Source: Pseudomonas cremoricolorata | GTDB taxonomy: Bacteria > Pseudomonadota > Gammaproteobacteria > Pseudomonadales > Pseudomonadaceae | NCBI RefSeq assembly: GCF_000759535.1 | Contig: NZ_CP009455.1 | Location: 2,418,001 to 2,482,000 of the forward strand | DNA length: 64,000 nucleotides | Direction: 5' to 3' | Part shown: one piece after another, positions 1-64,000 of the stretch | How positions within the stretch are numbered: position 1 is the first letter of the stretch | Layout: each line of letters begins with the position of its first letter | Translations under genes and position numbers: made by a program | Notes under the pieces: generated by a model | The model's input: only the letters and a program-made list of their open reading frames with translations | Told to the model about the DNA's origin: nothing | The model's database searches: none

Positions 1-338
1 TCTGTGCGGTGACGTCGGCGCTGTGCGTGTTGCTGTTGCTCAATCGCCGCGCGCTGCGTGCCAAGCGCGAAGGCCGCAGCTACTCGCTGGCCTACCTGCT
101 GGCCTGGATCTGGGCGGGGGGCGCGACGGCGGTGGTGCTCAGCCAGCCCGCCTTGGCCGATGAAGCCCCGGCGCTGCTGTCGGTGGTGCTGTCGAGCTTG
201 CTGGGTGGGGTCGCGGCGGCTATCGTCGCGCACCTCTGGCACGAGCGCGAGCAACGCCCGCCGACGCCGCGTGCCGCTCGCACCCCGCGGCGTGGCAAAG
301 CCGAGCAGGCATTGGCGCAGGTCAAGGCGCGTCTGTAG
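1..338 (+). CDS. Membrane protein of unknown function, 3' end only
   Basis: The reading frame is open to the left edge of the window, so only the C-terminal part of about 112 residues is seen; the GTG at 9 is merely the first start-like codon and need not be the real start. Three hydrophobic stretches are visible (an LCVLLLLN-type segment at the edge, a LAYLLAWIWAGGATAVVL segment and a VVLSSLLGGVAAAIVAHLW segment), followed by a basic, Arg/Ala-rich tail that should be cytoplasmic. I do not recognise the family. The stop codon lies inside the end of the convergent SulP transporter gene, a 17-bp tail-to-tail overlap. Confidence 0.6.
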   Translation, partial: CAVTSALCVLLLLNRRALRAKREGRSYSLAYLLAWIWAGGATAVVLSQPALADEAPALLSVVLSSLLGGVAAAIVAHLWHEREQRPPTPRAARTPRRGKAEQALAQVKARL

Positions 339-2037
339 CCGGCGCCGCCTGCGCCCGGCGCTGGCGATTGCGCCACAGCCGGTAGGCGCGGATGCCGGCA
401 CGCACCGAGCCGAACAGCAACTCGCCTTCCATCTCCCGCGCCAGCCCTGAGCGCACCAGCATGCGCAGGAAACGCCCACGGGCGCGGGCGATGGCGAAAT
501 GCACACCCTGCGCGGCCAGGGTGGCGCGCACTTCGCGCAAGGCTTCAAGGCCCGTCACATCCAGACTGCTCACCGCCTCGGCATCGAACAGCACGGCCTT
601 GATCTGCTGCTCGCGTTGCATCGCTTCGAGCAGGCGCAGTTTGAAGTAGTCGGCATTGAAGAACAGGATCGCGTCGTCGAAGCGGTACACCAGCAGCCCC
701 GGCACCGTGCGCGCCTCGGGGTGGTGGCGCAGGTTGACCTGGCCCTCGACCCCGGGCAGCCAGCCGAGCACCGCGTCGGTCGGCTGATAGATGCTGTACA
801 GCAGGCGCAGAATGGCCAGGGTCACGGCGAAGATGATCCCCGGCAGCACGCCCAGGCCGAGCACGCCGGCGGTGGTCAGCAGGCACAGGCAGAACTCGAA
901 GCGGCTGAGCGTGAGGATGCTGCGCAGCGACTGCACATCGATCAGCCCCCAACCGGCCATCAACAGCACGGCGCCGAGGGCGGCCTGGGGAATCCACGCC
1001 ATGGGCGCGGTGAACAGCAGCAACACCAAGGCAATCACCAGGGCGGCGACGATGCCCACCAGTTGGCTGCGCCCGCCGACCATGTCGTTGACCGCGGTGC
1101 GTGAATCGGCGCCGCTGATGGCAAAGCCTTGCGACAGCCCGGCGGCCAGGTTGCTCACGCCCAGGGCGACGAACTCGTGGTTGGCGTTGATCGCATAGCC
1201 GTGGCGCGCGGCGAAGCTGCGCGCGGTGAGCATGGCGCTGCAAAAGCTCACGGTGGCGATGCCCAGGGCGTCGCGCAGCAGACTCTTGGTTTCTTCCAGG
1301 CTGATCTGCGGCCAGGCCAGGTGCGGCATGCCACCCGGCACCGGGCCGAGCACGGCGACGCCGAAGCGGTCCAGGCCGAACAGCCCGCTGAGCGCGGTGA
1401 ACACCGCCACCACCACCAGCGCCACCGGCAGGCGCGGGTAGCGCCGTGGCAACACGATGAGCATGGCCAGCGCAGCCAGGCCCAGGGTCAGGGTCAGCCA
1501 GCGGATTTCGCCCAGGCGATTGAGGAAGTCGAGCAGGCTCAGCACGAAGCCTTCACCGACGAAGCTGAAACCCACCACCTTGGACAACTGCCCGGCGATC
1601 AGGCTCAGGCCGATGCCGTTGAGGTAGCCGATCAGAATCGGCCGCGAAAAGAAGCTGGCGATGAAGCCGGCGCGGGCCAGCCCCGCGCCGATCAGCATGG
1701 CCCCCACCAGCAGGGTGACGACTACCGACAGCTCGGCGGTGCGCTGTGTGTCACCCATCGCCAGCGGCGCTACGGCCCCGGCGATCATCGCGCAGGTGGC
1801 GGCATCCGGGCCGACCATCAACTGCCGCGAACTGCCGATCAGGGCGTAGACGATCATCGGCAGCACGCAGGCGTACAGACCATATTGCGCCGGCAGGCCG
1901 ACGATCTGCGCATAGGCGATGGCAATGGGAATCTGAATGGCTGCTACCGACAGACCCGCCTGCACATCGGCCGAGAACCATTCACGGCGGTAACGCAGCA
2001 GGTTGGCCAGGCCTGGAAGCCAGCGGGAAATGAACAT
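322..2037 (-). CDS. SulP family anion transporter with C-terminal STAS domain
   Basis: Inner-membrane transporter of 571 aa, the usual SulP length. The N-terminal 420 residues are a string of hydrophobic helices that open with the SulP-type core (SVAAIQIPIAIAYAQIVGLP, about residues 30-49). Residues about 450-555 form a cytoplasmic STAS domain with the typical DVTGLEALREV segment. Family members carry sulfate, bicarbonate, dicarboxylates or other anions by proton or sodium coupling; the substrate cannot be read from sequence. The ATG at 2037 follows an AAAGGA ribosome site. It is a single gene, converging on the partial gene at the left edge and separated from the GntR gene by 102 bp. Confidence 0.9.
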   Translation of the reverse strand: MFISRWLPGLANLLRYRREWFSADVQAGLSVAAIQIPIAIAYAQIVGLPAQYGLYACVLPMIVYALIGSSRQLMVGPDAATCAMIAGAVAPLAMGDTQRTAELSVVVTLLVGAMLIGAGLARAGFIASFFSRPILIGYLNGIGLSLIAGQLSKVVGFSFVGEGFVLSLLDFLNRLGEIRWLTLTLGLAALAMLIVLPRRYPRLPVALVVVAVFTALSGLFGLDRFGVAVLGPVPGGMPHLAWPQISLEETKSLLRDALGIATVSFCSAMLTARSFAARHGYAINANHEFVALGVSNLAAGLSQGFAISGADSRTAVNDMVGGRSQLVGIVAALVIALVLLLFTAPMAWIPQAALGAVLLMAGWGLIDVQSLRSILTLSRFEFCLCLLTTAGVLGLGVLPGIIFAVTLAILRLLYSIYQPTDAVLGWLPGVEGQVNLRHHPEARTVPGLLVYRFDDAILFFNADYFKLRLLEAMQREQQIKAVLFDAEAVSSLDVTGLEALREVRATLAAQGVHFAIARARGRFLRMLVRSGLAREMEGELLFGSVRAGIRAYRLWRNRQRRAQAAPATDAP

Positions 2038-2139
2038 GGGCAGTCCTTTGAAAATGGTTCATCCGAATGGCGCTGCTTTACCGCCGCAGCACCTGATATG
2101 CCGCCAAACCCGGCGACGACGCAAGCGCCGGCTGCTGCC

Positions 2140-3159
2140 TCAGGCCAGCCGTTGCAGGTAGCTGGGCACCTGCGGTTCAGGCAGCACAGAGAGCACCTTG
2201 AGCCGCTGGAGGGTGCGCTCGCGGGCCTTGCCGATGTGGTCGCGCAGGCATGAGCAGGCCGATTCCACGGTGCCGTACAGCAACGCCTCGAATACCAGGC
2301 GGTGTTCCATCAGCATCGCCTGGTCGTTGCTGCTGTGCAGCGCCTCATGAAGAATGCGGCCGACGTTCATGGGAATCTGACACTGGCGAATCACCGCTGC
2401 CATGCGCGTGTTGGCGATGCCGGCCAGGCAGGTGACGTGCAGATCGTGCTCGAGCTGCTCGATGTCGGCACGCGACACCTCGCGCCCGGCGTCCTGGGCG
2501 TCGACCACGCGCTGCAACATCGCCTGCAACTCAGTGCGTGACACCCGCTCGACTCCTTGGCGCAGGGCGTCGGGTTCGAGCAGCATGCGCAGCTCGTAAT
2601 CCTGCTTGACCGCCTGCGCGGTCAGCGGCCCGGCCAGCCACTGCGAGTAGGGTTCCTTTTCCACCAGGCCCTTGTCGCGCAGGCGCATCAGCGCTTCCCT
2701 GACCACGTTGCTGCTGACGTTGAGCGCCTCGGCCGCACGCTGGCCGTCGATGCGGTAGTGACCGAACACCATGAAACGAATCACCGTTTCCGCCAATTGC
2801 TCGTAGATGCGCTCACCCAACGGGCGGTAATCGATCAGTTCTTCCTGTCGCTCCAGGCCCAGCAGTTGCCGGGTCAGCGGCACCCGCCGCGGGGTGGCCT
2901 CGGTGCCGTGGGGGTCGATGAGAAAGCCGCGGCCTTCGAAGCGGCGGATCAGCCCTTCTTCATGCAGCAGGTTCAACGCCTGGCGCACCGGCACCCGGCT
3001 GGTGCCGAACAGCTCCGCCAGCGGCCCCTCGACCAGCACCAGCCCGGTCACTGCCTGCCCGCCCAGAATCGCCTCGCGCAGGGTGGTGCGGATGACTTCG
3101 TAGCGTGAAGTTGGGCGCTCGTCCAAGGGCGGTGTCGCGGACATCGAGTCAGGTCTCAT
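2140..3159 (-). CDS. GntR-family regulator with two winged-helix domains and an FCD-type effector domain
   Basis: A 339-aa regulator. Residues about 18-82 form a GntR winged helix (SRVPVRQALNLLHEEGLIRR). A second similar domain occupies about 112-176 (NVVREALMRLRDKGLVEKE). The C-terminal all-helical region looks like an FCD ligand-binding domain. Ordinary FCD members have one DNA-binding domain and are about 220-250 aa, so the doubled head is unusual. The gene is divergent from the amidase operon starting at 3446, and the shared 286-bp region carries AAATG/CATTT palindromes, so it is the likely repressor of that operon and of itself (inference). Start 3159 is uncertain; an ATG at 3144 is possible, and neither has a strong ribosome site. 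Confidence 0.85.
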   Translation of the reverse strand: MRPDSMSATPPLDERPTSRYEVIRTTLREAILGGQAVTGLVLVEGPLAELFGTSRVPVRQALNLLHEEGLIRRFEGRGFLIDPHGTEATPRRVPLTRQLLGLERQEELIDYRPLGERIYEQLAETVIRFMVFGHYRIDGQRAAEALNVSSNVVREALMRLRDKGLVEKEPYSQWLAGPLTAQAVKQDYELRMLLEPDALRQGVERVSRTELQAMLQRVVDAQDAGREVSRADIEQLEHDLHVTCLAGIANTRMAAVIRQCQIPMNVGRILHEALHSSNDQAMLMEHRLVFEALLYGTVESACSCLRDHIGKARERTLQRLKVLSVLPEPQVPSYLQRLA

Positions 3160-3262
3160 GGGGCGGAATGGGCAAGTTTCTCACAAGCACGGCGGGAATG
3201 TGCCTACACCCGGTAACACTTCCCTGATCGATCCTGAGGCAAGGCTGTTACCGAACGCCTCA

Positions 3263-3275
3263 AAATGGATCATTT
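3263..3275. promoter_or_regulatory. Candidate GntR operator O1 (AAATG-N3-CATTT)
   Basis: AAATGGATCATTT: two perfect inverted 5-bp arms around 3 bp. It lies about 100 bp upstream of the GntR start, in the divergent region. The arms are identical to those of the palindrome at 3422-3433. FCD-type GntR proteins bind short AT-flanked palindromes, so binding by the adjacent regulator is a reasonable inference. Confidence 0.5.
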
Positions 3276-3404
3276 ACAAAAACATCCAATTTAAGCGCCA
3301 GCGTCGCTATGGATTGTCTCGGCGCACGGCTCGACCATGCGCCAGAGCGGTTTGGCCTGGTAGAAAACCTGCCGGCCACAACTTGGCACGTTCAGTGCTT
3401 TCTC

Positions 3405-3433
3405 AAATGTACGTATTAAATAAATGTACATTT
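3405..3433. promoter_or_regulatory. Candidate GntR operator O2 with extra half-site, upstream of the amidase gene
   Basis: Positions 3422-3433 read AAATGTACATTT, a perfect 12-bp palindrome. Positions 3405-3412 repeat its left two thirds (AAATGTAC), 17 bp upstream centre to centre. The palindrome ends just before the AGAGGT ribosome site at 3435-3440 and the ATG at 3446. The arms match those of the site at 3263-3275. Confidence 0.55.
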
Positions 3434-3445
3434 TAGAGGTGGCGG

Positions 3446-4795
3446 ATGAATGTCGATGGCGTGTCCCTGGCCCAGGCGTATGCCGAGGCAACGGCTGATC
3501 CGCTGAGTGTGGCGCAGCAGGCGTTGCAGGCCGCGCAGCAGCTACCGGCGGCGTTCGTCAGCTTGTGCCAGAAGCGCGCACTGCGTGAGGCAGAAGCCGC
3601 CCGCCAGCGCTGGCAGGCCGGTCAGCCGCTGTCGCCGCTCGATGGCGTGCCGGTGGTGTGGAAAGACCTCTACGACCTTGCCGGGCAAATCACCAGCGCC
3701 GGGGCCAAGGTGCGCATGCATGACGCCCCCGCAGCCTGCGACTGTGCCTTGGCGAGCGTGCTGAGCCGCGCCGGCATGGTCAGCTTGGGCAAGACCAACC
3801 TGAGCGAGCTGGCCTATTCGGGCCTGGGCCTCAACCCGCACTTCGGCACCCCGGCCAACGCCGTGGCGCAAGGCCCGGTGCGGGTGCCCGGCGGCTCTTC
3901 TTCGGGCTCGGCGGTGGCGGTGGCCAAGGGTGTGGCGCCCATAGCCATGTCGACCGACACGGCCGGTTCCATTCGCATCCCTGCCGCCTTCAATGGCCTG
4001 GTCGGCTACCGCAGCAGCAGCCAGCGCTATGACTTCAGCGGGGTCACGCCGCTGGCGGTGTCGCTCGATGCGCTGGGCCCGATCACCACCAGCGTGCGCG
4101 ATGCCATGGCGGTCGATGCCCTGTTGCTGGGCAAGCCGTTCGCCGCCAGGCCGCTGCCGGTTGCCGGTTTGCGCCTGCGGGTCGACGACGCGCTGCTGGA
4201 GGATGCGCGCATTCAGCCGGAGGTCAAAGCCAATCTGCTGGCCGCCGCCGAGCGCCTGCAAGCGGCCGGTGCGAGCCTGGAATACGGCCGCGTCGAGGCG
4301 TTCCATCAGGCCCTGGCGCTGATCGAACAGGTCGGCTGGCTGGGCAGCGCTGAGGCCTTCGCCCGCTACGAGTCGCTGCTCGACAGCCCGGACGCCGAGC
4401 ACCTCGACCCACGTGTACGCACCCGCCTGGAGGCCGCCCGGCATTTCCCGGCCAGCCGCCAGGTACGCCTGTACCAGGCCTCGCGTAGCCTGCGCCAGCA
4501 CATCGCCGATGAGCTGGACGGCGCGATGCTGCTGACCCCGACGGTTGCCCATGTCGCGCCGTTGCTGGCGCCCCTGCAAGACGATGCAGCGCTGTTCGCC
4601 GCGAGCAATCTGGCCACCCTGCGCCTGACCATGCCCGGCAGCATGCTCGACATGCCCGGGGTGGCTCTGCCCAGTGGCACCGGCGAGGCCGGCATGCCCA
4701 CCAGCGTGCTGGTCTCAGGCCCCAGTGGCAGCGACGCGCACCTGCTGCGCGTCGCGCTGACCCTCGAACCCTATGTACGCGGCGTAGCCCGCTAA
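3446..4795 (+). CDS. Amidase-signature family amidohydrolase
   Basis: A 449-aa member of the amidase signature family, hydrolysing a carboxamide to acid plus ammonia. The Ser-cisSer-Lys triad is visible: Lys73 (VWKDLYD), the Ser-rich loop GGSSSGSA at 149-156 giving the cis-Ser (Ser151 by spacing), and nucleophile Ser175 in TDTAGSIRIPA. No signal peptide, so cytoplasmic. It is the first gene of an eight-gene run, 29 bp ahead of the imidase-like gene. Beside a cyclic-imide hydrolase the natural guess is a half-amidase that removes ammonia from the ring-opened product. The exact substrate is unknown; glutamyl-tRNA amidotransferase subunit A is unlikely without gatB/gatC. ATG 3446 follows AGAGGT. 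Confidence 0.85.
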   Translation: MNVDGVSLAQAYAEATADPLSVAQQALQAAQQLPAAFVSLCQKRALREAEAARQRWQAGQPLSPLDGVPVVWKDLYDLAGQITSAGAKVRMHDAPAACDCALASVLSRAGMVSLGKTNLSELAYSGLGLNPHFGTPANAVAQGPVRVPGGSSSGSAVAVAKGVAPIAMSTDTAGSIRIPAAFNGLVGYRSSSQRYDFSGVTPLAVSLDALGPITTSVRDAMAVDALLLGKPFAARPLPVAGLRLRVDDALLEDARIQPEVKANLLAAAERLQAAGASLEYGRVEAFHQALALIEQVGWLGSAEAFARYESLLDSPDAEHLDPRVRTRLEAARHFPASRQVRLYQASRSLRQHIADELDGAMLLTPTVAHVAPLLAPLQDDAALFAASNLATLRLTMPGSMLDMPGVALPSGTGEAGMPTSVLVSGPSGSDAHLLRVALTLEPYVRGVAR

Positions 4796-4824
4796 CCCTT
4801 CTGAATCTCAATGAGGTGTAGATC

Positions 4825-5706
4825 ATGGCGAAAGAAATCTTTGTCTCCATCGGCGTCGACGTCGATGCGGTCGCTGGCTGGCTGGGGTCCTACGGCGGTG
4901 AAGACTCCCCGGACGACATCTCCCGCGGCCTGTTCGCCGGTGAAGTCGGCTCGCCGCGGCTGCTCAAGCTGTTCGAGAAGTACAACCTGCGCACCACTTG
5001 GTTCATCCCCGGCCACTCGGTGGAAACCTTCCCCGAACAGATGAAGGCGGTGGTCGCCGCCGGCCACGAAATCGGCGTGCATGGCTACAGCCATGAAAAC
5101 CCCATCGCCATGACCCCCGAGCAGGAAGAGATCGTCCTCGACAAGTCGATCGAAATCATCACCCAGCTCGCCGGCAAGCGCCCCACCGGCTACGTGGCGC
5201 CGTGGTGGGAATTCAGCAACGTCACCAACGAACTGCTGCTGCGCAAGGGCATCAAGTACGACCACAGCCTGATGCACAACGACTTCCATCCCTACTACGT
5301 GCGGGTCAAGGACAGCTGGAGCAAGATCGACTACAGCCAGCACCCCGACACCTGGATGAAACCGCTGGTGCGTGGCGAGGAAACCGATCTGGTGGAGATT
5401 CCCGCCAACTGGTACCTCGATGACCTGCCGCCCATGATGTTCATCAAGAAGTCGCCCAACAGCCACGGCTTCGTCAACCCGCGGCACCTGGAAGAAATGT
5501 GGCGCGACCAGTTCGACTGGGTCTACCGCGAACATGACTACGCCGTGTTCCCCATCACCATCCACCCCGACGTCTCCGGCCGTCCGCAGGTGCTGCTGAT
5601 GCTCGAGCGCTTCATCGAGCACATGCAGGGCCATGCGGGGGTGAAGTTCGTGACCATGGACGAAATCGCCGACGACTTCATTCGCCGCCAGCCGCGCAAA
5701 GGCTGA
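4825..5706 (+). CDS. PgdA-like / cyclic imidase metal-dependent hydrolase (polysaccharide deacetylase fold)
   Basis: Cytoplasmic 293-aa NodB-fold hydrolase without signal peptide. The metal ligands are visible: Asp14 (GVDVDAVAG) and His86/His90 ([10 protein letters not shown]), the same positions I recall for Helicobacter pylori PgdA, to which it looks closely related along its whole length ([49 protein letters not shown]). From memory, the cyclic imide hydrolase described from Pseudomonas putida YZ-26 is also 293 aa and of this fold. Intracellular location, the amidase upstream and the importer downstream favour imide ring opening over peptidoglycan deacetylation; that is inference. TGAGGTG precedes the ATG. 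Confidence 0.85.
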
Positions 5707-5757
5707 CGCCGCCGACCTTCTGCCAACCCTGCCCACAACAACAAGAGACCCACCACG

Positions 5758-7113
5758 ATGACCACGCAGGCCACCACCACGACGCCCGTCGGCGCCCCCG
5801 GGGCATGGAAACCGGTACACCTCGATTCCAAGGATGTTCGCTATGCCACCTGGATCGCCTTCTTCGCCTGGGTGTTCGCTGTCTATGACTTCATCCTGTT
5901 CGGCACCTTGCTGCCGGTGATGGGTGGGCATTTCACCTGGAGCGAGGCCGAGCAGGCCGAGATCGCCACCTGGGTCGCCGTGGGCGGCGCGGTGGTGGCC
6001 TTCATCGTCGGCCCATTGGTAGACAAGATCGGTCGCCGTGGCGGGATCATCTTCACCATTGGCGGCACCGCGTTGTGTTCGGCGCTTACTGCGGTATGCG
6101 CCGGCATGGGCAAGGGGCCGCTGATTGCCGTGCGCTCGGTGGCGGGTCTGGGGTATGCCGAGGAAGGGGTCAACGCCACCTACCTCACCGAGGTCTATGC
6201 GGCCTCGACCGATCCCAAGCTGATCAAGCGCCGCGGCTTCGTCTACAGCCTGGTGCAAAGCGGCTGGCCAGTCGGTGCTCTGATCGCCGCCGGGCTCACC
6301 GCCTTGCTGCTGCCGCACATCGGCTGGCAAGGCTGCTTCGTGTTCGCGGCGGTGCCGGCGCTGGTGGTGGCGATTCTGGCCCGCAAGCTCAAGGAAAGCC
6401 CGCAGTTCCAGGTGCACCAGCGTATTCGCCAACTGCGTAAGGCTGGTGATGAAGCGGCTGCGCGCAGCCTGGCCAGCGAATACCAGGTCGATTACGACGA
6501 GCATGCCAAGGCCGGCGTTGCCGCCGCCTTCCGCGGTGCCGCGCTGCGCCCGACCGTGGTGTTGAGCCTGGCGATTCTGCTCAACTGGTCGGCGATTCAG
6601 GTGTTCAGCGTGCTCGGCACCTCGGTGATCGTCAGCGTTCACCAGCTGTCGTTCCAGAATTCGCTGTGGATTCTGGTGCTGTCGAACCTGGTCGGCTTCA
6701 TCGGCTACCTGTTCCATGGCTGGCTGGGCGACCGCCTGGGACGGCGCAATACCGTCGCGCTGGGCTGGATGTGTGGCGGCGTGGCGTTCTTTGCCATGCT
6801 GCAGGCGCCGAGCCAACTGACCACCGTGGTGGCGCTGTACAGCCTGGGCCTGTTCTTCCTCACCGGGCCTTATTCGGCGATGTTGTTCTTCATGGGCGAA
6901 AGCTTCCCCACCAGTATCCGTGCCACGGGCGGTGCCATCGTCCACGCCATGGGGCCGATTGGCGCCATCGTCGCCGGCCTGGGCATCACCAGCGTGCTCA
7001 ACGCGGGCGGTCAGTGGCACAGCGCGGCGCTGTGGTTCGGCGCGTTGCCGTGCTTCCTCTCGGGCGTGGTGATGTTCGCCGCGCGCCATGTCGAGCCGCA
7101 TTCGGTCAAGTAA
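5758..7113 (+). CDS. MFS transporter, probable uptake of the cluster's substrate
   Basis: A 451-aa inner-membrane carrier with about 12 hydrophobic helices. MFS signatures are present after helix 2 (GPLVDKIGRRGG) and in the second half (GWLGDRLGRR). The central loop (about residues 205-250) is charged and cytoplasmic. It resembles sugar-porter/aromatic-acid type symporters in length and layout, but the substrate cannot be told. It lies 51 bp after the imidase-like gene and 32 bp before the first dehydrogenase gene on the same strand, so it most likely imports the compound degraded by this operon. Confidence 0.85.
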   Translation: MTTQATTTTPVGAPGAWKPVHLDSKDVRYATWIAFFAWVFAVYDFILFGTLLPVMGGHFTWSEAEQAEIATWVAVGGAVVAFIVGPLVDKIGRRGGIIFTIGGTALCSALTAVCAGMGKGPLIAVRSVAGLGYAEEGVNATYLTEVYAASTDPKLIKRRGFVYSLVQSGWPVGALIAAGLTALLLPHIGWQGCFVFAAVPALVVAILARKLKESPQFQVHQRIRQLRKAGDEAAARSLASEYQVDYDEHAKAGVAAAFRGAALRPTVVLSLAILLNWSAIQVFSVLGTSVIVSVHQLSFQNSLWILVLSNLVGFIGYLFHGWLGDRLGRRNTVALGWMCGGVAFFAMLQAPSQLTTVVALYSLGLFFLTGPYSAMLFFMGESFPTSIRATGGAIVHAMGPIGAIVAGLGITSVLNAGGQWHSAALWFGALPCFLSGVVMFAARHVEPHSVK

Positions 7114-7145
7114 CTCAACAGATCAAGCGATAAGGAGTTCTCGCG

Positions 7146-7907
7146 ATGTCTCAACCTGTAGCTCTCATCACCGGCGCCGCCAGCGGCATCGGCCAGGCCG
7201 TGGCCGTGGCCTACGCCAGGCAGGGCGTGCGTGTGGTCGGCGGATACCTGCCGGGCGCCGGCCACGACCCGCTCGACACCGAGCGCCTGGTGCAAGCCGC
7301 CGGTGGCGAGTGCCTGATGCTGCCGATGGACGTCACCGACAGCGCTTCGCTCGACGCCATCGCCAAGGCAGCGGTAGAGCGCTTCGGCCGCCTCGACTAC
7401 GCGGTGGCCAACGCCGGCCTGCTGCGCAAGGCCGCGCTGCTGGAGATGACCGACGCGCAGTGGAACGAGATGCTCGACGTCGACCTCACCGGCGTCATGC
7501 GCACCTTCCGCAGCGCCAGCCGCTACCTGGGCGAGGGCGGTGCGCTGGTGGCCATTTCATCGATCGCCGGCGGCGTCTACGGCTGGCAGGAGCATTGCCA
7601 CTACGCCGCGGCCAAGGCCGGGGTGCCGGGGCTGTGCCGCTCGCTGGCGGTGGAACTGGCGCCACGTGGTATTCGCTGCAATGCGGTGATTCCGGGCCTG
7701 ATCGAAACCCCGCAATCGCTCGATGGCAAGAACTCGCTCGGCCCCGAAGGCCTGGCCAGGGCCGGCAAGAGCATCCCGCTCGGTCGGGTCGGGCGCGCCA
7801 GCGAAGTGGCCGAGCTGGTGTGCTACCTGAGCAGCCCGCAGGCGAGCTACATCACCGGGCAAAGCATTACCATCGACGGCGGTCTGACCGTTCGCTGGCC
7901 GGAATGA
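7146..7907 (+). CDS. Short-chain dehydrogenase/reductase, first of two
   Basis: A 253-aa classical SDR. Cofactor motif TGAASGIG at residues 9-16, structural NAG at 89-91, catalytic Ser138/139, Tyr153 and Lys157 (HYAAAKAG), and a typical C-terminal IDGG segment. It should oxidise an alcohol or reduce a ketone with NAD(P). A strong AAGGAG site precedes ATG 7146. It sits between the transporter and a second SDR gene of different sequence, so the two probably act on successive or related intermediates. A hydroxyl- or keto-bearing substrate is implied; its identity is unknown. Confidence 0.85.
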
Positions 7908-7950
7908 ACCCCTCGCCGCACGCCTGGCGTGCGGCCATCAGGAGTGAACC

Positions 7951-8700
7951 ATGCAACTACTGAACAACCGCCGCGCCGTGGTCACCGGGGCCGCCAGCGG
8001 CATCGGTGCGGCCATCGCCCATGCCTATGCCGAGGCCGGCGCGCGCCTGGTACTGTGTGACCGCGACGGCGAGCGCCTGGCCGCGGTGGCCACCGCCTGC
8101 CGGGCGTTGGGCGCCGAAGTGCTGGAATGCATGGCCGATGTCGGCAGCCGCGAAGGCGCACAAGCCGGCGTGGATGCCTGCGTGCAAGGGCTGGGCGGCA
8201 TCGACATTCTGGTCAACAACGCCGGCATGCTGACCCAGGCCGACTGCGTCGACCTGACCCAACAGATGTGGGACGACATGCTGCGCGTCGACCTCACCAG
8301 CGTCTTCGTCGCCAGCCAGCGCGCCTTGCCGCATATGCTGGCACAGCGCTGGGGGCGGATCATCAACATCGCCTCGCAGCTGGGCATCAAGGGCGGCGCG
8401 CAACTGACCCACTACGCTGCAGCCAAGGCCGGTGTGATCGGCTTCAGCAAGTCGCTGGCCCATGAAGTGAGCAAAGACAACGTGCTGGTCAATTGCATCG
8501 CCCCGGGGCCGATCGAAACGCCGCTGGTCGATGGCATCAGCCAGGCCTGGAAGGCCGCCAAGGCCAAGGAGCTGCCGCTGGGTCGCTTCGGCAGGGCCGA
8601 GGAAGTGGCGCCGGTGGCGGTACTGCTGGCGTCCGAGCCGGGCGGCAATCTGTTCGTCGGCCAGACCCTCAACCCCAACTCCGGCGACGTCATGCCTTGA
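7951..8700 (+). CDS. Short-chain dehydrogenase/reductase, second of two
   Basis: A 249-aa classical SDR with TGAASGIG at 12-19, NNAG at 89-92, Ser142, Tyr155 and Lys159 (HYAAAKAG). It is FabG-like in layout but ends in GQTLNPNSGDVMP instead of the usual VDGG tail. It is clearly not a recent duplicate of the preceding SDR. 43 bp separate it from that gene and 8 bp from the next, with an AGGAG site before ATG 7951. Likely a second redox step on the same catabolic route; substrate unknown. Confidence 0.85.
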   Translation: MQLLNNRRAVVTGAASGIGAAIAHAYAEAGARLVLCDRDGERLAAVATACRALGAEVLECMADVGSREGAQAGVDACVQGLGGIDILVNNAGMLTQADCVDLTQQMWDDMLRVDLTSVFVASQRALPHMLAQRWGRIINIASQLGIKGGAQLTHYAAAKAGVIGFSKSLAHEVSKDNVLVNCIAPGPIETPLVDGISQAWKAAKAKELPLGRFGRAEEVAPVAVLLASEPGGNLFVGQTLNPNSGDVMP

Positions 8701-8708
8701 GGTGAACC

Positions 8709-9008
8709 ATGTGTGGACTGTGCGGCCTGATCGGCGAAGACGCGCACTGGAGCGATCCCATCGACAGCAGCCTGCCGGGGCGGCGCGAACGCTTGCGCCG
8801 CATCGCCGCGATCAACCAGGTGCTGACGCCGTTTCGGCTCAAGGTCAGTGACGTGCAAGGAGCGAGCTATCTGCTGCAAGGCCCGACCGGCAAGCAGGGC
8901 ATCGCCTCGGGCCTGGAGCAACTGTGGCAGGTGGCTGAGGACATCCTCAGCCGCCCGCTCGACCCCCTCGACCCGCGCATCCTCGAGCACCTGGAGGCGC
9001 GGGCATGA
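8709..9008 (+). CDS. Small conserved-looking protein beginning MCGLCG, unknown function
   Basis: A 99-aa protein that begins with two closely spaced cysteines (MCGLCGLIG), followed by a basic helical region (RRERLRRIAAINQ) and an acidic tail. I do not recognise a named family. The start imitates the Cys2 start of class II glutamine amidotransferases, but the protein is far too short for that fold. It overlaps the CobW gene by 4 bp (ATGA) and follows the SDR gene by 8 bp, so it is coupled to both. Its paired cysteines suggest a metal-binding or metal-transfer partner of the CobW protein. GAGGTGAACC precedes the ATG. Confidence 0.7.
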   Translation: MCGLCGLIGEDAHWSDPIDSSLPGRRERLRRIAAINQVLTPFRLKVSDVQGASYLLQGPTGKQGIASGLEQLWQVAEDILSRPLDPLDPRILEHLEARA

Positions 9009-9994
9009 GCGTGCAGATCAACGTCCTCACCGGTTTTCTCGGCAGCGGCAAGACCACCTTGCTGCAACGGGTGCTGGTCAACGAAGACATGGGCGAAACA
9101 GCGCTGCTGATCAACGAATTCGGCGAGGTCGGCATCGACCACCTGCTGGTGCAGGAAATCGCCCCCAACACTGTGCTGCTGCCCAGCGGCTGCGTGTGCT
9201 GTTCGGTACGCGGCGACCTGAAGCAGGCGCTGATCGACCTGCACGACAAACGCAGCCGCGGCCTCATTCCAGCGTTTCGCCGGGTGTTGCTGGAAACCAC
9301 CGGCCTGGCCGACCCGGCGCCGATCCTTGCCACCTTGCAGCGCGACCCGCAACTGCGCGGACGTTATCACCTGGGGCTGCTGGTGACTGTGGTCGATGCC
9401 AAGCATGCCGCGTTGCAAGAACGGCTGCACCCCGAATGGCTGGGCCAGGTCACGGCCGCCGACCGCCTGCTGGTGAGCAAGGTCGACCGCGTCGATGGGC
9501 AGGCGGTGAGCGAGCTGATGAAGCATCTGCACACCCTCAACCCGGCTGCGACCGTGGCGCTGACCAGTGCTGTGGTGGCGGGTGACCAACAGTTGCTCGG
9601 CGAGGGCCTGAGCAGCCGCCTGCCGGATGCCGAGGTGGCCAGATGGCAGCTGTTCGCCCCGACCCGTCAGCCGCGCCACGGCACGGCGCAGGTCTGCGCG
9701 CTGGAGTACGCCCAGCCGCTGGATTGGCTGGCGTTCGGGGTTTGGTTGTCGATGCTGCTAAGATGCCACGGCGAGCGCATCCTCCGGGTCAAAGGAATTC
9801 TCAACGTGATCGACGCCGAACAGCCCATCGTCATCCACGGTGTCCAGCACTGCCTGCATGCGCCGGTGCACCTCGAACACTGGCCGGGCGGCGAGCGCCG
9901 TTCGCGGCTGGTGATCATCGTCCGCGACCTCGACACCACGCTGCTGCGCCGCTCGTTCGACACCTTCCTGCAACGCCTGGGGCGGGCGGCATGA
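9005..9994 (+). CDS. CobW/COG0523 family GTPase, probable metallochaperone
   Basis: A 329-aa G3E GTPase. Walker A GFLGSGKTTLL at 10-20, switch region INEFGEVGID at 36-45, the metal-binding CxCC motif (CVCC, Cys63/65/66), ETTGLADPAPI, and an NKxD-type guanine motif read here as SKVD. A CobW C-terminal domain follows. Members deliver or insert zinc, cobalt or other metals into target enzymes in a GTP-dependent way. Placement in an operon with a metal-dependent hydrolase makes that enzyme the obvious client (inference). It is coupled by 4-bp overlaps to the MCGLCG protein upstream and to the binding-protein-like gene downstream. Confidence 0.88.
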   Translation: MSVQINVLTGFLGSGKTTLLQRVLVNEDMGETALLINEFGEVGIDHLLVQEIAPNTVLLPSGCVCCSVRGDLKQALIDLHDKRSRGLIPAFRRVLLETTGLADPAPILATLQRDPQLRGRYHLGLLVTVVDAKHAALQERLHPEWLGQVTAADRLLVSKVDRVDGQAVSELMKHLHTLNPAATVALTSAVVAGDQQLLGEGLSSRLPDAEVARWQLFAPTRQPRHGTAQVCALEYAQPLDWLAFGVWLSMLLRCHGERILRVKGILNVIDAEQPIVIHGVQHCLHAPVHLEHWPGGERRSRLVIIVRDLDTTLLRRSFDTFLQRLGRAA

Positions 9995-11175
9995 GTCAAC
10001 CGCTGACCTTACGCGTGCTTGGCACCTCGGTGACGCTGCTCGAATCGATTCGCCTGCGCGCCGAGCAGGCGCTGGGCATTCGCATCGACTACCAGGTGCA
10101 CGACGTGCAGACCGTGCAGCGCATCGCCCTGATGCACCCGGAACGCTACGACCTCTACGACCAGTGGTTCCACAGCATGGACTTCGTCTGGCCGGCGGGG
10201 GCGATCCAGCCCATCGACGTGCGCCAGATCGATGCCTGGGGTGAAATCAACGGCCTGGCCAAGCACGGCAGGTTGCACCCAGACGACCCGCTGGCCGGTG
10301 GCAGCCTGCCCTGCGACAGGCTGTTCGTACAGCACGATGGCAGCCTCGGGCAGCGCCCCAGCCACTTCATCAGCATGCTGCCGCTGACCCACAACGCCGA
10401 CAGCTTTGCCTACCGTCCCGACCTGCTGCCGCCCGGATTTTCCTGCGAACAAGAGAGCTGGTCGTGGCTGGTCGACCCGGCCTGGTGCGGTCACGCGGCG
10501 CTGCAAAGCGACGCCGCGATCGGCGCGCTGGACGCTGCGCTGGCGGTACAGGCCAAGGGCCTGGCGCACTTCGAGGTGATCGGCAACCTGCGCCTGGATG
10601 AAATCGACCAGCTCTCCAGCGCCCTGATCAAACTGCAACGCCAAGGCCACTTCGCCGCCTTCTGGTCCGACGACCGAGACGCCGGCCAGCTCATGCTCGG
10701 GCCCAAGGTGCATATCGAAAGCGTTTGGTCGCCCGCGCTGATGCAACTGCACCGCGAAGGCATCCAGTACCGCCAGGCCGTGCCCAAGGAAGGCTACCGC
10801 GGCTGGTTCGGCGGCCTCTCGCTGTCGCGCGCCGTGCACGGGCCGGTCAAGGCGGCGGCCTATGCTTACTTGAACTGGTGGCTATCCGGCTGGCCCGGCG
10901 CGATGATGGCCCGCCAGGGCTTCTATATCTCCAACCCGCCGCGTGCCCGCGAACACCTGTCTGCCGCCGAATGGGACTACTGGTACGAAGGCAAACCCGC
11001 CACCGAACACCTGCCCGGCAGCGACGGCCAACCCCTGATCGAACCCGGCCAGATCCGCGAAGGCGGCTCCTACAGCCAGCGCGTCAGCCGCATCAGCGTG
11101 TGGAATGCGGTGATGGACGAGCATAACTATCTGGTGCGCAAGTGGGCGGATGTGTTGCGGGCTGGGCGGGGGTAG
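9991..11175 (+). CDS. Leaderless relative of extracellular solute-binding proteins (PotD type)
   Basis: A 394-aa protein whose fold signs are those of an ABC-transporter substrate-binding protein: an N-terminal beta-strand (LTLRVLGTSVTLLESI) and a C-terminal PotD-like segment (KAAAYAYLNWWLSGW, then RQGFYISNP). It has no signal peptide: the start is MSQPLTLRVL, fixed by a 4-bp overlap with the CobW stop, and no permease or ATPase gene lies nearby. It is therefore probably cytoplasmic, and may sense or hold the substrate or assist metal loading rather than serve transport. Alternatively its ABC partners are elsewhere and export is non-classical. Last gene of the run, 56 bp before the tRNA-Gly. 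Confidence 0.7.
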   Translation: MSQPLTLRVLGTSVTLLESIRLRAEQALGIRIDYQVHDVQTVQRIALMHPERYDLYDQWFHSMDFVWPAGAIQPIDVRQIDAWGEINGLAKHGRLHPDDPLAGGSLPCDRLFVQHDGSLGQRPSHFISMLPLTHNADSFAYRPDLLPPGFSCEQESWSWLVDPAWCGHAALQSDAAIGALDAALAVQAKGLAHFEVIGNLRLDEIDQLSSALIKLQRQGHFAAFWSDDRDAGQLMLGPKVHIESVWSPALMQLHREGIQYRQAVPKEGYRGWFGGLSLSRAVHGPVKAAAYAYLNWWLSGWPGAMMARQGFYISNPPRAREHLSAAEWDYWYEGKPATEHLPGSDGQPLIEPGQIREGGSYSQRVSRISVWNAVMDEHNYLVRKWADVLRAGRG

Positions 11176-11231
11176 GGTGTTGCTGATGGGGCGGGTAGGG
11201 GATTTGAGCTGAGGCGCTCTGGAGGAGAAGC

Positions 11232-11305
11232 TGGAGCGGGTAGAGGGAATCGAACCCTCAACTAAAGCTTGGGAAGCTTTCGTTTTGCCACTAAACTATA
11301 CCCGC
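11232..11305 (-). tRNA. tRNA-Gly (anticodon CCC)
   Basis: Read on the minus strand from 11305. Acceptor GCGGGTA pairs with TACCCGC, the D-arm is present, a 5-bp anticodon stem AAAGC/GCTTT encloses loop TTCCCAA (anticodon CCC), the T-arm GAGGGTTCGATTCCCTC is complete and CCA is encoded at 11234-11232. 74 nt in all. Its 3' end faces the imide cluster; phaG lies on the same strand upstream. tRNA-Gly(CCC) is a known integration target of ICEclc-type elements, but no integrase is seen here. Confidence 0.95.
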
Positions 11306-11419
11306 TTCGCAGTGCGACTTTTTACCAGAAGCCCCCGCCGATTGAAAGCGCCACGCTGAAATAATCCCTCTACCTTGCCTTTTCGCGCCCCTGCCGGGTG
11401 CCGCTTTCGTGTGCCCGGT

Positions 11420-12304
11420 TCAAAGCGCCAGGGCATGGCTGGCTGGGGTGTGGTGGGGGTGGCTGCGCGGAGCTCGCGGGGTGGGTTGCAGGAAGTCGAG
11501 CATGACCTGGCCGGTTTGCTCGCAGGCGAGCTTGTGTTCCATGTCGAGGAAGTGCCCGGCGGCGTCGATCACCGCGAACTGGCAGTCGGCGATGTGTCGG
11601 GCGAATTGCCGGGCGTCGTTGGCGGTGGTGTATTCGTCGTGTTCGCCGTTGATGAACAGCAGCGGGATGTCAATGTGGCGCCCGCCCTTGAGGGCGCGGT
11701 CGAGATCGTGGTCGAGCACCTGGCTGATGTGAAAGTGCATCTGCGCGTATTCGTGGCGGTCGAGGCTGCTGACGTGGCGATAGTTGAAACGCTTGAACAG
11801 CGACGGCAGGTGCTTACCGATGGTCTCGTTGACCAGATGGCCGATGCGCGGCCGGTCGCAACGGGCCAGGTACTGGCTGCCGCGGCTCAGGTAGTCGTGC
11901 ATCGGCGCGTTGATCAGCGGTGAGAACGAGCTGACGATGGCCTTGCCGATGCTGCGCGGGCGGTGGGCCAGGGCCAGCAATGCGCAGGCGCCACCCCAGG
12001 AGAACGACATCAGTTGGTCGGCGCCGAAGTGCTCGATCAGCTCCAGCAGAATGTGCGCTTCGGTCTCTTTGCTGAGCAGCCGCTCGTGGTGGTTGTGCGG
12101 CCGCGACTTGCCGGCGTACGGCTGGTCGTACAGCACCACGTTGCAGCGCGGGTGCAGGTTGCGCACGGTCTGGGCGAACGAGGCGGTGGTGGCCATCGAG
12201 CCGTTGACCAGGATGATGGTGTGCTCGGCCGCCTTGGCGCGATAGCACTCGGTGTAGACCCGGTACTGACCTTGAATATCAAGCACTGCGATTTCTGGCC
12301 GCAT
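11420..12304 (-). CDS. phaG: PhaG, (R)-3-hydroxyacyl-ACP:CoA transacylase / thioesterase
   Basis: A 294-aa alpha/beta-hydrolase-fold enzyme that diverts (R)-3-hydroxyacyl-ACP from fatty-acid synthesis toward medium-chain polyhydroxyalkanoate or 3-hydroxyacyl products. It closely matches the P. putida PhaG sequence as I know it from the start (MRPEIAVLDIQGQYRVYTE) through the nucleophile region SFSWGGA and the HFLDME motif near the end; it is also related to RhlA. The frame stays open upstream to 12748, but only from 12304 does the sequence look like PhaG, so this ATG is chosen. It stands alone between rsuA and the tRNA. Cytoplasmic. Confidence 0.93.
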   Translation of the reverse strand: MRPEIAVLDIQGQYRVYTECYRAKAAEHTIILVNGSMATTASFAQTVRNLHPRCNVVLYDQPYAGKSRPHNHHERLLSKETEAHILLELIEHFGADQLMSFSWGGACALLALAHRPRSIGKAIVSSFSPLINAPMHDYLSRGSQYLARCDRPRIGHLVNETIGKHLPSLFKRFNYRHVSSLDRHEYAQMHFHISQVLDHDLDRALKGGRHIDIPLLFINGEHDEYTTANDARQFARHIADCQFAVIDAAGHFLDMEHKLACEQTGQVMLDFLQPTPRAPRSHPHHTPASHALAL

Positions 12305-12402
12305 GTCGTCGACTCCTGGCGCAAAAAGGGCGTTCTCGACAGGCAGGGTGCGTGGGGTTTGTGACAGGCAGAGGGGCGCGGGTGAGAGCGCCGACGAGCG
12401 TG

Positions 12403-13095
12403 CTACACCGAGGCGATTTCTGCAGCGGTCAGCGGTCGGAACTGCCCTGGCGCCAGCTCGGCGTCCAGCACGATCGCGCCCATGCGCTCGCGGTGCAGGG
12501 CCGTGACCTTGTTGTCGAAGTGGCCGAACATGCGTTTGACCTGGTGGTAGCGGCCTTCGAACAAGGTCAGGCGCGCCTTGCGCGGGGCGAGGATGTCGAG
12601 CTGCGCGGGGAGGGTGGTGAGGTCTTCGAAGGCGAAGTAGAAACCCTCGCGGAAGCGTTCGACGTAGTGCGCTTCGATGACGTTTTCTGTCTCGACCCAG
12701 TAGGTCTTGGGTTGCTTGGTCCGCGGCTGGGTCAGGCGTCGCGACCACTGGCCATCGTTGGTCAGCAGCAGCAACCCTGTGGTGTTGAAGTCGAGCCGAC
12801 CGGCAATGTGCAGGCCCTCGCGCAGCGGCTCGGGCAGCAGGTCTAGGACCGTGCGGTGCTCGCCATCGACGGTGGCGCTGACGCAGCCAGCGGGCTTGTG
12901 CAGCATCAGGTATCGCGCCGGCGGCCCGCTGTGCAGCAACTGGCCGTCGACCTCGACCTGGCTGAACACCCGCACTTCAGTGCGCGGATCGTCCGTCACC
13001 TGGCCATCGACCCGCACGCGTTTGTGCGCCAGCAACAGGCGCACCTGCTGGCGGTTATAGCAAGGCAGGTTGGCGAGAAATCGGTCGAGGCGCAT
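12403..13095 (-). CDS. rsuA: 16S rRNA pseudouridine synthase, RsuA type
   Basis: A 230-aa enzyme with an N-terminal S4 RNA-binding domain (MRLDRFLANL to about residue 60) and a pseudouridine synthase domain whose catalytic Asp lies in GRLDFNTTGLLLL. The RYHQVKRMF segment near the C-terminus is typical. RsuA makes pseudouridine 516 in 16S rRNA. It is 37 bp downstream of the CWC protein gene on the same strand. RluE/RluB are possible alternatives, but size and S4 domain favour RsuA. Confidence 0.87.
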   Translation of the reverse strand: MRLDRFLANLPCYNRQQVRLLLAHKRVRVDGQVTDDPRTEVRVFSQVEVDGQLLHSGPPARYLMLHKPAGCVSATVDGEHRTVLDLLPEPLREGLHIAGRLDFNTTGLLLLTNDGQWSRRLTQPRTKQPKTYWVETENVIEAHYVERFREGFYFAFEDLTTLPAQLDILAPRKARLTLFEGRYHQVKRMFGHFDNKVTALHRERMGAIVLDAELAPGQFRPLTAAEIASV

Positions 13096-13132
13096 GGTCG
13101 GGGCGTGCTGGCTGGGGTGAAGGCGCCGCAGT

Positions 13133-13354
13133 CTAGCGCTTTGTCGCCGCCTGCGCTGCTTGCAATTGCGCCTCGACCTGGGCGCACGCGGGGCACAGGC
13201 ACTGGCTGTTGCGCAGCTCGGCCGGCAAGGCTTCGAGCACTGCTGGGTCGATGCTCACCGCATAGCACCAGCACGGCTGGGTGGCCCGTTGCGGATCGGC
13301 CAGGGCGCAGTCGTTGAGTGCGCCGCAGGCCGGGCAGTGTCTGGCGTCAGGCAT
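13133..13354 (-). CDS. Small cysteine-rich CWC protein
   Basis: A 73-aa protein with seven cysteines arranged as CPAC (residues 7-10), C16, CWC (28-30) and C-LCPAC near residues 52-57, a pattern suggesting bound zinc. It fits the 'cysteine-rich CWC' family of unknown function. The start ATG lies inside the end of the diguanylate cyclase gene (8-bp overlap), so the two are co-transcribed and probably translationally coupled. No hint of enzymatic function. Confidence 0.8.
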   Translation of the reverse strand: MPDARHCPACGALNDCALADPQRATQPCWCYAVSIDPAVLEALPAELRNSQCLCPACAQVEAQLQAAQAATKR

Positions 13355-14837
13355 GTTCGCGGCTCGTACGTTCGCTGCACACCCGGTTGCGCCCGCCCTG
13401 CTTGGCCCGGTACAGCGCGTGGTCGGCGCGGCTGATCAGGCTTTGCAATTGATCGCCCGCTTGCAGGCGGGTCAGGCCGATGCTGGTGGTCAGTTGCAGC
13501 GAGCGGTCTTCGAAGACGAAGCGCGCCTGCTCGGTGCGCAGGCGGATTTTCTCCGCGACCTGCAGCGCGCCGGCCTCGTCGACATCACGCAACAGCACGA
13601 TGAATTCCTCGCCGCCCCAGCGGCACAGCACGTCGGCTTGACGCAGGCTGCCCTGCAGAACCAGGGCGAACTGGCTCAACACGGCATCACCCGCCAGGTG
13701 CCCATGGGTGTCGTTGAGGGCTTTGAAATGATCCAGGTCGATCAGCAGCGCCACCAGCGTCGACTGCTCGCGCTGGGCTTGTTGCAAGGCCTGTTCGGCG
13801 AGCAGGTCGAAGCTGCGCCGGTTGGGCAGGCCGGTGAGGCTGTCGAGGGTCGCCAGCGCTTCAGTGTTGTCCTGATGGCGCTTGATCATGGCGTTGAGCA
13901 GCGACAGCACCACGAGGGTGATCATCGCGCAGATGGTCAGGTTGATGTACAGCGACTCGCGAATGCGGTCCAGCGCGCCAGTCTCGCGCTTGTCGACCAT
14001 CAGGTACCAGTTCAGTTCGGGCAGCAGACGCACGTTGAGGAAGTGACTATGGCCTTCGGCGTCTTCATAACTGTGGCTGCCCGGGGTCGGACTCGGCATG
14101 CGCTCAGAGAGGTTGCGCAATGCGGGGCTGGCACTCATCAGGTCACCGACCCGCAGCCCATGGGGGCCGCCTTCGGAGGCGGTGAGCAGAACCTTGCCCT
14201 CGGCGTCGGTGAAGAACACCGAGCGTTGATAGCGGCGCTGGTACTGGTCGATCAGGCGGATCACCGCATCCACGCTCAGGCCCACGCCAGCGGCGCCGAT
14301 GAAGCGTTGCTGGTAGTCGAGCACGCGGTAGTTGATGAACACGGTCAGGGTGTCCTGGTTGGCCATGTCCAGGTCGACGTTGGTTTCGTACGGCGCGCTG
14401 CCGTCGCGCAGGCGGAAGTACCAGGCATCACGCCAGGCCTGGGGATCGACCTTCTTCAGCACGCCCTTGGCCTGGTAATAGGTGCGGCTGGCGTCGGAGA
14501 CGAGAAATGCGGTGAAGGTGTTCTGCCCGGCCATGACTTCACCCAGATAACGAGTGATGCGCTCGGCATCCTGCTCGCCGGCCAGCAGCCAGTCGCGCAG
14601 GAAGGTGTCCTGGGCCATCATCGAAGAGATCTGCACCGGTCGCAGCAGGTCTTTCTGGATTTCCGAATAGACGGTGTCTGAGGTCAGCGGCAGCTCGGTG
14701 TTGATGATGCCGTCGCGGATCGCCCCGCGTGAGGCGAGGTAGCTCAGCAGCGAGGTCGCGAAAAAACCGCAGCTCAGCAGCATCAGCAGGGTGAGGATCA
14801 ACGTACGCTGCGAGAACAGGGCGGAACGAGGCGGCAT
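13347..14837 (-). CDS. Membrane diguanylate cyclase with periplasmic sensor domain
   Basis: A 496-aa protein with a transmembrane segment near residues 12-33, a periplasmic dCache-like sensor of about 250 residues, a second transmembrane segment near 285-310 and a GGDEF domain. The active site reads WGGEEF (GGEEF at 408-412), an active form, and an inhibitory I-site RQAD sits five residues before it, so product feedback is expected. It makes cyclic di-GMP in response to an unknown external signal. No EAL domain. First gene of the run that continues with the CWC protein and rsuA. Confidence 0.9.
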   Translation of the reverse strand: MPPRSALFSQRTLILTLLMLLSCGFFATSLLSYLASRGAIRDGIINTELPLTSDTVYSEIQKDLLRPVQISSMMAQDTFLRDWLLAGEQDAERITRYLGEVMAGQNTFTAFLVSDASRTYYQAKGVLKKVDPQAWRDAWYFRLRDGSAPYETNVDLDMANQDTLTVFINYRVLDYQQRFIGAAGVGLSVDAVIRLIDQYQRRYQRSVFFTDAEGKVLLTASEGGPHGLRVGDLMSASPALRNLSERMPSPTPGSHSYEDAEGHSHFLNVRLLPELNWYLMVDKRETGALDRIRESLYINLTICAMITLVVLSLLNAMIKRHQDNTEALATLDSLTGLPNRRSFDLLAEQALQQAQREQSTLVALLIDLDHFKALNDTHGHLAGDAVLSQFALVLQGSLRQADVLCRWGGEEFIVLLRDVDEAGALQVAEKIRLRTEQARFVFEDRSLQLTTSIGLTRLQAGDQLQSLISRADHALYRAKQGGRNRVCSERTSREHA

Positions 14838-15049
14838 GATCTTCCCATGATGTGTGCCAAGGCGCCCATTCTAGAGAGAAGGGCGAAAAATCACCGCATG
14901 TTTTTCAGGGCTGTAACAGCTGTTTCAAATTATTGCGATAATGGCACTGAATCCTGTTCCAACAGTCTTACCCAGCGTCGACCTTCGTCCTGCCGGTCGA
15001 CGCCCTTCAGCGTCGCTGAGTCGGGCATCCTAGCGGTCGGGAGGCCGCC

Positions 15050-15448
15050 ATGTACCCTCGAATCATCTTCATCACCGTGCTGACGTTGTTCGCCACCGCG
15101 TGCGCGCCGTACCAGGGTGGCGGTTACTACCGCACCGAGGTCTACCAGGCCGAGCCTGAGGTTTATCCTGGGTATTACCGCAGCGACCGCTACTACGTAG
15201 TGCCCCAGCAGCGCTATTACTATTCGCCCGAGCCACGCTATCGGCCGGCGCCGCCGGGCTACTATCGAGCGGTGCCAGGGCCGCGCTACTACCGGCCCTA
15301 TCCACCCCCACAGATGGTGCCCTGGCGCGGCGGTGGCCGCGGTGATCACGGCCACCGCCATCGGCATGACTACGGACGCGACCGCGAGCGACATGATTAC
15401 CGCCACCCACCGGGCCCGCCAGGCCCAGGCGGCTGGCCGGGCCGTTAG
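15050..15448 (+). CDS. Tyr/Pro/His-rich small lipoprotein
   Basis: A 132-aa predicted lipoprotein. The N-terminus is a hydrophobic signal (IIFITVLTLFATAC) with lipid-attachment Cys18. The mature part is low-complexity: 21 tyrosines, many as YY pairs, many prolines and arginines, then a His/Arg/Asp-rich segment (GHRHRHDYGRDRERHDYRH) and a Pro/Gly tail. Function unknown; surface or outer-membrane attachment is expected. GGGAGG precedes ATG 15050. It is a lone gene, convergent with the enoyl-CoA hydratase-like gene 20 bp away. A 180-aa frame on the opposite strand here is an artefact of its composition. Confidence 0.75.
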   Translation: MYPRIIFITVLTLFATACAPYQGGGYYRTEVYQAEPEVYPGYYRSDRYYVVPQQRYYYSPEPRYRPAPPGYYRAVPGPRYYRPYPPPQMVPWRGGGRGDHGHRHRHDYGRDRERHDYRHPPGPPGPGGWPGR

Positions 15449-15468
15449 CATGGCCGGCAAGGCCCGCG

Positions 15469-16578
15469 TCAATGGGCGAGGTCTGCCAGCGGGTGGCGGC
15501 CCTCCCAGGCCTTGCTGAAATGCGCCTCGACCACCGCCGCCGGCACCTGCGCCACATCCGGCCAGTGCCAGCGTGGCGCGTGGTCCTTGTCGATCAGCCG
15601 GGCGCGCACGCCTTCGGCGAATTCCGGATGGCGGCAGCAGTTCAGGCTCATGGTGTAGTCCATTTGCAGTGTCTCGCTGAGTGACAGGTGCCGCGCGCGC
15701 TGGGACTGTTCCCAGATCAGGTGTGCGGTCAGCGGACAGCCACGCTGCAACTGCTCGCCGGCTGCGGCCAGCAGCGGGTCAGGGTGATGGCGCAGCCCGG
15801 CCAGGGCGCGCCAGGCCGAGGGCGCGTCGCTGACATCCAGCAGTTCATCGATCAGCCCGCGCCGCGGCAGCCACTGGGCGACCGGCAACTGTGCGCTGGC
15901 GCAGCGATGTCCGGCGCGCAGCAGGCTGTTCAGTTGCAGTGCGGTTTGTTCTTGCCAGTTCACTTGCAGCAGTTCATCGAGCAGTTCTGCTTGCTTGTCA
16001 TCCGCCCAGACCCGATCCGCCAGGCCCAGGTCAAGGGCATCGCGGGCGTTGATCGGCGCGCCCGTCAACGCCAGGAATACACCCAGCTTGCCCGGCAGTC
16101 GCCCCAGAAAGCGGCTGGCGCCGACATCCGGGTACAAACCGATGCTGATTTCCGGCATCGCCAACCGGCTACTGGGGGTGACGATGCGCACCCCGGCGCC
16201 TTGCAGCAAGCCCATGCCACCGCCCAGCACGTGGCCGTGGGCCCAGCACAGCAAGGGTTTGCGGTAGGTGTGCAGGTGGTAGTCGAGGCTGTACTCGGCG
16301 GCGAAGAACTGCGCCGCCTCGGCCGGTACGCAGCCCGGCTGGCGAAGACAGGCCGTGGCCAGGGTGCGCACATCGCCGCCGGCGCAGAAGGCTTTGCGGC
16401 CGTTGCCGCGCAGCAGCACACAGACCACATTCGGGTCATCGGCCCAGGCGCGCAATTGCTGGTCGAGGGTTTCGATCATGCCCAGGGTCAGGGCATTGAG
16501 GCTGTTCGGGGCGTCGAGGGTGGCGACGCCGATACCAGCACCATCGGCGCCGGCCAGGACTTGGCAGAGAACGGACAT
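15469..16578 (-). CDS. Enoyl-CoA hydratase/isomerase family, 3-hydroxyisobutyryl-CoA hydrolase-like
   Basis: A 369-aa crotonase-fold enzyme. Oxyanion-hole segments are KAFCAGGDVRTL (about 60-72) and GHVLGGGMGLLQG; an EISIGLYPDVGASRFL segment follows. The length and the C-terminal extension (NCCRHPEFAEGVRARLIDKD) are those of 3-hydroxyisobutyryl-CoA hydrolases of valine breakdown rather than of 260-aa enoyl-CoA hydratases. The ATG at 16578 is chosen because GAGGAGG lies just upstream. Divergent from ung. No other valine-pathway gene is nearby, so the true acyl-CoA is uncertain. Confidence 0.85.
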   Translation of the reverse strand: MSVLCQVLAGADGAGIGVATLDAPNSLNALTLGMIETLDQQLRAWADDPNVVCVLLRGNGRKAFCAGGDVRTLATACLRQPGCVPAEAAQFFAAEYSLDYHLHTYRKPLLCWAHGHVLGGGMGLLQGAGVRIVTPSSRLAMPEISIGLYPDVGASRFLGRLPGKLGVFLALTGAPINARDALDLGLADRVWADDKQAELLDELLQVNWQEQTALQLNSLLRAGHRCASAQLPVAQWLPRRGLIDELLDVSDAPSAWRALAGLRHHPDPLLAAAGEQLQRGCPLTAHLIWEQSQRARHLSLSETLQMDYTMSLNCCRHPEFAEGVRARLIDKDHAPRWHWPDVAQVPAAVVEAHFSKAWEGRHPLADLAH

Positions 16579-16705
16579 GGACTTCCTCCTCAGGTCGTTG
16601 CTCCAGTATGGCTGGCAGAACCGATCCTGCCCGGCGCCGGTCGGATGAATTGACATTGCGGCCACGCTTTCCTAGGGTCGCGCCCCTCTGATTCTGGATT
16701 TTCCT

Positions 16706-17398
16706 ATGACCGACGACGACCGCATCAAGCTCGAACCCAGTTGGAAGGCCGCGCTGCGCGAGGAGTTCGACCAGCCCTACATGCACCAGCTGCGCGAGTT
16801 TCTGCGCCAGGAATACGCCGCCGGCAAGCAGATCTACCCGCCAGGGCCGCTGATCTTCAATGCGCTGAACTCCACGCCGCTGCCTGATGTGAAAGTGGTG
16901 ATTCTCGGCCAGGACCCGTACCACGGCCCCGGCCAGGCCCATGGTTTGTGCTTCTCGGTGCAACCCGGCGTGCCGGCACCGCCGTCGCTGGTCAACATCT
17001 ACAAAGAGCTGCAACGCGACCTCAACCTGCCGATCCCCAGCCATGGCTATCTGCAAAGCTGGGCCGAGCAGGGCGTGCTGCTGCTCAACACCACCATGAC
17101 CGTCGAACGCGCCAACGCCGCCTCCCATGCCAAGAAAGGCTGGGAGCATTTCACCGACCGCATCATCCAGGTGGTCAGCGAGCAGTGTCCGCACGTAGTG
17201 TTCCTGCTCTGGGGCGCCCACGCCCAGAGCAAGCAGAAGCTGATCGACGGCACCAAGCACCTGGTGCTCAAGTCGGTGCACCCCTCGCCACTGTCGGCCT
17301 ATCGCGGCTTCATCGGCTGCGGCCATTTCAGCCGTACCAACGGATTCCTTGAGCAGCGTGGAATCGCCCCGATCGACTGGAAGTTGCCGGCGGTTTAG
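16706..17398 (+). CDS. ung: Uracil-DNA glycosylase
   Basis: A 230-aa family-1 UDG that removes uracil from DNA to begin base-excision repair. Catalytic Asp70 is in the water-activating loop [18 protein letters not shown] and the His of the Leu-intercalation loop is in [10 protein letters not shown]. Length equals the usual bacterial Ung. It is a single gene, divergent from the acyl-CoA hydrolase gene; a structured non-coding element follows its stop. Confidence 0.97.
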
Positions 17399-17761
17399 CA
17401 GATGGATTCGCGGCCGAACCCGCGTGGCTACAGGCACATCCTCTTTGCTCTTTTACATAGATCGTTCAGGCACCACCGCCCGCGACTGTAGCCGGCCGGA
17501 GCGCAGGTGTTCGAAGGGGCGTGCGCGCAGCGCACCCGAGGCGTAGCCGAGGACGCGAGGTGTTAGGGTTGCGCAGCAACCCTTGCCCGCGGCGCCCCGT
17601 AGAGCACCGGAGCGCAGGGTACCCGGAACGGAGCGAAGCGCAGTGCAGGGCCGGCTAGTGGAGCACAGGGTTTTGCCTACTTTTTCCCCAAAAAGTAGGT
17701 CGCCGCCAGGCGAAACCGGGACGATAGGTCAAATTAACGGTTACCGCAGAATTCTCCTGAA
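17399..17761. repeat. Structured non-coding element between ung and the AbrB-family gene
   Basis: A 363-bp stretch without a convincing gene. It is full of short inverted repeats: GGGTTGC-GCA-GCAACCC at 17566-17582, outer arms GTAGCCGGCC near 17488 against GGCCGGCTAG near 17650, and a strong hairpin at 17676-17699. The mix of GC-rich hairpins ending in an A/T-stem hairpin and a GGTCGCCGCCAGGCGAAACC-like tail resembles repeated intergenic elements of Pseudomonas genomes; copy number cannot be seen from one window. A 182-aa frame at 17583-18131 is rejected as coding. Confidence 0.5.
17676..17699. terminator. Bidirectional terminator-like hairpin
   Basis: CCTACTTTTT (17676-17685) and AAAAAGTAGG (17690-17699) pair perfectly over 10 bp around a CCCC loop. 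It lies in the convergent gap between ung (rightward) and the AbrB-family gene (leftward). There is no run of T after the stem on either strand beyond that inside the stem. Confidence 0.6.
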
Positions 17762-18793
17762 TCAATCCCCCGACCGCTGCCAAACCCGAAACAACGGCTC
17801 AGCCAGAAACAGCACGAACAGCAGCCGCATTACCTGCAGTGCGGTCACCAGCGGCACCGACAGTTGCAGGGTTTCGGCGGTCAGACTCATTTCGGCGATG
17901 CCGCCCGGCATCATGCCCAGGGTCAGCGAGCGTACGTCCAGCCCGGTAAGGCTGGCCATGCCCCAGGCCGCCGTGGCAGCGATGCCCATGCTCAACGCCG
18001 TGGCCACCAGGGTACGGCCGAGAAACGCCGGGGCGCGGCGGAAGAAGGCGCGGTTGAAGTGGCAGGCCAGGCCGCTGCCGATCAACCACTGGCCGATCTG
18101 GCTGGCGCCGTCGGGTAACGAAAGCTGCTGATCGCTGATCAGGCTCACCACCGCGGTGACCAGCAACGGCCCGAACAACCACGGGTTGGGCTGGCGCAGG
18201 CGTTGCCAGAGCAACGCGCTGAGCAGCGCCAATGGCGTAATGAGCGCTAGCCACGGCCAACTGACCGTGCCGCTGTGGTGCAGCGTCGGGCCATCGCCGA
18301 GCAGCAGCTTGAACAGCGCCGGCACACTCAGCACCACCGCCAGCACGCGCAGGCTCTGCGCCGCCGCCACCTGGCTGAGCACCGCGCCATTGCGTGCGCC
18401 GAGGTTGACCATCTCGCCAGAACCGCCCGGCATGCTGGCGAAGAACGCGGTTGGTCGGTCTTCGCCACTGCGGCGCAGCAACCACACACCGACGATGCTC
18501 GACACGGTAGTGAGCAGGGCGCCGAAGAAGATCAGCACAAAGTGGCTGGCGACCTGTTCGATCACCAGGGGTGTGAAGTGCAGGCCGATACCGACGCCGA
18601 TGATCCACTGCCCGCACTTGCGCCCATTGGGGATTTCCGAGAGCTGCCAGGGGCTCAGGCAGCGCACTAGGATGATCGCCAGCAATGAGCCGACCATCCA
18701 CGGCAAAGGCCAGCCGACCTTGCTGGCGAGAAACCCGCCTGCAAGGCCGACCAGCCCGGTTGCCCAGTACAGCGGCAGCCTGCGATCAGGCAT
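17762..18793 (-). CDS. AbrB-family (COG3180) membrane protein, putative transporter
   Basis: A 343-aa polytopic protein made of two similar halves, each with a GGxGEM or GGIAEM motif (MPGGSGEMVNLGARNGA and MMPGGIAEMSLTAETL). Databases often mislabel this family 'ammonia monooxygenase'; it is a membrane protein related to permeases. ATG 18793 overlaps the tctA stop by 8 bp, a better start than the in-frame ATG at 18820, so it is translationally coupled to the tricarboxylate transporter and may help its function or regulation. Exact role unknown. Confidence 0.82.
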   Translation of the reverse strand: MPDRRLPLYWATGLVGLAGGFLASKVGWPLPWMVGSLLAIILVRCLSPWQLSEIPNGRKCGQWIIGVGIGLHFTPLVIEQVASHFVLIFFGALLTTVSSIVGVWLLRRSGEDRPTAFFASMPGGSGEMVNLGARNGAVLSQVAAAQSLRVLAVVLSVPALFKLLLGDGPTLHHSGTVSWPWLALITPLALLSALLWQRLRQPNPWLFGPLLVTAVVSLISDQQLSLPDGASQIGQWLIGSGLACHFNRAFFRRAPAFLGRTLVATALSMGIAATAAWGMASLTGLDVRSLTLGMMPGGIAEMSLTAETLQLSVPLVTALQVMRLLFVLFLAEPLFRVWQRSGD

Positions 18794-20300
18794 CCGCCAC
18801 GGCCCGGCGTTGCTGGGCACGGCGGCGCCAGATGCGCAGCAGTGGCAGGCAGATCATGCACGCGGTGACGATCCACACACCCAGGCTGATCGGGCTCGAC
18901 CAGAGGATGCCCAGTTCACCGTTGGAGATCGACAGCGCGCGGCGCAGGTTCTGCTCCATCAGGCCGCCGAGGATGAACCCGAGCAGGATCGGCGACAGCG
19001 GGAAGTCCAGCTTGCGCAGGATGTAGCCCATGATGCCGATGCCGACCATCAGGAACAGGTCGAAGGTGGTGGCGTGTACGGCATAGACGCCGATCGCGGT
19101 AATGATGGCGATCACCGGCACCAGCGCCCAGTTCGGCACCGACAGAATACGGGTGAAGATGCGGATCATCGGGATGTTGAGGATCACCAGCATGATGTTG
19201 GCGATGAACAACGAGGCGATCAGGCCCCAGACAATGTCTGGTTGCTGCTCGAACAGCATCGGTCCTGGGGTGATGTTGTACAGGGTCAGCGCGCCGATCA
19301 TCACCGCCGTGGTGCCCGAACCGGGTACGCCGAGGGTCAGCATCGGCACCAGGGCGCCGCAGCACGATGCACCGATGGCGGTCTCCGGGGCAGCCAGGCC
19401 GCGCGGGTCGCCTTTACCGAACTTGCCGCTGGCACCGGCCATGCGTTTTTCGGTCATGTAGGCCACCGCACTGGCCAGCGTTGCGCCGGCACCGGGCAGA
19501 ACGCCCATGACGAAACCGAGCAGGCCGCAGCGGATGTTGACCACGAACACCGACGCGGCTTCTTTCATGTTGAAGAGCATGCGCCCGGTGGCCTTGACCG
19601 CTTGGTGACCGTGGTGGGTCTTCTCCAGCAACAGCAGAATCTCGCTGATCGAGAACAGGCCCAGCACCAGCACGACGAACTGAATACCGTCGGCCATGTG
19701 CACGCTGCCGCCGGTGAAGCGGTACACACCGCTGTTGGCATCGATACCGACCGCCGAGAGGAACAGGCCGATCAGCGCGGCGATGAAGGTTTTCAGCGGT
19801 TTGTCGCCGGCCATGCCGCCGAGCGCGACGATGGCGAACACCATCAGCACGAAGTATTCGGCAGGTCCGAAGGCAATCGCCCATTTGGCCAGCAGCGGGG
19901 CGAACAGCACCATGCCGCAGGTGGCGATGAAGGCGCCGATGAACGAGCTCCAGGCCGACAGCGACAGCGCCACGCCAGCCAGGCCTTGACGGGCCATGGG
20001 GTAGCCGTCGAGGGTGGTCATCACGGTCGAGGCTTCGCCCGGAATGTTCAGCAGGATCGAGCTGATACGCCCGCCGTATTCGCAGCCCAGGTACACCGCC
20101 GCCAGCAGAATCAAGGCTGATTCAGGCGGCAGGCCCAGGGCGAAGGCGATGGGAATCAGCAGCGCCACGCCGTTGATCGGGCCCAGGCCCGGCAGCAGGC
20201 CGACCACGGTGCCGATCAACGTGCCGCTCAGGGCGGTGACCAGGTTGTAGGGGGAGAGGGCGACGCCGAAGCCCTGGCCCAGGTAGCTCAAAGTATCCAT
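18786..20300 (-). CDS. tctA: TctA, large membrane subunit of the tripartite tricarboxylate transporter
   Basis: A 504-aa inner-membrane protein with about 10-12 hydrophobic helices and the TctA signature GLLPGLGPINGVALLIPIAF near residue 38, a second such loop near GVLPGAGATLASA, and VPGSGTTAVMIGAL. It forms the transport channel of the citrate/tricarboxylate symporter with TctB and the binding protein TctC. It follows tctB by 3 bp. Length is normal for the family. Confidence 0.93.
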   Translation of the reverse strand: MDTLSYLGQGFGVALSPYNLVTALSGTLIGTVVGLLPGLGPINGVALLIPIAFALGLPPESALILLAAVYLGCEYGGRISSILLNIPGEASTVMTTLDGYPMARQGLAGVALSLSAWSSFIGAFIATCGMVLFAPLLAKWAIAFGPAEYFVLMVFAIVALGGMAGDKPLKTFIAALIGLFLSAVGIDANSGVYRFTGGSVHMADGIQFVVLVLGLFSISEILLLLEKTHHGHQAVKATGRMLFNMKEAASVFVVNIRCGLLGFVMGVLPGAGATLASAVAYMTEKRMAGASGKFGKGDPRGLAAPETAIGASCCGALVPMLTLGVPGSGTTAVMIGALTLYNITPGPMLFEQQPDIVWGLIASLFIANIMLVILNIPMIRIFTRILSVPNWALVPVIAIITAIGVYAVHATTFDLFLMVGIGIMGYILRKLDFPLSPILLGFILGGLMEQNLRRALSISNGELGILWSSPISLGVWIVTACMICLPLLRIWRRRAQQRRAVADA

Positions 20301-20303
20301 GTC

Positions 20304-20762
20304 TCAGTTCTCCAGAACGCTGAGAAGGCCAAGCGGCAGCGGTACGTCCATCATGCGGTCGAACAGCCAGTAGAGAAAAATGCTCATGCCGGTCACGACG
20401 ATGGCGCTGTACAACCAGCGACCGCCATACAGGCGTGCCATGGGCAGGCCGGCGAGGATGGCGCTGAGGATGAAGCCCAGCGACTCGAAGGTGGCGGCGA
20501 ACAGCAGCAGCAGCCCGATGCACGCAGCGATTTTCATCAGGGTGGCGCGGTCCAGTTCCGGCTCATCGTCCTTGCGCACGATTGGCGTAGGACGAATCGC
20601 CAGGTACAGCAGGCCCAGGCCCATCAGCCCGAGCATCAGCAGCGGGTAGGCGCGGGGGCCGACCGGCTCATAGGAAAAAGCGGCCTGATAAGGCCAGGCC
20701 ATGACTGCCAGGGCAGCACAGACCGCCAGCAGGATCAGGGCAAAGATGCGTTGCAGGACCAT
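20304..20762 (-). CDS. tctB: TctB, small membrane subunit of the tripartite tricarboxylate transporter
   Basis: A 152-aa protein with four hydrophobic helices, the usual TctB layout. The start ATG at 20762 has GAGGATT in front of it; longer in-frame starts up to 20816 lack a ribosome site and add a non-membrane tail. It lies between tctC (81 bp upstream) and tctA (3 bp downstream). Confidence 0.88.
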   Translation of the reverse strand: MVLQRIFALILLAVCAALAVMAWPYQAAFSYEPVGPRAYPLLMLGLMGLGLLYLAIRPTPIVRKDDEPELDRATLMKIAACIGLLLLFAATFESLGFILSAILAGLPMARLYGGRWLYSAIVVTGMSIFLYWLFDRMMDVPLPLGLLSVLEN

Positions 20763-20843
20763 GATCGAATCCTCGGAAGAAAGCATGTAGAAGCAGCGCC
20801 AAGCGTCCGCTTCCACACGACGTGGAAGCGGTGATCGCCGGGA

Positions 20844-21836
20844 TTACTGAGGCTGGTCCTGGATCAGGCCGAATTCCTTGGCCAGCACCTTGTATTGCGC
20901 GACCTGCTTCTTCACGTAGGTGTCCAGCTCCTCGCCAGTCATGGCGAAGGGGAACAGCTCGCGCTGGTCACGCAGCTTGGCGAAGTCTTCCGAGGCGAGC
21001 ATCTTGTCGAACGAATCCTTCCACCAGGCGTAGTCTTCGTCGCTGACCTTTGGCCCCAGGTAGAAGCCGCGTACCACTGGCCAGACGATGTCGTAGCCTT
21101 GCTCCTTGGCGGTCGGAATGTTCTTCATTTCCGGGTCGTCCAGGCGTTCTTCGGAGAACACCGCGAGCAGGCGCATGTTGCCGCTCTGGATGTGCGGCAT
21201 GGAGTCGGAGATGTCGGTCGAGCCAACCTGGATGTGACCACCGAGCAGGGCCGTGGCAATTTCGCCACCGCCTTCCAGGGCCACGTAGCGCAGGTCGCGC
21301 GGGTTGATGCCGGCGGCCTTGGCGATCAGCGCGGTCTGCATCCAGTCCTGGCTGCCGACGGTACCGCCCGAGCCGATCACCACCTTGCTTGGGTCTTTCT
21401 TCAATGCCGCGACCAGGTCGTCGAGGGTCTTGTACGGCGAGTCGGCCTTCACCGCGATGGCGCCGTAGCTGGTGCCCACCGCCGACAGCCACTTCACGGC
21501 ATTTTCGTCGAAGCGACCGAACTTGCCTTGTGCCAGGTTCAGCAGCGAGCCGCTGGACCAAGCCACCAGGGTGCCGGCATCGGCTGGGCGCTGGGCCACG
21601 ACCGCGTTGTAGGCCACGGCGCCAACACCGCCTGGCATGTAGGTCACGCGCATGGGCTTGCTGAGAATCTTCTCGTTGACCAGCGCGCTCTGTACCAGCT
21701 TGCACGTCAGGTCGAAACCACCGCCCGGCGAAGCCGGGGCGATGCATTCGGGACGCTTGGGTTCGGCGGCCAGGGCGTTGCCGGCCAGCAGCAGGCAGCC
21801 AGTGGCGAGGGCGAGGCGGCGCAGGGTGAAGGTCAT
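20844..21836 (-). CDS. tctC: TctC, periplasmic tricarboxylate-binding protein
   Basis: A 330-aa binding protein with a Sec signal peptide (TLRRLALATGCLLLAGNALA, cleaved after about residue 23). The mature part begins CIAPASPGGGFDLTC, the usual PASPGGG motif of the Bug/TctC family that wraps round the ligand carboxylate. It delivers citrate or a similar tricarboxylate to TctAB. It is 30 bp after the porin gene and first of the tctCBA order. Confidence 0.93.
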   Translation of the reverse strand: MTFTLRRLALATGCLLLAGNALAAEPKRPECIAPASPGGGFDLTCKLVQSALVNEKILSKPMRVTYMPGGVGAVAYNAVVAQRPADAGTLVAWSSGSLLNLAQGKFGRFDENAVKWLSAVGTSYGAIAVKADSPYKTLDDLVAALKKDPSKVVIGSGGTVGSQDWMQTALIAKAAGINPRDLRYVALEGGGEIATALLGGHIQVGSTDISDSMPHIQSGNMRLLAVFSEERLDDPEMKNIPTAKEQGYDIVWPVVRGFYLGPKVSDEDYAWWKDSFDKMLASEDFAKLRDQRELFPFAMTGEELDTYVKKQVAQYKVLAKEFGLIQDQPQ

Positions 21837-21866
21837 GGTGTTGTCTCCGTCAGTTGTTGTTATGCG

Positions 21867-23156
21867 TTACCACAGGGCCAGGCTGTAGCTGACCAGCACA
21901 CGGTTTTCGTCGGCGTCACGGGCGAAGTTGGAGCGAAAGCTGGCGTTGCGCAGGCGCACGGCGACGTTCTTCAACGGCCCGCTCTGCACCACGTATTTCA
22001 GTTCGATGTCGCGCTCCCATTCCTTGCCTTCACCGCCGCTGGCGCGGCTGACGTTGTCGCCGTTGACATAGCGGGTCAGGAAACTCAGTCCAGGCAGGCC
22101 GAACGCTGCGAAGTTGTAGTCGTAACGGGCCTGCCAGGAGCGCTCGTCGGCGTTGGCGAAGTCGTTGATCTGCAGGAAGTTGATCAGATAGGGATCGGCG
22201 CCATCGAGGTAGGGAAAGGCGCTGTCGCCGGAGATGCGCTGGTAGCCGGCGCTGAACTTGTGGCCGCTCAGGGCATAGCTGAGCATGACGTTGGTGGTGG
22301 TGTTGTCGATGTCGCCGGCCTTGGCCTGGCCCTGCTCATCGCTGAACGACAGGCGCAGGTCGGTACCGAAGGTGCCAGGGCCCCATTTGTGGCTGGAGAG
22401 CAGGCCAAAGTAATGCTGACGGTAGACATCGTCGAGCTGGGCGAAGTAGTAGCTGCCAGTGAGCGACTTGCTGAACGCGTAGTCGAGCCCGGCCATGTCG
22501 AAATGATCGCCGCTGAAGCTGCCGCCGAAGCGTCTGTTCTTGTTGTTCAGCGCGATATCTTCCCAGTTCGTGTCGTTGCGATCCTTGACTTTGCCCAGGC
22601 GCGCGCCGGTGAAGGTCAGGCGGTCGATCTCGCGGGAAGTGATCAGGCCGCCTTCGAACGTCTGCGGCAGGATGCGGCCATCGTTGGGACGCAGCACCGG
22701 AGTCACCGGGATGAGTGTGCCAACCTTGAGTTCGGTGGCTGAAATGCGCACTTTGCCCGTCAGGCCGAGCTTGGAATATTCGTTGGCGGCGCGCCCGTCA
22801 TCATGGGTCGGCAGCAAACCACTGCCGGTGCGGTCAGGGCTCGAATCGAGCTTGAGGCCGAGCATGCCCAGTGCGTCGAGGCCCAAACCAACGGTGCCTT
22901 CGGTGTAACCGGACTGCAGATTGAGCATGAAACCCTGGGCCCACTCGTCGCGCTTGGACTGCTGCGCGCTGGTGCCATCGCGGAAATCGCGATTGAAATA
23001 CATGTTACGGGTTTCGAAGGTGGCCTTGCTGTCTTCGAAGAAAGCGGCCTGGCTCAGCGGGGCGACGCCCACAAGGGCGAATGCGCCTGCAATGGCGCTG
23101 GGACGTGCGGACAACGAGCGGAATGGCACGAGGGCCTTTGGCTGTGGCGGCAACAT
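21867..23156 (-). CDS. OprD-family outer-membrane porin (OpdH-like)
   Basis: A 429-aa porin: signal peptide ending near ALVGVAPLSQAAF, then an 18-strand barrel sequence with OprD-type motifs (FETRNMYFNRDFRD, DEWAQGFMLNLQSGYTEG) and a terminal aromatic (Trp). The ATG at 23156 has GGAGTC upstream; the longer frame from 23192 lacks this. As the first gene of the tct operon it is best read as the tricarboxylate-specific channel, as OpdH is in P. aeruginosa, where it is controlled by TctDE. Confidence 0.88.
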   Translation of the reverse strand: MLPPQPKALVPFRSLSARPSAIAGAFALVGVAPLSQAAFFEDSKATFETRNMYFNRDFRDGTSAQQSKRDEWAQGFMLNLQSGYTEGTVGLGLDALGMLGLKLDSSPDRTGSGLLPTHDDGRAANEYSKLGLTGKVRISATELKVGTLIPVTPVLRPNDGRILPQTFEGGLITSREIDRLTFTGARLGKVKDRNDTNWEDIALNNKNRRFGGSFSGDHFDMAGLDYAFSKSLTGSYYFAQLDDVYRQHYFGLLSSHKWGPGTFGTDLRLSFSDEQGQAKAGDIDNTTTNVMLSYALSGHKFSAGYQRISGDSAFPYLDGADPYLINFLQINDFANADERSWQARYDYNFAAFGLPGLSFLTRYVNGDNVSRASGGEGKEWERDIELKYVVQSGPLKNVAVRLRNASFRSNFARDADENRVLVSYSLALW

Positions 23157-23245
23157 GGGGTGACTCCATTTTTTGTTCTTATTGGGCTGCACCTTGTTGG
23201 TGCTACTCCGGGTAGATCGGGCTACCGTGGTGCGATCCTAGGCAA

Positions 23246-23279
23246 CCAACCTTTCGCCAACCTTTCAGTGTCAAAGGTT
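23246..23279. promoter_or_regulatory. Candidate TctD operator: 11-bp-spaced direct repeat
   Basis: CCAACCTTTC occurs at 23246-23255 and again at 23257-23266, one helical turn apart, and an inverted copy AAAGGTTT follows at 23273-23280. OmpR-type response regulators bind such tandem repeats. It lies in the divergent region between the porin/tctCBA operon and tctDE. Confidence 0.5.
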
Positions 23280-23352
23280 TGTAACAAGGGGCTTCACAGC
23301 GCCGCCGCCGCGGTTACACTCCGCGCCAACCGTACGATCGAGGGGAACTGCG

Positions 23353-24027
23353 ATGCGTGTGCTGCTGGTCGAAGATCACCTGCAACTGGCCGAGAGCATG
23401 GCGCAGGCTTTCAAGAGTCAGGGCCTGACCGTTGACGTGTTGCATGATGGCGTCGCCGCCGACCTGGCGCTGGCCAGCGAGGAGTACGCGGCGGTGGTGC
23501 TGGACGTCGGTCTGCCGCGCATGGATGGCTTCGAGGTGCTGGCGCGTCTGCGCGGCCGCGGCAAGACCGTGCCGGTGCTGATGCTGACTGCGCGCAGTGA
23601 CGTCAAGGACCGTGTCCATGGCCTGAACCTCGGGGCCGACGACTACCTGGCCAAACCTTTCGAAGTCACCGAGCTGGAAGCGCGGGTCAAGGCCTTGCTG
23701 CGCCGCAGCGTGCTCGGTGGCGAGCGCCAGCAGCGCTGCGGGCCGCTGGTGTATCACCTCGACACCCGGCGCTTCACCCTGGGCGACGAGCACCTGAGCC
23801 TGACGTCCCGCGAGCAGAGCGTGCTCGAAGCCCTGGTCGCCCGGCCCGGACGGGTGATGAGCAAGGAGCAGTTGGCGGCCCAGGTGTTCGGTCTGGATGA
23901 AGAAGCCAGCCCCGATGCCATCGAAATCTACATCCACCGCCTGCGCAAGAAACTCGATGGTCAGCCGGTGGCGATCGTGACCTTCCGCGGCCTGGGTTAT
24001 CTGCTCGAGCACCGTGATGGCGGATAA
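23353..24027 (+). CDS. tctD: TctD, OmpR-family response regulator
   Basis: A 224-aa regulator: receiver domain residues 1-115 with acidic pocket Asp8, phosphorylation site Asp51 (VVLDVGLPRMDG) and Lys101 region, then a winged-helix DNA-binding domain (about 125-220, ending in TFRGLGYLLE). Divergent from the porin/tctCBA operon and overlapping tctE. It should activate tricarboxylate uptake when the substrate is present. The AGGGGAA site lies before ATG 23353. Confidence 0.92.
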   Translation: MRVLLVEDHLQLAESMAQAFKSQGLTVDVLHDGVAADLALASEEYAAVVLDVGLPRMDGFEVLARLRGRGKTVPVLMLTARSDVKDRVHGLNLGADDYLAKPFEVTELEARVKALLRRSVLGGERQQRCGPLVYHLDTRRFTLGDEHLSLTSREQSVLEALVARPGRVMSKEQLAAQVFGLDEEASPDAIEIYIHRLRKKLDGQPVAIVTFRGLGYLLEHRDGG

Positions 24028-25414
24028 CGGCAGCTTGCGCGGGCGCCTGCTCGGTAACCTTGCGCTCTTGCTGGTGGTGCTGATGCTCGCCAGCGGCCTG
24101 AGCGCCTACTGGAACGGTCGGGAGGCGGCCGACACCGCCTACGACCGCACCTTGCTGGCCTCGGCGCGGACCATCGCCGCCGGTTTGTCCCAGCGCGACG
24201 GCACCCTCAGCGCCGATGTGCCCTACGTGGCGCTGGACACCTTCGCCTACGACAGCGCGGGACGTATCTACTACCAGGTGCTGGACATCAACCAACGGCT
24301 GATCTCGGGCTACGAGAACCTGCCGCCCCCGCCACCGGGCACGCCGCGCACCGACGACTACCCGGCCCTGGCGCGTTTCTACAACGCCACCTATCAGGGC
24401 CAGGACGTGCGGGTGGTGAGTCTGCTGCGGGCCGTCAGTGAGCCGAACATCAACGGCATGGCCGAGATTCGTGTGGCGGAAACCGAGGAAGCGCGCGAGA
24501 GCATGGCCCGCTCCCTGGCCGGCGACACCCTGCTGCGCCTTGGCATGTTGGCGTTCGGCGCGCTGGTGATGGTGTGGTTCGCGGTCAGCGCCGCGCTGCG
24601 CCCGCTGGAGCGCTTGCGCAGTGCCGTGGAAGAGCGCCAGACCGACGACCTGCGACCCTTGCCGCTGGTGCAGGTACAGCGTGAGCTCGAGCCGCTGGTG
24701 CGCGGCCTGAATCACTTCACCGAGCGTCTGCGCGGGCAGTTCGAGCGCCAGGCGCAGTTCATCGCCGAGGCTGCCCATGAACTGCGTACACCGCTGGCGG
24801 TACTCAAGGCCCGGGTCGAACTGGGTCTGCGCTCGGACCAGCCGCAGCAGTGGCGTCAGACCTTGACCGAAGCTGCCCAGGGCACTGATCGGCTGACTCA
24901 CCTGGCCAACCAGTTGCTGTCGCTGGCACGGGTCGAGAATGGCGCGCGGGCGATCGCCGAAGGCGGCGCCCAGCGTCTGGACCTGACTCAACTGGCCCGC
25001 GAGCTGGGCATGGCCATGGCGCCGCTCGCCCATGCCCGCGGGGTGGCCCTGGCGCTCGAAGCCCAGGCCTCGGTGTGGCTCAAGGGCGAGCCGACCCTGC
25101 TCAATGAACTGCTCAGCAACCTGATGGACAACGCCCTGGCGCACACCCCGGTGGGCGGCAATGTGATTCTTCGCGTGCTGGCGCCCGCAGTGCTTGAGGT
25201 GGAGGACGACGGGCCTGGGATTCCTGCGGACGAACGGGAGATGGTCTTCGAGCGCTTCTACCGGCGCAGCGCCCAGGGTACCGGGCTGGGCCTGGCCATC
25301 GTCGGCGAAATCTGCCGTGCGCACCTGGCGCAGATCAGCCTGCACCAAGGCCACAGTGGCGGTTTGCGCGTTCGCGTGAGCTTCATCGCCGACACGCCGC
25401 TGGACGAGGCCTGA
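24017..25414 (+). CDS. tctE: TctE, sensor histidine kinase
   Basis: A 465-aa membrane kinase: N-terminal transmembrane helix (residues about 12-32), periplasmic sensor of roughly 140 residues, second helix (about 174-194), HAMP-like linker, dimerisation domain with the phospho-accepting His254 in AEAAHELRTPLAV, and a C-terminal ATPase domain with NLMDNALAHTP, DDGPGIP and GTGLGLAIV. It overlaps tctD by 11 bp; GTG 24014 is an equally possible start. Partner of TctD for citrate-type signals. Confidence 0.92.
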   Translation: MADNGSLRGRLLGNLALLLVVLMLASGLSAYWNGREAADTAYDRTLLASARTIAAGLSQRDGTLSADVPYVALDTFAYDSAGRIYYQVLDINQRLISGYENLPPPPPGTPRTDDYPALARFYNATYQGQDVRVVSLLRAVSEPNINGMAEIRVAETEEARESMARSLAGDTLLRLGMLAFGALVMVWFAVSAALRPLERLRSAVEERQTDDLRPLPLVQVQRELEPLVRGLNHFTERLRGQFERQAQFIAEAAHELRTPLAVLKARVELGLRSDQPQQWRQTLTEAAQGTDRLTHLANQLLSLARVENGARAIAEGGAQRLDLTQLARELGMAMAPLAHARGVALALEAQASVWLKGEPTLLNELLSNLMDNALAHTPVGGNVILRVLAPAVLEVEDDGPGIPADEREMVFERFYRRSAQGTGLGLAIVGEICRAHLAQISLHQGHSGGLRVRVSFIADTPLDEA

Positions 25415-25416
25415 GG

Positions 25417-26223
25417 TCAGCGCAGCAGGTCACGGGCTTCGAGCAACTGCACCGCGTCCAGCTCGCTGCCCAGCGGCAGCTTCAGGTGGCGCCAGGCGGG
25501 CAGTGCCTGCAGGCTCTGGGTGTCGTCACGGCGCTGCAGGCCGCGGGCGATCTGGACGACATCGACGTAGTCGGCGCGGGCGGTTGTGCGTTGCACGTCG
25601 TCGATCTGGCTGGGCAAGGTGGCCAACTGTTCGGGGAAGTCCCAGGCGCTGAGCAGTTTGTCCCCGAGCGCTGGCTGAATCTGCTCGATCACGTACTGCA
25701 GGCATACCGGGTCGGACAGCAACTCGTCGTGTTCCTGGGCGTAGATCAGCACCGGCAGGGCGCCGATCTGATGTACCAGACCGCCCAGTGCCGCCTGGTC
25801 GGGCTTGAGGTCGGTGAAGCGGCGGCACAGGGCGTAGCTGATGCCGGCCACTTCCAGGCTGGTCTGCCACACTTCGCGCAGGGTTTGCTCTACCGCGGAC
25901 GAACGGGCATGGAAGATCTGCTCGATCACCAGGCCGATGGCCAGGTTACAGCTGTAGTTGATGCCCAGTCGGGTGATTGCCGTGTGCAACTCGGTGACCT
26001 CGACCGAGGCGCGCAGCAACGGGCTGTTGACGACTTTGATCAGGCGTGCGGCCAAGGCCGCGTCCTGACCGATCACCCGGCTCAGGGCGGCCACGCTGAT
26101 CTCGCTGTCTTCAGCGGCCTCACGGATGCTCAGGGCCACTTCGGGCAAGGTCGGCAACACGAGGTCGTCATTATCGATGGCAGCAAGCAACTGCGCTTGC
26201 ACCGTCCTGGCCAGCTTGTTCAT
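25417..26223 (-). CDS. HDOD domain protein
   Basis: A 268-aa protein made almost wholly of one HDOD domain (LPTLPEVALSIREAAEDSEI, then VIGQDAALAARLIKVVNSPL and TAITRLG). HDOD is a catalytically dead HD relative seen in signalling proteins; no second effector domain is present. Function unknown, likely regulatory and cytoplasmic. It converges on tctE with only 2 bp between stops. Confidence 0.85.
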   Translation of the reverse strand: MNKLARTVQAQLLAAIDNDDLVLPTLPEVALSIREAAEDSEISVAALSRVIGQDAALAARLIKVVNSPLLRASVEVTELHTAITRLGINYSCNLAIGLVIEQIFHARSSAVEQTLREVWQTSLEVAGISYALCRRFTDLKPDQAALGGLVHQIGALPVLIYAQEHDELLSDPVCLQYVIEQIQPALGDKLLSAWDFPEQLATLPSQIDDVQRTTARADYVDVVQIARGLQRRDDTQSLQALPAWRHLKLPLGSELDAVQLLEARDLLR

Positions 26224-26279
26224 CAGGAATCTCTACCGCGGTGAGGGAGCAGCCCCACGCGGGTGGCGGGGCTGGTTGA

Positions 26280-27221
26280 TCAGCGTTGGATTTCCTGATC
26301 GCGGTCCAGTTCATAGGGAAGCGTCAACACGTCCAGACGCGGCCCGTCGGGTGCGCCCAGGTGCAGGTTGTCGTCGGCCACCGAGTCGGCGCTGAGCACT
26401 GCCAGCAGCTCGGCGCCGGCATCAGTGCCGGCAGCCAGCACCACCTCGCCGACCGACGAAGCATGGGTCGGGGAGAAGATCTCGGTGCCCGGCGCAGGGG
26501 CTTCGCCGGATTCCAGCGTCAGACGGTACTGGCGCCGCTTGAGCTTGCCCAGGTACTGCATGCGCGCAACGATTTCCTGACCGGTGTAGCAGCCTTTCTT
26601 GAAGCTCACGCCACCGATGGCCTGCAGGTTGATCATCTGTGGAATGAACAGCTCGCGGGTGGCGCCGAAGACCTGGCCGATACCGGCGCGAACCTGGCCC
26701 AGCAGCCAGTCATTGAGAGTGCCCTGGGTCAGGCATGCGGCGAGGTGGTCGTGCACCTGACTGGCCTGTTCGGTGACCACCCACAGCTCGGCGCGGCCGG
26801 GGCTGATGCGGGTGGCGATCAGGCCGGGCTGACGCACCGTGGCGCCCGCTTCATCCGGCAGTTCCAGGCCCAGTGCCTGCAAGGCCGGCTGCGCATCGTG
26901 CAGACCGAAACGTGACCACAGGGCGCTGTCGTCGGTCAGCACGGCCTTGGAAAACACCGCGTATTTTTTCAGGTCGGCCAGCTGCGCTTCGAGCAACTCG
27001 CTGGCCATTGCCAAGAGATAGCCGTTGCCTTCCGGCAGGATGCGAAAGCTCGACTGCATCCGGCCCTTGACCATGCAGCGGGCGCCGAGGCTGGCGTGTG
27101 CATCGTCGAGGTAGTTGAGGTTGCAGGTCAGTTGGCCCTGCAGGAATTTGCCGGCGTCCGAGCCGCGGACGGCGAGCACGCCCTCGTGGCTGAGGGGGCA
27201 GTAGAAAGCGGTATCGGCCAT
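26280..27221 (-). CDS. ygfZ: YgfZ/GcvT-domain folate-binding protein
   Basis: A 313-aa protein of the YgfZ family: it binds tetrahydrofolate and helps make or repair certain Fe-S enzymes. The diagnostic motif KKGCYTGQEIVAR is present with Cys211. It is divergent from sdhE, the same arrangement seen in many gammaproteobacteria, where Fe-S and flavin maturation of succinate dehydrogenase meet. 56 bp separate it from the HDOD gene. Confidence 0.92.
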   Translation of the reverse strand: MADTAFYCPLSHEGVLAVRGSDAGKFLQGQLTCNLNYLDDAHASLGARCMVKGRMQSSFRILPEGNGYLLAMASELLEAQLADLKKYAVFSKAVLTDDSALWSRFGLHDAQPALQALGLELPDEAGATVRQPGLIATRISPGRAELWVVTEQASQVHDHLAACLTQGTLNDWLLGQVRAGIGQVFGATRELFIPQMINLQAIGGVSFKKGCYTGQEIVARMQYLGKLKRRQYRLTLESGEAPAPGTEIFSPTHASSVGEVVLAAGTDAGAELLAVLSADSVADDNLHLGAPDGPRLDVLTLPYELDRDQEIQR

Positions 27222-27377
27222 GGGTCATCGCGGTAGCTGGAAAGTCTGGCGGCCATCATAGAACGCCGCTGCGCAAATAGGTAGGCGCATGGCCTGGGTG
27301 GTAACAGTGTGCGACCAATGCCGAGTGTCGCGCTGTCGCGCAGGCTGTATACTGCCCGGCCATTCGAGGAGGGCCCC

Positions 27378-27632
27378 ATGGTCGAACAAACTGAACTCAA
27401 TCGCCTGTTCTGGCACAGCCGCCGCGGCATGCTCGAGCTCGACGTGCTGCTGGTGCCGTTCACTCAGGAGGTCTACGCGACCCTGGGCGAGAGCGACCGC
27501 GCGCTGTACCGGCGCCTGCTCGAGTGCGAAGACCAGGACATGTTCGGCTGGTTCATGGAGCGCAACGAGTCGCAGGATCCGGAGCTGCAACGCATGGTCC
27601 GCATCATCCTGGACCGTGTCCAGCCCAAGTGA
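27378..27632 (+). CDS. sdhE: SdhE, FAD assembly factor of succinate dehydrogenase
   Basis: An 84-aa small protein with the conserved surface motif RRGMLELD (residues 15-22), which contacts the flavoprotein SdhA during FAD attachment. The start at 27378 is set by GAGGAGG in front of the ATG; upstream in-frame residues are unlike the family. A TATACT box at 27348-27353 may be its -10 element. It overlaps the following ygfX by 17 bp. Confidence 0.92.
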
Positions 27633-28065
27633 CACCTTCGAATGCCGTTGGCACGGCTCGCGCCGCCTGCTGACGGCCTACCTGGCATGCCAGGCGCTGG
27701 CCGTGTGCGCCTTGGGGCTAAGCGCGGCGCCGGCTTGGCTGCTGGCGCTCGCCGCCGTGCTCGGTGTAGCGCACGCCTGTTGGGTCATCCCGCGTCATAT
27801 CCTGCTCACTCACCCCGCCGCCATCACCGCATTGCGCCGCAGCCCACGCGGCTGGCAGCTGTTCAGCCAGCGCCACGGCTGGCAGCCAGTGCGCCTGTGC
27901 CGAGACAGCCTGGCAGTGCCCGGTCTGGTGGTGCTGCGCTATGTGCGCCAGGGGCGCAGGTTGAGTGAAAGCCAGTGCGTACTCGCCGATGCGCTGTGCC
28001 GTGAACAGCATCGCCGCCTGCGCCTGCGGCTGACCTTCAGCCGGCGACGCTGGCAAGCGCCCTGA
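27616..28065 (+). CDS. ygfX: YgfX-like membrane protein
   Basis: A 149-aa protein starting with GTG inside the end of sdhE. Two adjacent hydrophobic helices ([18 protein letters not shown] and a following [15 protein letters not shown]) lie near residues 19-52, followed by a basic cytoplasmic domain. This layout and the position after sdhE match YgfX (CptA), which in E. coli was reported as the toxin partner of SdhE/CptB; that role is debated. An upstream extension of the frame is only the shadow of sdhE. Confidence 0.78.
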
Positions 28066-28069
28066 GCGA

Positions 28070-29686
28070 TCAGTGCCGGCCCACGGCCGGGTCGAGCACC
28101 GTATCGCGGGCCTCGGCGAGTGGCTGCGGATAATCGAGTGTGTAATGCAAGCCACGTGATTCCTTGCGCTGCATCGCCGAGCGGATCATCAGTTCGGCCA
28201 CCAGGGCCAGGTTGCGCAGTTCGATCAGGTCGCGGCTGACCTTGTAGTTGCTGTAGAACTCGTCGATCTCGTCGAGCAGCATGCGCACACGGTGCGCAGC
28301 CCGTTGCAGGCGCTTGCTGGTGCGCACGATGCCTACGTAATCCCACATGAAGCGCCGCAGTTCGTCCCAGTTGTGGGCGATGATCACGTCTTCGTCGGAA
28401 TCGGTGACCTGGCTGGCGTCCCAGCAGGGCAGGGTGCTCGGCATGCCGATCCGCTCCAGCTGGGCGATGATGTCGGCAGCGGCGGCGCGGCCATAAACGA
28501 AGCACTCGAGCAACGAGTTGCTGGCCATGCGGTTGGCCCCATGCAGGCCGGTGAAGCTGGTTTCGCCGATGGCGTACAGGCCGGGCACATCGGTGTGGCC
28601 CTGTTCGTCGACCATGACCCCGCCACAGGTGTAATGCGCCGCTGGCACCACCGGAATCGGCTGGCAGGTGATATCGATACCGAAGGCCAGGCAGCGCTCG
28701 TAGACCGTGGGAAAGTGCGCCTTGATGAACTCGGCCGGCTTGTGGGTGATGTCCAGATACACGCAATCGATGCCCAGACGCTTCATCTCGTGGTCGATGG
28801 CGCGGGCGACGATGTCGCGCGGGGCCAGTTCTTCACGGGCATCGAAGCGCGGCATGAAGCGTTCGCCATTGGGCAGGCGCAGCAGGGCACCTTCACCGCG
28901 CAGGGCTTCGGTGATGAGGAAGCTCTTGGCCTGCGGATGGTACAGGCAGGTGGGGTGAAACTGGTTGAACTCTAGGTTGGCGACCCGGCAGCCGGCGCGC
29001 CAAGCCATGGCGATACCGTCCCCGCAGGCACCGTCGGGATTACTGGTGTACAGGTAGACCTTGGCCGCGCCGCCGGTGGCGAGCACGGTGAAGCGGGCGC
29101 CGAAGGTGTCGACTTCTCCACTGTTGCGGTCCAGCACGTAGGCACCAAGGCAGCGCTGGCCGTTTAGGCCCAGGCGTCGTTCGGTAATCAGGTCGACTGC
29201 TACGCGTTGTTCGAGCAGTTCGATGTTGGGGCGTCGCCGTGCCTGCTCAAGCAACGCGGTGAAAATCGCCGCGCCGGTGGCATCGGCGGCATGGATGATG
29301 CGTCGATGGCTGTGACCGCCCTCACGGGTGAGGTGGAACTCGAAGCCGCTGTCATCACCGCCTGCCTGTTCGTCACGGGTGAATGGCACGCCTTGCTCGA
29401 TCAGCCACTCGATGGCCTCGCGACTGTGCTCGACGGTGAAGCGCACGGCATCTTCGTGGCACAGGCCGCCACCGGCATTGAGCGTGTCCTCGACGTGGGA
29501 CTGTACGGTGTCGGTGTCGTCCAGCACGGCGGCCACGCCGCCCTGGGCCCAGAACGTCGAGCCATTGGCCAGCTCGCCCTTGCTCAGCACCGCAACGCGC
29601 AGGTGCGTAGGGAGGTTGAGCGCCAGGCTCAAGCCCGCTGCGCCACTGCCGATCACCAGGACATCATGTTGGAATTGTTGGCTCAT
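28070..29686 (-). CDS. nadB: L-aspartate oxidase
   Basis: A 538-aa flavoprotein that oxidises L-aspartate to iminoaspartate, the first step of NAD synthesis. FAD motif [15 protein letters not shown] near the N-terminus, the active-site region HTCGGV-type segment ([15 protein letters not shown]), [18 protein letters not shown], and the helical C-terminal domain are present. Length matches the family. It converges on ygfX (4 bp apart) and is divergent from algU across a 434-bp gap, the standard nadB-algU order of pseudomonads. Confidence 0.96.
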
Positions 29687-30120
29687 GTCGGGACACTAGT
29701 AATCTGGGGGAGGGGAACGGCACAATAGTCATGCGTAGGTGGCATTGTGAAACTATCGTGAATCGTCGCCGGGCTGCCTTTATAGCAGTCCCAGGTAGCT
29801 GATTTCCAACGGCGCTTGCGCCGGCGGAAGAATCTGCGTGGGAACTTTCCTACCTCTTGGGAAATCCCATGAAGGCTGCCCGCACGTCACAATTGCCGCG
29901 GCGACGCAGGGCAGCTGCTCTTATCGGGCGAAATCCTGCGTATTCGAGATCCTAATGTCGATGCAGTCAGCGGTGCCGGACTGCGTCGCTCGTGCGCGCC
30001 GACCAAGGGCCGCAGGAAACTTGCTTGGAGGGGAGAACTTTTGCCTAAAGCCCGAGTCTATGTTTGCAAGCCTGAACGGTGGCTTTTGCAACGCTCCTTC
30101 GAGTTCACTGAGGAGTGTTC
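29687..30120. other. nadB-algU intergenic control region
   Basis: A 434-bp region without a gene. It carries the sigma-E-type promoter at 30035-30061 and a weaker candidate of the same type with GAACTT at 29842-29847 followed 17 bp later by TCCCA. In P. aeruginosa algU has several promoters here, two read by AlgU itself, so the arrangement fits. A 111-aa frame crossing the region is not convincing. Confidence 0.6.
30035..30061 (+). promoter_or_regulatory. AlgU (sigma-E) dependent autoregulatory promoter of algU
   Basis: GAACTT at 30035-30040, exactly 16 bp, then TCTAT at 30057-30061. This agrees with the AlgU consensus GAACTT-N16/17-TCnnA. It is 60 bp upstream of the algU start codon and implies self-activation of the operon when MucA is degraded. 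Confidence 0.85.
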
Positions 30121-30702
30121 ATGCTAACCCAGGAAGAGGATCAGCAGCTTGTCGAGCGCGTGCAGCGCGGTGACAGGCGAGCGTTCGATCTGTTGGTGCT
30201 GAAGTATCAGCACAAGATTCTCGGGTTGATCGTGCGTTTCGTCCACGACACCCATGAAGCCCAGGATGTGGCGCAAGAGGCTTTCATCAAGGCCTACCGC
30301 GCCTTGGGAAACTTTCGTGGCGACAGTGCGTTCTACACGTGGCTGTACCGCATCGCCATCAACACGGCGAAGAACTATCTGGTGTCGCGAGGAAGGCGGC
30401 CTCCAGACAGCGATGTGAGTTCCGAGGATGCGGAATTCTATGACGGCGATCATGGCCTCAAGGATCTCGAGTCCCCAGAGCGCTCGTTGTTGCGGGATGA
30501 AATCGAAGGCACCGTCCATCGGACCATCCAGCAACTGCCAGAAGATTTGCGCACGGCCCTGACCTTACGCGAATTCGACGGTCTGAGTTACGAAGACATT
30601 GCCAGTGTCATGCAATGTCCGGTGGGTACCGTGCGCTCCCGAATCTTTCGCGCCCGGGAGGCCATTGATAAAGCCCTGCAACCGCTGTTGCAGGAATCCT
30701 GA
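30121..30702 (+). CDS. algU: AlgU/RpoE, ECF sigma factor of envelope stress and exopolysaccharide
   Basis: A 193-aa ECF sigma factor nearly identical in pattern to P. aeruginosa AlgU: region 2 (RAFDLLVLKYQHKILGLIVR, then FRGDSAFYTWLYRIA) and region 4 (LTLREFDGLSYEDIA, VMQCPVGTVRSRIF). It directs RNA polymerase to envelope-stress and alginate-type genes. ATG 30121 is chosen from family similarity with GAGGAG upstream; an ATG at 30115 is also in frame. First gene of algU-mucA-mucB. Confidence 0.96.
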   Translation: MLTQEEDQQLVERVQRGDRRAFDLLVLKYQHKILGLIVRFVHDTHEAQDVAQEAFIKAYRALGNFRGDSAFYTWLYRIAINTAKNYLVSRGRRPPDSDVSSEDAEFYDGDHGLKDLESPERSLLRDEIEGTVHRTIQQLPEDLRTALTLREFDGLSYEDIASVMQCPVGTVRSRIFRAREAIDKALQPLLQES

Positions 30703-30733
30703 GACAGCGGCGCTAGCCAAGAGAGGAACCGCC

Positions 30734-31327
30734 ATGAGTCGTGAAGCTTTGCAGGAATCGCTGTCCGCTGTACTGGACAACGAAGCGGATGAACTGGAAC
30801 TGCGTCGGGTGCTCAACGCCCTGGACGATCAGGACACCCGCGCGACCTGGTCGCGTTACCAGGTCGCTCGTGCGGCTATGCACAAAGAGTTGCTGATGCC
30901 CCAGCTGGACATCGCCTCGGCGGTATCCGCAGCATTGGCTGACGAGGCCGCTCCGGCCAAGGTCAAGCAGGGCCCATGGCGCAGCATCGGTCGCCTGGCG
31001 GTCGCAGCGTCGGTCACCGTTGCCGTTCTGGCGGGTGTTCGCCTGTACAACCAGGACGACATCACCGGTCCCGAACTTGCCGCGCAACAGCCTGCCCAGC
31101 AGACCCTGAGCGCTCCTCAGGCCCAAGGCCCTGCGGTGCTGGCGGGTTACAGCGAAAGCAGCGAACAGCCAACCGGCCCCATGGCCAACGGCGTCCTGCA
31201 GAACCAGGCGGGTTGGGATCAGCGTTTGCCCAACTACCTGCGTCAGCACGCCCAGGATTCCGCTGTGAAGGGTTCTGAGACTGCTCTACCCTATGCTCGT
31301 GCCGCCAGCATGGAAGACACCAAGTAA
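30734..31327 (+). CDS. mucA: MucA, anti-sigma factor for AlgU
   Basis: A 197-aa single-pass inner-membrane protein. The cytoplasmic domain (1-80; MSREALQESLSAVLDNEADE) sequesters AlgU, residues about 84-103 span the membrane, and the Gln/Ala-rich periplasmic tail binds MucB and is cut under stress. The frame is complete, so there is no mucoidy-type truncation. GAGAGGAACC lies before ATG 30734; 31 bp after algU. Confidence 0.94.
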   Translation: MSREALQESLSAVLDNEADELELRRVLNALDDQDTRATWSRYQVARAAMHKELLMPQLDIASAVSAALADEAAPAKVKQGPWRSIGRLAVAASVTVAVLAGVRLYNQDDITGPELAAQQPAQQTLSAPQAQGPAVLAGYSESSEQPTGPMANGVLQNQAGWDQRLPNYLRQHAQDSAVKGSETALPYARAASMEDTK

Positions 31328-31335
31328 GCAGGAAC

Positions 31336-32301
31336 ATGCGTGCACCAGCCCTCCTGTCGCTGTTGATCGGCAGTTGCGCCGCAGTGCCAGCACTGGCCGC
31401 CAATTCTTCGCCACAAGCGAATGACTGGTTGCACAGGCTGGCACAGGCCGAGCGCCAACAGAGTTATCAAGGTTCGTTCATCTACGAACGCAACGGCAGT
31501 TTTTCTTCTCACCAAATCTGGCATCAAGCCGTCGACGGCAACGTCCGTGAGCGTCTCTCCCAGCTCGATGGTGAAGGCCAGGAAATCCTCCGCGTAAACG
31601 GTCAGGTCAAGTGCGCCACTGGCGATTTGCTTGACGGTGCAGCCGCACGTGCCGACACCGCGCACCGTATTCTCGATCCGCTGAAACTGATGAGCTGGTA
31701 CGACCTGAAGGTCGCCGGCCAGTCGCGTGTGGCTGGTCGTGAAGCAGTGATCATCAGCCTCATCCCGCGCGACCAACATCGCTATGGCTTCGACCTTGAC
31801 CTGGACAAGCGCACGGGATTGCCCTTGCGCTCGCTCATGGTCAATGAAAAAGGCCAGTTGCTGGAGCGTTATCAGGTGATCGCGCTCGACACCGATCGAC
31901 CGCCCAGCGACAGCGAGCTGCGTCCTCGCCCAGCCTGCAAACCGCTCGAACCGGCCGTTGCCACGAGCACTACCGGTTTTGTTGGTTGGCGCTCCGACTG
32001 GCTACCGCCTGGCTTCGAGCTGATCGGCAGCAGTGGGCACGTTCGGGGTGATCAGGACAGCCAGGGCAGCAGCCTGTTGTACGACGATGGCCTGTCGCGC
32101 TTCTCTGTGTTTCTCGAGCCGATCAAGGATGCCAACGAGTCGGATATTCGTACACAGTTAGGCCCCACTGCTGCGGTATCCCGACACCTGGTTACCGCTA
32201 AGGGTGCGATCAGGGTCACTGTGGTCGGGGAGATTCCCTTGGGTACCGCTGAACGTGTGGCATTATCGGTAAGAGCCCAGGATGCCCAGGCCAGCCATTG
32301 A
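31336..32301 (+). CDS. mucB: MucB/RseB, periplasmic regulator of the anti-sigma factor
   Basis: A 321-aa periplasmic protein with signal peptide (LLSLLIGSCAAVPALA). It has the two-domain RseB layout: a LolA-like N-terminal part (HRLAQAERQQSYQGSFIYER) and a small C-terminal domain (residues about 215-321). It binds and protects the periplasmic tail of MucA from proteolysis until lipopolysaccharide-type signals appear. It follows mucA by 8 bp. Confidence 0.94.
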   Translation: MRAPALLSLLIGSCAAVPALAANSSPQANDWLHRLAQAERQQSYQGSFIYERNGSFSSHQIWHQAVDGNVRERLSQLDGEGQEILRVNGQVKCATGDLLDGAAARADTAHRILDPLKLMSWYDLKVAGQSRVAGREAVIISLIPRDQHRYGFDLDLDKRTGLPLRSLMVNEKGQLLERYQVIALDTDRPPSDSELRPRPACKPLEPAVATSTTGFVGWRSDWLPPGFELIGSSGHVRGDQDSQGSSLLYDDGLSRFSVFLEPIKDANESDIRTQLGPTAAVSRHLVTAKGAIRVTVVGEIPLGTAERVALSVRAQDAQASH

Positions 32302-32361
32302 AAACGCCGGGTGAAGCGTGCCTTGCAGCCATGCGCTGAAACGAAATTAAAGCAATGTCAT

Positions 32362-32390
32362 TTGCAATCCATGGGCAAATTTCTTATAGG
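32362..32390 (+). promoter_or_regulatory. Candidate sigma-70 promoter for mucD
   Basis: TTGCAA at 32362-32367, 17 bp, then TATAGG at 32385-32390, in the 168-bp gap between mucB and mucD. Four and four matches to the two consensus hexamers with ideal spacing. It suggests mucD can be transcribed apart from algU-mucAB. Confidence 0.4.
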
Positions 32391-32469
32391 TCTGTCTTTC
32401 CATGCAGCTGGCCTGCCCATGGCCTAGCGGAACCTAACTGCCAACTGCGCTCGTTGTGACGGGAGTCGT

Positions 32470-33906
32470 ATGTCGATACCACGCTTGAAACCCTATCTGT
32501 CGATGTTTGCCGCCGTGCTGATGCTCGGGCAGGCGCTCGTGGCCCAGGCCGAGGAAGCGCTGCCGGACTTCACCACGCTGGTCGAGCAGGCGTCGCCTGC
32601 CGTCGTCAACATCAGCACCAAGCAGAAGCTGCCCGACCGGCGTATCGCCCAGGGGCAGATGCCTGATCTGGAAGGTCTGCCGCCGATGTTCCGCGAGTTC
32701 TTCGAACGCAGCCTGCCGCAGCAGCCGCGTTCGCCGCGCGGCGACCGTCAGCGCGAAGCGCAGTCGCTCGGGTCGGGCTTCATCATCTCCGCCGATGGTT
32801 ACGTGCTGACCAACAACCATGTGGTCGCTGATGCCGACGAAATCATCGTGCGCTTGTCCGATCGCAGTGAGTTGCAGGCCAAGCTGGTGGGCACCGATCC
32901 GCGCACCGATGTCGCGCTGCTCAAGGTCGAGGGCAAGAACCTGCCCATCGTCAAGCTGGGCGATTCGCAGAAACTCAAGGTCGGGGAGTGGGTGCTGGCC
33001 ATTGGCTCGCCGTTCGGCTTCGATCATTCGGTGACCAAAGGTATCGTCAGTGCCAAGGGCCGTACCTTGCCCAACGATAGCTACGTACCGTTCATCCAGA
33101 CCGACGTGGCGATCAACCCCGGCAACTCCGGTGGGCCGCTGTTCAACATGAATGGCGAGGTCGTAGGTATCAACTCGCAGATTTTCACCCGCTCCGGCGG
33201 CTTCATGGGCCTGTCGTTCGCCATCCCGATCGACGTTGCCCTGGACGTTTCCAACCAGTTGAAGAAAGACGGCAAGGTCAGCCGCGGCTGGCTGGGCGTG
33301 GTGATTCAGGAGGTCAACAAGGACCTCGCCGAATCCTTCGGCCTCGACAAGCCAGCTGGTGCCCTGGTGGCGCAGGTGCTCGACGACGGTCCGGCAGCCA
33401 AGGGTGGGCTGCAGGTCGGCGACGTGATCCTCAGCATGAACGGCCAGCCCATCGTCATGTCCGCCGACCTGCCGCACCTGGTCGGCAGCCTCAAGGATGG
33501 CGACAAGGCCAAGCTTGAAATCATCCGCAACGGCAAGCGGCAGAACCTCGACATCGCCGTCGGTGCGCTGCCAGACGATGACGCTGATCTGAGTCCGGGC
33601 GCCAAGAAAGAAGGCGTCGAGCGCAGCAGCAACCGTCTTGGCGTGTCGGTCGCCGAGCTGACCGCCGAGCAGAAGAAGTCGCTCGAGCTCAAGGGCGGGG
33701 TGATGATCAAGGAAGTGCAGGACGGTCCAGCGGCGTTGATCGGTTTGCGTCCGGGTGATGTCATCAGCCACCTGAACAACCAGGCCATTCTCTCGACCAA
33801 GCAGTTCACCGAGATTGCCAAGGAACTGCCGAAGAATCGCTCGGTATCGATGCGGGTGCTGCGCCAGGGGCGCGCCAGCTTCATCACCTTCAAGCTGGCC
33901 GACTGA
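32470..33906 (+). CDS. mucD: MucD, periplasmic DegP/HtrA-type serine protease
   Basis: A 478-aa protease with signal peptide (FAAVLMLGQALVAQA, cleaved near residue 27). The catalytic triad is His117 (NNHVV), Asp147 (TDVALLKV) and Ser220 (NPGNSGGPL). Two PDZ domains follow (about 265-360 and 380-475). It clears misfolded periplasmic proteins and damps AlgU activation. It is preceded by a 168-bp gap, not by a mucC gene as in P. aeruginosa. Confidence 0.95.
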   Translation: MSIPRLKPYLSMFAAVLMLGQALVAQAEEALPDFTTLVEQASPAVVNISTKQKLPDRRIAQGQMPDLEGLPPMFREFFERSLPQQPRSPRGDRQREAQSLGSGFIISADGYVLTNNHVVADADEIIVRLSDRSELQAKLVGTDPRTDVALLKVEGKNLPIVKLGDSQKLKVGEWVLAIGSPFGFDHSVTKGIVSAKGRTLPNDSYVPFIQTDVAINPGNSGGPLFNMNGEVVGINSQIFTRSGGFMGLSFAIPIDVALDVSNQLKKDGKVSRGWLGVVIQEVNKDLAESFGLDKPAGALVAQVLDDGPAAKGGLQVGDVILSMNGQPIVMSADLPHLVGSLKDGDKAKLEIIRNGKRQNLDIAVGALPDDDADLSPGAKKEGVERSSNRLGVSVAELTAEQKKSLELKGGVMIKEVQDGPAALIGLRPGDVISHLNNQAILSTKQFTEIAKELPKNRSVSMRVLRQGRASFITFKLAD

Positions 33907-33918
33907 TCGGCCATGAAT

Positions 33919-33948
33919 CGACAAGGGCAGCTACGGCTGCCCTTGTCG
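33919..33948. terminator. Terminator-like hairpin after mucD
   Basis: CGACAAGGGCAGC (33919-33931) and GCTGCCCTTGTCG (33936-33948) form a perfect 13-bp stem with loop TACG, 13 bp after the mucD stop. There is no clear T-run afterwards, so it may work with Rho or as an RNA-stabilising end. Confidence 0.7.
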
Positions 33949-34116
33949 TATGTGCCGGGCAGCCAGCCACGGGTCCATGGTCTGTATCGCGTCGTTCGCG
34001 TAGCAGGACGTTACCGGTTAACTGATCGGGAATCTCCCATAACCCTGCGGGTTGGGGTACAATTCCCGGCTATTTTTGGCGGGCGTCCGGCTCGCAGCCT
34101 TTTCGAGTGTTGACCC

Positions 34117-35916
34117 GTGAGTGATTTGAGTCATATCCGCAATTTCTCCATCATCGCCCACATCGACCATGGCAAGTCGACGCTGGCCGACCGTTTCATT
34201 CAGCTGTGCGGCGGCCTCACGGCACGCGAGATGGAGGCCCAGGTACTGGACTCCATGGACCTCGAGCGCGAGCGCGGCATCACCATCAAGGCCCACAGCG
34301 TCACGCTTCATTACAAGGCGCAAGACGGCAAGACCTACCAGCTGAACTTCATCGACACCCCGGGCCACGTCGACTTCACCTATGAAGTCAGCCGCTCGCT
34401 GGCTGCCTGCGAAGGTGCCTTGCTGGTGGTCGATGCCGGTCAGGGCGTCGAGGCGCAGTCGGTCGCCAACTGCTACACCGCCATCGAGCAGGGCCTGGAG
34501 GTCATGCCGGTGCTCAACAAGATGGACCTGCCGCAGGCCGACCCGGACCGCGTCAAGGACGAAATCGAGAAGATCATCGGCATCGACGCCACCGACGCCG
34601 TGGCCTGTTCGGCCAAGAGCGGCATGGGCGTCGACGAAGTGCTCGAACGCCTGGTGCAGACCATCCCGGCCCCCACCGGTGAAATCGATGCCCCGCTGCA
34701 GGCGCTGATCATCGACTCCTGGTTCGACAACTACCTGGGCGTGGTCTCGCTGGTGCGCGTGCGCCAGGGTCGGGTGAAGAAGGGCGACAAGATTCTGGTC
34801 AAATCCACCGGCAAGGTGCACCTGGTCGACAGCGTGGGTGTGTTCAACCCCAAGCACACCCAGACCGCCGATCTGAAGGCCGGCGAAGTCGGCTTCATCA
34901 TCGGCAGCATCAAGGACATTCACGGCGCGCCGGTCGGCGATACCCTGACCCTGGCGGCCACGCCGGATGTCGAAGTGCTGCCCGGTTTCAAGAAGATCCA
35001 GCCGCAGGTGTATGCCGGCCTGTTCCCGGTCAGCTCCGATGACTTCGAGGATTTCCGCGATGCCCTGCAAAAGCTGACGCTCAACGACTCGTCCCTGCAA
35101 TACATGCCGGAAAGCTCCGATGCGCTGGGCTTTGGCTTCCGCTGCGGTTTCCTTGGCATGCTGCACATGGAAATCATCCAGGAGCGCCTCGAGCGCGAAT
35201 ACGACCTGGACCTGATCACCACGGCCCCGAGCGTGATCTACGAGCTGGAACTGAAGACGGGTGAAACCATTGTGGTGGACAACCCGTCCAAGCTTCCGGA
35301 TGTCTCGTCGGTCACCGATTTCCGTGAGCCCATCGTCACTGCCACCATCCTGGTGCCGCAGGAACACCTGGGCAACGTCATCACCCTGTGCATCGAGAAA
35401 CGCGGCGTGCAGCGTGACATGCAGTTCCTCGGCAGTCAGGTGCAGGTGCGCTATGACATGCCGATGAACGAGGTGGTGCTGGACTTCTTCGACCGTCTGA
35501 AATCGACCAGCCGTGGCTACGCCTCGCTGGACTATCATTTCGACCGCTACCAGTCGGCCAATCTGGTCAAGCTGGATGTGTTGATCAACGGCGACAAGGT
35601 CGATGCCCTGGCGCTGATCGTGCACCGCGACAACGCGGCCTACAAAGGGCGTGCGCTGACCGAAAAGATGAAGGAACTGATCCCGCGGCAGATGTTCGAC
35701 GTAGCGATCCAGGCAGCCATCGGTGGCCAGATCATTGCCCGAACGACCGTCAAGGCGCTCAGAAAGAACGTACTGGCCAAGTGTTACGGCGGCGACGTCA
35801 GCCGTAAGAAAAAGCTGCTGGAGAAGCAGAAGGCCGGTAAGAAACGCATGAAACAGGTCGGCAACGTGGAAATTCCACAGGAAGCCTTCCTCGCCGTGCT
35901 CAGGTTGGATAGCTAG
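34117..35916 (+). CDS. lepA: LepA/EF4, ribosome-associated translational GTPase
   Basis: A 599-aa GTPase with G1 [10 protein letters not shown]3 DTPGHVDF and G4 NKMD, an EF-G-like domain order and the LepA-specific C-terminal domain rich in Lys ([20 protein letters not shown]). It acts in ribosome assembly or initiation. The start is GTG at 34117. A TACAAT -10 box at 34058-34063 lies in the leader, with a weak -35. lepB follows 5 bp after the stop, the usual operon. Confidence 0.97.
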
Positions 35917-35921
35917 GTCCT

Positions 35922-36776
35922 ATGTCGCTAAATTTCCCGCTGTTGCTCGTCATCGCCGTAGCTGTCTGTGGTCTGCTGGGGCTGATCGATCTGCTGTTCC
36001 TGGCGCCGCGCCGTCGTGCGGCGATCGCCACCTATCAGGGCAGCGTCACTCAGCCTGAGGGTGCCGTGATCGAGCGCCTGAACAAGGAACCGCTGTTGGT
36101 CGAATACGGCAAGTCGTTCTTTCCGGTGCTGTTCATCGTGCTGGTGTTGCGTTCGTTTCTGGTCGAACCCTTCCAGATTCCGTCCGGGTCGATGAAACCA
36201 ACGCTGGAAGTGGGCGATTTCATTCTGGTCAACAAGTTCTCCTACGGCATCCGCCTGCCGGTGATCGACAAGAAAGTCATCGAGGTGGGCGATCCCAAGC
36301 GCGGCGATGTGATGGTGTTCCGCTACCCCAGCGATCCGAACGTCAATTACATCAAGCGCGTGGTCGGCCTACCGGGTGACCAGATTCGCTATACCAATGA
36401 CAAGCGTCTGTTCGTCAACGGGCAGGCGATTGCCGAGCAACTCGTCGGAACCGAGCCAGGAACCCTGGGCAGCGCAGAGCTGTACAAGGAAAAACTCGGC
36501 GAAGCCGAGCATCTGATCCGCAAGGAAATGAGCCGTTACCGCATGCCGCCCGACCAGCAGTGGACGGTGCCTGCCGGGCACTACTTCATGATGGGCGACA
36601 ACCGCGACAACTCCAACGACAGCCGTTTCTGGGACGATCCGAACATTCCCAAGGAACTGCACGGCATGGTTCCGGACCGCAACATCGTCGGCAAGGCCTT
36701 CGCGGTCTGGATGAGCTGGCCCGAGCCCAAGCTCAGCCATCTGCCCAACCTGTCGCGGGTCGGCCTGATCCACTGA
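35922..36776 (+). CDS. lepB: Signal peptidase I
   Basis: A 284-aa inner-membrane protease that cleaves Sec and Tat signal peptides. Two N-terminal hydrophobic helices (residues 4-27 and about 65-80), catalytic Ser90 in IPSGSMKPTLEVGD and general base Lys145 in YIKRVVGLPGDQ, the same numbering as E. coli LepB. The GDNRDNSNDSRFW box E is present. Located 5 bp after lepA. Confidence 0.97.
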   Translation: MSLNFPLLLVIAVAVCGLLGLIDLLFLAPRRRAAIATYQGSVTQPEGAVIERLNKEPLLVEYGKSFFPVLFIVLVLRSFLVEPFQIPSGSMKPTLEVGDFILVNKFSYGIRLPVIDKKVIEVGDPKRGDVMVFRYPSDPNVNYIKRVVGLPGDQIRYTNDKRLFVNGQAIAEQLVGTEPGTLGSAELYKEKLGEAEHLIRKEMSRYRMPPDQQWTVPAGHYFMMGDNRDNSNDSRFWDDPNIPKELHGMVPDRNIVGKAFAVWMSWPEPKLSHLPNLSRVGLIH

Positions 36777-36783
36777 TCCACCA

Positions 36784-36808
36784 CGGCGCTGCCAGCCTGG
36801 CAGCGCCG
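36784..36808. terminator. Hairpin between lepB and rnc
   Basis: CGGCGCTGCCA (36784-36794) pairs perfectly with TGGCAGCGCCG (36798-36808) around loop GCC, 8 bp after the lepB stop. No T-run follows. It probably ends or attenuates the lepA-lepB transcript ahead of rnc-era. Confidence 0.6.
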
Positions 36809-36935
36809 AATGCATTTCTGACATAGGCTGTGTTCTTCAGGATCAGAGAATCCACCGGATCGGACGGTGGTCGCAGCCACGCAGTCTTCAGGACTTTGAT
36901 TTGAACAACGCGTTGAATGACCCACAGGTGGCCGC

Positions 36936-37625
36936 ATGAATGCCCCACTTGCCCGCCTCGAGCGCAAGCTCGGCTACACCTTCCAGGACCAGGAGCAAAT
37001 GCTCCTGGCCCTGACTCATCGAAGCTACGCAGGTCGCAATAACGAGCGGCTGGAGTTTCTCGGTGACTCGATCCTCAACTTCGTCGCTGCCGAAGCGCTG
37101 TTCGAGCGTTTTCCGCAGGCCCGCGAAGGTCAGCTATCGCGGTTGCGTGCGCGCCTGGTGAAAGGTGAAACCCTGGCCCGACTGGCCCGCGGTTTCGATC
37201 TTGGCGACTACCTGCGCCTGGGGTCTGGTGAACTGAAAAGCGGTGGTTTTCGCCGCGAGTCGATTCTCGCCGATGCCCTCGAAGCGTTGATCGGCGCCAT
37301 CTACCTCGACTCTGACATGCAGACCGCCCGCGAGCGTATCCTCGCCTGGCTGGCTGGCGAGTTCGAGAGCCTGACCCTGGTCGACACCAACAAAGACCCG
37401 AAAACCCGCCTGCAGGAATTCCTTCAGTCGCGTGCCTGCGAGCTGCCACGTTACGAAGTGGTCGACATCCAGGGCGAACCTCACTGCCGTACCTTCTTCG
37501 TCGAATGCGAAGTGGTGCTGCTGAACAACAAGAGCCGCGGCCAGGGCGTCAGCCGGCGCATCGCCGAGCAGGTCGCGGCAGCCTCGGCACTGATCGCCCT
37601 GGGCGTGGAGAATGGCAATGACTGA
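36936..37625 (+). CDS. rnc: Ribonuclease III
   Basis: A 229-aa double-strand-specific RNase. The signature [13 protein letters not shown] is present with metal-binding Glu40 and Asp44; Asp116/Glu119-type residues lie in the [13 protein letters not shown] segment. A double-stranded-RNA-binding domain occupies about 155-225. It processes rRNA precursors. A 159-bp leader precedes it; in E. coli RNase III cuts its own leader. It overlaps era by 14 bp (or 8 bp from the second Met). Confidence 0.96.
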
Positions 37626-38520
37626 GAACACCCCGACCCGTTGCGGCTACGTGGCCATCGTCGGCCGGCCGAACGTAGGCAAGTCGACCTTGCTCAACCA
37701 TATCCTCGGGCAGAAGCTTGCGATCACCTCGCGCAAGCCGCAGACCACTCGGCACAACATGCTCGGCATCAAGACCGAGGGTGATGTCCAGGCCATCTAC
37801 GTCGACACCCCGGGCATGCACAAGGCCAACGACAAGGCCCTTAACCGCTACATGAACCGCAATGCCTCGGCCGCGTTGAAAGATGTCGACGTGGTGATTT
37901 TCGTCGTCGACCGCACCCGCTGGACCGACGAAGACCAACTGGTGCTCGAGCGTGTGCAATACGTCACCGGCCCGCTGATCATCGCCGTGAACAAGACCGA
38001 CCGCATGGACGAGAAAGGCGACTTGATCCCGCACCTGCAATGGCTGCAAGAGCAATTGCCCAATGCCGAAGTGGTGCCGATCTCGGCTCAGCAAGGGCAT
38101 AACCTCGATGCCCTGGAAAGCCTGATCGCCAAGCATCTGCCGGAAAACGAGCACTTCTTCCCGGAAGATCAGATTACCGACCGCAGCAGCCGCTTTCTCG
38201 CTGCCGAACTGGTGCGCGAGAAGATCATGCGTCAGCTGGGTGCCGAGCTGCCGTACCAGATCACCGTCGAGATCGAGGAGTTCAAGCAGCAGGGTGCGGT
38301 GCTGCACATCCATGCGCTGATCCTGGTCGAGCGGGATGGGCAGAAGAAAATCATCATTGGCGACAAGGGTGAACGCATCAAGCGCATTGGTTCCGAAGCG
38401 CGCAAGGACATGGAGCAGTTGTTCGACGCCAAGGTGATGCTCAACCTTTGGGTCAAGGTCAAGGGCGGTTGGTCCGACGACGAGCGCGCCCTGCGCTCGC
38501 TGGGCTACGGCGACCTGTAA
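37612..38520 (+). CDS. era: Era, 16S rRNA-binding GTPase
   Basis: A 302-aa GTPase with G1 GRPNVGKS at 18-25, G3 DTPG, G4 NKTD, and a C-terminal KH domain ([14 protein letters not shown]) that binds the 3' end of 16S rRNA during small-subunit assembly. The start may be ATG 37612 or ATG 37618; both overlap rnc, indicating coupling. Confidence 0.96.
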
Positions 38521-38528
38521 CCCCTCGA

Positions 38529-38554
38529 TGGCCCGGACTGCTCCGGGCCATTTT
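38529..38554 (+). terminator. Rho-independent terminator between era and recO
   Basis: TGGCCCGGA (38529-38537) and TCCGGGCCA (38542-38550) form a 9-bp stem with loop CTGC, followed by TTTT. It starts 9 bp after the era stop. recO begins 18 bp further on, so read-through or a separate recO transcript is implied. Confidence 0.8.
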
Positions 38555-38571
38555 CCTTGCGGGGCTTGCCC

Positions 38572-39255
38572 ATGGAACATCCCGTCGGCCAACCGGCCTA
38601 TGTGCTGCACAGTCGTGCCTACAAAGAAACCAGTGCGCTGGTCGACCTGTTCACGGCGCAGGGGCGCGTGCGTGCGGTATTGCGCCGCGCGCGTGGCAAG
38701 GGCGGTAGCCAGGTGCGGCCGTTCGTGCTGCTGGAGGTCGAGCTGCGCGGGCGAGGCGAGCTGAAGAACGTCAATCGTCTGGACACCGTGGGGGTGGCCG
38801 CCTGGCTGAACGGAGATGGGTTGTTCAGCGGGCTTTATCTCAATGAGCTGCTGATGCGCCTGCTCCCTGCCGAGGCCCCGCACCCGCATTTGTTCGAGCA
38901 CTACACCCTGACCTTGCAGGCCTTGGCCGCCGGGCGGCCGCTGGAACCTCTGCTGCGGGCCTTCGAATGGCGCTTGCTGGATGAGCTGGGCTACGGCTTT
39001 TCCCTGACCCACGACATCGATGATCAGCCCATCGTCGCCGAGGGGCTTTACCGGCTGCTGGTCGATGCCGGTCTGCAGCGCGTCGAACTGGCGCAGCCGG
39101 GCCTGTTCAGCGGCATTCAGTTGCACGCGCTGGCTGAGGCCGACTGGGAGGCACCTGGCGCGCTGCTGGCCGGCAAACGTCTGATGCGCCAGGCCTTGGC
39201 CGTGCACCTGGGGAGCAAGCCGCTGGTCAGCCGGGAACTGTTTCGCAAGCGCTGA
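38572..39255 (+). CDS. recO: RecO, DNA repair and RecA-loading protein
   Basis: A 227-aa protein with an N-terminal OB fold ([20 protein letters not shown]) and a helical C-terminal domain. With RecF/RecR it loads RecA onto gapped DNA. ATG 38572 (MEHPVGQ) is chosen over 38557 because the family starts there and GGGG lies just upstream. Standard era-recO-pdxJ order. Confidence 0.94.
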
Positions 39256-39298
39256 TCCCGTCGTATGCTGTGCGGCTCAATCTTCAGGAGAGCCTTTC

Positions 39299-40042
39299 GT
39301 GACTCACAGCAACCGCATGCTTCTGGGCGTCAACATCGATCACGTGGCGACCCTGCGCCAGGCCCGCGGCACCCGCTACCCGGACCCGGTCAAGGCCGCA
39401 CTGGATGCTGAAGAGGCTGGGGCCGACGGCATCACCGTGCACCTGCGTGAAGACCGCCGGCACATTCAGGAACGCGACGTGCTGCTGCTCAAAGATGTCC
39501 TGCAGACCCGCATGAATTTCGAGATGGGCGTCACCGAAGAGATGATGGCCTTCGCCGAACGCATCTGTCCGGCGCATATCTGCCTGGTGCCTGAAACGCG
39601 CCAGGAACTGACCACCGAAGGCGGACTGGACGTCGCCGGCCAAGAAGCACGGATCAAGGCTGCGGTCGAGCGTCTGGCGCGCACCGGTGCCGAAGTGTCG
39701 CTGTTCATCGACGCCGACGAACGCCAGATAGAAGCCTCTCGCCGGGTCGGTGCTCCGGCCATCGAGCTGCACACCGGCCGCTATGCCGACGCGCACAGCC
39801 CTGGCGAGACTGCCGATGAGCTGCGCCGCATCGCCGATGGCGTCGCCTTTGGTGTCGCCCAGGGCTTGATCGTCAATGCAGGGCACGGCCTGCATTACCA
39901 CAACGTCGAGGCCATCGCCGCGATCAAGGGCATCAACGAGCTGAACATCGGGCACGCGCTGGTGGCACACGCCTTATTCGTAGGCTTCAAGTCCGCTGTA
40001 GCGGAAATGAAGGCGTTGATGCTCGCAGCGTCTAAGGCCTGA
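39299..40042 (+). CDS. pdxJ: Pyridoxine 5'-phosphate synthase
   Basis: A 247-aa TIM-barrel enzyme that joins 1-deoxy-xylulose 5-phosphate and aminoacetone phosphate in vitamin B6 synthesis. Hallmarks: [17 protein letters not shown] at the start, [13 protein letters not shown], and the GHGLHYHN segment. GTG start at 39299 with CAGGAGAG upstream. Its end overlaps the convergent TetR gene by 11 bp. Confidence 0.96.
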
Positions 40043-40691
40043 ACGCGCGCATGAACACGCCCACGGCGCTGCGCACGTGGGCGTCGGCTTCTTCGCCGCT
40101 CAGCGCTGGCGCGTAGCCCAGCAGCAAGCGGTAGTCCGGGGCGCCCTTGACCAGGCAAAAGAAGTGTTCGGCCGCCCGCCGCGGATCGTCGACTCGCAAC
40201 CAGCCGCGCTCGACGAACTTGCCCAGCAATCCCTCCATACCCGCCAGAATCCGCTGCGGCCCGGCTTCGTAGAAGTAGGTGCCGAATCCAGGGTCTTGAT
40301 TGCCCACGGCCATGATCAGGCGGCTGAGCTGCACCGATTCGTCATCGCTGATCAGCGCCTGGAAGCTGCGCGCGATGCTCAGCAGCACCGCCTCAGGCTC
40401 GGCATCCTCTGGCAGCTCAAACAGCAGATCGGGCAGTTGTGCCTGGCAGGTCGCCATGACCGCGGCCTCGAACAGCGTCTGTTTGTCGGTGAAGTGGCTG
40501 TACACCGTAAGCTTCGACACTCCGGCGGCAGCGGCAACGGCATCCATGCTGGTGCTGGCGTAGCCCTGGCTGAGAAACAGCTGCTTGGCCGCCTGCAGGA
40601 TGGCCTCACGTTTGTTCAGGTCCTTGGGACGGCCGGGGCCAGTGGGAGATTCGCTGTGCATGGGTATCCGAATGAAGTTGAGCGCAGACAT
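40032..40691 (-). CDS. TetR-family repressor of the adjacent RND pump
   Basis: A 219-aa TetR regulator: N-terminal helix-turn-helix ([20 protein letters not shown], then [17 protein letters not shown]) and a C-terminal helical ligand domain of the type found in efflux regulators. Divergent from the adaptor gene at 40860; a palindrome at 40809-40824 lies between them. The start is uncertain: ATG 40691 or ATG 40661 ([12 protein letters not shown]). Inference: it represses the pump until a toxic ligand binds. Confidence 0.88.
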
Positions 40692-40808
40692 CTGTTCGCA
40701 GGGTGGCGCATCTTAACGGGTTGCTCGGTGCAAGGCTGTAGGCACGTGCGCAATTGGGTGCTGATTTCCCTGTGACGCAGGCTTCCCGGCTTGGGTTCCC
40801 TGATTTAC

Positions 40809-40824
40809 TATACCCGCCGGTATA
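40809..40824. promoter_or_regulatory. Palindromic operator between the TetR gene and the RND pump
   Basis: TATACC-CGCC-GGTATA, perfect 6-bp arms, 36 bp before the adaptor start codon. The right arm overlaps an AT-rich stretch (TATAAATATT at 40821-40830) that could serve as a -10 element for the pump genes, so binding would block transcription. Confidence 0.65.
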
Positions 40825-40859
40825 AATATTAGAATGGCCCTGTGCAGAAGGACTTGCCC

Positions 40860-41957
40860 ATGACGTCTCACCCGTTGCGCCTGCTGTTGCCTGCCGTTGC
40901 CTGTGTGTCGTTGCTGGGCTGCGGCGAAGACGACGTGGTTACCCAGGCGCCGCGCCCGGCGCTGGTCGTTCAGCCTTTCGTCGCTGTTGCCGGCAGTGAA
41001 AGCTACCCCGGTGAAGTGCGTGCTCGGCTCGAGCCGCCGCTGGCGTTTCGCATTCCAGGCAAGGTCAGCAAACGCCTGGTCGAGGAAGGGCAGCGGGTCA
41101 AGGCCAACCAGCCCTTGGCCGAGCTCGATCCGCAGGATGTACGCCTGCAGTTGCAGGCCAATCGGGCGCAGGTGGCCGCTGCACAAGCCAATCTGGCACT
41201 GGTCGGTGCCGAGCGTGATCGCTACCAGAAGCTGCTCGACCGGCAAATGGTCAGTCGCTCGCAGTACGACAACGCGGAAAATCTCTACCGTGCGGGCCTT
41301 GCCCGCCTGAGTCAGGCCAAGGCGGAGTTCGACGTGGCCGGTAACCAGGCCGACTACGCGGTGCTGCGCGCCCCGCAGGACGGCGTCATCGCCAGGCGTC
41401 AGATCGAAGTGGGTCAGGTGGTCGCGGCGGGGCAGACGGTGTTCAACCTGGCGGTCGATGGCGAGCGCGAGGTACAGATCAGCCTGCCCGAGCAGCAGTA
41501 CGCGCGCTTTGCCATCGGCCAGCCGGTCAGCGTCGAGCTATGGTCGCAGCCCAACGCCCGCTACGAAGGGTGTATCCGCGAGCTGTCACCGGCAGCCGAC
41601 CCCCAGTCGCGCACCTTCGCAGCACGTATCGCCTTCGCCGGCCAGGCCCCTGCGCAACTGGGACAAAGTGCCCGCGTGTTCATCGGTGCAGGTTCCACTA
41701 CCACACTGTCGTTACCCCTGGCCGCGGTCAGCGCCGAACAGGGCCAGCGCTATGTGTGGCGGGTGACACCGCAGAATCGTCTGCAGCGGGTCAACGTCCA
41801 GCTCGGGGCCTATGGCAGTGACAGCGTGCCGGTGCTCGAAGGGATTGCAGCAGGCGACTGGATCGTCGCCGCAGGTGGTCATGTGCTGCGTGAAGGGCAG
41901 CAGGTGCGGCCGGTGGATCGCAGCAACCGCACCGTCGACCTGGCTGGCAAGGAGTAA
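40860..41957 (+). CDS. RND efflux periplasmic adaptor lipoprotein
   Basis: A 365-aa membrane-fusion protein. The signal ends in a lipobox (VSLLGC), so it is anchored to the inner membrane by lipid. Barrel-sandwich/lipoyl halves (RIPGKVSKRLVEEGQRV and LRAPQDGVIARRQIEVGQ) enclose a helical hairpin (about residues 95-160), followed by the beta-barrel domain. It links the RND pump to an outer-membrane channel. ATG 40860 has AGAAGGAC upstream. 6 bp before the pump gene. Confidence 0.92.
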   Translation: MTSHPLRLLLPAVACVSLLGCGEDDVVTQAPRPALVVQPFVAVAGSESYPGEVRARLEPPLAFRIPGKVSKRLVEEGQRVKANQPLAELDPQDVRLQLQANRAQVAAAQANLALVGAERDRYQKLLDRQMVSRSQYDNAENLYRAGLARLSQAKAEFDVAGNQADYAVLRAPQDGVIARRQIEVGQVVAAGQTVFNLAVDGEREVQISLPEQQYARFAIGQPVSVELWSQPNARYEGCIRELSPAADPQSRTFAARIAFAGQAPAQLGQSARVFIGAGSTTTLSLPLAAVSAEQGQRYVWRVTPQNRLQRVNVQLGAYGSDSVPVLEGIAAGDWIVAAGGHVLREGQQVRPVDRSNRTVDLAGKE

Positions 41958-41963
41958 GCCTGG

Positions 41964-44900
41964 ATGTCGTTCAATCTTTCCGCCTGGGCACTGCGCAATC
42001 GCCAGATCGTAGTGTTCCTGATGATCCTGCTGGCCTTGGCCGGCGCGCTTTCCTACACCAAGCTCGGACAAAGCGAAGATCCTCCGTTCACCTTCAAAGC
42101 CATGGTCATCCGCACCTTGTGGCCGGGAGCCAGTGCCGAAGAGGTGTCGCGACAAGTCACCGAGCGCATCGAAAAGAAGCTCATGGAGACCGGCGAGTAC
42201 GAGAAGATCGTCTCGTATTCGCGCCCCGGTAAGTCGATGGTCACCTTCATGGCCCGCGATTCGCTGCATTCGGATGCCATCCCCGAGCTGTGGTACCAGG
42301 TGCGCAAGAAGATCAGCGACATCCGTCACACCTTGCCCCCCGAGGCACAAGGACCGTTCTTCAACGACGAGTTCGGCACCACCTTCGGCAACATCTACGC
42401 TTTGACCGGCAAAGGCTTCGACTACGCCGTGCTCAAGGACTACGCCGATCGTATTCAAGTGCAGCTGCAGCGGGTCAAGGATGTCGGCAAGGTCGAGCTG
42501 CTCGGGCTGCAGGACGAGCGCATCTGGATCGAGTTATCCAACCTCAAGCTGGCGACCCTGGGCGTGCCGCTGGCAGCGGTGCAGCGGGCGCTGGAGGAGC
42601 AGAACGCGCTGAGCAGCGCCGGCTTTTTCGAAACCCCCAGCGAGCGCGTGCGACTGCGCGTCAGTGGGCGCTTCGACAGCGTCGAGCAGATCCGCCAGTT
42701 CCCCATTCGCGTTGGCGAGCGCACCCTGCGTATCGGCGACATCGCCCAGGTGCAGCGTGGCTTCAACGACCCGCCTGCGCCGCAGATGCGCTTCATGGGC
42801 GAGGATGCCATCGGCCTGGCCGTGTCGATGAAGGACGGTGGCGACATCCTGGTGCTGGGCAAGGCGCTGCAAGGCGAATTCGCCCGCCTGGCGCAGAACT
42901 TGCCGGCCGGTATGGAGTTGCGCAAGGTGTCGGATCAGCCCGCGGCGGTCAAGGCCGGGGTCGGCGAGTTCGTCAAGGTGCTGGTCGAAGCACTGGTGAT
43001 CGTGCTGCTGGTGAGTTTCTTTTCCTTGGGCCTGCGCACTGGGCTGGTGGTGGCTCTGGCGATTCCGCTGGTGCTGGCCATGACCTTCGCCGGCATGCAG
43101 TTCTTCGGCATCGGCCTGCACAAGATTTCCCTCGGCGCGTTGGTGCTGGCTTTGGGCCTGTTGGTCGACGACGCGATCATTGCCGTGGAAATGATGGCGA
43201 TCAAGATGGAGCAGGGCTACGACCGCCTCAAGGCGGCCAGCTATGCCTGGACCAGCACCGCGTTCCCGATGCTCACCGGCACGCTGATCACCGCCGCAGG
43301 GTTCTTGCCGATCGCCACCGCCGCATCGAGTACCGGGGAATACACCCGTTCGCTGTTCCAGGTGGTGACCCTGGCATTGCTGGCGTCCTGGGTGGCGGCG
43401 GTCCTGTTCGTGCCGTACCTGGGTGACCGCCTGCTGCCAGACCTGGCCAAGCGCCATGCTACGGGACCTGCCGGCCAGGGACACGATCCCTACGCCACGC
43501 CGTTCTACCAGCGCGTACGGCAGGTGGTGCAGTGGTGCGTGCGGCGACGCAAGACAGTCATCGTGCTGACCCTCGCCGCGTTCGCAGGCAGCCTGCTGCT
43601 GTTTCGCTTCGTGCCGCAGCAGTTCTTCCCGGCCTCGAGCCGTCCCGAGCTGATGGTCGACTTGAAACTCGCCGAGGGTGCTTCGTTGAGCAACACCGCC
43701 GAACAGGTCAAGCGCCTGGAAAGCCTGCTCAAAGACCGCCCCGGCATCGACAACTACGTGGCTTACGTCGGCACCGGCTCACCGCGGTTCTATCTGCCGC
43801 TCGACCAACAGCTGCCGGCCACCAGCTTCGCCCAGTTCGTGGTGTTGGCCCATTCGCTTGAGGACCGTGAGCAACTGCGCAGTTGGCTGATCGATACCCT
43901 GCAAGAGCAGTTTCCCGATGTGCGTTCGCGGGTGACCCGCCTGGAGAACGGTCCGCCTGTGGGCTACCCGGTGCAGTTCCGCGTCACCGGCGAGCACATC
44001 GAGCAGGTGCGCGCGCTGGCCAGACAGGTGGCCGAGCAGGTGCGGCAGAACCCGCACCTGGTCAACGTGCACCTGGACTGGGAAGAGCCGAGCAAAAGCG
44101 TGTTCCTGCAAGTCGATCAGGATCGTGCGCGGGCGCTGGGCGTGAGCACCGCGCAGTTGTCGAGGTTCCTGCACAACACCCTGACCGGGGGTACGGTCAG
44201 CCAGTACCGCGAAGACAACGAGCTGATCGAAATCCAGTTGCGTGGCACGGCGCCTGAGCGTGCCGACCTGGGCAGCCTGGCCAGCCTGGCGATTCCCACC
44301 GACAACGGCGGTAGCGTGGCGCTGTCGCAGGTGGCGACCCTGGAGTACGGTTTCGAGGAAGGCATCATCTGGCACCGTGAGCGGTTGCCGACCGTGACCG
44401 TGCGCGGCGACATCTATGATCAGCAGCAGCCGGCGACGCTGGTCGCGCAGATTCTGCCGAGCCTGGAGCCGATCCGCGCGCAACTGCCTGAGGGTTACTT
44501 GCTGGAAGTGGGCGGCACACTGGAGGATTCGGAGCGTGGCCAGGCCTCGGTGAATGCCGGCATGCCGCTGTTCGTCGTCGTGGTGCTGACCCTGCTGATG
44601 CTACAACTGCGCAGTTTCTCACGCACGCTGATGGTGTTTCTCACCGCGCCTCTGGGCTTGATCGGCGTGACCTTGTTCCTGCTGCTACTGCGCCAGCCGT
44701 TCGGCTTCGTCGCCATGCTCGGCACCATCGCCCTGACCGGGATGATCATGCGCAACTCGGTGATTCTGGTTGACCAGATCGAACAGGACATCGCCGCCGG
44801 TCTGGATCGCTGGCAGGCCATCATCGAGGCGACGGTGCGCCGTTTTCGACCCATCGTGCTCACTGCGCTGGCGGCCGTGCTGGCGATGATTCCGCTGTCG

Positions 44901-45023
44901 CGCAGTGTGTTCTACGGGCCGATGGCGGTGGCGATCATGGGCGGGCTGATCGTGGCGACGGCGTTGACCCTGCTGTTTCTGCCGGCGCTGTATGCGGCGT
45001 GGTTCAGGGTCAGGAAAGCCTAG
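41964..45023 (+). CDS. RND efflux transporter, inner-membrane pump
   Basis: A 1019-aa proton-driven drug exporter with 12 transmembrane helices and two large periplasmic loops in the HAE1 layout. The transmembrane-4 region LVLALGLLVDDAIIAVEMM contains the paired Asp residues of the proton relay. It resembles TriC-type pumps more than AcrB/MexB at the N-terminus (GQSEDPPFTFKAMVIRT). AAGGAG precedes ATG 41964. Only one adaptor gene and no outer-membrane channel gene accompany it, so a channel encoded elsewhere is presumably shared. Confidence 0.92.
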   Translation: MSFNLSAWALRNRQIVVFLMILLALAGALSYTKLGQSEDPPFTFKAMVIRTLWPGASAEEVSRQVTERIEKKLMETGEYEKIVSYSRPGKSMVTFMARDSLHSDAIPELWYQVRKKISDIRHTLPPEAQGPFFNDEFGTTFGNIYALTGKGFDYAVLKDYADRIQVQLQRVKDVGKVELLGLQDERIWIELSNLKLATLGVPLAAVQRALEEQNALSSAGFFETPSERVRLRVSGRFDSVEQIRQFPIRVGERTLRIGDIAQVQRGFNDPPAPQMRFMGEDAIGLAVSMKDGGDILVLGKALQGEFARLAQNLPAGMELRKVSDQPAAVKAGVGEFVKVLVEALVIVLLVSFFSLGLRTGLVVALAIPLVLAMTFAGMQFFGIGLHKISLGALVLALGLLVDDAIIAVEMMAIKMEQGYDRLKAASYAWTSTAFPMLTGTLITAAGFLPIATAASSTGEYTRSLFQVVTLALLASWVAAVLFVPYLGDRLLPDLAKRHATGPAGQGHDPYATPFYQRVRQVVQWCVRRRKTVIVLTLAAFAGSLLLFRFVPQQFFPASSRPELMVDLKLAEGASLSNTAEQVKRLESLLKDRPGIDNYVAYVGTGSPRFYLPLDQQLPATSFAQFVVLAHSLEDREQLRSWLIDTLQEQFPDVRSRVTRLENGPPVGYPVQFRVTGEHIEQVRALARQVAEQVRQNPHLVNVHLDWEEPSKSVFLQVDQDRARALGVSTAQLSRFLHNTLTGGTVSQYREDNELIEIQLRGTAPERADLGSLASLAIPTDNGGSVALSQVATLEYGFEEGIIWHRERLPTVTVRGDIYDQQQPATLVAQILPSLEPIRAQLPEGYLLEVGGTLEDSERGQASVNAGMPLFVVVVLTLLMLQLRSFSRTLMVFLTAPLGLIGVTLFLLLLRQPFGFVAMLGTIALTGMIMRNSVILVDQIEQDIAAGLDRWQAIIEATVRRFRPIVLTALAAVLAMIPLSRSVFYGPMAVAIMGGLIVATALTLLFLPALYAAWFRVRKA

Positions 45024-45027
45024 GGCA

Positions 45028-45055
45028 GAGCGGGCGAGGAATTCCTCGCCCGCTC
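45028..45055. terminator. Bidirectional terminator between the RND gene and the DUF4197 gene
   Basis: A perfect 28-bp palindrome: GAGCGGGCGAGGAA (45028-45041) followed at once by its complement (45042-45055). It fills the 36-bp gap between two convergent genes and can fold on either transcript, with AATT as the likely loop. Confidence 0.75.
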
Positions 45056-45059
45056 GGCT

Positions 45060-45749
45060 TCAGAGCAGGCCGAAGACTTTCTTGGCCAGGCTGGTGGCGG
45101 CCTGGGCGGGGTTTTGACGGATGCTTTGTTCCTGCTTGGCGATCATCTCGAACAGGCCATCGAGGGCCTTCTCGGTGACATAGTTCTCGATGCTGACATT
45201 CTTGCCTTTGCCCAGCCCAAGCGCCGCAGCCTGACCGGCGAAGGCGTTGTACTGCTGGACCACGCCGACCTGGTCGGTGGCTTGTTTGACGATGGGCAGG
45301 AACTTGGCGCGGATCTGCTCGCGGCTGCTGGTGTTGAGGTACTGGGTGGCCGAGTCCTGGCCGCCTTGCAGGATACCCTTGGCATCGGCCACGCTCATTT
45401 TCTTCACCGCATCGACCAGAATCGCCTGGGCTTGCGGCACTGCGGCTTCTGCCGCTTTGTTCATGCTGGTTTCCAAGGCCTCGACCTGCTCACCTTTACC
45501 GAACATCTTCATGGCCTTGGCTGCCTTGCCAAGGTTGCCAGGCAACTCGATACGCACGTCGGGGTTGTTGTTGAAGCCGCCTGGGGTACCCAGTTGCTTG
45601 ACGGCAATCTGCGCACCTTGGGTCAGCGCATCTTTCAGGCCGCCGGCGGCGTCGTTCTGGCTCAGGTCGCCGAGCGACAGCGCCAGCGCGCTGGCCGACA
45701 GGAGCAGGCCGGCACACAGGGTGGTCAAGCGAGCGGAGAGACGAATCAT
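45060..45749 (-). CDS. DUF4197 family exported protein
   Basis: A 229-aa protein with a Sec signal peptide (TTLCAGLLLSASALALS) and a mature part with the DUF4197 pattern (LGDLSQNDAAGGLKDALTQG near the start, LDGLFEMIAKQE near the end). Periplasmic, function unknown. AAAGGA before ATG 45749. It lies 30 bp upstream of the YbaY-type lipoprotein gene on the same strand. Confidence 0.83.
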   Translation of the reverse strand: MIRLSARLTTLCAGLLLSASALALSLGDLSQNDAAGGLKDALTQGAQIAVKQLGTPGGFNNNPDVRIELPGNLGKAAKAMKMFGKGEQVEALETSMNKAAEAAVPQAQAILVDAVKKMSVADAKGILQGGQDSATQYLNTSSREQIRAKFLPIVKQATDQVGVVQQYNAFAGQAAALGLGKGKNVSIENYVTEKALDGLFEMIAKQEQSIRQNPAQAATSLAKKVFGLL

Positions 45750-45779
45750 GGAAATATCCTTTGCTGGAGAAACGGGAGG

Positions 45780-46178
45780 TCACTGAACCTGGTCGAGTTT
45801 GATCCGCAGCGGCTGCGGATCGTGACCGTTGAGCCGGACCGACTGTTGCTGGGTGTTTGTGAACAGCAATTTGCCCTCCAGTTCAATACGGGCGTTGATT
45901 GCATAGCGATGGCCGGGCTTGATCTGGCTGGGGTCGTAGTTCAACTCAAACGGCAGTGGCACGTTGCCTTTCACCGGGCCGGCCTGACTGGCCAGGGTGG
46001 TCGCCGGAGCATCCGCGAGGGAGACGTCCTGCAGGCTGACGCTCAGCGTTGCGGCAGGAGGCAGTGCGATGCGTTGCAGGTAGAAGACTTCACCAGCCAG
46101 GCTGGCGGTGGGAGCAGGGGCGTTGCTGGAACAGGCGGCGAGCAACGAGGCGCAGCACAGCGCGAGGAGCTTTTTCAT
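45780..46178 (-). CDS. YbaY-type lipoprotein
   Basis: A 132-aa lipoprotein: MKKLLALCCASLLAAC gives a lipobox with Cys16. The mature domain reads as a beta-rich YbaY/META-like fold (GEVFYLQRIALPPAATLSVS, LQDVSLADAPA, FELNYDPSQI). ATG 46178 is chosen; an upstream extension to 46220 would bury the signal peptide. Its core is clearly related to the next gene (shared SLxDVSLADAPA). Function unknown; YbaY-like proteins are envelope-associated. Confidence 0.85.
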   Translation of the reverse strand: MKKLLALCCASLLAACSSNAPAPTASLAGEVFYLQRIALPPAATLSVSLQDVSLADAPATTLASQAGPVKGNVPLPFELNYDPSQIKPGHRYAINARIELEGKLLFTNTQQQSVRLNGHDPQPLRIKLDQVQ

Positions 46179-46250
46179 GGCGTCTCCGAAGATCCTTGGG
46201 GCGGCGTCAGGCCAACCCAAGGACTTTAACGGATAGCCACGGCGCTGACA

Positions 46251-46697
46251 TCACTCCTTGAGGTTGCCGCCGTGGATGCCTTGCGTGGCTCGGTCAATGA
46301 GGTTGCCGCCGTGAATACCCTCAGTGGCATTCTGCGGGAGGCGCGACACGGACTCGACGACCACACGCGCACGGTCGCAGGGCTTGTCGGGGGTGAAGGT
46401 GTGACGCAGGGTGTTGATGAACAGCAACTGCCCGCAGTGGGTAATTCTGACGCTCAGCGCGTAGTCACCACGGCTGTGCAGCCGCGTCTCGTCGTAACTC
46501 AGGGGCAATTCCAGGTGAAGTGGTCCGCCGAGCAGCAGTTGGCTCTGGGCAACGCTGACGGCTGGCGCATCGGCCAGGCTGACATCGTCGAGGCTGAGGC
46601 TGATCAGCGTGTCAGGGCTTGGCATCGATTCGCCCTGGCTGCTGGTGATCTCGACGGTGATGGTCTTGATGAGCGGTGGTTGGATGTTGCACGGCAT
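46251..46697 (-). CDS. YbaY-type protein, paralog without a clear signal peptide, with C-terminal repeats
   Basis: A 148-aa protein whose centre (ISLSLDDVSLADAPAVSV, LELPLSYDETRLHSRGDYAL) is homologous to the neighbouring YbaY-type lipoprotein. It has no visible export signal from the ATG at 46697 or from a TTG at 46721. Upstream in the same frame lies a hydrophobic run (LALTPFLVIGSG) after a stop, and an ATG-AAA one frame off, so the start may be frameshifted. The C-terminus carries two copies of GIHGGNL in 12-residue units. Start uncertain; function unknown. Confidence 0.65.
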   Translation of the reverse strand: MPCNIQPPLIKTITVEITSSQGESMPSPDTLISLSLDDVSLADAPAVSVAQSQLLLGGPLHLELPLSYDETRLHSRGDYALSVRITHCGQLLFINTLRHTFTPDKPCDRARVVVESVSRLPQNATEGIHGGNLIDRATQGIHGGNLKE

Positions 46698-46805
46698 GGA
46701 GGCTCCAGAGCCGATGACCAAGAAGGGCGTCAGTGCCAGATTTCATCGGCACGCGGACCATAGCGACCGATCCGCGCGCGGTGCACTCGGAAGCTCCCCC
46801 GGCGC

Positions 46806-49292
46806 TCAGCTGATGGCCAGCGTGCCCAGTTCCTTGCGATGCGCCGCCACCTGTCGGATCGACAGTCGCAGTTCGGCCGACAATACGCGCTTGGCCACAC
46901 CTTCGCTGAGTTCTGCCAGACGCGGGTGATAGCCCAGGCGCCCATTGTCGTCGGGTTGCAATACGCCTTGCTCGATCAGGGTCTGGATGAAGTGGCGGAA
47001 CAGCGTCTTGTCGAAGAACTCGGGCGCGTTGAGGCCATGCAGAATCGACAGGCGCTGGGCCATCATCACGCACAGATCTTCCAGTGCCTCGGCACTGAGG
47101 GTGTGCTGACCGTGGTTGAGCAGCAAGGCAGTGGCCATGTAGAAGCGTTGCAGGGTCTGGGTGATGGCACGGGCCAACAGGGTCAGCATGACGAACTGCT
47201 GCGAGCTGGGCGCGGGGCGGATATACACGTCCTGCTCCTGACGCAGCAGGCCGTGCTCGACCAGCGCCGTCAGCCATTGATCGATGGCCTCGGGGAGTTG
47301 TTCGGGCGTCCAGCGCAGGAACAGTTCGGCTTGCAGGAACGGATACAACGCCGCGACATACTGGCTGATCTGCTCACGACTGATACGCGAGCTGCTGAGG
47401 AAGAAGCTGGCCAGCAGTGCCGGCAGGGCGAAGATGTGCAGCACATTGTTGCGGTAGTAGGTCATCAGCACGGCGTTGGCTTCGTCCAGGTACAGAATGC
47501 GCCCCAGCGCATCGTTCTGCTCGGCGAGAAACTGCATGTCCTTGACGTGTTTGATCAGCGCCAGACCGTCGCCTTCCGGCAAGGTCGTGTGCGGCGAATA
47601 CGGCACTTGGCGCAGCAGCGACAGGTACAGGTCGAGCACGCGCGTCAGTGCGGTTTCATCCAGTGCATGACGGCTGGTCGAAAGCAGCGCCAGCGCCACC
47701 AGGTTGACCGGGTTGATGGCTGCGGCTTCGTTGAGGTGACGCGCCACGGTATCGCCCAGGCGGGTGGTGATTGCGCTCAGCCATTGCGGGCGGTATTGCG
47801 GGGCCAGCGACTGTTCGCGCCAGTCGGGTTGTTGCTGATCGAGAAACTGCCCGAGGCGAATCGGCTCGCCGAAGTTGACGTAGACCTGGCCGAAGCGCTG
47901 CTTGAGCGCGCCGAACACCTTGAAGATGTCGAAGATCGATTCCTTCTTCTTGCTCGCTCCGCGCAATTCGCCCAGGTAAGTACGACCCTCCAGTACCCGT
48001 TCGTAGCCGATGTACACGGGCACGAAGGCAATCGGCGTGCGCGACGAGCGCAGGAAGCTGCGCAGGGTGATGGCCAGCATCCCGGTGCGTGGCTGCAGCA
48101 TGCGCCCGGTGCGCGAACGGCCGCCCTCGACGAAGTACTCCACCGGAAAGCCTTTGGTGAACAAGGTGTGCAGGTATTCGTTGAACACCGCGGTGTACAG
48201 CGGATTGCCCTTGAACGTGCGGCGCATGAAGAACGCACCGCCGCGGCGCAGCAGCCCGCCCACCACCGGCATGTTGAGGTTGATACCGGCCGCTACGTGG
48301 GGCGGGGTGAGACCGTTGCGAAACAGCAGGTACGACAGCAGCAGGTAGTCGATGTGACTGCGGTGGCAGGGCACGTAGATGATTTCGTGATCAGGGGCGA
48401 TGGCCTGCACCTGCTCGATGTGATTGACCTTGATGCCGTCGTAGATCTTGTGCCAGAACCAGCTCAGCACCACTTCGAGAAAGCGAATCGCCGTGTAGGT
48501 GTAGTCTGAGGCGATCTCGTTGCCATAGCGCAGCGCCTGGGCTTCTGCCTTGGCCGGGTCGATGTGCTGGCGTTCGGCTTCTTCGTTGATGGCCTGGCGT
48601 ACCAGCGGCGCATGGATCAGGCCTTTGACCAGATTGCGCCGGTGCGAGACGTCAGGGCCGATGACCGCACTCTTGAGGTTGCGAAAATGCACGCGCATCA
48701 GGCGCTGCGCCATGCGCACGGTGCGCTCATGGCCCTTGTTGTGCTGCACCAGTTCGCGCAAGTGGATGGGCGCCGAGAACTGCACACGGGTCTTGCGCCC
48801 CAGGATCAGCACCGTCAGCAGCCGGCGCAGGCGACCGGTGACCGCCCAGCTGTCGGCGAACAGCAGCTTCCACGGGCTCGACTCGCTGTCGGGCGACTGG
48901 CCCCAGAACACGCTCACCGGAATGATCTGCGCATCTTCTTCGGCATGCTCACTCAGCACCTCGACCAGACGTTCCAGGGTCGGCGGTGCGCCGCGCTTGT
49001 CGTGACGGCCCAGCCAGTCGGGGTCGGGAGTCAGGTAGAAGAACGCGGCCGGCTCGTGCAGAGGGCCGACCGTGACCGGCAGTACCGGGCGCGGCAGCCC
49101 GGCTTTGGTGCATTCGCGGTCGAGTACCGCCAGGTCGGTGAGCGCGGGCGAGGGCAGGGCGTAGAACACCGGGCGGCTGCGGTCGAGGTTGAGCGTGGTC
49201 GACGACTGGTTGATGGTCTCGGAACGGACCCAAAGGTAAAGAACGCGGCGCAGGGCACTGAAGAGCAGGCGGCGCAGAGGGGAACGTGTCAT
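46806..49292 (-). CDS. plsB: Glycerol-3-phosphate 1-O-acyltransferase
   Basis: An 828-aa membrane-associated enzyme that begins phospholipid synthesis by acylating glycerol 3-phosphate. The four acyltransferase blocks are present: HRSHID (H-x4-D), a [19 protein letters not shown] block, [10 protein letters not shown], and [13 protein letters not shown] 49292 ([12 protein letters not shown]) is taken as start by family similarity; the frame extends to a TTG at 49367 without support. Length is typical of proteobacterial PlsB. Confidence 0.95.
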
Positions 49293-49522
49293 CGAAAAGG
49301 CCCTGGGAGCAGATTTTTCGGGGATGGCGCAGTGGTTTAGTCTGCGGCAAAGGCAGAAGTTCAGCAAAACGCTGGAGGACGCTTTGTCCTGTCATATCTT
49401 TCTTCAATACGGATCGGATTATCGGCCTGAGGCTTGCAGGCTTTTTCTACACGCCGTGTCGTCACACTCCACTGATCGTGTCACGACCGGCGTTTTTCAC
49501 AATAAAAATCCGGAGTATGCAG

Positions 49523-49732
49523 ATGTCGTCTCGTGAGACTGGGAATGTCAAATGGTTCAACGATGCCAAGGGCTTTGGCTTCATTCAGCGTGAAGGCAGC
49601 GCTGACGTGTTCGTGCATTACCGAGCGATTCGCGGTGAGGGCCATCGTTCGCTGGTCGAGGGCCAACGCGTCGAATACGCACTCGTAGAGGGTCAGAAAG
49701 GCCTGCAAGCGGAAGACGTGGTAGGTCTGTAA
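49523..49732 (+). CDS. Cold-shock domain protein, CspA family
   Basis: A 69-aa single cold-shock domain with RNP1 KGFGFIQ and RNP2 DVFVHY, preceded by GNVKWFNDA. It binds single-stranded RNA or DNA and melts RNA structure. ATG 49523 has CGGAG at 7 bp; the ATG at 49517 is too close to that site. It has a long leader (230 bp from plsB, divergent), which could fold as in cold-shock genes, but I cannot demonstrate it. Confidence 0.93.
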
Positions 49733-49749
49733 CCCCCGCCCTTGAGGTA

Positions 49750-49782
49750 TCGGCCGGCCATGTGCAAGGCATGGCCGGCCGA
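49750..49782. terminator. Terminator-like hairpin after the cold-shock gene
   Basis: TCGGCCGGCCATG (49750-49762) and CATGGCCGGCCGA (49770-49782) pair over 13 bp with a 7-nt loop. It lies between the cold-shock gene and a convergent hypothetical gene, and may serve both. Confidence 0.7.
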
Positions 49783-49799
49783 TCGGCTGGCGCCGCGTT

Positions 49800-50177
49800 T
49801 CAGGACGTACGCCAGGTGATTTCTTCCTCACCATCAGCGCTGACCCTGATCCAGCGGTCGGCATCTTCCTCGCCATCGGCTTCGCTCCAACTCCCCGGCG
49901 CGCAACGTACTTCGACATCCAGTGCGGCGTAGGCGGCCCGCGCGCAGGAGACATCGTCTTCCCACGGTGTCTGGTCACTTTCCAACAGCAGGCTGTTCCA
50001 TTTTCCTACAGCTTTGGGTATCCAAGTGACCGGGATGTTACCGGCGTGGCACTTCCAGGTCTGACCACGTTGTTGCCAGGCGCTGCACGGGCCAATGGCC
50101 TGTGCCAGCCACTTGGCGATCAGCGTGTGGTCGACGTCTGCGTCTTTCAGGTAGATCTCGATATCAGGTTGGCGCAT
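49800..50177 (-). CDS. Hypothetical acidic protein
   Basis: A 125-aa protein rich in Asp, Glu and Trp (WEDDVSCARAAYAALDVEVR, SWSEADGEEDADRWIRVS). No signal peptide, no membrane segment, no motif I recognise. CTGGAG precedes ATG 50177, and it starts 19 bp after rlmA on the same strand. Cytoplasmic; function unknown. Confidence 0.75.
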   Translation of the reverse strand: MRQPDIEIYLKDADVDHTLIAKWLAQAIGPCSAWQQRGQTWKCHAGNIPVTWIPKAVGKWNSLLLESDQTPWEDDVSCARAAYAALDVEVRCAPGSWSEADGEEDADRWIRVSADGEEEITWRTS

Positions 50178-50196
50178 GGGAAACTCCAGGGTGTGC

Positions 50197-51009
50197 TCAG
50201 GCTTGGCGCACGAAATAGTCATAGCGCATGGAGATCGTGACCTCGAACGGTGCACGCTGTTCGATGACCCGGCTGCGTCGCTCGGCGCTGGCGCGCCAGC
50301 CATGGGGAGTCATCGCCAGCAGGTCGGCGCGTGCCTTGGGCTCGGCCAGCTGCAGACGAAACTCGAGCACCTCGCTGTGCTGGTGCTGCATGCCCTGCGG
50401 GACCAGCGCCAGGTGCTTGTCGTCGGCGTAGGGACGTACTTCGTCGTACAGCGCCTCGCGCAGCTCCATCAGGTGGCCTTGGGTCGGGCCGACCCGCATC
50501 AGGCCGCCACCGACACTCAGCAGGCGCTTGGCTTCGGCCCAGTCGAGCGGGCTGAACACGCTGGCGATGAACTGGCAACTGGCATCGGCCAGTGGCACCC
50601 GGGCCATGCTGGCGACCATCCAGGTCAGCGCGGGGGCGCGGCGGCAAGCACGCTTCACCGCCTCCCGGGAAATGTCCAGCGCGTAGCCGTCGGCGGTTGG
50701 CAGGGCCTGGCCGAGTTGGGCGGTGTAGTAGCCCTCGCCGCAGCCGATGTCGAGCCAGCGTGCCGGCGCCCGCTCGGCGGCCAGTTGCGCCAGACGCTGC
50801 GCCACCGGGGCGTAGTGGCCGGCATCGAGGAAGTCCCGGCGGGCCTCGACCATGGCCTGGTTGTCGCCCGGGTCGCGGCTGTTCTTGTGCTGCACCGGCA
50901 GCAGGTTCAGGTAGCCCTGACGGGCACGGTCGAAACTGTGCCCGGCGGCGCAGCGCACAGCGTTGTCGAGCCGCGTCAGCGGCGCCTGGCAGAGAGGGCA
51001 GGTGAGCAT
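50197..51009 (-). CDS. rlmA: 23S rRNA (guanine-N1)-methyltransferase RlmA
   Basis: A 270-aa SAM-dependent methyltransferase acting on 23S rRNA (G745 in E. coli). A zinc-binding head has Cys4, Cys7, Cys20 and His24 (CPLCQAPL, CAAGHSF). The SAM-binding motif is LDIGCGEGYYT near residue 90-100. HKNSRDPGDNQAMVEAR is characteristic of the family. Its start codon overlaps the dapE stop by one base (TGATG). Confidence 0.92.
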   Translation of the reverse strand: MLTCPLCQAPLTRLDNAVRCAAGHSFDRARQGYLNLLPVQHKNSRDPGDNQAMVEARRDFLDAGHYAPVAQRLAQLAAERAPARWLDIGCGEGYYTAQLGQALPTADGYALDISREAVKRACRRAPALTWMVASMARVPLADASCQFIASVFSPLDWAEAKRLLSVGGGLMRVGPTQGHLMELREALYDEVRPYADDKHLALVPQGMQHQHSEVLEFRLQLAEPKARADLLAMTPHGWRASAERRSRVIEQRAPFEVTISMRYDYFVRQA

Positions 51010-52160
51010 CAGGCGAGCAACCGAACCAGGGTCTGGTAGTAGATTTCGGTCAGCAGGTCGAGATCGCTGGCCAGGATGCGCTCATCGACCTGGTGGATGG
51101 TGGCGTTGACTGGCCCAAGCTCGACCACCTGGGTACCCATGGTGGCGATGAAACGGCCATCGGAGGTGCCGCCGCTGGTGGAGGGCTGGGTTTCGCGGTC
51201 GGTCACCTGGCGAATGCTCGCAGCCACGGCATCGAGCAGTTCACCGGGTTCGGTGAGGAACGGCAGGCCCGACAGCGCCCAGTCGATCGACCAGTCCAGT
51301 TGGTGGCGGTCGAGAATCTGCGCCACCCGCTGCTGCAGACCTTCGACGGTCGATTCGGTCGAGAAGCGGAAGTTGAACAGCGCGACCAGCTCGCCGGGGA
51401 CCACGTTGGTGGCACCGGTGCCGGCATTGAGGTTGGAAATCTGGAAGCTGGTCGGCGGGAAGAATGCGTTGCCTTCGTCCCAGTGCTCGGCGGCCAGTTC
51501 TGCCAGAGCCGGTGCGGCCAAATGAATCGGGTTGCGTGCCAGGTGCGGGTAGGCCACATGGCCTTGCTTGCCGCGCACGGTGAGGGTGGCGCCGAGCGAG
51601 CCGCGGCGGCCGTTCTTCACCACATCGCCGAGCAGGTGAGTGCTCGACGGCTCGCCGACGATGCACCAGTCCAGCCGCTCGTTGCGCGCTTTGAGGCGCT
51701 CGACCACCGCTTTGGTGCCATGGTGCGCCGGGCCCTCTTCGTCACTGGTGATGAGGAAGGCGACCTTGCCGCGGTGGTTGGGGTAGTCGTGCACGAAGCG
51801 CTCGCTGGCCACCACCATCGAGGCCAGGCTGCCTTTCATGTCGGCCGCGCCGCGGCCGCAGAGCATGCCGTCGGCATCGATCAGCGCATCGAATGGCTCA
51901 TGCTGCCACTGCTGAACCGGGCCGGTGGGCACCACGTCGGTATGCCCGGCGAAGCACAGCACCGGGCCGTCCTGGCTGCCGTGGGTGGCCCAGAAGTTGT
52001 CGACGTCCTCGATGCGCATGGGCTCGAGCTCGAAGCCCACGGCGCCCAGGCGGTTCATCATCTGTGCCTGACAGTCGGCGTCGACCGGGGTGACCGAGGG
52101 GCGACGGATCAGGTCGCACGCCAGTTGAAGGGTGGGTGAGCGCTCGGCTGGGGCGGTCAT
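51009..52160 (-). CDS. dapE: Succinyl-diaminopimelate desuccinylase
   Basis: A 383-aa di-zinc M20 hydrolase of the lysine/diaminopimelate pathway. Metal and catalytic residues are visible: His73 and Asp75 ([13 protein letters not shown]), Asp107 (GAADMKG), Glu141/Glu142 (TSDEEGPA). GGAG precedes ATG 52160. It heads a unit with rlmA and the hypothetical gene. Confidence 0.96.
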
Positions 52161-52253
52161 GAGGGACTCCGGGGCAAGGCTTGGGCGAAAACGGGGGCGT
52201 TATCTTATAGCAATATGCCGATGGTCGCCGTAATCGTTATTCGCCCGCCGCCT

Positions 52254-54827
52254 TCAGGCTGCCTCCTTCGGTTTGGGCAGCGACGACATCAACGCCATCA
52301 CCAGCGCCGCCAGGTACGGCAGCGACTGCACCAGTAGCATCGCCACCCAGAAGCGCATGTCCGAGCTGGGCAAACCTTGCACCAGGTAGATACCTGCCGC
52401 CGCGCCCCACAGCAGCAGCATGATGAACACTTCCTCGCGGGCTTCGGCCAGGGCCTTGAACAGGCCGTGGCTGTCGGCGTGCTTGGGCGTGCGGATGAAC
52501 GGCATGCTGCTGGTGAAGAAGCCGTACAGCACCGCCTTGGCGATGGTGTGCGACAGCGCAAGCCCGGCCAGCGCCGCGGCGAAGGCATCGCGTAGGTCCA
52601 CACCCACTGCGCGGCGGTAGAGGAACACGATCTTGCCGACCTTGAAGAAGAACAGCGCCAGCGGCGGAATGGCAAAGATCATCAGCGGCGGATCGACCCG
52701 GTGCGGCACGATGATCATCGCTGCCGACCACAGCAGTGCGCCGACGGTGAAGAAGATGTTCATGCCGTCGGCCACCCACGGCAGCCAACCGGCGAGGAAG
52801 TGATAGCGCTGGCCGCGGGTCAGCTCGCTGCCCTTGCCGCGCAGCAGCGCCGAGGCATGGTGCTTGATGATCTGGATGGCGCCATAGGCCCAGCGGAAAC
52901 GTTGCTTCTTGAAGTCGATGAAGGTGTCGGGCATCAGCCCTTTGCCGTAGCTGTTGTGCGCATAGGCGGCCGACAGGCCTTTTTCGAACACCCGCAGGCC
53001 CAGTTCGGCATCTTCGCAGATGCACCAGTCGGCCCAGCCCAGCTCTTGCAGCACCGAGCGGCGGGTCATGGTCATGGTGCCGTGTTGGATGATCGCGTCG
53101 CGGTCGTTGCGGGTCACCATGCCGATGTGGAAAAAGCCTTTGTATTCGCTGTAGCACAGCTTCTTGAAGGTGCTTTCGTGCTGGTCGCGGTAGTCCTGCG
53201 GCGACTGCACCACGGCGATTTTCGGGTCGGCGAAGTGCGGCACCATGTGCTTGAGCCAGTTGCGGTCGACGCAGTAGTCCGAGTCGATCACCGCGATCAC
53301 CTCGGCATCCTCGGCGGTGTGCGGCAGCAGGTAGTTCAGCGCGCCGCCCTTGAAACCGGCCAGCGGCGCCACGTGGAAGAACTTGAAACGCTCACCCAAC
53401 GCTTCGCAGTGGGCCTTGAGCGGCTCCCACACGGCCGGGTCCCTGGTGTTGTTGTCGATCACCAGCACTTCATAGTCGGGGTAGTCCAGCGCGGCCAGGG
53501 CATCGAGGGTCTGCTTGACCATTTCCGGCGGCTCGTTGTAGCACGGCACATGCACCGAGACCTTGGGCCGGTAGTGTGAGTCGCCTTCCACGGGCAGGAA
53601 CTCGCGCCGGCGTTTGTGCGTCCACACCGCCTCAGCCAGCTCGTGGGCCTCGGTCAGCAAGACGATGAACACCCCCAGCGCACCGAGTGCCAGCAGCACC
53701 CCCACCGACAGGCTGAACCAGGTGCTGTACTGCTGGCTGTAGTCGTAGGCGATCCACACCAGCACCGATCCGCAGAGGAAGGTGATGAAAGTCAGGAAGG
53801 TGCGGCCGCGCTGGCGCAGCGCCGAGCCGTCGATCAGCAGTACGGTCAGGGCGATCATCGCCAGCACCACCGACGCCACCGCCAGGGCACGCCATTGCGG
53901 AATCGCCACCACCGGCCCTTCGAAGTTGAATTTCTGCTGCCGCTCGGCGTTGAACACCCCCCAGTAAGCGCCCACCGAGCCTTCGTCGCTGGCCTTCCAC
54001 GGCTGGTCGTAAGCCTCGATGACGAAGTAGTTGTAACCCTGACGGTTGAGGGTATTGACCAAGGTGCGCAGGTAGATCGCCTGGTCGGCCTGCGTTGCGT
54101 CGGCGCCGCCGCGCATGCGTCCGTTGCTCGGCCAGCCGACCTCCGAGAGCAGCAACGGCTTGCGCGGGAATTGCAGCTTGAGGTCGCGGGCGCGGTCGAG
54201 CACGAAGGTCACCGACTCGCGCATCGGGATGAACTCCCAGTACGGCAGAATGTGCGCGGCGATCAGGTCGACGTGCCCGGCCAGCTCGGGGTTTTCCTTC
54301 CAGATGTGCCACTGCTCACTGGTGGTCACCGGCACCTTGACCGCAGCACGCACGCGGTCGAGGTACTGAATCAGCGCCGGGGCGGTGATTTCCTTGCGGA
54401 ACAGCGCTTCGTTGCCCACCACCACCCGCACCACGCTGCGCGAGGTGTTGGCCAGCTCGATGGCCTTGTTGATTTCCCGTTCGTTACGTTCCTGGTCAGG
54501 GCTGATCCACACCCCCAGGGTCACCCGCAGGCCCAGCTCCTCGGCCAGCCGTGGAATGTCGGCCTGGGTGCCTTCGACGGTGTAGATGCGGATGCTGTCA
54601 GTGAGCTTGCTCATCTGCTCGAGGTCTTGGCGCATCTCGTCGTCGGTAGGGTATTGACCGCGCTGAGGGCTCTCGCCAAGGCGGAACGGCGAGTAAGAGA
54701 AGCCGGAAATCTGCTCAGGCCAGGCGGGAGCCGAGACCGGGCGGTTGATCAACGCCCAGAAGCCGGTGAACAGGGCAGCGATGGCCAGGACCACCACCAG
54801 GTTGAGGCCAAATTTGCGTGAGGGCAT
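52254..54827 (-). CDS. ndvB: NdvB-type beta-glucan synthase (GH17-GT2 fusion)
   Basis: An 857-aa inner-membrane protein. After a transmembrane helix (about 9-28), a periplasmic GH17-like domain spans about 60-310 with acid motifs VVGNEALFRKE and LLSEVGWPSNG. Three or four helices lead to a cytoplasmic GT2 domain (about 430-690) with VPCYNEPPEM, DSDYCVD, EDAELGLRVFEKG and the QRFRW motif, then further helices. It matches NdvB of P. aeruginosa, which makes cyclic beta-(1,3)-glucans linked to biofilm drug tolerance. ATG 54827 is chosen; a longer frame to 54923 is unsupported. Confidence 0.88.
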   Translation of the reverse strand: MPSRKFGLNLVVVLAIAALFTGFWALINRPVSAPAWPEQISGFSYSPFRLGESPQRGQYPTDDEMRQDLEQMSKLTDSIRIYTVEGTQADIPRLAEELGLRVTLGVWISPDQERNEREINKAIELANTSRSVVRVVVGNEALFRKEITAPALIQYLDRVRAAVKVPVTTSEQWHIWKENPELAGHVDLIAAHILPYWEFIPMRESVTFVLDRARDLKLQFPRKPLLLSEVGWPSNGRMRGGADATQADQAIYLRTLVNTLNRQGYNYFVIEAYDQPWKASDEGSVGAYWGVFNAERQQKFNFEGPVVAIPQWRALAVASVVLAMIALTVLLIDGSALRQRGRTFLTFITFLCGSVLVWIAYDYSQQYSTWFSLSVGVLLALGALGVFIVLLTEAHELAEAVWTHKRRREFLPVEGDSHYRPKVSVHVPCYNEPPEMVKQTLDALAALDYPDYEVLVIDNNTRDPAVWEPLKAHCEALGERFKFFHVAPLAGFKGGALNYLLPHTAEDAEVIAVIDSDYCVDRNWLKHMVPHFADPKIAVVQSPQDYRDQHESTFKKLCYSEYKGFFHIGMVTRNDRDAIIQHGTMTMTRRSVLQELGWADWCICEDAELGLRVFEKGLSAAYAHNSYGKGLMPDTFIDFKKQRFRWAYGAIQIIKHHASALLRGKGSELTRGQRYHFLAGWLPWVADGMNIFFTVGALLWSAAMIIVPHRVDPPLMIFAIPPLALFFFKVGKIVFLYRRAVGVDLRDAFAAALAGLALSHTIAKAVLYGFFTSSMPFIRTPKHADSHGLFKALAEAREEVFIMLLLWGAAAGIYLVQGLPSSDMRFWVAMLLVQSLPYLAALVMALMSSLPKPKEAA

Positions 54828-55058
54828 AACGATTGGGGATTCCGATTGAAGCGGGTAACTGAGCGGACAAGCACCTGCATACCTGACAAAAAAGAGCCGG
54901 TATCCCGCTTTGCTGTCGTCCATGTCTTATTTCAGTGAGGCATTAAAGCAGGGTTCATGCCGTCTTTCCTAACCGGCGACGCTCGGCACCGCCTTGTGGT
55001 GGGTGTCTCGCAAGCGTGGCTGCCCTATACTGCGCGGCGTTTTTTGCAGAGGTGAGCC

Positions 55059-55871
55059 ATGAGCACAGAAGATCCCCGCTTTGCCGGCGTTGCCCGGCTG
55101 TATGGCGATGACGGCCTGCAGCGCTTGCGTGAGGCCCACGTCGGTGTGGTCGGCATCGGCGGTGTCGGCTCGTGGGTCGCCGAGGCCCTGGCGCGCAGTG
55201 GCGTGGGTGAGATCAGCCTGTTCGACCTCGACGATGTCTGCGTGAGCAACACCAACCGCCAGGCCCACGCCCTGCAGGGGCAGATCGGCCGGGCCAAGGT
55301 CGATTCCACCGCCGAGCGGTTGCGGGCGATCAACCCCGACTGCCAGGTGCATGCCGTGGCCGATTTCGTCACTCGCGAAAGCATGGCCGAGCACATCACC
55401 GAGCAATTGGACTGCGTGATCGACTGCATCGACAGCGTGATGGCCAAGGCCGCGCTGATCGCCTGGTGCCGGCGGCGCAAGATCGCCATCGTCACCACCG
55501 GCGGTGCAGGCGGGCAGATCGACCCTACGCAGATACAGATCGCCGACCTGAACAAGACTTTCAATGATCCGCTGGCCTCGCGGGTGCGCTCGACCCTGCG
55601 CCGCGACTACAACTTCTCGCGCAACCAGAGCCGCAACTACGGCGTGCCCTGCGTGTTTTCCAGCGAACAGCTGCGCTACCCGAAAGGCGATGGCAGCGTC
55701 TGTCTGCAAAAGAGCTTCGTCGGCGAAGGCGTGCGCCTGGACTGCTCGGGCGGCTTCGGTGCGGTGATGATGGTCACCGCCACCTTCGGCATGGTGGCGG
55801 CGAGCAAGGCGGTGGAAAAACTGGTGGCCGGCGCCCGCCGCCCCTCCGAGCGGGCAAAGCCTGCGCAGTGA
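55059..55871 (+). CDS. tcdA: TcdA, tRNA threonylcarbamoyladenosine dehydratase
   Basis: A 270-aa E1/ThiF-fold ATPase that cyclises the t6A37 base of tRNA to ct6A. Nucleotide motif GIGGVGSWVAEALARSG near residue 30-46, then FDLDDVCVSNTNRQ. A TATACT box at 55026-55031 and GCAGAGGTG lie upstream. It faces the csdE-csdA pair, which in E. coli supplies sulfur-transfer help to this enzyme (CsdL), so the three probably work together. Confidence 0.94.
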   Translation: MSTEDPRFAGVARLYGDDGLQRLREAHVGVVGIGGVGSWVAEALARSGVGEISLFDLDDVCVSNTNRQAHALQGQIGRAKVDSTAERLRAINPDCQVHAVADFVTRESMAEHITEQLDCVIDCIDSVMAKAALIAWCRRRKIAIVTTGGAGGQIDPTQIQIADLNKTFNDPLASRVRSTLRRDYNFSRNQSRNYGVPCVFSSEQLRYPKGDGSVCLQKSFVGEGVRLDCSGGFGAVMMVTATFGMVAASKAVEKLVAGARRPSERAKPAQ

Positions 55872-55883
55872 GCACGGCCACGC

Positions 55884-56288
55884 TTAGGCGATGGCTTGCG
55901 ACATCCTGTGCAGCACGGCATGCAGGCCATTGCTGCGCGAAGGCGAGAGCTGGCGCTCAAGGCCCAGCTCAGTGAACCAGGCGCGCAGATCCACCTGCGC
56001 CAGCTCCTCGTAAGTCAGCCCCTGCACCCTGACCAGCAGCAGCGCCAGCAGCCCACGCAGCAGGCGGGCCTCGCTCCCGGCTTTGAAGTGCCAGTGCATG
56101 CCACGGGGCTCGGTCACCAGCCAGACCACACTTTCGCAGCCGTGCACACGGTTGGCCTCGACCTTTTCCGTTTCGCTGAGCGGTTCCAGCGTGTCGCCCA
56201 TCTGCATCAGCAAGCGCGCACGCTGTTCCCAGCCCTGTGCCTGGGAAAAGCGCTGCAACGCTTCGGCAGCTTCAAGCGGCAGGCTCAT
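55884..56288 (-). CDS. csdE: SufE/CsdE-type sulfur acceptor
   Basis: A 134-aa SufE-fold protein that takes persulfide sulfur from the cysteine desulfurase. Acceptor Cys51 lies in VHGCESVVW. Its start overlaps the csdA stop by 4 bp (ATGA), indicating translational coupling. Named csdE from the csdA-csdE-tcdA grouping; sufE would be an alternative name. Confidence 0.92.
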   Translation of the reverse strand: MSLPLEAAEALQRFSQAQGWEQRARLLMQMGDTLEPLSETEKVEANRVHGCESVVWLVTEPRGMHWHFKAGSEARLLRGLLALLLVRVQGLTYEELAQVDLRAWFTELGLERQLSPSRSNGLHAVLHRMSQAIA

Positions 56289-57490
56289 CGCAACAGCTCC
56301 AGGCCCTGGTCGAGGGCATCGAAGAAACGCTGCAGGTCGTCACTGTCGTTGTACAGGCCCAGCGATACGCGGATCGCGCCGTCCAGCCCCAGGTGCTGGA
56401 GCAGCGGCATGGCGCAGTGATGGCCGGCGCGCACGGCGATACCCTGCTCGGTCAGGACATGGGCGATATCGGCGTTGTGCACGCCTTCGACGATGAAGCT
56501 GACCAAGGCTGTTTGTGGCGCGCCCAGCACGCGAATGCCTTGGCGTTCCTGCAGGCCGCCCAGCAGCAGGGCGTGCAAGCGCGCTTCGTGGGCAGACACC
56601 GCCTGGGCGTCGAGGCTGGCCAGGTAATCAAGGGTCGCGCCCAGGCCGATGACCCCGGCGATCGGCGGGGTGCCGGCTTCCAGGCCCAGCGGCGCCGGGC
56701 GGAAGCTGGCCTGTTGGTACTCGGCCAGGTGCACCATCTCGCCGCCGAACTGCCAATGGCGCACGTGTGCCAGTGCCTGGCTGCGACCATACAACACGCC
56801 CACACCGTCTGGGCCATACAGCTTGTGGCTCGACATCACGTAGAAATCGCAGCCCAGTTGCTGCAGGTCGGGGCGAGCGTGCACCACCCCTTGCGCGCCG
56901 TCGACCACACTCAGCGCGCCTTGCGCGCGGGCATGGGCGAGCAGGGGCCCGAGCGGTTGCCAGGTGCCGAGCACGTTGGACAACTGGCTGATCGCCAGCA
57001 GGCGCGTGCGCGGGCCGATCAGTTGCATGGCCGCATCCAGATCGAGCTGGCCCTGGTCGTCGATGGGCAGAATCACCAGGCGCAGGCCGCGACGCCGCGC
57101 CAACTGTTGCCAAGGCAGCAGGTTGGCATGGTGTTCCAGCGCGCTGACTGCGATTTCATCACCTGCCTGGAAGCCATGTTCCAGGCCATAGGCGAGCAGG
57201 TTCAGTGCCGAGGTGGCGCCGTGGGTGAAGACGATCTGCTCGGCGCTGCCTGCATTGAGCCAGGCGGCAAGCTTGGCGCGGCAGTGTTCGAACGCCTGGG
57301 TCGCCAGCGCGCCGGGCATGTGCTGAGCACGGTGGACATTGGCGGCGCCATGGCCGTAGTAATACAGGAGCGCGTCGAGCAGGGCCTGGGGCTTCTGGCT
57401 GGTGGCGGCGCTGTCCAGATAGGTCTGCTGCTGGCGATGCAGGGCGGCGATGGCAGGAAAATCGTCGCGCCAGGGGGAGGGCTGGAACAT
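56285..57490 (-). CDS. csdA: CsdA, class V cysteine desulfurase
   Basis: A 401-aa PLP enzyme removing sulfur from cysteine. PLP Lys223 in MSSHKLYGPDGVGVLY, active-site Cys359 in RAGHHCAMPLL, and the group II (SufS/CsdA) layout HRAQHMPGALAT. ATG 57490 is chosen by family start; upstream in-frame sequence runs into the dapD terminator. Coupled to csdE. Confidence 0.93.
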   Translation of the reverse strand: MFQPSPWRDDFPAIAALHRQQQTYLDSAATSQKPQALLDALLYYYGHGAANVHRAQHMPGALATQAFEHCRAKLAAWLNAGSAEQIVFTHGATSALNLLAYGLEHGFQAGDEIAVSALEHHANLLPWQQLARRRGLRLVILPIDDQGQLDLDAAMQLIGPRTRLLAISQLSNVLGTWQPLGPLLAHARAQGALSVVDGAQGVVHARPDLQQLGCDFYVMSSHKLYGPDGVGVLYGRSQALAHVRHWQFGGEMVHLAEYQQASFRPAPLGLEAGTPPIAGVIGLGATLDYLASLDAQAVSAHEARLHALLLGGLQERQGIRVLGAPQTALVSFIVEGVHNADIAHVLTEQGIAVRAGHHCAMPLLQHLGLDGAIRVSLGLYNDSDDLQRFFDALDQGLELLR

Positions 57491-57509
57491 GGTCGCGGGG
57501 CCTGGAAAG

Positions 57510-57539
57510 AAAAACGGGTCTGGCATTACGCCAGACCCG
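57510..57539 (-). terminator. Rho-independent terminator of dapD
   Basis: On the minus strand CGGGTCTGGC (57539-57530) pairs with GCCAGACCCG (57524-57515) over 10 bp with a 5-nt loop, followed by TTTTTC. It lies 41 bp after the dapD stop and 20 bp before csdA on the same strand. Confidence 0.88.
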
Positions 57540-57579
57540 ATCTTAGCACTGCAACCGCGGGTGCAACCGCGCAACGGCT

Positions 57580-58614
57580 TCAGTTGTGCGCGTGCAGCGC
57601 CTCGTTCAGCTCGATGGCCGACTTGTGGGTCTTGCACTCCACCGCGCCAGACTCTGAATTGCGGCGGAACAGCAGGTCGGTCTGCCCGGCCAGCTCACGC
57701 GCCTTGACCACCTTGACCAACTGGTTCTGCTCATCGAGCAGTTGCACCTTGGTGCCGGCGGTGACGTACAGGCCCGACTCCACGGTGTTGCGGTCACCCA
57801 GCGGAATGCCGATGCCGGCGTTGGCACCGATCAGGCAGCCTTCGCCGACGGTGATGACGATGTTGCCGCCTCCCGACAGGGTGCCCATGGTCGAGCAGCC
57901 GCCGCCCAGATCCGAGCCTTTGCCGACGAACACACCGGCCGAAACACGGCCTTCGATCATGCCCGGGCCTGCGGTGCCGGCGTTAAAGTTGACGAAGCCT
58001 TCGTGCATGATCGTGGTGCCTTCACCGATGTAGGCACCCAGACGCACACGGGCGGTGTCGGCGATGCGCACGCCAGCCGGGACCACGTAGTCGGTCATTT
58101 TCGGGAATTTATCGACCGAGAACACGTCCAGCAGCTCGCCTTTGAGGCGCGCTTCGAGTTGCCGCTCGGCCAGCTCGCCCAGATCGATGGCGCCCTGGTT
58201 GGTCCAGGCGACGTTCGGCAGCAGCGGGAAGATGCCGGCCAGGGACAGGCCGTGAGGCTTGACCAGACGGTGCGACAGCAGGTGCAGCTTGAGGTAGGCC
58301 TCAGGGGTCGAGGTCAGCGCGCTGTCCTCACCGAGCAGGGTGGCGACCAGTGGTTTGTGGCTTTCGGCCAAGCGGGTCAGCAGGGCGCCTTGTGCGGCAT
58401 CGATCGGTTTGACCACTTCGGCCAGCTGCGCGGCTTGCGCGGTGCTGAAGGCGATGGCCTGGTTGCCGCCCTGGTAACCGAGGATCGGCGCGATGGCCTC
58501 GATCAGCTCGGCGCTGGGTTTGAGCAGCGGTTGGGCGTAGAAGACTTCCAGCCAGTTTTCCTGACGGTTCTGGGTGCCGACGCCGAAGGCCAGGCTGAAC
58601 AGGGTAGTGGACAT
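57580..58614 (-). CDS. dapD: Tetrahydrodipicolinate N-succinyltransferase
   Basis: A 344-aa left-handed beta-helix acyltransferase of the lysine/diaminopimelate pathway; the long form usual in Pseudomonas. Hexapeptide-repeat region from about residue 180 to 300 (VRIADTARVRLGAYIGEGTT, GCLIGANAGIGIPLGD). Catalytic Glu and substrate loop lie in MIEGRVSAGVFVG. It follows the ArsC-like gene by 38 bp and ends at a good terminator. Confidence 0.95.
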   Translation of the reverse strand: MSTTLFSLAFGVGTQNRQENWLEVFYAQPLLKPSAELIEAIAPILGYQGGNQAIAFSTAQAAQLAEVVKPIDAAQGALLTRLAESHKPLVATLLGEDSALTSTPEAYLKLHLLSHRLVKPHGLSLAGIFPLLPNVAWTNQGAIDLGELAERQLEARLKGELLDVFSVDKFPKMTDYVVPAGVRIADTARVRLGAYIGEGTTIMHEGFVNFNAGTAGPGMIEGRVSAGVFVGKGSDLGGGCSTMGTLSGGGNIVITVGEGCLIGANAGIGIPLGDRNTVESGLYVTAGTKVQLLDEQNQLVKVVKARELAGQTDLLFRRNSESGAVECKTHKSAIELNEALHAHN

Positions 58615-58652
58615 GCAGTTACCTCATGCGAAAGGGGGTGGGCGGGTGGCGC

Positions 58653-59000
58653 TCAGGCCAGTGCCGCGGCGTAGGTTTCAGGTTTGAAACCGACCAGGGT
58701 GCGGTCACCGAGGTCTAGCACCGGGCGCTTGATCATCGAAGGTTGGGCAAGCATCAACTCGACGGCCTTGGCCTGGTCGAGGTCGGCCTTGCTGGCCTCG
58801 TCGAGCTTGCGGAAGGTGGTGCCGGCACGGTTGAGCAGCACTTGCCAGCCATGCTCGTCGCACCAGCGCTCGAGGCGGGCACGGTCGATGCCTTGGGTCT
58901 TGTAGTCATGGAAGCTGTACGCCACCGGCTGCTGGTCGAGCCAGGTGCGCGCTTTCTTCATGGTGTCGCAGGCTTTGATGCCGTAGAGGGTGTACGCCAT
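58653..59000 (-). CDS. ArsC/Spx-family reductase-like protein
   Basis: A 115-aa thioredoxin-fold protein with Cys11 in YGIKACDTMKKARTWL and the downstream RPVLDLGDRTLVGFKPE segment. It is of the ArsC/YffB type. There is no arsenical resistance gene nearby, and a role linked to glutathione-dependent thiol reduction is possible. ATG 59000 (MAYTLYG) is the family start. It is immediately upstream of dapD, as in many pseudomonads. Confidence 0.88.
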   Translation of the reverse strand: MAYTLYGIKACDTMKKARTWLDQQPVAYSFHDYKTQGIDRARLERWCDEHGWQVLLNRAGTTFRKLDEASKADLDQAKAVELMLAQPSMIKRPVLDLGDRTLVGFKPETYAAALA

Positions 59001-59310
59001 TGAATGCTGAGGACAGTGCCGGACAGGCCAGCGCTTTCCACGATCTCCGGAAAAAAGTGTCGGGCGATTATGCGGCAATGGTTCGATGAGCGCCACGGCT
59101 GGGGCGTGACATGAACCCCACCTGTGCCGTGTTGTCCGTTACAGTGCTCGACGCCGCGCTGGAGGTATCGCCTCTACGACCAAGGTGCAGCAGTGCGCCA
59201 GGCGCTGCGGGCTTTACCCTTGAAGGCTCTGAGTCAGGATGCGTACGCCTAGGTGCCGACGCCTCCGCTTCCACCCGCAACTCCCTCGCTAGCCCAAGGA
59301 AACGCCGCCC
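59001..59310. other. Divergent intergenic region, no recognised content
   Basis: A 310-bp gap between the ArsC-like gene and the antiporter gene. It must hold both promoters, but I see no convincing -35/-10 pair, palindrome or small gene. A 77-aa frame at 59111-59344 overlaps the antiporter start and has no coding character. Confidence 0.5.
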
Positions 59311-60963
59311 ATGCAGTCCGCCTACACCGTCCTCATCCTGCTGACGCTGGTGAGCCTGTCGAAACTGCTCGGGCGCATGATTCCGCTGCCTGTTCCGTTG
59401 CCGCTGGTGCAGATCGCCGCGGGGGCGCTGCTGGCCTGGCCGACGCTGGGTCTGCATGTGGCGCTCGACCCGGAGCTGTTTCTGTTTCTGTTCCTGCCGC
59501 CGCTGCTGTTCGTCGATGGCTGGCGCATGCCCAAGCGCGAGCTGTGGCGCCTGCGAGGTCCGGTAGTGGCGTTGGCGGTAGGGCTGGTACTGTTCATCGT
59601 GGTCGGCGCCGGTTACTTCATTCACTGGATTCTGCCCAGCATTCCCTTGCCGGTGGCCTTCGCCCTGGCCGCCGTGCTGTCGCCGACCGATGCGGTGGCG
59701 GTCTCGGCGATCACCCAGGGGCGGCTGCCGACGCCCTTGATGCACATGTTGCAGGGCGAGGCCCTGCTCAACGACGCCTCGGGCCTGGTGACGTTCAAGT
59801 TCGCCCTGGCCGCAGCCATCACCGGAGTGTTTTCCCTCACTGAGGCGAGCCTGACCTTCGTGCTGGTGGCCTTGGGCGGCCTGGCGGTGGGTGTGGCGCT
59901 GAGCTGGCTGGTGGGGCGCCTGCGCAGATGGATGATCGCTCGCGGTTGGGACGATCCGGCCACCCACGTGGTGTTCATGCTGCTGCTGCCGTTCGCCGCC
60001 TATGTGCTGGCCGAGCGCCTGGGCGCCTCGGGCATTCTCTCGGCGGTGGCTGCGGGCATGATGCAGAGCTGGCTCGACCTGCTGCCGCGCCAGACCAGCA
60101 CGCGACTGCTCAACCGCAGCGTCTGGTCGCTGCTCGAGTTCGCCTTCAATGGCCTGATCTTCCTGCTGCTGGGCTTGCAGTTGCCGGATATCGTCAAGGC
60201 AGCCGTCAGCCATGAAACGACCTTGTGGCCGACCCTGGCCTACCGCTGCCTCGACGTGCTGGCGATCTTTGCGGTGCTGATTCTGCTGCGCTTCATCTGG
60301 GTGCAAAGCATCTGGCGGGCCATCGGCGTGATCCGTCGCTGGCGTGGCAAACCTGAGCTGGTGCTGCTGCCCACGGCGCGCTCCTGCTGGTTGCTGACCC
60401 TTGGTGGGGTGCGTGGTGCGGTGACTCTGGCCGGTGTGATGTCGGTGCCCTTGCTGATCGGCGCAGGCACCGCGTTCCCCGAACGCGACCTGCTGATCTT
60501 CATCGCCGCCGGGGTGATTCTGCTGTCGCTGGTCTCGGCCTGTGTGTCGCTGCCGATGCTGCTGCGTGGCGTCAGCCAGAGCGCCGACGAGACCCTGCAG
60601 CGTGAGGTGCAGCAAGCCTGGAAGCTCACCGCAGAGGCGGCCATCCATGCCTTGGAAGCCGAGGATGTGGTAGATGCCCAAGCACCTCAGGATGCCGCGC
60701 AGGCGGCAATGGCCACCGAGCTGAAAGGGCGCTTGATGGCCGAGTACCGCAACGAGCTGGAAAGCTACGATGACACTGACGAGGCGCGCGCGCTGGCTGA
60801 ACACATGGAACTGCTCGAACGGCGGCTGCGGCTCAAGGCATTACGGGCGCAGCGCCTTGAGCTGTACCGCCTGCACCGCAAGCATCTGATCGGCGACGAT
60901 GTGGTGCGCAAGGTCTTGAGCGAGCTGGACATGAGCGAAGCCAACCTCGGGGCGGTTGGCTGA
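59311..60963 (+). CDS. CPA1-family Na+/H+ antiporter
   Basis: A 550-aa inner-membrane antiporter with about 12 helices. The exchange site region reads AAVLSPTDAVAVSAI, with EALLNDASGLVTF following, as in NhaP/CPA1 proteins. From about residue 425 a charged helical cytoplasmic tail (RLKALRAQRLELYRLHRKHL near the end) extends to the C-terminus. It exports sodium or potassium in exchange for protons, aiding pH and salt tolerance. AAGGA before ATG 59311. Confidence 0.92.
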   Translation: MQSAYTVLILLTLVSLSKLLGRMIPLPVPLPLVQIAAGALLAWPTLGLHVALDPELFLFLFLPPLLFVDGWRMPKRELWRLRGPVVALAVGLVLFIVVGAGYFIHWILPSIPLPVAFALAAVLSPTDAVAVSAITQGRLPTPLMHMLQGEALLNDASGLVTFKFALAAAITGVFSLTEASLTFVLVALGGLAVGVALSWLVGRLRRWMIARGWDDPATHVVFMLLLPFAAYVLAERLGASGILSAVAAGMMQSWLDLLPRQTSTRLLNRSVWSLLEFAFNGLIFLLLGLQLPDIVKAAVSHETTLWPTLAYRCLDVLAIFAVLILLRFIWVQSIWRAIGVIRRWRGKPELVLLPTARSCWLLTLGGVRGAVTLAGVMSVPLLIGAGTAFPERDLLIFIAAGVILLSLVSACVSLPMLLRGVSQSADETLQREVQQAWKLTAEAAIHALEAEDVVDAQAPQDAAQAAMATELKGRLMAEYRNELESYDDTDEARALAEHMELLERRLRLKALRAQRLELYRLHRKHLIGDDVVRKVLSELDMSEANLGAVG

Positions 60964-61020
60964 ACGCACGTCCGCGTTGGCTATCGGAGCCTGCCGTGCA
61001 GAGCAGGCCCGAAGGGCTGC

Positions 61021-62217
61021 TTAGCGCTGGCTGAGGAAGTGACGAATGCGCTCGGCCGCCTCGATGCACTCGGCCAACGGTGCTACCAACGCCATGCGCA
61101 CACGCCCTGCACCGGGGTTGACGCCATCGACCTCGCGAGACAGGTACGAACCCGGCACCACGGTAACGTGCTCGGCCTCGAACAGATCACGGGTGAAGTC
61201 GGCATCGCACCCAGGCACCTTGGCCCACAGGTAGAAACTGCCGTCGGGGCGCTGCACCTCCATCACCGGTTGCAGAATCTCCAGTACCGCATCGTACTTG
61301 GCCCGGTACTGGTCACGGTTGTCGCGCACGTGGGCTTCGTCCTGCCAGGCGGCGATGCTCGCCAGTTGCGTCTGCACCGGCATCGCGCAGCCGTGGTAGG
61401 TGCGGTAGAGCAGAAATGGCTTGATGATCTCGGCGTCGCCTGCGACGAAGCCCGAGCGCAGGCCTGGCAGGTTGGAGCGCTTGGACAAACTGTGGAACAC
61501 CACGCAGCGCTTGAAATCACTGCGACCCAGTTCGGCGCAGGCGCTGAGCAGGCCGGGCGGCGGAGCATCTTCGTCGAAGTACAGTTCGCTGTAGCATTCG
61601 TCGGCGGCGATGACGAAATCGTACTGGTCGGCCAGGGCGATCAGCTTTTTCAGAGTGTCCAGCGGCACTAGCGCGCCGGTGGGGTTGCCCGGTGAGCACA
61701 GGAACAGAATCTGGCAGCGTTGCCAGACCTCGGCCGGAACTGCCTCGAAGTCGGGGTTGAAACCGTTGTCTTCCAGGCACGGCAGGTAGTGCGGCGTGGC
61801 GCCAGCGAGCAGCGCTGCACCTTCATAGATCTGATAGAACGGGTTGGGGCTGACCACCAGGCCATCGGCACTGCGATCGACCACTGCCTGGGTGAAGGCG
61901 AACAGCGCTTCACGGGTGCCATTGACCGGCAGGATATGCTGATCGGCCTGCAACCAGCCAGCCGGCACGCCGAAACGCCGCTCGCACCACTGGCCAATGG
62001 CCTGGCGCAGCGCCGGCAAACCGAGGGTGCTGGGGTACACCGCCAGCTTGTCGAGGTTGTCGCTCATGGCCTGGGCCACGAACGCGGGCGATGCGTGTTT
62101 CGGCTCGCCGATCGACAGGGCGATGGCGCGCTTGTCGTTAGCAGGCGTGACGCTGCCGAGCAGGGCACGCAGTTTCTCGAACGGGTAGGGCTGTAGCTGG
62201 GTCAACGCTGGGTTCAT
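61021..62217 (-). CDS. dapC: N-succinyldiaminopimelate aminotransferase
   Basis: A 398-aa fold-type I PLP aminotransferase of lysine synthesis. PLP Lys in HSLSKRSNLPGLRSG, cofactor contacts SPGNPTGA and AADECYSELYFDE, and the Arg that binds the substrate carboxylate near VRMALVAP. It lies 22 bp downstream of glnD, as is usual in Pseudomonas. No other transaminase role is suggested. Confidence 0.94.
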   Translation of the reverse strand: MNPALTQLQPYPFEKLRALLGSVTPANDKRAIALSIGEPKHASPAFVAQAMSDNLDKLAVYPSTLGLPALRQAIGQWCERRFGVPAGWLQADQHILPVNGTREALFAFTQAVVDRSADGLVVSPNPFYQIYEGAALLAGATPHYLPCLEDNGFNPDFEAVPAEVWQRCQILFLCSPGNPTGALVPLDTLKKLIALADQYDFVIAADECYSELYFDEDAPPPGLLSACAELGRSDFKRCVVFHSLSKRSNLPGLRSGFVAGDAEIIKPFLLYRTYHGCAMPVQTQLASIAAWQDEAHVRDNRDQYRAKYDAVLEILQPVMEVQRPDGSFYLWAKVPGCDADFTRDLFEAEHVTVVPGSYLSREVDGVNPGAGRVRMALVAPLAECIEAAERIRHFLSQR

Positions 62218-62239
62218 CGGCGCAAGGTCTCGGCAATCG

Positions 62240-64000
62240 TTAGAAATTCACCCGGGCAGGGCTGGCGTCGCTGGCCTGGCCGGCCTGCAACTGCTCAATG
62301 ATGGCTTCCTGCAAACGCAGGCACAGCTGCGGATCGGACAGCGGCTGGTTGTCGGCGTCGGTGACGAAGAACACGTCTTCGACGCGCTCGCCCAGCGTGG
62401 CGATCTTGGCGTTTTGCAGCGAAAGGTCGAACTCCAGGAAAATCCGCCCCAGCCGTGCGAGCAGGCCCGGGCGGTCGGGGGCAGTGATTTCGAGGATGGT
62501 CACCGGCCGCTGGGCATCGTTGTGGATGGTCACCTGCGGCGCGAAGGTAAAGTGCTTGAGCTGACGCGGCACCCGGCGCTGGATGATCGTCGGGTAGTCC
62601 TCTGGGGTGCGCAGCGCTTCGCTAAGGCCGTCGCGAATCTGCCGCACGCGCTGCGGATTGTCACCGATCGAGCCGCCGTCGTTGTCCAGCACGATGTAGG
62701 TGTCGAGGGTGAACTGGCTGCTCGAGGTGATGATGCGCGCGTCATGGATGTTCAGGTTGAGCTGGGCCATGGCGGCCACCGTCACGGCGAAGAAATCGTG
62801 CTGGTCGGGGGCATAGATGAAGATCTGCGTGCCGCCCTCGAATTCGCGCTGGGTGGTTTCCTTGATCAGCACCAGCGGGCCGCCATCGGCCGGTTGCTGG
62901 AGAATGGCATCGGTGTGCCAGGCAACATCGGCTGCGGTATGGCGCAGGAAGTAGTCATCGCCCAGTTGCGACCACAACTGCTCGACGTCATCGGGGTCGG
63001 TGCCTTCGCGAATCAGGATGTCCAGTGCCGAGCTCTGGGTCTGGCGAATCAGTTCTTCACGGTCGAGCGGGTTTTCCAGGCCACGGCGCAGGGCGCGCTT
63101 GGTCTCGCTGTAGAGCTGGCGCAGCAGGCTGGCGCGCCAGGAGTTCCACAGGCTCGGGTTGGTGGCGTTGATGTCGGCCACGGTCAGCACATACAGGTAG
63201 TCGAGCCGCGTCTCGTCGCCCACCAGCAGGGCGAAGTCGTTGATCACCTGCGGGTCGGAGAGGTCCTTGCGCTGGGCGGTGGTGGACATCATCAGATGGT
63301 TCTGCACCAGCCAGACGATCAACCGGGTGTCCCAAGTCGGCAGTTGATGGCGTTCGGCGAAGGCCTGCGCGTCTATCGCGCCCAGATCGGAGTGATCGCC
63401 CTGGCGGCCCTTGCCGATGTCGTGATAAAGGCCAGCCAGGTAGATCAGCTCCGGCTTGGGCAAGCGACCCATGAGCTTGCTGGCCAGCGGGAATTTCTCC
63501 GACACTGGGGTGTAGCTAAGCTTGCGCAGGTGCTTGATGAGATTGAGCGTGTGCGCATCGACCGTATAGATGTGGAACAGGTCGTGCTGCATCTGGCCGA
63601 CGATGAAACCGAATTCAGGCAAATAGCGACCGAGTATGCCGTAGCGGTTCATGCGTCGCAGGTTGCGGTGGATGCCCACTTCGCACTTGAACAGTTCGAT
63701 GAACAGGCTGGTGTTGCGGATATCGCTGCGGAAGCTGTCGTCGATCAGGTGCCGGCTTTCGCGCAGCAGGCGCACGGTGTCGGCGCGTACGCCCTTGATT
63801 TCCGGGTGCTGGGCCATCAGCACGAAGATTTCCAGCATGGCGAACGGGGTGCGCTTGAAGACGTTGGCGTGGGCGGCCTCGATATAGCCATCGTGCAGGC
63901 CGAAGCGTGCGTTCAGCGGTTGCGTGGTGCCACTGTCTTCGTCGGCGAGGATGACCTCCTCGAAGTGCTGGATGATCAGGTCGCACAACTGGCTGATGCT
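62240..64000 (-). CDS. glnD: GlnD, PII uridylyltransferase/uridylyl-removing enzyme, 3' part
   Basis: The frame is open at the right edge, so about 586 C-terminal residues are seen of a family length near 900; the nucleotidyltransferase catalytic head is mostly outside. Visible parts: a linker, an HD domain with [15 protein letters not shown] (uridylyl-removing site), and two C-terminal ACT domains (about from [20 protein letters not shown] and [16 protein letters not shown]) that sense glutamine. It modifies PII and so sets nitrogen control. The ATG-like codon at 63988 is not the start. Confidence 0.95.

Follow-up and report, generated by a model that had tools for sequence, protein, structure and literature searches.

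Cyclic-imide-hydrolysing activity has long been known, as have COG0523/G3E GTPases that work with small partners, among them HypB-HypA, UreG-UreE, and the nitrile hydratase activators. A description of a bacterial cyclic-imide catabolic operon was not found in the literature covered. In the nicotinate (Hxn) pathway of the fungus A. nidulans, the SDR HxnW, the imidase HxnM, and the amidase HxnN act in succession via 3-hydroxypiperidine-2,6-dione; HxnM shares 64.2% identity with a cyclic imide hydrolase of P. putida and contains a CE4_HpPgdA_like domain (available sections of PMC9304392 and PMC8478523). Through that published comparison, the P. putida YZ-26 enzyme (AAY98498) is of the same HpPgdA-like type, and the sources covered describe no operon for it. 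The H. pylori homologue HP0310 (PgdA) is described, in the sections available, as a peptidoglycan deacetylase or acetylesterase.

The window, which is the whole 64-kb stretch of Pseudomonas cremoricolorata DNA analysed, contains eight plus-strand genes (3446-11175) with an adjoining divergent GntR gene. By family, the operon brings together an SDR, an HpPgdA-type imidase, and an amidase, as the fungal Hxn pathway does, and MFS transporters belong to the Hxn regulon too; in contrast, no CobW, MCxxC, or binding-protein homologue is described for the fungus in the accessible parts of PMC9304392. The fungal upstream pyridine hydroxylases/reductase were not found among the eight genes. An upstream enzyme that would produce the imide was not identified, which counts against the cyclic-imide reading. 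The locus, of which the anatomy, conservation, gene co-occurrence, part exchange, and operator-like site were observed directly, is probably a catabolic operon under GntR control that acts on a cyclic imide, or on a hydroxylactam turned into one, all of its chemistry being inferred. If so, bacterial cyclic-imide catabolism would gain a genetic home, and proteins now named 'polysaccharide deacetylase' would be explained.

The distances between consecutive genes from the amidase to the binding protein are 29, 51, 32, 43, 8, -4, and -4 bp. A sequence-only reading of this DNA had described eight same-strand genes with gaps of 51 bp or less, several of them overlapping, which is right, the ORF coordinates giving two overlaps. 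The span it assigned (3160 to 11175) ends correctly, but 3160 lies in the intergenic region and the first operon gene starts at 3446. The families that it named hold, with two additions: the regulator has two HTH domains, and the Cys-rich protein begins with an invariant MCxxC. A sigma-70-type promoter was looked for in 2000-11500 and not found. The divergent GntR regulator that it had named is present (2140..3159, minus strand) and consists of an extra N-terminal winged helix-turn-helix and a second GntR-type HTH followed by FCD; in Pfam, PF00392 matched in 2 stretches within 20-81, HTH models matched more weakly around 131-172, and FCD matched at 188-309, and the two PF00392 stretches with FCD were also found in 6/6 GntR orthologues tested. 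Facing the GntR gene, tandem AAATGTACNTNTT palindromes precede the operon. The upstream copy (AAATGTACGTATT, 3405..3417) is an exact match, and the downstream copy (AAATGTACATTTT, 3422..3434) lies 17 bp from the first and 11 bp ahead of the amidase ATG. Scanning the 64-kb window with at most one mismatch gave three matches, two of which are one palindrome on both strands, all before the operon and with 0.04 expected. With up to 3 mismatches, the tandem pair occurs once in the 4.78-Mb genome, at the operon. A pair 15-20 bp apart was found in 65/75 orthologous upstream regions and in none of the mononucleotide shuffles (20 per upstream region).

The metal hydrolase (4825..5706, plus strand) matched HP0310 (3qbu) with 535 bits over 292/293 residues in a PDB sequence search, and the two have the same metal ligands by position. 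Asp14, His86, and His90 as ligands and Asp12 and His247 as catalytic residues (numbering of PMC3084791) fit the HpPgdA/cyclic imide hydrolase type (EC 3.5.2.16); D12, D14, H86, H90, H247, W127, and W128 are kept in 74/74 orthologues. At E 1e-60, all imidase matches in 199 Pseudomonas genomes were the operon gene, one per genome, so AAY98498 is probably this operon gene as well. A ring-opening imidase step by this enzyme is quite likely, with a half-amide (succinamate or glutaramate) as the predicted product. The reports on HP0310, a close relative, count against this assignment: the available sections of PMC3084791 give no activity on polysaccharide components, N-acetyl polyamines, N-acetyl dipeptides, or allantoin (there counted as a cyclic imide), those of PMC3688963 give activity on chitin, acetylated xylan, and pNP-acetate, no succinimide-type assay was found in either, and imidase activity is not among the activities reported. 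It is extremely unlikely that the hydrolase is the cell-wall or amino-sugar deacetylase of its database name, as its Pfam Polysacc_deac_1 match and the activities in PMC3688963 would have it. A secretion signal is absent by eye, six aligned proteins beginning directly at the conserved domain; the surrounding genes encode small-molecule transport and SDRs, the HP0310 structure is without a polysaccharide groove (PMC3084791, in the part available), and the partner enzyme is exchanged as set out below. The PgdA reading was dropped on the missing leader and the operon context.

The amidase (3446..4795, plus strand; PF01425) scored 616.9 bits with NCBIfam NF004766 (cut-off 559) and has the Lys-Ser-Ser triad of the amidase signature, with K73, S152, and S175 (positions assigned from the motif) in 71/71 orthologues. 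Hydrolysis of the half-amide by this enzyme, freeing ammonia and leaving a dicarboxylate, is likely. The amide hydrolase beside the imidase-MCxxC-CobW core varies, being either an amidase-signature protein or an unrelated asparaginase: among 15 hand-picked plasmid loci with the core (the 21 plasmid regions were chosen by hand for diversity, so the counts are not frequencies), 6 have the amidase, 5 the asparaginase, 4 neither, and 0 both. An asparaginase in place of the amidase argues for a succinamate- or glutaramate-like half-amide and supports the two-step route, imidase then half-amidase, of the sequence-only reading. Counting against the proposed pathway, the amidase is absent from 3/74 loci uninterrupted by contig ends, 4 of the 15 plasmid loci have neither kind of amide hydrolase, and none was recognised within the stretch in 6/8 further core loci.

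The transporter beside the core also varies by locus (MFS, PotD-type ABC, or hydantoin-permease-type NCS1). The NCS1 transporter of Leisingera comes closest to Mhp1, a hydantoin permease (202 bits, against 41 for cytosine permease), and shares 69% identity with its Halomonas counterpart. These permeases are in line with the imide pathway and also suit another substrate, a cyclic ureide of the hydantoin or dihydropyrimidine type on which the imidase fold would act as a PuuE-like ureide hydrolase. So does PuuE allantoinase, the NCBIfam model that the hydrolase matches best (84.1 bits, the cut-off, 424.6, being far higher). The dihydropyrimidinase adjoining loci L092 and L114 and within L105 and the hydantoinase-like enzyme of L096/L113 would fit a ureide too and count against the imide reading. 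However, the conserved set is without a visible carbamoylase, its partner is a primary-amide hydrolase from either of two unrelated families, and allantoin was not hydrolysed by HP0310 according to the available part of PMC3084791; a ureide is thus fairly unlikely as the natural substrate. For the imide route, the MFS protein (5758..7113, plus strand; MFS_1), whose nearest NCBIfam model is aromatic acid/H+ symport at 148.2 of 418.6 bits, would import the substrate. One or both SDRs (7146..7907, adh_short_C2 221.9 bits; 7951..8700, adh_short 201.1 bits; both plus strand) would oxidise a ring carbinol, as fungal HxnW does, or a side hydroxyl, so that the imide is made or adjusted. That an SDR makes the imide is conceivable at somewhat less than even chances.

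The nine-gene order and strands are kept in 71/80 loci, 6 of the 9 misses being interrupted by contig ends, and the arrangement is therefore not due to chance. These loci are the best 80 of 246, chosen by the binding protein, so their gene content is conditional on that protein; searches of 199 Pseudomonas genomes and of plasmids are less biased. At the thresholds used, the imidase and the MCxxC gene were found in the same 44/199 Pseudomonas genomes; the binding protein occurs in all of these and in one further genome. In 44/44, the three genes share one contig, the imidase lying 3.2-4.2 kb from the MCxxC gene and 5.1-6.1 kb from that of the binding protein. On plasmids, the MCxxC gene lies within 6 kb of the imidase in 59 of the 60 records counted (60 of 72, the other 12 being outside this count; Rhizobium supplies 33/72, so the records are non-independent). 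The companion plasmid searches covered 60 of 60 records in one case and 60 of 70 in the other. The core occurs in alpha-, beta-, and gammaproteobacteria and one actinobacterium, and the gene set is carried by Pseudomonas and by plasmids whose hosts are soil or plant-associated bacteria and some clinical ones. That the neighbourhood might be conserved nowhere else had been put forward as grounds for rejecting the operon; this objection fails, because Pseudomonas, enterobacteria, Halotalea/Halomonas, and Paraburkholderia keep the neighbourhood, and rhizobia have an altered form of it. Presence in about one-fifth of the Pseudomonas genomes drawn and on many rhizobial plasmids may thus reflect a nitrogen source that has gone unrecognised. 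That many taxa carry the set on plasmids (among the 72 records, 22 are conjugative and 5 mobilizable) would also suit destruction of a toxic or antibiotic imide, such as a maleimide- or glutarimide-bearing natural product, but nutrition is the better fit to a putative importer together with two SDRs and an amidase that releases ammonia, and the related fungal proteins work in nitrogen utilisation (PMC9304392, in the part available), which makes removal of a toxin very unlikely. G522 (E 3e-4) showed no recognisable cluster in L112, and G391 (L111) has an exported ABC-type relative and a deacetylase only 25% identical. The AHL-amidase QsdB fosmid has a CobW-like gene and, in the available part of PMC3676327, not this gene set. 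For the R. johnstonii pRL12 genes, a literature search by guessed locus tags gave no expression paper.

The 99-aa MCxxC protein (8709..9008, plus strand) matched no Pfam or NCBIfam model; C2, C5, H13, and W14 are kept in 78/78 orthologues. Its structure model has a disordered MCxxC arm (pLDDT <50) and a folded remainder with no PDB match under E 0.001 (Foldseek), so that in the model the fold is unplaced and is not evidence of a new fold. The CobW protein (9005..9994, plus strand; a COG0523 GTPase of CobW/HypB/UreG type) exceeded the cut-offs of PF02492 and PF07683, and its CxCC (C63, C65, C66) is present in 80/80 orthologues; the named COG0523 equivalogs stayed under cut-off (TIGR02475 104.6/332.1, ZigA NF038288 92.9/600, NF008578 162.3/361 bits). 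As in known COG0523/G3E pairs, a GTPase and a small Cys/His protein adjoin a metal hydrolase; unlike those pairs, the MCxxC protein is without a family model or PDB fold (E 0.001) and there is no nitrile hydratase among the genes. The balance tips slightly towards the pair supplying the ring opener with its catalytic metal. Metallochaperones would then gain a pair whose client is named, and MCxxC would be a newly defined protein family. The idea of a dedicated metallochaperone gains support, at the level of gene content, from the imidase/MCxxC co-occurrence and from two closely related loci without imidase (L096 and L113, 88-94% identical and counted as one observation), in which MCxxC-CobW adjoins the hydantoinase-like ring opener (best PDB match 1gkr). 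In L099, L100, L101, and L116, imidase relatives occur with neither CobW nor MCxxC in the stretch that was fetched, which indicates that metal delivery is not strictly required by the fold. The same relatives, the five further cobW-family genes in the genome (six in all), and the Zur-regulated zinc-homeostasis role of some COG0523 GTPases (available part of PMC2770081) would agree with a general metal-stress device hitch-hiking in the operon. Such a device is improbable, given that in the 199 Pseudomonas genomes MCxxC occurs only with and beside the imidase, at the thresholds used, that the operator-like pair is confined, in this genome, to the operon, and that the ZigA score is so low.

The last gene (9991..11175, plus strand; sub-threshold SBP_bac_8) encodes a homologue of PotD/PotF/YdcS polyamine-type binding proteins. 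Its ORF is listed from 9643, and the likely start at 9991 overlaps the cobW stop. It has the PotD-type fold; unlike those proteins, it begins at the mature domain with no export signal detected, which upholds the earlier description of it as leaderless, and no ABC transporter is among the eight genes. In each of the 10 exported-type proteins used for comparison, the outgroup among them, a twin-arginine motif was seen by eye ahead of the domain. The leaderless call is based on the protein start position and this motif; hydropathy did not discriminate leaderless from exported binding proteins, Tat leaders being weakly hydrophobic. Shaik et al. had already noted polyamine-importer genes beside HP0310 homologues (PMC3084791, in the part available). 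In the proposed pathway, the protein would act in the cytosol by binding substrate, intermediate, or metal, a ligand role with about even chances, and it would be a clear example of a binding protein turned cytosolic. A more speculative and rather doubtful extension is that MCxxC and CobW form a movable maturation module that metallates cyclic-amide hydrolases of two unrelated folds, the binding homologue being a cytosolic ex-receptor whose new cleft-area histidines hold metal or a reactive intermediate. The leaderless clade has its own His61 and His378, which, with Gln58 and Asp64, are absent from the exported relatives compared. Used by itself to search PDB sequences, the binding protein gave no match; a profile of it did reach PotF, with His61 aligned to PotF position 87.

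The sequence-only reading had described a run of eight same-strand genes with small gaps beside a divergent GntR gene, and this was present in the window, which comes from a genome of one contig (4.78 Mb). The operon lies at 3446-11175 on the + strand and comprises genes for an amidase, an imidase-type hydrolase (imidase, 4825-5706), an MFS transporter, two SDRs, a 99-aa Cys protein (MCxxC, 8709-9008), a COG0523 GTPase (CobW, 9005-9994), and a leaderless binding-protein homologue (9991-11175), with gaps of 29, 51, 32, 43, 8, -4, and -4 bp. The divergent gntR gene (2140-3159) forms the left boundary of the gene set. The amidase passes the curated model NF004766 (616.9 bits against a cut-off of 559), the hydrolase matches Helicobacter pylori HP0310 at 535 bits, and no family model matched the MCxxC protein. 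The closest of the species loci is L007, also from P. cremoricolorata, with 96-100% protein identity over the nine genes.

Conservation was assessed by a genome scan with the binding-protein homologue as the query, in which 246 loci were confirmed and the best 80 were retained, their gene content being scored by tblastn with identity floors. The comparison of the neighbourhood across genomes proposed in the sequence-only reading upheld the operon: all nine genes were found with order and strands kept in 71 of these best 80 of 246 loci, and altered sets occur on plasmids beyond Pseudomonas. Six of the nine incomplete loci begin at a contig edge (L020, L048, L054, L060, L072, and L086), and the other three are without the amidase (L017 from Halotalea, L039, and L059). 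Because the 80 loci had been selected by one operon gene, 199 Pseudomonas genomes were searched as well. The imidase was detected in 44 of them (E 1e-60), the MCxxC gene in the identical 44 (E 1e-5), and the binding protein in those 44 plus one more genome, G391 (E 1e-60). The three genes share one contig in 44/44 cases, with 3.2-4.2 kb from imidase to MCxxC and 5.1-6.1 kb from imidase to binding protein; one cluster, G307:C1:1838669-1844896, looks damaged, with the binding-protein gene in two frames and an imidase match starting at residue 17. The gene set is rare in draws wider than Pseudomonas, the imidase being found in 3/229 genomes of the class (Gammaproteobacteria) and 6/299 of the phylum (Pseudomonadota), where the MCxxC gene was found in the same six plus one weak match.

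Plasmid loci were compared with the reference proteins using 21 regions hand-picked for diversity. Imidase, MCxxC, and CobW (the core) occur together in 15 of these, from Pantoea, Klebsiella, Paraburkholderia aromaticivorans, Shinella, the actinobacterium Rubrobacter, Skermanella, Bradyrhizobium, Leisingera, Acidiphilium, Rhizobium, Thioclava, Paracoccus, Haematobacter, Halomonas, and Mesorhizobium. In Mesorhizobium the imidase is about 5 kb away from MCxxC and CobW, and in Halomonas (L117) the set is divided into two divergent units flanking gntR. Four regions (L099, L100, L101, and L116) encode an imidase relative with neither MCxxC nor CobW found in the stretch retrieved, and another plasmid of the L116 strain carries imidase and MCxxC genes. 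Among plasmid imidase matches at E 1e-100, the MCxxC gene lies within 6 kb in 59 and within 1.5 kb in 50 of the 60 listed out of 72 records. The core was also found in 8 of 11 further genome stretches (L102-L108 and L110), which were chosen from imidase, MCxxC, or binding-protein matches. The gene set is real, conserved, and often plasmid-borne. The full operon is present on an IncFIA/IncFII Klebsiella pneumoniae plasmid (L088:1676-19884), with IS26 and IS903B copies on either side.

Candidate functional residues are conserved. The imidase keeps D12, D14, H86, H90, H247, and the adjacent W127 and W128 in 74/74 orthologues, the amidase keeps K73, S152, and S175 in 71/71, and CobW keeps C63, C65, and C66 in 80/80. 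In the MCxxC protein, C2, C5, H13, and W14 are kept in 78/78 orthologues of the fetched loci; across 12 diverse members C2, C5, and W14 are invariant and H13 is replaced by Gln in two enterobacteria. Its predicted structure places the cysteines on a disordered N-terminal arm with the rest folded, and the model had no match in the PDB at E 0.001. A metallochaperone role for MCxxC-CobW is plausible and would be specific.

The strongest clue to function is the exchange of parts between loci. An amidase-signature enzyme is encoded in 6 of the 15 core plasmid loci (L088, L089, L090, L094, L097, and L117), an asparaginase in five (L091, L092, L093, L098, and L114; divergent in L091), neither in four (L087, L095, L115, and L118), and both together in none. 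Both asparaginase Pfam domains were found in the two asparaginases tested, and in the three asparaginases compared with the type II model the match does not begin until model residue 26-27; therefore, a leader is seemingly absent. Since the two unrelated exchanged enzymes share primary-amide hydrolysis, a half-amide intermediate is indicated, and the asparaginase points to one that would be succinamate- or glutaramate-like. Counting against the half-amide, no amide hydrolase was recognised within the stretch in six of the eight further core loci (L102-L107). An asparaginase-imidase pair without CobW was also seen on Rhizobium sp. ACO-34A plasmid c (L116:4939-9879), with an amidase homologue near it on the opposite strand.

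Transporters are exchanged too: MFS in the Pseudomonas and enterobacterial loci, a PotD-type ABC transporter in Shinella, Rhizobium, Thioclava, Paracoccus, and L103-L106, and an NCS1 protein in the loci of Leisingera and Halomonas. That of Leisingera has the hydantoin permease Mhp1 as its nearest relative (202 bits, compared with 41 for cytosine permease) and is 69% identical to that of Halomonas. MCxxC-CobW occurs without imidase in 2/21 plasmid regions, from closely related Paraburkholderia plasmids (L096:6718-10340 and L113:6721-10319), where it adjoins GntR, MFS, and a hydantoinase-like amidohydrolase whose best solved relative is the L-hydantoinase 1gkr, with no imidase in the stretch. 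MCxxC-CobW therefore accompanies two folds of cyclic-amide hydrolase, one of which, the hydantoinase-like fold, was observed in a single lineage. In both plasmids the region upstream of this cluster contains Tn3 transposase and integrase genes. A second, separate imidase-amidase lineage is formed by DUF1989-imidase-amidase clusters without CobW, in Variovorax (L100:6282-9210, imidase relative 61% identical) and in Leisingera (L094:15486-18288, where a comparable second set has a more distant copy, 29% identical), and these support an imidase-amidase coupling independent of CobW. Taken on sequence grounds, the imide reading of the operon appears well supported. Biotin-dependent 5-oxoprolinase/carboxyltransferase-type genes adjoin the cluster in three alphaproteobacteria (L095:14453-18312, L090:1-3209, and L097:1-510), hinting at lactam substrates.

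The fungal HxnW-HxnM-HxnN route shares all three activities, by family, with the bacterial operon. The Aspergillus nidulans SDR HxnW forms 3-hydroxypiperidine-2,6-dione, the imidase HxnM opens the ring, and the amidase HxnN frees the nitrogen (PMC9304392), and HxnM is a CE4_HpPgdA_like protein over 60% identical to a P. putida imidase (PMC8478523). HP0310 is described in PMC3084791 as lacking a polysaccharide groove and a leader, as showing no activity towards polysaccharide components, N-acetyl polyamines, N-acetyl dipeptides, or allantoin, and as having homologues next to polyamine importers, which agrees with the PotD-type genes at the loci here; another group reported acetylesterase and deacetylase activity (PMC3688963). 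The strong match of HP0310 (PDB 3qbu/4ly4) to the operon hydrolase suggests that the deacetylase name is worth re-examination for imide activity. The two matching passages of the COG0523 survey (PMC2770081) do not mention the imidase-MCxxC-CobW neighbourhood, and no description of the operon was found among the matches listed in literature outside subscription, whether for imidase or cyclic imide hydrolase, for half-amidase, or for the combined gene content.

The leaderless protein begins directly with the mature domain, its start lying at the stop of cobW, and AlphaFold predicted with confidence (pLDDT 93.6) a binding-protein fold most similar to those of YdcS and PotF/PotD. In a small tree of 19 proteins, for which a very long outgroup branch served as the root, nine leaderless proteins are set apart from the exported ones, and a twin-arginine motif was seen by eye in 10/10 of the exported type. 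Because exported and leaderless proteins co-occur in four genera (Shinella, Rhizobium, Thioclava, and Paracoccus), the leaderless protein is not merely what remains after loss of a transporter. The leaderless clade has invariant residues that the other proteins compared lack, among them Y56, Q58, H61, D64, and H378. All five are kept in a Paracoccus 'hypothetical protein' (L114:438-1604), a leaderless homologue beside an exported one and 46% identical to that of the window; R320 is invariant in the first nine leaderless proteins and not in the Paracoccus one. H61 aligns with PotF position 87, which is altered in engineered variants, in a weak stretch of the alignment (i-Evalue about 2).

Directly before the amidase start, two palindromic AAATGTACNTNTT sites (3405-3417 and 3422-3434), 17 bp apart, form a putative operator, and this tandem pair occurs once in the 4.78-Mb genome at up to three mismatches. 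When two mismatches are allowed, each of 75 upstream regions (window included) has one or more sites, the shuffle control covering pairs only, and 65/75 have a pair spaced 15-20 bp, compared with none in mononucleotide shuffles. With the stricter TGTAC/GTACA core, for which one palindrome may count twice, at least two copies per region were found in 62/72 regions; the mean was 3.08 per region against 0.61 when shuffled, and some regions (L016) have none. Two GntR-type HTH stretches were found in the window regulator and in 6/6 orthologues tested, and such a double-headed GntR/FCD regulator could possibly read the double operator-like site.
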